21,352 bases of DNA from the IMG/VR virus record IMGVR_UViG_3300046010_002934, positions 1 through 21,352 of that record; one strand, 5' to 3'. The notes under the pieces are model-generated. The model was not told where the DNA came from. It saw only the letters and a list, made by a program, of their open reading frames with translations, and did not search any database. This document shows, piece by piece, positions 1 through 21,352 of the stretch. Made by a program: the position numbers and the translations under genes. Source of the DNA: a virus. How positions within the stretch are numbered: position 1 is the first letter of the stretch; each line of letters begins with the position of its first letter.

Positions 1-93
1 ATTGGGGCCAAGTTGCCCGGCTTTCTTGACCGCTTCACGCGACTGCCAGCCCCATGGACCTTCGTCTTTTGGTGTTTCAGAACGTGGATTCAT
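1..93 (-). CDS. Unidentified protein, N-terminal 31 residues only
   Basis: This gene starts at the ATG at 93-91 and runs off the left edge of the window. Its A overlaps the last base of the upstream stop codon (TAATG junction), which supports the start by translational coupling. The visible N-terminus is polar and contains GPWGWQSREAVKKAG, which could be the first helix of a small DNA-binding or replication protein. That is only an impression and no family is recognised. It lies last in the replication block, after the helicase and the 180-aa unknown, so a role in DNA metabolism is plausible but inferred from position. Confidence 0.6.
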   Translation of the reverse strand, partial: MNPRSETPKDEGPWGWQSREAVKKAGQLGPN

Positions 94-635
94 TATTCGC
101 AACTGTAGACTGTTTCTTGCAGTTTCAACTTTGGCAGTTCGTTTGTCGTGAAACTGTGGTCGATGAAGCGCACTCTGTTGGTAGGCTGGATTGTCAGTCT
201 ACCATTGTTTAACTTCACAAAGATAAACTCCTTGTCCTGATCCGGGGAGTCTGACCAACCATCGTGAAGGTGCGTTACAGAGAACAGGTACTCTCCGTAC
301 AACACATTGTCTTTCCAGACTACAATGACTTCCATCCCGCGCATAATCGGATTCTGGAGCACTGAGAAGTTGTAGCTGTAACAGTCCCACATTTGTGCAG
401 CCTGAATATGCCAAGGTGCAGCATCCTTGCTGAACGCTACAGCATGAGGCGGGATATTGCGGTACAGTGCGCCCCCGTCTCGTAGGATTACGTTAATCCC
501 CCACGCTCGCCCAGGGATGGCTGTTAAGCCCACCCACATAGCCTCGACTAGGCCACAAGGCTCTGCATGAGTGTACTCGCTGTCCACCCAGATGTACCTA
601 TGCGTTGGTAGTGCTCCGATCTTTGTGTAGTTCAT
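93..635 (-). CDS. Conserved phage protein of unknown function, 180 aa
   Basis: No enzymatic function is recognised. The protein is rich in aromatic residues and looks mostly beta. Notable stretches are VDSEYTHAEPCGLVEAMWVG near residue 18, GRAWGINV near 42, a WDCYSYNFS segment near 83, and a C-terminal part with FVKLNNGRLTIQPTNRV ending in VYSCE. From memory, proteins with this pattern (EPCGLV, GRAWG, QxWDCY, NGRLTIQPT) occur in many uncultured phages without assigned function, often near replication genes. I cannot verify that here. The start ATG overlaps the helicase stop by four bases (ATGA), so the two are probably translated together. There are no signal peptide or membrane segments. The coding call is very secure; the function is unknown. 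Confidence 0.9.
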   Translation of the reverse strand: MNYTKIGALPTHRYIWVDSEYTHAEPCGLVEAMWVGLTAIPGRAWGINVILRDGGALYRNIPPHAVAFSKDAAPWHIQAAQMWDCYSYNFSVLQNPIMRGMEVIVVWKDNVLYGEYLFSVTHLHDGWSDSPDQDKEFIFVKLNNGRLTIQPTNRVRFIDHSFTTNELPKLKLQETVYSCE

Positions 636-1966
636 TTTCTTTTCTTTGATTTCTCTTCGACTGGTTCTGGCTTAAAGCACTGCTGCCAAATCATTCCATG
701 CCTGTCTGGCGTAGGACTGTGTCTGATGTAAATCTTCGAGGTCGGCAGGCCCTTCTCGAAACACTTCATATTAGAACGCAGGCGTCTCTTTGTCATAGTC
801 AGACTACATGTCAAAGGCTGATTGTCCTCAGTCTCGACCCGCTGGAGCGTGATAACCTCTCTGGCCCAGTTCGTGAGAGCAGACGAGCCAAAGCCACTGT
901 AAGCCAAGTCTGATTCAGTCCGCGCAGAGTTCTCCCTTGGCTTAGGCAAGTGATGAATGATCGCCAGTAGCACCCCAGTCTTCGAGGAGATCCTGTTGAG
1001 TTCATTGCAGAACTTGGTAACCACTGCTTGGTCACTGATGTCATCACCTAAGTAGCACATCAAAGGATCAATCCAGACAACATCCGGGGAGTGCTTAAAA
1101 ACCAGTGTCTCTAGTACTCTGATAAACTCTGCGCCAGAGTGAATGTTGTCCCTATAGAAGATGACTCGCTCGTTTAGAAGGGCCCTCTCAGTCTCTCCAC
1201 ACTGAGTCTTCCCGTACTTGCAAAACACAGATTGCAAGACCTCGGCCTGATCGCCTTGGTCGTTCTCAGCTTGGATAATCAGACTCTTAAGTGGCTTAAC
1301 TGGGATCAGTCCAAAGGTCAGCACTTCAGAGAAGGCGCCGATCCCGTGGAGCGCCCAGCCGATTGCCAACTGCATCGTCAAACTGCTCTTTCCGATTCCC
1401 GATTGAGCATTAATGAGCACACTCCCGCCTTTGCACAGCCAGCGATTCCCGATCAGAGTGTTGCTATCGTTCTCTGTATCATAGGCCAATAGGTCATTGA
1501 ACGTAGACTGTACTATAGAACCCAGCCCACGTTCAGCATTGGCCGCCAGCGTTGCCACACTGAGGCCCGCTACAACGTCTTCTGTGGCTTCTCCAGTCGA
1601 TATGGCATGAGTGGCCTTCAGCAAAGAGGCAAGCAGTACTCTGCGCCTTGCTGCGTCTTGAACTAGTTCGCACCAGCTCGGAAGCGGTTCAAGACTAGGC
1701 ATCCCGGTGGACAACTCAGACAGCAACGCAAACGGGATGCCACCCTTAGCGAGGCGTGTAGCCAGCCCAATAGGGTCCATGCTCAGACCGGCCCTGGCAC
1801 CCTCTTGGATGCCGGCAAAGATAGCTCCAAACTGGGGATTATGAAAGTCGCCTTGGGTCAGCCCCTTGGCAGCAATAGTCGGCAGTGCTAGGTCAGGTGC
1901 AAAAAGTAGACACCCCAGCACTGCCCGCTCGGCCTTCTCGGCCTGCGGGATAGTTGGCTCTCTCAT
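632..1966 (-). CDS. Replicative DNA helicase, DnaB N-terminal domain plus RepA/AAA_25-type ATPase
   Basis: A likely hexameric 5'-3' helicase that unwinds the phage replication fork. Residues 7-105 resemble the DnaB N-terminal helical domain (PQAEKAERAVLGCLL, then DFHNPQF). Residues 175-400 form a RecA-fold ATPase. It has a Walker A at 187-194 (AQSGIGKS), QAENDQGD at 232-239, a Walker B strand ending in D300 (VVWID), and a sensor-like IIHH at 336-339. SGFGSSALTNWARE follows at 357-370. The core is closer to plasmid RepA-type helicases than to canonical DnaB: QAEND, IDPLxxYLGDDIS and NWAR are typical of that group. The C-terminus is a short basic tail (KSKKRK). The start ATG lies three bases after the upstream stop. 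No helicase loader or primase is visible in the window. The fold assignment is confident; the exact subfamily is inference. Confidence 0.9.
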   Translation of the reverse strand: MREPTIPQAEKAERAVLGCLLFAPDLALPTIAAKGLTQGDFHNPQFGAIFAGIQEGARAGLSMDPIGLATRLAKGGIPFALLSELSTGMPSLEPLPSWCELVQDAARRRVLLASLLKATHAISTGEATEDVVAGLSVATLAANAERGLGSIVQSTFNDLLAYDTENDSNTLIGNRWLCKGGSVLINAQSGIGKSSLTMQLAIGWALHGIGAFSEVLTFGLIPVKPLKSLIIQAENDQGDQAEVLQSVFCKYGKTQCGETERALLNERVIFYRDNIHSGAEFIRVLETLVFKHSPDVVWIDPLMCYLGDDISDQAVVTKFCNELNRISSKTGVLLAIIHHLPKPRENSARTESDLAYSGFGSSALTNWAREVITLQRVETEDNQPLTCSLTMTKRRLRSNMKCFEKGLPTSKIYIRHSPTPDRHGMIWQQCFKPEPVEEKSKKRK

Positions 1967-1969
1967 GCT

Positions 1970-2185
1970 TTAGAGAGTCGCCTCTAAATCTCGCTGCAAC
2001 CTAGCCGCACTAGAAAGCGGTTTCGCTTCTAGTCTCCCCTCGAAAATCTGCACTGCCTTAGCCAGTGTCATCACCTCCAACTTATCCACATTCAATCCAC
2101 CCTGCCCGGTCCTCTTAAAGTCTCGATCCACCTTCAACAACTCCACAGCAATCCTCTCTGCTTCCATCAAGTCAGCCTTTATCAT
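1970..2185 (-). CDS. Small unknown protein between SSB and helicase genes, 71 aa
   Basis: The reading frame is open up to 2290, but the longer version would overlap the end of the SSB-like gene. I therefore place the start at the ATG at 2185 (MIKADLMEAERIAVELL), 53 bases after that gene's stop, with a weak GGGAC about eight bases upstream. The product is predicted to be mainly helical and charged, with heptad-like leucine and alanine spacing, and has no membrane segment. Its position between the ssDNA-binding protein and the helicase suggests an accessory replication role, for example a loader or adaptor. The sequence itself does not show this, and no family is recognised. Confidence 0.7.
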   Translation of the reverse strand: MIKADLMEAERIAVELLKVDRDFKRTGQGGLNVDKLEVMTLAKAVQIFEGRLEAKPLSSAARLQRDLEATL

Positions 2186-2238
2186 AACCAGTCCCGTAAA
2201 AGTGTGCGTGATCGGATGCGCACCCCCCAGTAAGTCGC

Positions 2239-2637
2239 TTAGAACGGGATCTCGTCCCCGCTCACATCTGTCGAGTCCAGCGGCAGCCACCTCTTGATTT
2301 CGAGGTAAGCCTTGCCAGTCTTCTCAGAGATCTTCTCGCCGGGGGCAAGCTCAACCTTCGCGACCTTGCCTACGCAATCGTCGATCTCGATGGCGAGCGG
2401 TTTTCCGTCTTCTACCTTGATGCCGATAGCTTCAGCAAAGTCAGCCAAGTTGCGGCTGTTCTTAGTCGTGAATACTACCCACGAGTTGAACTTGAGAGGT
2501 CCAACTGCGACCTCCAACTTCAACATGTCGTTACCAGCTTTGCTGATGGCTTCGACCGCGTCTGTGATCTTGGCGAGATGGATACCCGCTTCAATTGACT
2601 GTTTCTGTTCTCCTAGTTCGATTTTTACGGATGGCAT
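2239..2637 (-). CDS. ssDNA-binding protein, DUF669-like, with SSB-type C-terminal tail
   Basis: This protein probably coats single-stranded phage DNA during replication and recombination. Residues 1-120 match the pattern of the DUF669 group of phage ssDNA-binding proteins as I know it: a beta strand after the N-terminus, GNDMLKLEVAVG near 35-46, FNSWVVFTTKNSRNLADFAEAIGI at roughly 50-73, and VGKVAKVEL near 89-97. The last residues are GDEIPF, an acidic tip ending in Pro-Phe that closely resembles the bacterial SSB tail (DDIPF), which recruits partner enzymes. The gene sits directly downstream of RecT, 18 bases from its stop. The leader upstream of the ATG is A-rich (ACAAAACC) and has no Shine-Dalgarno sequence. 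The family call is from pattern memory; the tail is directly visible. Confidence 0.8.
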   Translation of the reverse strand: MPSVKIELGEQKQSIEAGIHLAKITDAVEAISKAGNDMLKLEVAVGPLKFNSWVVFTTKNSRNLADFAEAIGIKVEDGKPLAIEIDDCVGKVAKVELAPGEKISEKTGKAYLEIKRWLPLDSTDVSGDEIPF

Positions 2638-2655
2638 GGTTTTGTTGGTTTGGGG

Positions 2656-3393
2656 TTAAATTCCGAAAGCGGCAAAGAACCTCTCAGGGAAAGCTACGGC
2701 TTGGGTCTGGATGGAAATTGGCAGTTCCCTGTATGTCTGGGATTCTGTGATCCAGCCACGCTTAATGGCGCCGGCAGTGACCTTGTCTTTCTGCGCCTTT
2801 GACTTCTCAGCGAGAAGGCGGTCCATCAGGTTGACTGCACTAATCTGTTCAGGAACCTCCTGTTTAGGCTCCTCCTTGGGCGCCTCGATCTGGAGCGGCT
2901 CAGGCTCAGTCACCACTTGTACGGGAGTAAACTCGCCTACCTCCTCAGGTGCATAGAGGCCAGACAAGACGCCGGGAAAGATGCCGCGCACTGCTTCAGA
3001 GATGCAGCGGGCTTTAAGCATCTGGCGAGGGAACTTCTTCCAAGTAGGATTCCCAGTCAAACCGGCGCGGGTAGCGTCTTGCATGGTCCAAGACACCTTG
3101 AGGCTGCCGCCCTGGGGATGGCTGAACGTGCCACTGACTGACTCATGAGTGTAGTCGTGCCACTCCACCTTGCCGCCAGCTTGTTGAAAGCGTGCAAGCA
3201 TGGCTTCAGATTTTAAGGATGGCTTGCCGTTAATGATGTGGTAGTCGCGGGCTGCTTCAGCGGGATGGCGCCCTTCTGCTTGGCACAAGAGGCCAAGAGC
3301 AAGAGCTTGAGCCGGCGTTTGGATGCCGAACAGCTTAGATTCTGCGATGGCCTTTGCCATCAGGGATATTTGGTCGATGGGGATTAGTTGCAT
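2656..3393 (-). CDS. recT: RecT-family single-strand annealing protein
   Basis: A RecT-type annealase pairs complementary single strands during phage recombination and recombination-dependent replication. The RecT-like core spans about residues 8-155. Signature stretches are ALALGLLCQAEGRHPAEAA near 31-49, YHIINGKPSLKSEAML at 51-66, and WTMQDATRAGLTGNPTWKK at 102-120. PRQMLKARCISEAVRGIFP follows at 122-140, then GLYAPEE. After residue 160 comes a Pro/Glu-rich linker and a charged helical C-terminal region that is probably variable. The length of 245 aa is normal for the family. It sits in a block with a PD-(D/E)XK nuclease, a RuvC-like resolvase and an SSB, the expected partners. The start follows an A-rich leader (AAAAGAAAC), seven bases after the previous stop. 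Confidence 0.88.
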   Translation of the reverse strand: MQLIPIDQISLMAKAIAESKLFGIQTPAQALALGLLCQAEGRHPAEAARDYHIINGKPSLKSEAMLARFQQAGGKVEWHDYTHESVSGTFSHPQGGSLKVSWTMQDATRAGLTGNPTWKKFPRQMLKARCISEAVRGIFPGVLSGLYAPEEVGEFTPVQVVTEPEPLQIEAPKEEPKQEVPEQISAVNLMDRLLAEKSKAQKDKVTAGAIKRGWITESQTYRELPISIQTQAVAFPERFFAAFGI

Positions 3394-3400
3394 GTTTCTT

Positions 3401-3601
3401 TTAATTTTCGTGCATTCGCGCTACAAGTGGCGGCTTTGCTGCTTCAATCATTTTCAAAACCAACGCTGCGTTTGCTGGCGTGAAATCCAAATCAGTAAAC
3501 AATTCCAGCTTTTTTCCTTTTGTTGAGATTACAATAAATAGTTCTGCATCAAGTCGTTGCCTGATAATTTTTTCCAATGGTTCTTCTTTTTCGTGTTTCA
3601 T
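3401..3601 (-). CDS. Small unknown protein in recombination block, 66 aa
   Basis: The start ATG overlaps the stop of the RuvC-like gene by four bases (ATGA), which strongly supports it as a genuine coupled gene. The sequence has a charged N-terminus (MKHEKEEPLEKIIRQRL). A beta-like stretch (ELFIVISTKGKKLELF) and a C-terminal helix (NAALVLKMIEAAKPPL) follow. No membrane segment, cysteine pair or known motif is visible. Its fixed place between resolvase and annealase suggests a small accessory factor for recombination, but this is position-based inference. It is more AT-rich than its neighbours. Confidence 0.75.
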   Translation of the reverse strand: MKHEKEEPLEKIIRQRLDAELFIVISTKGKKLELFTDLDFTPANAALVLKMIEAAKPPLVARMHEN

Positions 3602-4065
3602 TTGGTTTTCATTTTAAGTCCCGCCTCCAAGATAAGCAGTGCGTCGGCGGTCTTGAGCGTCACTGTGAGTTGTGGATAGAGCGCCTGCGCCCTGCCTTTG
3701 AGATGAGCTTTCCAGCGGTTGCCGTGGGTCTTCTTGTCGCCTAAGCCCAGGGCAGTCTGCCACTTCTTGGGAGGCAGGTATTCGATACGGGCGCCGTAAG
3801 CCGCGAGGATGCCCTCAATACGCCCGTAGTTGCGAAACATGGTAGCCATAGAACTTCCAGACATCTTGCCTGCAAATTTGGGAAGCTCTTCCAGAAATAC
3901 AGTAGGTGTGTCTGCTGATGTCGTGTTGTGCTTTGTGCACAAGATCATCAACTGAGTATCGAGATCGTGCAGCGTGTCAGGCATTGGCAGCGCATGAACA
4001 CTGCCGTCAGTGTCAACGTAGGCGATCCCGCCTCCTACGCCTGGATCAATTGCGACAAAGTTCAT
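3598..4065 (-). CDS. RuvC-like Holliday junction resolvase
   Basis: This is an RNase H-fold endonuclease expected to cut four-way DNA junctions arising in replication, recombination or packaging. The first catalytic aspartate is D7 in AIDPGVGGGIAY. The second acidic site is E59/E60 in TVFLEELPKF. The C-terminal acidic cluster is D141 in KTADALLILEAG, with E147. The lysine-rich stretch 100-124 (PPKKWQ, then GDKKTHGNRWKAHLKGRA) matches the DNA-contacting region of phage and poxvirus-type RuvC-like enzymes. The length of 155 aa is typical. The start overlaps the nuclease stop by four bases and the stop overlaps the next start by four, so it is translated as part of a coupled string. Confidence 0.85.
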   Translation of the reverse strand: MNFVAIDPGVGGGIAYVDTDGSVHALPMPDTLHDLDTQLMILCTKHNTTSADTPTVFLEELPKFAGKMSGSSMATMFRNYGRIEGILAAYGARIEYLPPKKWQTALGLGDKKTHGNRWKAHLKGRAQALYPQLTVTLKTADALLILEAGLKMKTK

Positions 4066-5051
4066 TTGGAAGCGACCAATGGTGCTTTGCCAACCTTACG
4101 GGACACAATGTGAGCAGGCATCTCGTGACCTGACACACTCCAGAGCTGTTCAGCCTTCTTGGCTGACAGTGATCCAAGCGCATTGATGGCATTGCCTGCG
4201 CTGATCAGCCCTTCCTCGACTGCCTTGGCAATATACTCGCTGCTGACAAACTCAGTCGCACGCGGCTTCTGTAGCCTCCAGCCCGGTACTTTCTGCCCTG
4301 CTTCAAGCAACTCAAAAGCCTTAGCCTTGGCCGCGTCCCTAAAGTCTTCCAGCGTCTGGCAAGCAGCCAAGAACTGGCCCAGCCGGTCAGGATCGTTCAA
4401 TAGAGACAGGAAGGCTTCGTCTTGCACCGTAGGAGCCAAACCAGCCACAGTGACCAATGCAGAGTCCTTGCTAGCAACACGGGCAGGGCAAGTCAGACTT
4501 TTGGCGCACCAGTTGCAGTAGTCGTTTTGAACGGGGGCCGTCCCTACGTTGTCCAAGATGCGCTGCACAGTCTCCTTGGCACTGGTGTAGGTCCAGTGCT
4601 GGGTCACCACCTGCCTTTGGTCGCAAAACAGCAAGTGAGTCGTCCACTCCTGCTCAAAGTGAGTTTCCATCAAGCCCAGTGCATAGGCTGCCATCTGGCC
4701 GGTGTAGTCGTAGACCTGACCAGACTTAAGGTCGATCAGCCACTTGCCCTTTGCTGCGATGCCGTCAGCAGTGCCCATGTGCTCAAGGCCAGAAGTCTGG
4801 ATGCGGCACTCAGACTCGCTGGTGGTCAGGCCGTCAGCTCCACCGCCAAGTTGAATGCACCGATGTAATGCCCAATTGACTGCCTTGGTGTCTTCCTCAT
4901 TCAGATCACGAGGCAGTTCGCCGGTGACCCAAGCGTCACGGAATACACCGTCAAGCATGGTGCCCCGTGAGGCTGCACTGCTGTTGCCTGCTGTACCTTC
5001 GTACTGACCGCATAGGGCCAGCTTAGGGAGTGAGGAGTGTCTAATTTTCAT
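4062..5051 (-). CDS. PD-(D/E)XK nuclease (RecB/Cas4-like exonuclease) with probable Fe-S cluster
   Basis: A likely exonuclease that produces single-stranded ends for the RecT annealase, comparable in role to RecE or lambda Exo. The nuclease core shows GTADG at 93-97 (D96), then LIDLKSG at 105-111 (D107, K109). QMAAYALGLM follows at 119-128, the motif IV-type glutamine and tyrosine. Four cysteines, C14 plus C179, C182 and C188 (YCNWCAKSLTCPA), are spaced as in Cas4/AddB-type nucleases that hold a 4Fe-4S cluster. A C-terminal region of about 130 residues (200-329) is helical and probably accessory. The start is the ATG at 5051, eleven bases inside the HTH gene, with GAGGACC upstream. The fold is confident; the Fe-S cluster and exonuclease polarity are inferred. 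Confidence 0.85.
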   Translation of the reverse strand: MKIRHSSLPKLALCGQYEGTAGNSSAASRGTMLDGVFRDAWVTGELPRDLNEEDTKAVNWALHRCIQLGGGADGLTTSESECRIQTSGLEHMGTADGIAAKGKWLIDLKSGQVYDYTGQMAAYALGLMETHFEQEWTTHLLFCDQRQVVTQHWTYTSAKETVQRILDNVGTAPVQNDYCNWCAKSLTCPARVASKDSALVTVAGLAPTVQDEAFLSLLNDPDRLGQFLAACQTLEDFRDAAKAKAFELLEAGQKVPGWRLQKPRATEFVSSEYIAKAVEEGLISAGNAINALGSLSAKKAEQLWSVSGHEMPAHIVSRKVGKAPLVASK

Positions 5052-5268
5052 ATTTCAAATGGTCCTCAATTTTGAGCTTGAGCCCATTGGTTTTAGCTAC
5101 CGCGACCAACTCCAAGAACCGATTCATTGGAATTGTGCGGTGGTACAACCAGTTATCTATCGTTCTGTGGCTGAGTTCCACCTGTGCCGCACTGAGCTTC
5201 TTGTAAAGCTCGCCTCGGCCACCGAAGAACTGAACCACACTGCTTACATTCAGCGTGGGTGTTTTCAT
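5041..5268 (-). CDS. Cro/CI-like helix-turn-helix regulator, 75 aa
   Basis: A small DNA-binding protein heading the replication/recombination block. The pattern runs VVQFFGGRGELYKKL (first helices), then LSHRTIDNWLYHRTIP (turn and recognition helix with W at 40), then RFLELVAVAKTNGLKL. This is the arrangement of Cro-like HTH proteins in which an FGG start and an IP before the last helix are typical. There is no dimerisation or cleavage domain, so it is not a LexA-type CI repressor. The start ATG is preceded by only a weak GAG and lies 17 bases downstream of an imperfect palindrome at 5286-5306. Autoregulation is therefore plausible. Its 3' end overlaps the nuclease gene. Confidence 0.8.
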   Translation of the reverse strand: MKTPTLNVSSVVQFFGGRGELYKKLSAAQVELSHRTIDNWLYHRTIPMNRFLELVAVAKTNGLKLKIEDHLKYEN

Positions 5269-5285
5269 TGCGGCTCAATGCGTAG

Positions 5286-5306
5286 TGTGCGCAGATCTAG
5301 CGCGCA
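5286..5306. promoter_or_regulatory. Imperfect palindrome, candidate operator for the HTH gene
   Basis: The arms TGTGCGC (5286-5292) and GCGCGCA (5300-5306) are inverted repeats matching at six of seven positions, separated by AGATCTA. The element lies just upstream of the HTH start in the only sizeable gap of the window. An operator role for the neighbouring regulator is inferred. No convincing sigma-70 promoter could be matched around it; a TTGCGC with a 17-base spacer has a poor -10 (TACGCA). Confidence 0.4.
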
Positions 5307-5380
5307 ACAAAAAACGTAATCTTTTTTCAGCCCCTAACGTAAGTGCCTTTGTTTCATGAGGAAGCACCCCTGCACCCCGT

Positions 5381-5397
5381 CGCAGGTTCTCCCTGCG
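5381..5397. other. Stem-loop after the endolysin gene
   Basis: The arms CGCAGG (5381-5386) and CCTGCG (5392-5397) are a perfect six-base inverted repeat around a five-base loop. It starts 17 bases past the endolysin stop codon on the minus strand. No T-run follows on either strand, so a classic rho-independent terminator is not supported. It could be an RNA stability element or a weak terminator. Confidence 0.4.
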
Positions 5398-5414
5398 CAC
5401 CATCCGGCAAATCG

Positions 5415-6020
5415 TTATTCTCCAGCAGGCATAAGCCCAGACTCGAACAGGTCGGCTTCTTCGTTCCTGCGTCTCCTAAGTCCTTCAGTTTTAGGCCACA
5501 AGCGTTTCATCTCGCGAAACTGCTTGGGAACCTCCTTCAGATTACCAGTGCGCAGAAGTGCTTGAATGTTAGACATTTCTCTGCGGCGCTCGCCACTTAG
5601 GCTAGTGCCCCTGTTGAAACACAAGCTCACGAGGGCCGCTGCACAGTCTCCTGGCAGGTCCACAACCTGCGGATAAATCCGCAGAGTTTTCATGTACCAG
5701 ACAGGAATCGTGACGTTCTCAAACACCGCCAGCGCAGACATCCACGGGATGACTAGATGACGAACATGCGGCAGGACTTCCTTGGCAGCCTCTCCCTTCC
5801 GTCCAGACACACTAACCAGCAGGGACAATGTAGCGGCATTCAGGTGAGGCGACCATGCACGGCTAGTCTCAGTTGCTGATGTGTGGCCTAGATCCCAGCC
5901 TACACCAATCGTGATGCCAGACTGTTCACCGGGCCACTCTGGGTTTTTGTCGTAGTACGACTCCCCACCTGTCTCCCACTTGATTATCGCCTGAATGCCC
6001 TTACTCGATAGATTCGTCAT
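5415..6020 (-). CDS. Endolysin, T4-lysozyme/pesticin-like muramidase
   Basis: A peptidoglycan hydrolase for host lysis. The N-terminus carries the family pattern: catalytic glutamate E16 in KWETGGESYY, then WPGEQSGITIGVGWDLG at about 29-45, which supplies the T37 and D43 region expected in lysozyme-like glycosidases. Later segments (FENVTIPVWY near 110, AALVSLCFNRG near 127-137, and a C-terminal helical part with MKRLWP) fit the helical lobe of the fold. There is no signal peptide or N-terminal membrane anchor, so export would depend on a holin. The start ATG at 6020 has AGAGGA seven bases upstream, one of the better ribosome sites here. It overlaps the preceding gene by 20 bases. It lies about 1.2 kb from the holin-candidate cluster. 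The catalytic residues are assigned by motif, not alignment. Confidence 0.82.
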   Translation of the reverse strand: MTNLSSKGIQAIIKWETGGESYYDKNPEWPGEQSGITIGVGWDLGHTSATETSRAWSPHLNAATLSLLVSVSGRKGEAAKEVLPHVRHLVIPWMSALAVFENVTIPVWYMKTLRIYPQVVDLPGDCAAALVSLCFNRGTSLSGERRREMSNIQALLRTGNLKEVPKQFREMKRLWPKTEGLRRRRNEEADLFESGLMPAGE

Positions 6021-6222
6021 CGTCGTCCTCTAGTATGTCCACTGGTTCTTCTGCCCACCGCATGGCCTGATACAGCCGGGCGAACAAGCTGCCAGAGCCA
6101 GCCTCAAAAGTCGAGTAGCTGTCAGTGTCAGAGTCGTGTGCCAAGATCTGGACACAGTCAAAGTGCTCGCCCAAGTCAGCGGCAACCTTTTCAACGTAAG
6201 CCTGCTTCTCCTCGATGGTCAT
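6001..6222 (-). CDS. Small acidic protein of unknown function, 73 aa
   Basis: The frame is open up to 6300, but I choose the ATG at 6222. It forms an ATGA overlap with the upstream stop, and the longer version would overlap that gene by 82 bases. The product begins MTIEEKQAYVEKVAADLGEH, has a central CVQILAHDSDTDSYSTFEAG stretch, and ends in a very acidic tail (EDDDDES). It has no membrane segment or cysteine pair. The tail could mimic nucleic acid or bind a basic partner, which is speculation. It sits between a winged-helix-like gene and the endolysin and is translationally coupled to both. Confidence 0.72.
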   Translation of the reverse strand: MTIEEKQAYVEKVAADLGEHFDCVQILAHDSDTDSYSTFEAGSGSLFARLYQAMRWAEEPVDILEDDDDESIE

Positions 6223-6440
6223 AGTTTTCCAACATGGTAATGAACTGCTATCACTTCTTTTCCGTCTCGCGTAAGTGTCCGAAACTTTTTGGTTTGCCAC
6301 TTTTTGCGTTCAGCCATGTTTTGAGTTGCCGTCCGCTTGCTGCCAAGCAACTCCATCAGCTGCCAAAGCGTGTACCAGCCATCCGGCGGCGGCTCTCCCA
6401 TTATTTCAGCTCTGAGCTGTTCGAGTAGGGTCTTTTTCAT
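6219..6440 (-). CDS. Small winged-helix/HTH-like protein, 73 aa
   Basis: The start is placed at the ATG at 6440, which overlaps the phosphoesterase stop (ATGA). The frame extends to 6593 but would run deep inside the phosphoesterase gene. Residues 19-60 look like a small winged helix: DGWYTLWQLMELLG forms the first helices, KRTATQNMAERKKW a possible recognition helix. KFRTLTRDGKEVIAVHYHVG follows as a beta hairpin wing. Small proteins of this pattern (W-T-x-E-L-A, then HY near the end) are frequent in phages as putative DNA-binding proteins. The function is unproven, and whether it is a late regulator cannot be read from sequence. Confidence 0.72.
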   Translation of the reverse strand: MKKTLLEQLRAEIMGEPPPDGWYTLWQLMELLGSKRTATQNMAERKKWQTKKFRTLTRDGKEVIAVHYHVGKL

Positions 6441-7183
6441 ACAGGCAAACGAAAGTCGTGCGCCTGCGTCTCCTTGGCAAGCCAGACTACAGTCTCTGAG
6501 TCGCAGTACTCTCCCCAAGCGAAGCCCCTTGACCAACTGGTCGTTGCCCTGCGATTGGCAGCGTACCCCATGGCATCCTTGTCTCCTAACCACCCAACGC
6601 AGTAACCCGTAGGATGCGCCCTGTTGCGTCCCTCGGCCTGCTGTACGCGGTGCAGGTGAGCAATAACCACCTTATTAGCGGTCCCCCTACATACGGATTC
6701 TGCGTGATCGCGCACGGCAGCCTCATTCACCATATAGCCGTGCCCAAAGAGCGTGTCTCCTAACTGCCTCCAGCCGTTCTGGAAATTGTAGTCGATCACC
6801 TCGCAGCGCATACGTCTGGCCTGATCTGTGATCTGGCCCATCACACGGCCCGCTAATGCGGCTACAATGGCCTTTGGTGATTCCATCAGCGTGTTCAACC
6901 TAGCCTCGTGGTTGCCTAGAAAGTACAACTTGGGTTCAAGCTGGTGAAGGAAAGCCAGACCGTCTTGGAGGTCGCCCTCTGGGTTTGCGCTTTCATCTGC
7001 GCTGCCCGTCGCACCCTGGCGAAGACAGGCCAAGTCAATAGCATCCCCTAAATGAATCGTGGTATGTGGCTTCCAGCGGGCCTTGAACGCCAGCACACGC
7101 TTGAGGAGCTGCTGGTCGGCGTGGTGACCGTGACTGCATCCCACAGCCAAGAATCTCTTCCAGTTGCGGGTGATGTTAGCCAT
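6437..7183 (-). CDS. Calcineurin-like metallophosphoesterase with altered first metal motif
   Basis: A dimetal phosphatase-fold protein. The motifs in order are LGDAID at 45-50 (GDxxD, D47 and D50), LGNHEAR at 89-95 (GNHE, N91 and H92), FGHGY at 146-150, and AHLHR at 175-179 (H176, H178). The first motif, normally DxH, reads GCSHGHH at 15-21, so C16 occupies the usual aspartate position. The protein may bind one metal differently or use another nearby residue (D23). Phage members of this fold act as phosphodiesterases or protein phosphatases, but the substrate here is unknown. The start ATG lies three bases after the upstream stop (TAGCCAATG) and has no Shine-Dalgarno sequence. It sits between holin candidates and the endolysin. 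Confidence 0.85.
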   Translation of the reverse strand: MANITRNWKRFLAVGCSHGHHADQQLLKRVLAFKARWKPHTTIHLGDAIDLACLRQGATGSADESANPEGDLQDGLAFLHQLEPKLYFLGNHEARLNTLMESPKAIVAALAGRVMGQITDQARRMRCEVIDYNFQNGWRQLGDTLFGHGYMVNEAAVRDHAESVCRGTANKVVIAHLHRVQQAEGRNRAHPTGYCVGWLGDKDAMGYAANRRATTSWSRGFAWGEYCDSETVVWLAKETQAHDFRLPV

Positions 7184-7186
7184 TGG

Positions 7187-7357
7187 CTATTTTCTTAAAC
7201 TGCGAATCGTCTCTATAATCTTGAGTGCCGTAAAGACTGCTGCAAGTAAACAGCCGGCAACTCGAATCCACTGTTCAGCCTCAGACAACGAGAGGGCCAA
7301 TGCACCCACGTTTGCCAAATTGACCGTAGCCAAGTCAAAGAGGTGCCGGCTATGCAT
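7187..7357 (-). CDS. Small membrane protein, holin candidate, 56 aa
   Basis: The chosen start is the ATG at 7357 (MHSRHLFDLATVNLANVGAL), overlapping the previous gene by eight bases. An in-frame ATG at 7411 would add 18 polar residues and is the main alternative. Two hydrophobic stretches are visible: FDLATVNLANVGALALSL (about 7-24) and VAGCLLAAVFTALKII (about 32-47). The C-terminus is basic (ETIRSLRK). Small size, two short hydrophobic segments and a positively charged tail fit a class II holin. Location among other tiny membrane genes near the endolysin supports a lysis role. This is inference from architecture; no specific holin family is recognised. Confidence 0.65.
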   Translation of the reverse strand: MHSRHLFDLATVNLANVGALALSLSEAEQWIRVAGCLLAAVFTALKIIETIRSLRK

Positions 7358-7583
7358 GAGCAAGGAAAGTTGATCCTGGTCCGGGCACTGTGGGGAGTTT
7401 TCCGTTTGCATCGTAGATTCCAGAGTAAGGCATGATCTTGTCTGGTGGCAGGCCAACGCCATCAGTCGCTGCTGGTGGCAGCACACGTTTAATGGTCGCC
7501 AGCACCTGCAGGCCAAAGGGCGGTGTCGCGCCTAGGTAACGCGCTTGCAAGCCCGGGATAATGGGGACAGGAAGAACAGTCAT
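7350..7583 (-). CDS. Proline/glycine-rich unknown protein, 77 aa
   Basis: The start ATG lies two bases after the previous stop (TAGCCATG). The product is rich in Pro and Gly (LPVPIIPGLQARYLGATPPF, later PPAATDGVGLPPDKIMPYSG, and a C-terminal VPGPGSTFLAHA). It has no clear transmembrane helix or catalytic motif and is probably extended or partly disordered. Its place in a string of small lysis-type genes suggests a role in lysis or at the envelope, but nothing in the sequence establishes that. A spanin is not supported, because no lipobox or coiled coil is seen. Confidence 0.6.
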   Translation of the reverse strand: MTVLPVPIIPGLQARYLGATPPFGLQVLATIKRVLPPAATDGVGLPPDKIMPYSGIYDANGKLPTVPGPGSTFLAHA

Positions 7584-7585
7584 GG

Positions 7586-7753
7586 CTATCTGCGTTCGTT
7601 GCGAACTACGTCGATGAGCCCAAAGATGCTTATGATTGCCGTCGTAAGGGCGCCACCTACACCAGTCGAGTAAAGGCCAAATGCTGCGCCCATTTTAGCA
7701 AGACCCAGCCAAGTCGAAGGCTGACGAACGTAAGTTTGGATAAGTGTCTTCAT
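7586..7753 (-). CDS. Small membrane protein, 55 aa, lysis cassette
   Basis: I place the start at the ATG at 7753, two bases after the preceding stop. The frame extends to 7840 but would overlap the previous gene by 85 bases. The product (MKTLIQTYVRQPSTWLGLAK, then a Gly/Ala-rich MGAAFGLYSTGVGGALTTAI and IISIFGLIDVV) has one or two membrane-compatible segments at about 20-48 and ends in basic residues (RNERR). Such short proteins are often annotated as holin-like or superinfection proteins in phages. Which of the three membrane proteins in this cluster is the actual holin cannot be decided from sequence. Confidence 0.62.
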   Translation of the reverse strand: MKTLIQTYVRQPSTWLGLAKMGAAFGLYSTGVGGALTTAIISIFGLIDVVRNERR

Positions 7754-7755
7754 AG

Positions 7756-8046
7756 TCAAAAGATCCACGAGCGCAACCATGCCACAAAGGCACAGGCTAG
7801 GGAAGGGAGAATGAAATCGAGTAGCCCCTTGATGGTCCACGCCCTAAGCTCTAGGCCACCAAAGTAAGGCATGTTTCTGCGCAGCCCTCCGTAGTTGTGC
7901 TCGATGTTGCGGTACTCAGCCTGAGCGTATTCACGGCCAACAAAGTAAAACGAGCCAGCAGCAGCACCAACCCACCAGTCACCGCTGGCAAGGCCGATGA
8001 TGGCTTGCAGGACGAGAGCGATGACTGGGTGGGCAAGGTGGTTCAT
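7756..8046 (-). CDS. Membrane protein with two hydrophobic segments, 96 aa, holin candidate
   Basis: Two clear hydrophobic regions are visible. Residues 8-37 (VIALVLQAIIGLASGDWWVG continuing into GAAAGSFYFVG) come first, and residues 75-95 (LLDFILPSLACAFVAWLRSW) end the protein. They are joined by a polar loop with GREYAQAEYRNIEHNYGG. The motif GREYAQAEYR resembles a recurring family of small phage membrane proteins that I associate with holin-like genes, though from memory only. The start ATG overlaps the upstream stop by four bases (ATGA). It is a good candidate for the main holin because it has the longest hydrophobic segments of the cluster. The alternative is an inner-membrane accessory or superinfection protein. 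Confidence 0.72.
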   Translation of the reverse strand: MNHLAHPVIALVLQAIIGLASGDWWVGAAAGSFYFVGREYAQAEYRNIEHNYGGLRRNMPYFGGLELRAWTIKGLLDFILPSLACAFVAWLRSWIF

Positions 8047-8225
8047 GTGGTTGGCTCCTTGAAGATGTACTCTTCCTCTGCTTTTGGTAGCTTGTTAATC
8101 TGTTGCTTCTGAGACTCAATTACAGACTCTAAGAAAGCTACTTTTGAGCGAAGCATTGCAGCCTCTCGAATTAGCCCGCCAACAATGTCTCCAATGTATT
8201 TGTCGAGATCTTTTACTGGGTCCAT
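8043..8225 (-). CDS. Small coiled-coil protein, 60 aa
   Basis: The likely start is the ATG at 8225, one base past the tail fibre stop (TAATATG). A TTG at 8234 could extend it by three residues but overlaps the stop and is less likely. The product (MDPVKDLDKYIGDIVGGLIR, then EAAMLRSKVAFLESVIESQK) shows heptad-like spacing of Leu, Ile and Val over residues 8-48, consistent with a short coiled coil. It ends in an acidic, polar tail (AEEEYIFKEPTT). There is no membrane segment or lipobox. It could be a chaperone for the adjacent tail fibre or a part of the lysis set; neither is demonstrable here. Confidence 0.65.
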   Translation of the reverse strand: MDPVKDLDKYIGDIVGGLIREAAMLRSKVAFLESVIESQKQQINKLPKAEEEYIFKEPTT

Positions 8226-8226
8226 A

Positions 8227-9444
8227 TTAAACAAGCCGTTGCTTCACTGTGCCAGAGGTATTGTAAAACCCACCAACTGGAACTCCCAGTGCTGCCGCTG
8301 CTGCATCGTTAGCAACATTGAATAGTGGTGCTGTTTGAAACCAATTATTTGTAAATTGAGCTATAACATTTCCAAACGCATTATTTGTAACAACAAGTTG
8401 CCCCGTGCCTTTGCAATCAATTCCAAAATCAATGTTTGTGTCAGATCCTCTTGATCTAAAATTTACACCAAATCCAGCAGGGGCGGCTTGAGTTTCAATT
8501 CTGTTTTTGCTGTTTGCCGGAGTTTGATTAAGTACTCGAATGGCATCTGCCTCGTAGTCTCCTCCAATTGTGAGATCTCCATTTTTTTGAACAACAAGTT
8601 GTCTGGCAAGAGTTCCGGCAACAGATTCTCCTGACCCCATTACGATCTTACGATATTTACCTGCTCCAGCATAAAGCGAGTGCATCCAGTAACCATCGTA
8701 ACGAGCATAAAAAGAAAGATTTTCTTCGTTTGCTCCAAGCATTTTTTGCACTCTAAATGCAGCAAGCTGATCGTTGATGTTTGCAAAAAAACTAAACGTA
8801 GCGTTTGTTAGTGAGCCAAGAGAACTTGAAAGTGAAATTGTATTTACATCAGTAAATCCATTTACTGTAACAGAATTTCCATTTATCTTAAACAATTGAA
8901 TTGTTGAGTAAAATGCTATAAATGGATCTCCAGATGCTCTTGTTACAGTTGTTCCTGCAACATTACATGTTCCAGTTCCTTGAACCCAAGCCGCGTGAAA
9001 TGTTTCTGTTTCACTTGAGGTAAAGTTTGGAGTAACGACCAAATTTGATGGACCAGCAACAGATACAATTGTGTATGCGTTTTCCCCAAAGTAAAAACTA
9101 AGGCCAACCCAGTTTGCAGAAAATTCTGTTCCAGAAACCCGAACAAGATTTCCTGTTCCTGATGTAGAGCTTGCTATCCCCTGTGCCGAAGTGGGATACA
9201 AAAGCAATTCAACAGGGGAAAGATCTTTAGATGGCTGAATCCTAAGCCAAGAAGCATTCCCATCTGTTCCAAATACCGTGCCATCAGTGCCGTTGGCGGC
9301 ATTTCCACCACCAACTTGCAGCCCTGTCCCGGGAGCGTTTACGTTGTCACCAAATGCAGCAACCGTTGATGTGGCTCGAAAATACGAGTCCATCGCCGTT
9401 AGCTCGTTTAGCGTTGTTGCGTTTTGAAAAGATTTGCTGCTCAT
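8227..9444 (-). CDS. Tail fibre-like protein, 405 aa
   Basis: A probable receptor-binding or tail fibre protein. The N-terminal 75 residues (MSSKSFQNATTLNELTAMDS, then Gly/Asn-rich turns) are polar. The middle is beta-rich with many Ser, Thr and Asn and no enzyme motif. The end shows NVANDAAAAALGVPVGGFYN followed by TSGTVKQRLV. This ending (GVPVGG-Y-T-G-VK-RLV) recurs at the C-terminus of many phage tail proteins. Sampled 60-base lines inside the gene are very AT-rich (8341-8400 about 28% GC, 8401-8460 about 40%), whereas 9361-9420 near the start is about 50%. This suggests a variable core between conserved ends. The start lacks a Shine-Dalgarno sequence and is 17 bases after the tailspike stop. 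Confidence 0.78.
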   Translation of the reverse strand: MSSKSFQNATTLNELTAMDSYFRATSTVAAFGDNVNAPGTGLQVGGGNAANGTDGTVFGTDGNASWLRIQPSKDLSPVELLLYPTSAQGIASSTSGTGNLVRVSGTEFSANWVGLSFYFGENAYTIVSVAGPSNLVVTPNFTSSETETFHAAWVQGTGTCNVAGTTVTRASGDPFIAFYSTIQLFKINGNSVTVNGFTDVNTISLSSSLGSLTNATFSFFANINDQLAAFRVQKMLGANEENLSFYARYDGYWMHSLYAGAGKYRKIVMGSGESVAGTLARQLVVQKNGDLTIGGDYEADAIRVLNQTPANSKNRIETQAAPAGFGVNFRSRGSDTNIDFGIDCKGTGQLVVTNNAFGNVIAQFTNNWFQTAPLFNVANDAAAAALGVPVGGFYNTSGTVKQRLV

Positions 9445-9461
9445 AGTGTTATAAAGTTTGC

Positions 9462-11474
9462 CTATTGAGGCATTTTTAAAATTGTTGGAGCCGCTGAATG
9501 AGTAATGACAACAGATTGATTTGGTCCAAGATGAACAGTGCGATCTGTGCTTGAAAACACAGTTGCTCCACCAAGAGTAATACTCGAAACGGTTCCACCG
9601 TAAATGTAAACAGATTCAGGAGAGTGTCCTGCCGTGTATGTGTAAGGAGAACTGCCAGCTACAAAAGCTGACAAATTTCCAGTGTATCCGTTGTTTCCTA
9701 AAACAAATCCGTTTGTGGCAGTAGATCCATCTGCAATCCCAGAAGTTGCATTGTCTCTAACATCGTTGTTTGAAACAATAAAGTTTGTCGCGCCAGTATC
9801 AATTTGGATGCCATGACGTTGGAATGTGCTGGTTGCCGCATCTCCAGAACGGCATCCTGTGACAACTACTCCTGAAGATGTTCCTCCAATCAGGATTCCA
9901 GGGTATGTGTTTAGCGTTCCAGTAACTGGAGAAACGTTTGAGGAATTAAACGCAAGTTTTGCTCCTCTAATGATTGTGCCGGCATTTGAAACTGCAATGC
10001 CTGCTAAAGCACTTCCAGTAAACCTGCCACCATTGATTCTGGCGTCTATACAACCGTTGCCAATAAAAACGCCATGATCTGCTCTAGCTCCGTTGATAGT
10101 GCAGGCAACTAATTCAACAACCTGACATGTCTGAAGGTAAACTGCACTTTTGCAGTAATCAGTTTCCAGATCAAAAAATGTCAAAAACGAAGGTATATCA
10201 GTTGCTCCAACTGAATTTAGCGCATGAAGCGGTTTTCCGCCTACGTTGATAGCATAGACATGTGTTCCAGAAACAGTGTGAACAAACCCATCAATAACAA
10301 GACCGTCTTGTCCATCTACATAGTTTCCACCCATTACAAGCGAGTGAATTCTTAAAACATCCGAACGAGCCTGCCCTGATGCGCCACCTTGAACTCTAAC
10401 GTAATCACAAACTGTAGCAGTATAGTTTGTAAGTCTTGCAGTGAGGTCAACCGTGTTAAAGGTGTCAATCAAAACACCGTCATATCCATTTCCAGAATTT
10501 AATTCAAAATTACTTTCAGCAACATACCTTGCAACAAGTGTTCTGCCGCCAGTTTTTCCTGTTTCATCTAGTAGTCCATTTACGATTTTGTTTCCGTAAA
10601 TAAATGTTGCTGAAGTTTGGCTTTCAAAACGTATTGAATCAAAGTTGCCAACTGGAAGCAGTTTTGCACCATCTTGAAAAACAAGAGACGTTCTGTTCGA
10701 AGAAATACGTATTGTTCCAGTTGTTTTGTATGTGCCAAACGGAAACACTACATCTCCACCAGTAGATGCAAGTGAGTTAATCGCATCTTGAATCTTCAAC
10801 GTATCATCAGCTATCCCATTCCCAACAGCGCCAAAATCTTTCACAGACACGCTCTCACGAGCCTTGTCCTGCATGTTCCGTGTAACAGCACCAGCACCGG
10901 CTTGGATGAATGCAACAGAAGAGCCTGGAGTTTGATCGCCAGTAATGACTGCACCGCCTTGGAACAAGAACTGGTCACCAACAGCAGCAGGCGCAGTCAG
11001 CGTGATGGTCACGCTGTTCGTTTCCAAGTAGTCCAGACCAAGGTTTAGTCTCAGCCCGTTGCGGAAAACCTGCAACGTGTCAGTGCCCGGCAGGTAGCTA
11101 AACACGGTTAGCGTGAACGTAGTCTGTCCAGCAGTAGCAGTAATGAGCTGCGTGGAGATGTCGAACACCGATGTAGGCGCATCAGACTGGTCAAACGCAG
11201 AGAAGACCAAAACACGGTTCTTGTTCCTGACAGTGATCGAGTAAGTGTCAGTCGCAGAGTAGAACCTGCTAGGCGTTCCCTGTCTGCTAGGATACCCACC
11301 AACAGTCCTCACCGGGTTAGCCGCAGGAATGGTCAATGCTGCGTCCCAGAAGACGTTTACAGGGGCAGTCTCTGGATTCAGGTTACTTTGTCCAATGTAG
11401 ATGTAACCGCCCTCTAGCGGGGCTCCTGTCGTGTCAGTGAAAAATGGAAATGGAGATACGATGGAAGAGGACAT
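9462..11474 (-). CDS. Tailspike protein: P22-like head-binding domain plus pectate-lyase-like beta-helix
   Basis: A 670-aa trimeric tailspike expected to bind and possibly degrade host surface polysaccharide. Residues 1-95 match the P22 tailspike head-binding domain (FFTDTTGAPLEGGYIYIGQS, then NPETAPVNVFWD, then GGYPSRQGTPSRFYS). Residues 108-178 form a second beta module (TATAGQTTFTLTVFSYLPGT, then DQFLFQGG) seen in many phage tail proteins. Residues 208-235 (VSVKDFGAVGNGIADDTLKI) mark the start of a pectate-lyase-type right-handed beta-helix. It continues to about residue 610 with repeated short strands and Gly/Asn turns, followed by a C-terminal beta cap. Specific catalytic residues cannot be assigned. 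The length matches P22 tailspike (about 667). The start overlaps the upstream stop (TAATG). Base composition drops sharply near 10800, at the beta-helix boundary. Confidence 0.9.
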   Translation of the reverse strand: MSSSIVSPFPFFTDTTGAPLEGGYIYIGQSNLNPETAPVNVFWDAALTIPAANPVRTVGGYPSRQGTPSRFYSATDTYSITVRNKNRVLVFSAFDQSDAPTSVFDISTQLITATAGQTTFTLTVFSYLPGTDTLQVFRNGLRLNLGLDYLETNSVTITLTAPAAVGDQFLFQGGAVITGDQTPGSSVAFIQAGAGAVTRNMQDKARESVSVKDFGAVGNGIADDTLKIQDAINSLASTGGDVVFPFGTYKTTGTIRISSNRTSLVFQDGAKLLPVGNFDSIRFESQTSATFIYGNKIVNGLLDETGKTGGRTLVARYVAESNFELNSGNGYDGVLIDTFNTVDLTARLTNYTATVCDYVRVQGGASGQARSDVLRIHSLVMGGNYVDGQDGLVIDGFVHTVSGTHVYAINVGGKPLHALNSVGATDIPSFLTFFDLETDYCKSAVYLQTCQVVELVACTINGARADHGVFIGNGCIDARINGGRFTGSALAGIAVSNAGTIIRGAKLAFNSSNVSPVTGTLNTYPGILIGGTSSGVVVTGCRSGDAATSTFQRHGIQIDTGATNFIVSNNDVRDNATSGIADGSTATNGFVLGNNGYTGNLSAFVAGSSPYTYTAGHSPESVYIYGGTVSSITLGGATVFSSTDRTVHLGPNQSVVITHSAAPTILKMPQ

Positions 11475-14400
11475 TACTGGGACTCCTGTTGAGGTGTAAC
11501 AAATGGTTGAGGAGGCGCGACAAAGTACATGCGCACGAACTCGTTTACTTTTGGAAGGTTTTCTGGAGTGATCTTTTTAAGGGCCATCTTTGCCACCTCT
11601 GGGTCGAGCATGGCATCACTCAATAGCTGTATCACTCGATCCTTTGTGTCTCCAGTCCACTGCTTCCTTATAAAGGACAAGGTGCTAGTAAGCAACTTTC
11701 CCTTGCCGGGCTCGATGCCACTGACAACACGCTCAATAACTCCAAGCACATTGTCTTCAAGCTGCTTATCAACACGCTGCTCAAGAATATTCGCGAAGCT
11801 GGTTACTGATTCGCCAGGAGTTGCCTGAAGTCTTGCAGACATCAGTCCAACTTTCTTTTGAGCAGTCCGTAGCGCGTTTAGTTCTGGTGAGTTTTTGCCA
11901 AAAACAGCCTCAAGAGATTCAAGGTTCTTTTTGACTGTAATAAAATCAATTGTGTCTGCAAGCGACACAGCAAGATCAGCAGGAGTCAAATCGCCTTCCT
12001 TGTACCCAAGTTTTGTCTCCTTTGAGAGACGGCTATTTTGCTCAATGTATTCTTTGAATGCGTTTTGAATAGCCTGCTTTGTACGTCCAGACTTGTCCAT
12101 TGCAGCCAACTTCATCAACTCACGAAAGCGATTTGGGGCATCATCTTTGTCTGCAATGCTTTTAATTACTTCAGCCGGACTACCCTTGATGAATCTTGAC
12201 GCAACAAGGGCGTCTACTTTTTCTACGGCAGCTTTATTTTTAGCTTTTGCTTGCGCAGCAGCAGTGTCTCGAATCTCTTTTGCTTGTCGCTTTGCCTCTG
12301 CGATTGCTTCTTTGCCTTGTCCTTGAGCGTTGTCCAAAACCTGTTTTGCTGCTGCGTTAGCTTCTGCAACAATGTCTTTAGATGACATTTCGGCAGACTT
12401 CATTGCTGCCTGGGCCTGCTCTATATTCAGATCAGAAGCCTTTACCCTGCCTAGTCCTGTTTCAATTGGACCAGTAAGAGACATTGTAAGCGGAGTGAGT
12501 TCAGGAAAAGCAGTAGTCCAGTCTGCTCCAGTAGCCTTGCCAGGCATACTTTTGGACATCCATTCCACCACAGCCTCTTCAGTTGGAGTGAGCCCAAGTT
12601 CAGATGACATGCGCTCCACCATTGCATCTACCGTTGCCTTGATGCCAGTAGGGCTACCTTCAAGCCCGGCTCTTAGTTGCAATAAGTCTTCCTTGCTTCC
12701 AAAATACTTATCAAGTGTTTGGCTTGCAGGCACTGGATTATCTGCACGAAGAACAGCCGCAGTAGGCCCATCAAGAAAAATGTCTCCAAATACATTGTAT
12801 TCAGCATTGAGAGCCTTGAGAGCATTGTTTGCCTCTCCAGCCTTCTCCATGTCACGCATGATTGCATCTTTTACCTTGCCCAAAGCAGCCGCCCTAGCTC
12901 GGTTTCCAGACTCAATCGCCTCCCCTATCTCTCCTGCAAGCTCTGTTCTTCTTTCTTTTAAGATATTAAGAGTGTCAGATTTGTTCTTTTTGTAAGAACT
13001 TATAATTGCATTTACAACGCGAGACTCCTGTTTTCCAATTTGTTTTGCCTTCGCCTTGAACTCACTTGCAGCAGAAAGCGTATTGTCTACAGTTACTATT
13101 ATCTTTCCAAAACGCTCATCTGAATAGCCTTCATCAAAGTATTTTTTACGTTGCTGAAAGTTTTCTGAAAGAACCTCTTTTGCCAGCTCGTTTCTTGCAG
13201 CACGTTTTGACTCTCGGCCAAGACGATCTCTGTATGACGACAGTGCCTCGTATGCTTGCTGAAGCTCTATCTGAACAGCATTTGCAGCCTGTTCCATGCT
13301 TAGAAGCCCGTTTCTGGCTCCTTGCATGATGGCATCTGCCCTCGTCATGCCTTCAGTAAGAATCTGAGAAGCCTGCTGTTCTCCGTTTGCCAGCAAATCT
13401 TGAGAAGCCTCATTTGCTGCGTTCATCAGAGCACTAGCTTCTGCCGCCGCAGCCTCGGTCGTCTGTCGTGTTGAAGCTCGCTTCCCTGCCAGATAATCGC
13501 GCCTAGCAGCTTGAACTTGTCTTGAAATCTCTTCTGGAGGTGCGCCTACTTGTGCAAGTCTTGCGCTCAGTTCCGTAGAAATCGCCTGAATGTTCTGCTG
13601 GTCCCGTGTTTGCAGTGCCTCGTTCCTTGCAGTTAGAATGCGCTGTAGGTTGATGAGCCCTTTTTGCCCAGTCACCTCCCCGGTCATTGGCTCGAAGCCT
13701 GCCGTCCTGATTTCAGCCGCCCTTTCAATAGCATCAATGGCTGCCGTCGGGTCTGCTGTAAATGTTCCAAGAGCCTCGTTGCGCTGCTTGATTGCTGCTG
13801 CCTCGGTTCTGAGGGCCTTAGATCTAAGCACACCCGGCAGATCCCTTGCCTGTGCAGCAAATGCTCCTTGAACTGCTCGTTCTGCCAATGCTGATAAATT
13901 CAGTTTGCCTTCTTGAGCCTGCCTTACGGCCTCCATACCGGCACTAACCACAGCGCCTCCAACTGCCTTGGCAGCTCCAAGTTTTCCTCCTGTTACAAAG
14001 CCTGGAAGCGTTTCGCCAAACAACTTTGCATACCTACTTGCACGATCTTGTTCCGCGAAAGAAGCCCTTGCACGCTCCTCCGTTGTCATAGGAGAAACTA
14101 TCTCTTGAGCTTTGCCGCCCAAGTAGCCACCAATCAGGCTAGTTTGAACGGTTCCCAAGCCCGGAGTAAAGCCAGTAACTCCTAGCGCAGCAGCTCCACC
14201 AATCATGCCGGGAATGCCGGCTTGTTCGTAGCCAATTTTGGCTCCAGTAGCAGCGCCAATAAGTCCTCCAAGAGGAGGTATAGTTCCAGCAACCTCACCA
14301 ATTAAACCTCCAACAGTGGGTCCAATAGCCTCTACAAAGCCCTGCTGGAACGCGCCTGCCGGACTCTGCATCTCTGACTTGTACTGCTCCCACAAACCAG

Positions 14401-14821
14401 CAAGAACAGGAGTGCGTTCAGCGTCAAACTGTGTACTTGGATTGATGTTGCCGGCAGCGACCTGTTGGTTGAAATAGTCCCTGATCGAGGGATTGCGAGA
14501 CATCGTGCCGTAGATCGCATCGACCTCAGACTGAGTGATGCTTTCAGCTTGAGGCGAGACAGCCTTTAGGATGTCAGCAGCCAGTTCCTTTGGAGGAGGA
14601 GTGTTGTCGAGAGTTGCGCTTACCTCTTCAGGTGGACGACCAGCAAACTCCCTAGGAGTCTCAAGTATCCCAACACGCTCGATTGGCATCTGTGCGCCGG
14701 CAGTCGGAGGCTCTCCAAAAGTTGCCTTGTAATCACCCAAGGCAGCATCGACAGCAGACTTCTCGTCTGGGGCCTCAATGACGTACTCCTTGCCGTAAAC
14801 ATCGAGCGTAAATTCAGGCAT
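11474..14821 (-). CDS. Very large putative internal virion/ejection protein, 1115 aa
   Basis: Probably packaged in the capsid and ejected with the DNA, corresponding in position to P22 gp16 though nearly twice as long. The N-terminus (MPEFTLDVYGKEYVIEAPDE, KSAVDAALGDY) is a small beta/alpha module common at the start of phage internal proteins. Residues 161-238 are Gly/Ala-rich and hydrophobic (IGPTVGGLIGEVAGTIPPLG, IGAATGAKIGYEQAGIPGMI, IGGYLGGKAQE), consistent with glycine-zipper membrane insertion. Beyond about 340 the protein is mostly helical. Long Ala/Glu/Lys/Gln coiled-coil stretches occur at roughly 390-650 and 790-850. No lytic transglycosylase or protease motif is recognised. The start is one base after the previous stop (TAATATG). 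Ejection function is inferred from context and architecture. Confidence 0.78.
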   Translation of the reverse strand: MPEFTLDVYGKEYVIEAPDEKSAVDAALGDYKATFGEPPTAGAQMPIERVGILETPREFAGRPPEEVSATLDNTPPPKELAADILKAVSPQAESITQSEVDAIYGTMSRNPSIRDYFNQQVAAGNINPSTQFDAERTPVLAGLWEQYKSEMQSPAGAFQQGFVEAIGPTVGGLIGEVAGTIPPLGGLIGAATGAKIGYEQAGIPGMIGGAAALGVTGFTPGLGTVQTSLIGGYLGGKAQEIVSPMTTEERARASFAEQDRASRYAKLFGETLPGFVTGGKLGAAKAVGGAVVSAGMEAVRQAQEGKLNLSALAERAVQGAFAAQARDLPGVLRSKALRTEAAAIKQRNEALGTFTADPTAAIDAIERAAEIRTAGFEPMTGEVTGQKGLINLQRILTARNEALQTRDQQNIQAISTELSARLAQVGAPPEEISRQVQAARRDYLAGKRASTRQTTEAAAAEASALMNAANEASQDLLANGEQQASQILTEGMTRADAIMQGARNGLLSMEQAANAVQIELQQAYEALSSYRDRLGRESKRAARNELAKEVLSENFQQRKKYFDEGYSDERFGKIIVTVDNTLSAASEFKAKAKQIGKQESRVVNAIISSYKKNKSDTLNILKERRTELAGEIGEAIESGNRARAAALGKVKDAIMRDMEKAGEANNALKALNAEYNVFGDIFLDGPTAAVLRADNPVPASQTLDKYFGSKEDLLQLRAGLEGSPTGIKATVDAMVERMSSELGLTPTEEAVVEWMSKSMPGKATGADWTTAFPELTPLTMSLTGPIETGLGRVKASDLNIEQAQAAMKSAEMSSKDIVAEANAAAKQVLDNAQGQGKEAIAEAKRQAKEIRDTAAAQAKAKNKAAVEKVDALVASRFIKGSPAEVIKSIADKDDAPNRFRELMKLAAMDKSGRTKQAIQNAFKEYIEQNSRLSKETKLGYKEGDLTPADLAVSLADTIDFITVKKNLESLEAVFGKNSPELNALRTAQKKVGLMSARLQATPGESVTSFANILEQRVDKQLEDNVLGVIERVVSGIEPGKGKLLTSTLSFIRKQWTGDTKDRVIQLLSDAMLDPEVAKMALKKITPENLPKVNEFVRMYFVAPPQPFVTPQQESQ

Positions 14822-14822
14822 A

Positions 14823-16343
14823 TTATTTTCTGCTCTTAATTACCACGCCAGAAGGAGGAACGTAAGCAGGCTGTTGCTGTTGTGGAGCGCCGCCCAGATT
14901 GTACATGTTTGGAACAGGAGTTCTGCCTGTCTGTTCAGCCTCTTTGATGCGCTTCAGCCTGATGGCGTCATCCAGCACATCCTGCTCACTCTTCTTCTTG
15001 TAACCAGCTTGGAGCTTTGTAAGAACCTGTTGATAGGATTCTCCTGGCTTCACTGTTATGCCGGCCACTTCAAACCCAACAGGAGCCTTGGATTGCAATG
15101 AGCGAGCATTTTGCTGCCATGCTGCATTCAGTTCCTTCCTGTCAGCGTCTGCGAGTTCAACCTTTTGAACCAACCTAGCCCAACTAAGAAGTTCCTGTGG
15201 GCCGGCCTTCATTACATCAGGAGCGCCTTTATCCAGACGAGCACCCTCTTTTTCAGATAGCGATCCCTTCAATCCAGCGGCCTTTGCAATCCACTCTTTG
15301 GTTGCGTATGGCTGAATGCTTGCCCGCAAGTTTTGTGCCCTTGTAGTGTCTCCAGAAATTGAAGAAAAAAAGTTTTGAAAAGAGGCTTCGACTCCAGACT
15401 TAAACTCCTTTGGATTCTGTTCAGCAAATTTTAGCAATTCATTAACAGAGTCAGTAACACCAGCAACATTCATCCTTGCTGTTGCTGCTTCATCTGTAAG
15501 CGCATTGATGTCTGACTGTTGCTTGTCAGAAATTTTTTCTCCACCGAGGACCAGTTTTGCAAGTTCTGTTTTCGTTTCAGCTTGAGACTTTTCCACTCCA
15601 ACAATTGATGTTAGTGCCTGTGGATTAAAAATCCCAAGAAGTTCAAGAGCAGAAGCCTTTGCAATGTTAATGCCTGCTTGACCTGTTGCAGGATCAAGAA
15701 GTTTTGCTTGAACATTTGCGGCATCAGCGATTGCTTTAACCTCTGGATTTTTGCCCATGCTATTTTGAATAGCGGTAGCAAATGTTGAGTATGTAGATCT
15801 TGCTCCTTCAATGTCGCCAGCTTTAAGCTGGTTTGCAGCACTAACTAAAGTTGTTTCTGTTGCTTTTTGAATTTGCTTTGGAGCCATTTCAAAGCCCTGT
15901 AATATCTGCTTTGCTGATTCTGGCTTAAACAATGCAAGCTCATTCACAACAGGAAGAATATCAGACATTGGAGCGTCAGCAGGAAACGATGTTAGTCGTC
16001 CAAACAATTCGCTCTGCTTTGCCTGCGCTACAGCCTGCTGTTCCATCTGACGCACACGATCCTGCTGCGCCTGCTCAAATGTGATTTTGCCCTGACGCAA
16101 GGCTTCTGCGGAGGTCGCCATTGACTGACCAATCTGACCAATCCTTGCACGTTCAGCCTGAAGCTGAAGTGGCTGCATCTGCTGTTGAAAAGCCGCATTC
16201 TGCTGCGCAATGGCAGCCTGCTGTTCAGCAAGCTGACTCTGCTGCTGGAGCCCTTTGAGCTGCTGGATGCCAAGCAGGCTCTGAAGGAAGTTCTGAGCCG
16301 GAGGCTGCGGGATATTAACGGTGTAGTCGTAAGGTCCGGCCAT
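14823..16343 (-). CDS. Putative DNA ejection protein (P22 gp20-like position), 506 aa
   Basis: The second of three putative ejection proteins. The best start is the ATG at 16343 (MAGPYDYTVNIPQPPAQNFL), one base after the upstream stop; a TTG at 16352 would overlap that stop and is rejected. Residues 20-110 are Gln/Ala-rich and strongly helical (QLAEQQAAIAQQNAAFQQQM). The middle is helical and polar, and the end is flexible, with Gln and Pro (GGAPQQQQPAYVPPSG) and a basic tip (KSRK). This low-complexity, Gln-rich helical make-up and the position after a gp7-like gene match P22-type ejection proteins. P22 gp20 is 471 aa. No enzyme motif is present. The AT content rises in the middle (15361-15420 and 15841-15900 about 37% GC by eye) compared with 16141-16200 (about 52%). 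Confidence 0.75.
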   Translation of the reverse strand: MAGPYDYTVNIPQPPAQNFLQSLLGIQQLKGLQQQSQLAEQQAAIAQQNAAFQQQMQPLQLQAERARIGQIGQSMATSAEALRQGKITFEQAQQDRVRQMEQQAVAQAKQSELFGRLTSFPADAPMSDILPVVNELALFKPESAKQILQGFEMAPKQIQKATETTLVSAANQLKAGDIEGARSTYSTFATAIQNSMGKNPEVKAIADAANVQAKLLDPATGQAGINIAKASALELLGIFNPQALTSIVGVEKSQAETKTELAKLVLGGEKISDKQQSDINALTDEAATARMNVAGVTDSVNELLKFAEQNPKEFKSGVEASFQNFFSSISGDTTRAQNLRASIQPYATKEWIAKAAGLKGSLSEKEGARLDKGAPDVMKAGPQELLSWARLVQKVELADADRKELNAAWQQNARSLQSKAPVGFEVAGITVKPGESYQQVLTKLQAGYKKKSEQDVLDDAIRLKRIKEAEQTGRTPVPNMYNLGGAPQQQQPAYVPPSGVVIKSRK

Positions 16344-16344
16344 A

Positions 16345-17475
16345 TTAAGCAAGGTCTAGTCCTGAGGTTATCATTCCTACTTGTCCTGCTCCAGGATTGT
16401 AGCCACCACCAAATCCCCCTCCACCTTGGAGCGCCTGCATCAGCATGTAGTTCTGCACGCCTCCACCAATAGCACTGCTAACTCCACCGAGTCCTTGAGC
16501 AAACGCATTTGCGGCACCAATCTGACCAGCGGCTTGTGCCTGTCCTTGACCAACCATCAAGTTGCCAATGTTTTGAGCAGCGTTCTGCTGTGCTGCTGCT
16601 GTGCCGGCAGCAGAAGCCTGACCAACGCCGAGTAGGTTCTGAGCAGAACCAGATCCAAGGCTTGTAAGTCCAGCCAGTTTGCCGTACTGCGCTTCGATGA
16701 GCTGGTTTAACAGGTTTGGCCTAAACTGAGCCAAGGCGCCCTGTACGTTGCCACCTCGAAGTCCACCAGTGGCAGAGGCATTTTGCAAGATGCCCTGCTC
16801 GCCCTGTTTGGCAAGCTCCTGAAACAATGGTCCCTGCTCGATGCCTTGGATCGCTTGACGCTGCCGTTCTGCGCCAAGTTGAGCATAGCTCTGATCCTGA
16901 AGGATCGGCTGCATCAACGCTTCACGTTCCGCGTAAGCCTTAGACTCAATGTCTCGAATGCCAGCTTGAGTCTGATTTTGAAACTGAGCCAACAGACCAG
17001 CTTGAATGTCTTTTCTCGATACTCCTTTTGGCGTGGGAGCCTTTTTGTAATCTGCTGACTTTTGGAACGCCTTTAGCTCTACATCTCTCTGACGTTGGTA
17101 ATTTGCAATGTTGGCCTTTGTAACATCAGCAATATTAGTAAACTGAGGAGACTGTTGAAGCTGATAGAGAGCACGTTGACGATCTGCTTCACCACCAAGA
17201 CCAACCAAAGCCTGCATTCCTTGCAGTGCCCCAGGACCAGCCTGAATATACGGTTGCGTGAGTCCCGGTTGACCAGCTTGAATGTAAGGAGAAAGAAGCT
17301 CGCGAATAGCATCAAACTGCCTGCGCTGCTCATCAATAGCCTTCCCTTGCGACTTGGCCTGTGTGTCTGCGGCAGACTTTGCAGCTTTAGATGCCTTGTT
17401 TGACCCATAAATTGAAGATCCAGCACCTAAAAGTGCAGCTCCACCAAGTAAGAATCCACCAGTTGGATCAGCCAT
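16345..17475 (-). CDS. DNA transfer protein, P22 gp7-like, 376 aa
   Basis: The first of the ejection proteins. The N-terminus MADPTGGFLLGGAALLGAGS followed by SIYGSNKASKAAKSA is typical of gp7-like DNA-transfer proteins, where a short hydrophobic Gly/Ala helix precedes a coiled region. The rest is Gln/Ala-rich and helical (residues 30-260). The C-terminal 120 residues are Gly/Ala/Gln-rich (GQASAAGTAAAQQNAAQNIG, LQGGGGFGGGYNPGAGQVG). At 376 aa it is longer than P22 gp7 (229 aa). The gene overlaps the end of the 149-aa gene by eight bases and its stop is one base before the next ATG, giving tight coupling. The role is to help DNA cross the cell envelope after ejection. The assignment rests on pattern recognition and gene order. 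Confidence 0.78.
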   Translation of the reverse strand: MADPTGGFLLGGAALLGAGSSIYGSNKASKAAKSAADTQAKSQGKAIDEQRRQFDAIRELLSPYIQAGQPGLTQPYIQAGPGALQGMQALVGLGGEADRQRALYQLQQSPQFTNIADVTKANIANYQRQRDVELKAFQKSADYKKAPTPKGVSRKDIQAGLLAQFQNQTQAGIRDIESKAYAEREALMQPILQDQSYAQLGAERQRQAIQGIEQGPLFQELAKQGEQGILQNASATGGLRGGNVQGALAQFRPNLLNQLIEAQYGKLAGLTSLGSGSAQNLLGVGQASAAGTAAAQQNAAQNIGNLMVGQGQAQAAGQIGAANAFAQGLGGVSSAIGGGVQNYMLMQALQGGGGFGGGYNPGAGQVGMITSGLDLA

Positions 17476-17917
17476 AAAATTCGGTTTTGTAATCGTTAAA
17501 GGTTTCTCCGTATAGCCTTAACACATCGCCAGAAAGTTCAGTTGCCCTTTTGACTCCATGACATGCCTGAACTGCGATCATGCAAAGATCATAGAAAGCC
17601 GCTCTCCAAGCAAATGACATTTCGTTAGCCTGCCCTGCACGCTCAACAGCATCACTTCCCTGCCACTTAAGGATACTCAGAGCCACTACTGGAAGCAGTG
17701 TTGTAGAGTTTGCAACAAAAAAGGGATTCAGCGGCATCGCAACAAGTGTGTTCCAGATGCACTTGTTTAACTCCTCCCGAGAGACTTCGTCACCATCTGC
17801 GACATCGTCAAATACCTGTGTCACCTGAAACATCATTAGTAGCCACTCAATGGCAGAAGCAGGCAACTGGAAGTATTCTTCCAGATTCTGCCTCAGTAAT
17901 GTCAGGCGCTCATCCAC
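17468..17917 (-). CDS. Unknown helical protein with DDVADGD motif, 149 aa
   Basis: No function is recognised. The start is GTG at 17917, whose G overlaps the upstream TAG stop. A strong GGAG lies eight bases upstream, the clearest Shine-Dalgarno sequence in the window. The protein is predicted to be all-helical. Its conspicuous element is QVFDDVADGDEVSREELN at about residues 34-51. WNTLVAMPLNPFFVANSTTL, a PVVALSILKWQGSD stretch, and WRAAFYDLCMIAVQACHG follow. From memory, phage proteins with a Q-V-x-DD-x-x-DGD motif and LPxNPF are widespread and uncharacterised. The DDxxD spacing resembles the metal site of isoprenoid synthases. At 149 aa, and without a clear second metal motif (only FNDYKTE near the end), such activity is doubtful. 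It lies next to the ejection genes, so a virion or assembly role is likely. Confidence 0.8.
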   Translation of the reverse strand: MDERLTLLRQNLEEYFQLPASAIEWLLMMFQVTQVFDDVADGDEVSREELNKCIWNTLVAMPLNPFFVANSTTLLPVVALSILKWQGSDAVERAGQANEMSFAWRAAFYDLCMIAVQACHGVKRATELSGDVLRLYGETFNDYKTEFYG

Positions 17918-18252
17918 TAGGTGATCTCCCTCCCAGAAGCAGTAAACGTCAATGCAGAAGCAGTCCCTGCGAGCGTCGAAATGAATCCACCAGCCTCAAG
18001 CACCTGACCAACAAGCTCAGGACACAGGTAAGTCTCGCCGGGCACAATCGAGCGAGTCTTCACTACCAAGTTCGAGTTGCCGGCAGAACCACCAGACACA
18101 ATCAGATTCACGCTCAAGGTCACGTTAGCTGTGTTCGTATTAGTCACAGTCGCCTTGTCAATGATGGTCTTGCAGTTGACAGCGGTGTACTGGGCAGTCT
18201 GAGAGTTCTCAAGCTGCTTGGGAGGAATGATGTTTTTGACGGTGACTGCCAT
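17917..18252 (-). CDS. Small beta-rich structural protein, 111 aa
   Basis: The sequence (MAVTVKNIIPPKQLENSQTA, then AVNCKTIIDKATVTNTNTAN, VTLSVNLIVSGGSAGNSNLV) has alternating beta strands with Ser/Thr/Asn turns, like an Ig-like or jelly-roll sandwich. RSIVPGETYLCPELVGQVLE and the Ser/Thr-rich end support an all-beta fold. In phages with P22-like tails, short proteins of this kind near the neck genes are usually virion components (neck, decoration or tail accessory). No specific family is recognised. The start ATG lies one base after the previous stop (TGATATG), without a ribosome site. The next gene starts on its stop codon. Confidence 0.75.
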   Translation of the reverse strand: MAVTVKNIIPPKQLENSQTAQYTAVNCKTIIDKATVTNTNTANVTLSVNLIVSGGSAGNSNLVVKTRSIVPGETYLCPELVGQVLEAGGFISTLAGTASALTFTASGREIT

Positions 18253-18253
18253 A

Positions 18254-19042
18254 TCAAGAAATGTTGTCTGTGACCGTGAGAATTAACGAAGGGAGAGCAG
18301 GATGTGGCGCACTTGCTGGCAGAGCTAATATCTCACAACTGGTATCATCTGTGCTCCAAACCAACTCGAAGTAATCTCCTGCGTTAATTGGAAGAACGAA
18401 ATTCCAAGCACCAACTGTTTCTGCGTTGTTGCCTTGAATCCGTATCTTAGTTGCGCTGTCTGGAATGTCAACGCCGTTGACCCTGGCCCAAATATAAATA
18501 GCACCAACTCCACCAGCAGTTTTGTGAAGCTGTGCAGAGAACTGAAAGTTGTAAAAGCCCTCGGTGTCAACGTAAACGCGACTGTTTGGAGTGCCGGTGT
18601 ACACGCCAAACGAAATGTCAGTCGTATTCAGCGTCATCGGATACGCCGTGTTTATGACAGCAGCATTCTGAGTGACTGTGCTATGAAACGCTCCGTACCG
18701 CTTCCTGCGCACCTCGTTGATGACTGGCGGTAAAATATCAGTTTGCGCAACAATTTGTGTAGTTGGCGGGGCAATATCCGAAACAGTGCTGACTTCGACG
18801 CTTCGAGGAGCCAGCGCAAGCAGTTCGACTGCGTCAGCCAATCTGGTGATAGCGGACAGTGCCTGAACGGCCTTAGAATCGGCGTTCTGTGCGTTTACAG
18901 AGACTTCCTCAACTATAGCTGCGCTGTCGTTGAGGCTGGACGGGATGAGAGCGAAAAGCTGCTCAAAAGCCCGGATTGCCCGTTGAGAGGGCAGGAACTC
19001 AGCCAGCTCATTACGAGTAATTTTGTATGGCCCCTCGATCAT
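18254..19042 (-). CDS. Virion-associated coiled-coil protein with C1q/TNF-like C-terminal domain, 262 aa
   Basis: Residues 1-80 form a helical N-terminal part with heptad-like spacing (FEQLFALIPSSLNDSAAIVE, VQALSAITRLADAVELLAL). A Pro/Thr-rich linker covers 82-110. Residues 115-260 form a beta domain. It includes YGAFHSTVTQNAAVINTAYP, SRVYVDTEGFYNFQFSAQLH, GAIYIWARVNGVDIPDSATK, and GDYFELVWSTDD. The V-x-x-x-G-x-Y-x-F-x-F and N-G-x-x-I-x-x-S patterns are those of C1q/TNF-like jelly rolls, which trimerise. A trimeric stalk and knob is therefore likely, suiting a fibre or neck appendage. The start ATG overlaps the gp10-like stop (ATGA). The fold call is moderate and the biological role is inferred. 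Confidence 0.78.
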   Translation of the reverse strand: MIEGPYKITRNELAEFLPSQRAIRAFEQLFALIPSSLNDSAAIVEEVSVNAQNADSKAVQALSAITRLADAVELLALAPRSVEVSTVSDIAPPTTQIVAQTDILPPVINEVRRKRYGAFHSTVTQNAAVINTAYPMTLNTTDISFGVYTGTPNSRVYVDTEGFYNFQFSAQLHKTAGGVGAIYIWARVNGVDIPDSATKIRIQGNNAETVGAWNFVLPINAGDYFELVWSTDDTSCEILALPASAPHPALPSLILTVTDNIS

Positions 19043-20442
19043 ACCACAAGTGGTTCGACTCTGGCCTCCAGTCGGGCCACAGAAAGCTGTGCATCACTGG
19101 TGCCCCGGAACTTCTGCGCCCTCCACTGCCTCATGCGCCCCTGCTGAAGCCACGATAGTCGCTTGCCGCGCACGCCGGTCATGCCAGCCTTGCAGACTCG
19201 TTCCTGACTCCAGGTCACACCATCCTCTGTGTACGAAGTCCAGATACTTGGGTCAGTGCCAAAGATCGAGTTGCCGGTTAAGGAAATTAGCTCCAGCTCA
19301 TGGAAGACCAAGCCCCGGCTTTCATTGTACAGGATGATCGTCGCAAACTCCCAGCCATTCAGGACACCCCAGTGAGAGGACAGCGAGTCAGACAAGTAGC
19401 CGAACGCAGTGCTTGCCGGGTCACCCACATTCCAGCGGTTATACACCCAAACGAGGTTCTTCGCACGATACTGGCTGTTCCCAACAAGGCTGGTCGCCAA
19501 TGTGAACCAGACTGGAGCGCCGGCGCCAGTAGTGGCTGCCGCGTCAAACACGAGCGTCTGATTGGGTAGATGGATATACAAGTGCCTGTAGCCCTTATCT
19601 ACACGGGCCTCGACAAGCACATTGGACAACTCTTCCTCTGTAAATTCGGTAAGCAGTTGGTCAATCTCTCTAGTTGCAATCCTTTCTGCATTACTGCCAG
19701 AGATGAGCCAAACAGAAGGAGCCTCGTTCCTGCCACCACCGATAAACGCGATGGATTCCATGAAGTTGCAACAGGCATGAGTGCCAACTGTGCCACGCTG
19801 GACCTGCGCTCCTTCTACACGCTGGAACGGGAAAAACTGGCCCCCTACGTTATCAAAAACTTCGATGGTGTGCCGGTTGAGCGCGTAAACCTCGTTACGA
19901 ACCTTTAGGAGGGCCACTACGGGGTCAGGATCAGCTTCAGCAGAACCGTACTTGAGCGGATTGACCGAAAATGGATCGTTGAGTTCCGTCACAATCAGGA
20001 ACTCTCCGTCGGTTGTCATGAAGTAGCCATCCACCCAGACGACATCGACGACTGTGCCAAGGTCAGGATCGGTGACCTGTTGGAGCCCGGTGCTGGGCCG
20101 ATACAGGAACAGATTGCCACCTGAGGCGACAGCCAAGTAGTCGAAGGAATAGTCAAAGGTAACCTGACCAGTGCCTCCTACATTGCCTATGACAGTGACG
20201 ACGTTCGTACTAGAGATCGACACTAGATTAGTGCCCATCACGCGGTAAAGCAGCCCCTGCCACTCGATGGCGCCACGGTCAATGCCGGGACCAGTGCCAA
20301 GGCTGACAATCCCGTCTGCAGGACGAAAGTAACCATCAGAGATCCCTGACTTCAAGATGACAGGAATCATGTTGCGCGGATACTCCACGCGGAAGTCCCC
20401 AGCGGTATCTGTGTAAATTCCGTTGAGGATGGGGACTTGCAT
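19039..20442 (-). CDS. P22 gp10-like packaged DNA stabilisation / tail hub protein
   Basis: The tail accessory factor that closes the portal after packaging and carries the tail spikes and needle. Length is 467 aa versus 472 in P22. The sequence is beta-propeller-like, with repeated strands separated by Gly/Asp turns. Notable stretches are MQVPILNGIYTDTAGDFRVE at the start, IDRGAIEWQGLLYRVMG near 54-70, VVDVVWVDGYFMTTDGEFLI near 131-150, and VRNEVYALNRHTIEVFDNVG near 181-200. APSVWLISGSNAERIATREI (about 240-260) and GYRHLYIHLPNQTLVFD follow, and the C-terminal part has KRLSWLQQGRMRQWRAQKFR. These match gp10-family proteins as I know them. The start overlaps the stop of the 48-aa gene (TAATG). 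Confidence 0.88.
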   Translation of the reverse strand: MQVPILNGIYTDTAGDFRVEYPRNMIPVILKSGISDGYFRPADGIVSLGTGPGIDRGAIEWQGLLYRVMGTNLVSISSTNVVTVIGNVGGTGQVTFDYSFDYLAVASGGNLFLYRPSTGLQQVTDPDLGTVVDVVWVDGYFMTTDGEFLIVTELNDPFSVNPLKYGSAEADPDPVVALLKVRNEVYALNRHTIEVFDNVGGQFFPFQRVEGAQVQRGTVGTHACCNFMESIAFIGGGRNEAPSVWLISGSNAERIATREIDQLLTEFTEEELSNVLVEARVDKGYRHLYIHLPNQTLVFDAAATTGAGAPVWFTLATSLVGNSQYRAKNLVWVYNRWNVGDPASTAFGYLSDSLSSHWGVLNGWEFATIILYNESRGLVFHELELISLTGNSIFGTDPSIWTSYTEDGVTWSQERVCKAGMTGVRGKRLSWLQQGRMRQWRAQKFRGTSDAQLSVARLEARVEPLVV

Positions 20443-20588
20443 TATTTCTTTTTGGCAGTCTTAGCAGAAGCCTTAAATGCGGCAGCAGTGGGCGCTCCCT
20501 TGGAGCCTGGCTTGCGCATACGTTCCTTTGAGCCAGCTTCGATGCGTTCGCGTTTTTGATGAATGTTCTTATAGAGTCCGTCTTTCAT
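20442..20588 (-). CDS. Very small basic phage protein, 48 aa
   Basis: This gene is short enough to be missed by length cut-offs. The start ATG at 20588-20586 overlaps the stop of the 90-aa gene (ATGA). The stop TAA at 20444-20442 shares its last base with the next ATG (TAATG), so it fills the gap exactly. It begins MKDGLYKNIHQKRERIEAGS, then KERMRKPGSKGAPT, and ends with KTAKKK. I count 15 Lys/Arg against 4 Asp/Glu, a net charge near +11. From memory, the pattern DGLY-NIH-KR-RI-AGS-E-MRKPG-GAPT recurs in uncultured phages. The function is unknown; nucleic-acid binding in the virion or during assembly is plausible from charge only. Confidence 0.85.
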   Translation of the reverse strand: MKDGLYKNIHQKRERIEAGSKERMRKPGSKGAPTAAAFKASAKTAKKK

Positions 20589-20857
20589 TTGCATTTCCAG
20601 CGTTTGAGGCTTGCTGCTTTGCGAGTTGGATTACCCTTCTCGTCCTTCATTGGCCCAGGCATCCCGCCCATGCGAGCACAGAAGGACTTCTTGCGTCCAG
20701 CATCAGCCTTGGTCTTTGGATTCGGAGCAGGGGCCTTCAGGTTGCTGCCGGTCGCCGCGTTATACTTAGCCCTGCCCTTTGCAGTAAGCCCTGCGCCTTT
20801 AGACACAGGCAACTTCTCGCCCTTCTTGACTGAGAGATTGACCTGTTTCTTGCTCAT
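20585..20857 (-). CDS. Small basic conserved phage protein (DUF6321-like), 90 aa
   Basis: Strongly basic, with Lys/Arg runs along its length. Recognisable stretches are SKGAGLTAKGRAKYNAATGS near 19-38, PNPKTKADAGRKKSFCARMG near 45-64, GGMPGPMKDEKGNPTRKA, and a C-terminal RWKCK. It carries two cysteines (C60 and C89). I associate the pattern GLTAKGRAKYN, RKKSFCARM and LKRWKC with a widespread uncharacterised phage family, I believe DUF6321; this needs a profile search. It lacks a catalytic motif. The start overlaps the previous stop by four bases and the stop overlaps the next start by four. Its location between a fibre-like gene and the gp10-like gene suggests a late, possibly virion-linked, DNA-binding role. 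Confidence 0.82.
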   Translation of the reverse strand: MSKKQVNLSVKKGEKLPVSKGAGLTAKGRAKYNAATGSNLKAPAPNPKTKADAGRKKSFCARMGGMPGPMKDEKGNPTRKAASLKRWKCK

Positions 20858-21270
20858 TGTGGGTGAACTTGTTGTTCGAGAGCTGAAATGCGTTGAGCCA
20901 AAGCGTCAAGCTGGGCAGATAGCCCGGTTACTTGGCCTACACCATGACTGTGCGAGGCAGCGGCAAAGTCTGCTGCATTGGAAGTCAGAATATCTCCACA
21001 GCCCACAAGATCCAGAGGAGTGTGCTGGTGGTCGATGATAGCCGCGCCAATCGATGTGGGAGTGATAGCGTCAGGCTGACCAGCAGCATGGGTAGCCGCG
21101 TGAGGTGCTGCAATGGCGAGGATCTTGCGTACAAGACCAGTCTTGAGCTTGGTCCAGAGTGAACCAGTGGAAGCGTCAATGGCTAGTTCCCTAACCGCTA
21201 CATCTGACGGACTTGGGGCAGAGCCGTCGTTTACTTTGTTATTCAACAGAATCGTTGGCATTTCTTTCAT
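20854..21270 (-). CDS. Short tail-fibre-like or virion surface protein, 138 aa
   Basis: The pattern is that of phage fibre modules. The N-terminal half has a strand region with SAPSPSDVAVRELAIDASTG followed by SLWTKLKTGLVRKI, similar to the 'ELAINxxDGxLFxKxxxG' element of many fibres. The His/Ala-rich HAATHAAGQPDAITPTSIGA and ASHSHGVGQVTGLSAQLDAL are typical tail repeat motifs. The C-terminal 25 residues (LDALAQRISALEQQ) form a short coiled coil. The start is ATG at 21270 or the in-frame ATG at 21261 (MPTILLNN); neither has a good ribosome site. It follows a terminator hairpin and is coupled to the next gene by an ATGA overlap. Confidence 0.75.
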   Translation of the reverse strand: MKEMPTILLNNKVNDGSAPSPSDVAVRELAIDASTGSLWTKLKTGLVRKILAIAAPHAATHAAGQPDAITPTSIGAAIIDHQHTPLDLVGCGDILTSNAADFAAASHSHGVGQVTGLSAQLDALAQRISALEQQVHPQ

Positions 21271-21283
21271 GTAGCACTAACTC

Positions 21284-21319
21284 AAAACAAATCAAGCCGT
21301 CGGATTGGACAACGACTTG
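21284..21319 (-). terminator. Rho-independent terminator before the tail gene block
   Basis: On the minus strand, CAAGTCGT (21319-21312) pairs with ACGGCTTG (21300-21293). This gives an eight-base stem with one G-U pair and an eleven-base loop, followed by the T-rich ATTTGTTTT. It sits 14 bases after a stop codon in one frame and 14 bases before the next start. It probably ends or attenuates transcription from the upstream gene into the tail/ejection block. Confidence 0.72.
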
Positions 21320-21332
21320 ATGTGTTGAAGTG

Positions 21333-21352
21333 TTACTGAGGAGGATTGGTCT
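21333..21352 (-). CDS. Possible 3' end of an upstream gene (last codons ...TNPPQ)
   Basis: In one minus-strand frame the edge reads TNPPQ followed by TAA at 21335-21333, and the terminator begins 14 bases later. A gene ending directly before a terminator is the expected layout. In P22-like gene order the upstream gene would often be a coat or other head protein, but too few residues are visible to identify it. A second frame stays open to a TGA at 21296-21294 (inside the hairpin), and a third runs into the next gene; both are less likely. Confidence 0.4.

Follow-up and report, generated by a model that had tools for sequence, protein, structure and literature searches.

What does a small protein with a strictly conserved aspartate motif do at the junction of the tail and DNA-ejection genes of a podovirus, and does its motif reflect a relation to class I isoprenoid synthases? 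In the window, by which we mean the whole stretch of 21,352 nucleotides analyzed here (positions 1 to 21,352 of IMG/VR record IMGVR_UViG_3300046010_002934), the gene in question lies on the minus strand at 17468..17917, with a GTG start codon at 17917-17915, a stop that ends at 17468 and a product of 149 aa, an assignment that draws on the ORF list, a PHROGs match, an alignment of relatives and an AlphaFold2 model. A sequence-only reading, in which the strand was not mentioned, had described an all-helical protein carrying QVFDDVADGD, had compared the spacing of the aspartates with the magnesium site of class I isoprenoid synthases, and had suggested a virion or assembly function from the position of the gene beside virion genes. 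The open reading frame is as described, and the motif occupies residues 34-43.

The same reading had singled out the ribosome-binding site, with GGAG eight bases before the GTG, as the clearest in the window, and had taken it as a sign of high or tuned expression. The site itself was confirmed. The putative Shine-Dalgarno sequence, GGGAGGGAG (17926..17934, read 17934-17926 on the minus strand), was called from the sequence, its duplex energy and its relatives, and lies within the 3' end of the upstream gene; its GGAG ends exactly 8 bases from the GTG, which itself overlaps by one base the TAG of that gene. With a duplex energy of -10.7 against the anti-Shine-Dalgarno sequence, it was the strongest site among 30 ORFs of the window (runner-up -7.7), a set that we selected from the ORF list and that may include spurious genes. 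When 1500 random minus-strand positions were scored over 6-9 bases, compared with 4-9 bases for the genes, 0.6% equaled -10.7 or better, so that finding a site this strong in a set of 30 genes is not improbable by itself. The codon pattern of the upstream gene appears to be a better sign of a real Shine-Dalgarno sequence than duplex energy alone. A conserved Gly-Arg-Glu close to the C-terminus of the upstream protein is encoded by GGG-AGG-GAR, which creates the Shine-Dalgarno sequence, in 8/8 relatives with the family gene starting within -1/+2 bases of the upstream stop, compared with an AGG arginine codon in 1/8 other loci, where the family gene lies further off or a different gene comes next; this count omits five further copies without Gly-Arg-Glu, and its rows are related and carry no p-value. 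The AGG pattern thus lends indirect backing to the suggestion of high or tuned expression.

The protein matched phrog_21390 in PHROGs v4 (E 7.5e-24, residues 2-146 on positions 3-149 of the 153-position profile), while a scan against Pfam and NCBIfam placed it above the cut-off of no family, and none of its four structural relatives in BFVD (E up to 0.001) carries a function name. Protein WNO49113.1 of Achromobacter phage CF418P1 is also a member. With four different members as queries, CF418P1 was the sole carrier among 50,697 phage records at E <=0.001, and one of these queries also gave a 52-residue match at E 0.3; because this phage is the only annotated relative in those records, the search led to no model phage characterized by proteomics. 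In IMG/VR the family is common, with overlapping scans that confirmed 21, 46, 12, at least 555 and 91 places, from which 80 of the at least 555 and 80 of the 91 were retained for analysis. A pattern scan of GTDB species genomes found it in at least nine contigs, a lower bound, and none of 14 control genomes contained it. A family member was recovered by profile from 231 of 237 loci, the window locus included, the remaining six being five reference-phage stretches and L154; the 231 loci gave 149 distinct sequences of at least 115 aa, reduced to 89 when those more than 90% identical were dropped. Among 35 carrier contigs, 34 had one family match each, and the 35th had a second, cut match at its opposite end.

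In an alignment of 88 members, with the window protein as the reference for identity, the median identity was 25% and 60 of the 87 other rows fell below 30%. Five positions were invariant in all 88 sequences (A22, D37, D38, D41 and R105), and several more were nearly so: G121 in 86, D43 and E92 in 85 each, W85 and F66 in 84 each, and E138 in 81. Three of the five invariant columns are D37, D38 and D41, indicating that conservation of the aspartates is far above chance, and the three residues on which the earlier comparison with isoprenoid synthases depended are retained in every aligned homolog. The codons of this DDxxDxD motif (D37 D38 V A D41 G D43) lie at 17789..17809; a second conserved polar motif, [NDT]xxE, present in 85/88 members and represented by D89 and E92 in the window protein, is encoded at 17642..17653, and the codon of R105 is at 17603..17605, all on the minus strand. 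Two other explanations of these residues were tried and rejected. An EF-hand or dockerin-like calcium loop differs by one residue in spacing from DDVADGDEVSREEL when judged by eye. A metal-dependent all-alpha NTP pyrophosphatase, a group characterized by the motif EExxE...ExxD, was suggested by [NDT]xxE, and no such family appeared in the Pfam scan; it was also missing from the lists of structural neighbors, which by itself proves nothing.

Pfam and PHROGs scans of the window confirmed that the gene adjoins virion genes, all on the minus strand, in what we read from these matches and from gene order as a P22-like tail and ejection block. In the direction of transcription, this block comprises a P22 gp10-like head closure protein Hc3 (19039..20442; phrog_578 E 3.2e-99, PF11134 E 1.6e-42), a needle-like protein assigned to the place of P22 gp26 by position and by a weakly C1q/BclA-like C-terminal end (18254..19042; BclA_C E 0.027, below cut-off), a 111-aa protein with weak matches to phrog_1276 and phrog_20100 (17917..18252), the phrog_21390 gene, and a gp7-like DNA ejection protein 1 whose first 8 bases overlap the end of the family gene (16345..17475; phrog_598 E 2.5e-36, and E 7.2e-55 with a profile of the cluster of next genes). 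Two large proteins follow, both assigned by position: a 509-aa protein at the ejection protein 2 position (P22 gp20 / T7 gp15; 14823..16352), with no PHROG match and no Pfam match above cut-off, and a 1115-aa protein at the ejection protein 3 position (P22 gp16 / T7 gp16; 11474..14821), with no PHROG match. Beyond these, a 670-aa protein (9462-11474, minus strand) contains in its first third 'DFGAVGNGIADDT', which we take to resemble a beta-helical tailspike motif. The counterpart of the needle-like protein (18254-19042, minus strand) in phage MW202867 is annotated as 'cerebellin-1 domain'. The 111-aa protein is found as two adjacent copies in loci L087 and L141, and also in MW202867 (L024), where no family gene follows it.

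Examination of the neighborhoods of the 89 non-redundant loci revealed an ejection-type protein of the phrog_598/phrog_8003 cluster as the next gene (+1) in 56 loci and at +2 in three, as judged by a profile that was built from the +1 cluster itself and that therefore finds its own members by construction. The representatives of this cluster matched phrog_598, 'DNA ejection' (L204), and phrog_8003, 'virion structural protein' (L190). In 29 of the 89 loci there was no match to the ejection profile at +1 to +3, and many of their next genes, in the same place, were glycine-rich; one of the 89 loci ends at the next-gene position, and one ejection-profile match was found upstream instead. Of 88 next genes, 83 share the strand of the family gene, and 79 of these 83 start no more than 13 bases past the stop or overlap it, with overlaps exaggerated by the use of the longest ORF as gene start; the five antisense calls are probably gene-caller artefacts. 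Several of these next genes have unusual features. The phrog_8003 genes of L190 (6380-7336) and CF418P1 (L023:5844-7031) match Peptidase_S74, an intramolecular-chaperone domain that seems odd for an ejection-type protein. Those of L170, L166, L165 and L189 (cluster C9) start approximately with MLIxxKFNGYxxDGxRxYxC followed by a glycine- or serine-rich run, and the one gene of this cluster that was scanned, from L189, matched no PHROG family. Those of L151, L191, L174 and L194 have a cysteine within the first four residues and then a Gly- or Ser-rich stretch.

On the upstream side, the tail-protein place (P22 gp10 / T7 gp12) is occupied by three sequence clusters, whose representatives matched phrog_578 'head closure Hc3' (L204), phrog_511 'internal virion protein' (L190 and L162) and phrog_3287 'virion structural protein' (L189), and which, from their position, we interpret as nozzle proteins. 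The best tree of 70 members, each associated with one of the three clusters, had 8 changes of kind, compared with a mean of 30 when the kinds were shuffled, and although many forks of this tree are weak and some branches are long, its well-supported branches alone force 2, 4 and 3 changes for the three kinds. Because the tree requires such changes, the family appears to have stayed in its slot through several replacements of the upstream protein.

This slot has counterparts in classical podoviruses, a point that was absent from the sequence-only reading. In P22, where the order is 10-26-14-7-20-16, gene 14 fills the slot ahead of ejection gene 7, and in T7, where the order is 12-13-14-15-16, gene 13 fills the slot ahead of ejection gene 14. 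Neither PF11039 nor PF11090 was among the Pfam matches of the window protein. In the 35 carrier contigs, which are 35-65 kb long and mostly not known to be complete, we found neither DUF2824 (PF11039), with E. coli as a positive control, nor the T7 gp13 family (PF11090), with T7 as a positive control. Conversely, the phrog_21390 family was found in none of six other phages, five of which hold another small gene in the slot. The slot gene of MW202867 has a Cupin_2 match below the Pfam cut-off and the PHROG name 'short tail fiber protein', that of PfAn1 corresponds to a PHROG 'acetyltransferase', and that of VSN-002 had no family match. In MW202475 the slot lacks a small gene, and the function is thus not required in every such phage. 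Occupation of one slot by different families is the pattern to be expected of an accessory function in the ejection module.

We propose, with moderate confidence, that the phrog_21390 protein serves the podovirus DNA-ejection module as an accessory (assembly) factor, a functional counterpart of P22 gp14 and T7 gp13 that belongs to another family. The observations that favor this proposal are that the gene adjoins an ejection-type gene, that P22 and T7 have gene 14 and gene 13, respectively, in the equivalent slot, and that no member of the gp14 or gp13 family was found alongside the phrog_21390 gene. Of the two functions suggested earlier, virion or assembly, the assembly role appears to be the best fit to the genome context. 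The protein would be translated from the ejection operon in coupling with its neighbors, would bind the ejection protein made next, whether gp7-like or a replacement, and could act as its chaperone, maintaining the solubility of that ejection protein and delivering it to the portal or procapsid while the head is assembled. DDxxDxD, [NDT]xxE and Arg105 may form one acidic site, probably Mg-binding, located at an end of a helical bundle that resembles isoprenoid synthases, and serving in binding or stability rather than in prenyl transfer. Four considerations weigh against the accessory role: invariance of acidic residues is a mark of active sites more often than of chaperone surfaces, 29/89 loci had no ejection-profile match at +1 to +3, MW202475 manages without a small gene in the slot, and P22 gp14 and T7 gp13 have poorly defined roles themselves.

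The same context could be produced by a minor structural virion protein or an ejected protein, packed with or beside the ejection proteins and acting in DNA delivery, in which the acidic cluster would bind Mg or a basic partner. The location of the gene among virion genes, the single match in 34/35 contigs and the annotation of the T7 gene 13 product as 'internal virion protein' are all consistent with this explanation, but the compact, globular AlphaFold2 model is less so, and we consider it possible but rather unlikely.

The claim that the protein is all-helical was borne out by prediction. The AlphaFold2 model of the window protein (model 1) is compact and helical (pLDDT 95.6, pTM 0.89), and that of a 22% identical relative from L155 (model 2) is also helical (pLDDT 96.7, pTM 0.88), the two models sharing most of their alignment input and hence being not fully independent. 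Re-alignment with VIA of the Foldseek candidates for model 1 (236 chains) gave 5h9d_C as the best match (Z 10.7, rmsd 3.5, 142 aligned), and the 50 listed entries consisted entirely of isoprenoid synthases or prenyltransferase domains of such enzymes. With model 2 (359 chains), the best match was again 5h9d_C (Z 8.8, rmsd 3.6, 129 aligned), the 188-residue chain C of a Staphylococcus aureus heptaprenyl diphosphate synthase, and the top seven of 50 listed entries were synthases, five with Z 8.8-7.1, the sixth with 6.4 and the seventh with 6.0; relative to the unrelated rows, which begin at Z 5.3, the top five are clear, the sixth narrowly so, and the seventh tied. Residues 1-149 of model 1 align along residues 21-219 of human GGPP synthase 2q80, in which the first aspartate motif lies near residue 64. 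The order of the predicted helices favors placement of D37, D38 and D41 on the first synthase aspartate motif, though a gap of several residues is needed.

These similarities may simply reflect a common way of packing helices, with DDxxD as a turn motif or simple structural metal site of unrelated origin, an explanation at the level of the fold that is compatible with the accessory role and to which we assign a substantial probability, a little short of even. According to the caveat that accompanies the aligner, helical models with Z below about 13 may reflect common arrangement alone, and 0/359 chains reached Z 8 in the first pass for model 2. Foldseek against the PDB gave nothing significant for model 1, with a best E of 0.69 (LIP5) and the first synthase at E 1.3 (probability 0.85), or for model 2, with a best E of 1.6 (a flagellar chaperone) and a lone synthase in the best 50 rows at E 6.0. 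The uniform list of synthases and prenyltransferase domains obtained with model 1, and the seven synthases that head the list for model 2, five of them clear of the first unrelated row, weigh against common packing alone.

Profile comparisons gave nothing significant. With hmmsearch, the family profile matched the PDB sequence of octaprenyl diphosphate synthase 3tc1 at E 1.1, aligned on the first DDxxD and ranked below two designed scaffolds (E 0.51 and 0.81). With hhalign against 20 synthases, the match was to the second aspartate motif, with a probability of 1.3% and a score of 19.9, within the range of 20 column-shuffled controls (10.4-25.0); one of these 20 scored higher, and the reversed alignment and ten neighbor clusters scored lower. 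Global hhalign of the family against the 20 synthases gave no match. Because neither hmmsearch nor hhalign gave anything significant, sequence homology to isoprenoid synthases was rejected, and the placement of the motif once on the first and once on the second aspartate motif, neither significantly, is consistent with common helix packing.

The remaining explanation is that the family consists of small, Mg-dependent enzymes of the class I isoprenoid-synthase type that bind a diphosphate, either prenyl (host FPP or undecaprenyl-PP) or of another kind, and modify a virion protein or host lipid. The invariant DDxxD and Arg, together with [NDT]xxE, would suit such an enzyme; synthases are the best structural neighbors of both models, the top match is of similar length, and the slot holds the PHROG 'acetyltransferase' in PfAn1 and the weak Cupin_2 protein in MW202867. 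Members are, however, 139-197 aa long, compared with open frames of 296-642 aa in 20/20 cellular synthases, and RRG (or RRN, RKG) follows the first aspartate motif in 0/88. In class I isoprenoid synthases the second metal motif is either NSE/DTE or a DDxxD on helix H; 10/88 members had a later D[DE]xx[DE] and 2/88 an NSE-like motif. PF00348 was not listed for the family members scanned with Pfam and occurred in 0/35 carrier contigs, and the hhalign score lay among those of shuffled controls. We therefore regard this explanation as improbable, and the sequence features make enzyme activity of the family protein unlikely. The likeness to isoprenoid synthases suggested earlier is thus upheld in its DDxxD and in the best structural neighbors of two models, but not in RRG, the second metal motif, size or profiles; judging from the models, the family may share the isoprenoid-synthase fold, and we do not class it as an isoprenoid synthase. 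It is also conceivable, although we regard it as a long shot, that podoviruses took the class I isoprenoid-synthase fold and cut it to about 150 residues, and that the first metal site (DDxxD and the invariant Arg) binds Mg-diphosphate or prenyl-diphosphate, which would make the ejection proteins dependent on a lipid carrier or on Mg for their assembly or delivery.

Published work provides a setting for the accessory role. Entry of the ejection proteins into the P22 procapsid is reported to require the scaffolding protein, and deletion of gene 7 to lead to less gp16 and gp20 in P22 virions (PMC4992974), and a three-gene ejection operon and its divergence are described (PMC8954989). The function of P22 gp14 or T7 gp13 is not stated in the available portions of PMC8954989, PMC10883804, PMC5384007, PMC4755594 and PMC4992974. 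Among the literature matches listed, no title or opening of an abstract links isoprenoid synthases to phage ejection or gives a role for P22 gp14 or T7 gp13; PMC9409350 contains the words isoprenoid synthase, bacteriophage and DDxxD. We make no claim that the family or its fold relation is new to the literature.

The slot has been kept beside several kinds of tail protein, yet it is filled by different protein families. The phrog_21390 family is widespread and uncharacterized, has a strict acidic motif and sits in a classical gene slot, making it a good experimental target, and since it brings to the slot a site that is strictly conserved and can be mutated, the role of the slot gene becomes testable. 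If the fold relation is true, an enzyme fold has been reused, or is still used, within a phage DNA-delivery module. The interest of this family is moderate at present, and would be high were binding of prenyl or pyrophosphate groups by the fold and site to be established.

Comparison with known systems places the window protein in phrog_21390, to which PHROGs v4 gives neither name nor function. With class I isoprenoid synthases, and especially the trans-prenyl diphosphate synthases such as 5h9d_C, the family has in common DDxxD (88/88 members), and they are the best structural neighbors of its two helical models, although at Z-values below those considered safe for helical matches; it differs from them in being about half the size, in lacking RRG, in having a second Asp-rich or NSE motif in few members, in showing no significant sequence relation, and in its phage operon context. 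T7 gp13 (PF11090, 'probable scaffold protein Gp13'; 138 aa) shares with the window protein the slot between genes 12 and 14, but has no convincing similarity to it (best BLASTP E 0.066 in a single comparison, over 29 residues, with DDxxD not in common). P22 gp14 (DUF2824, phrog_651 'head morphogenesis'), although it belongs to a different family without sequence similarity (BLASTP E 6.8), shares with the window protein both the slot, between genes 26 and 7, and a similar length of 151 aa.
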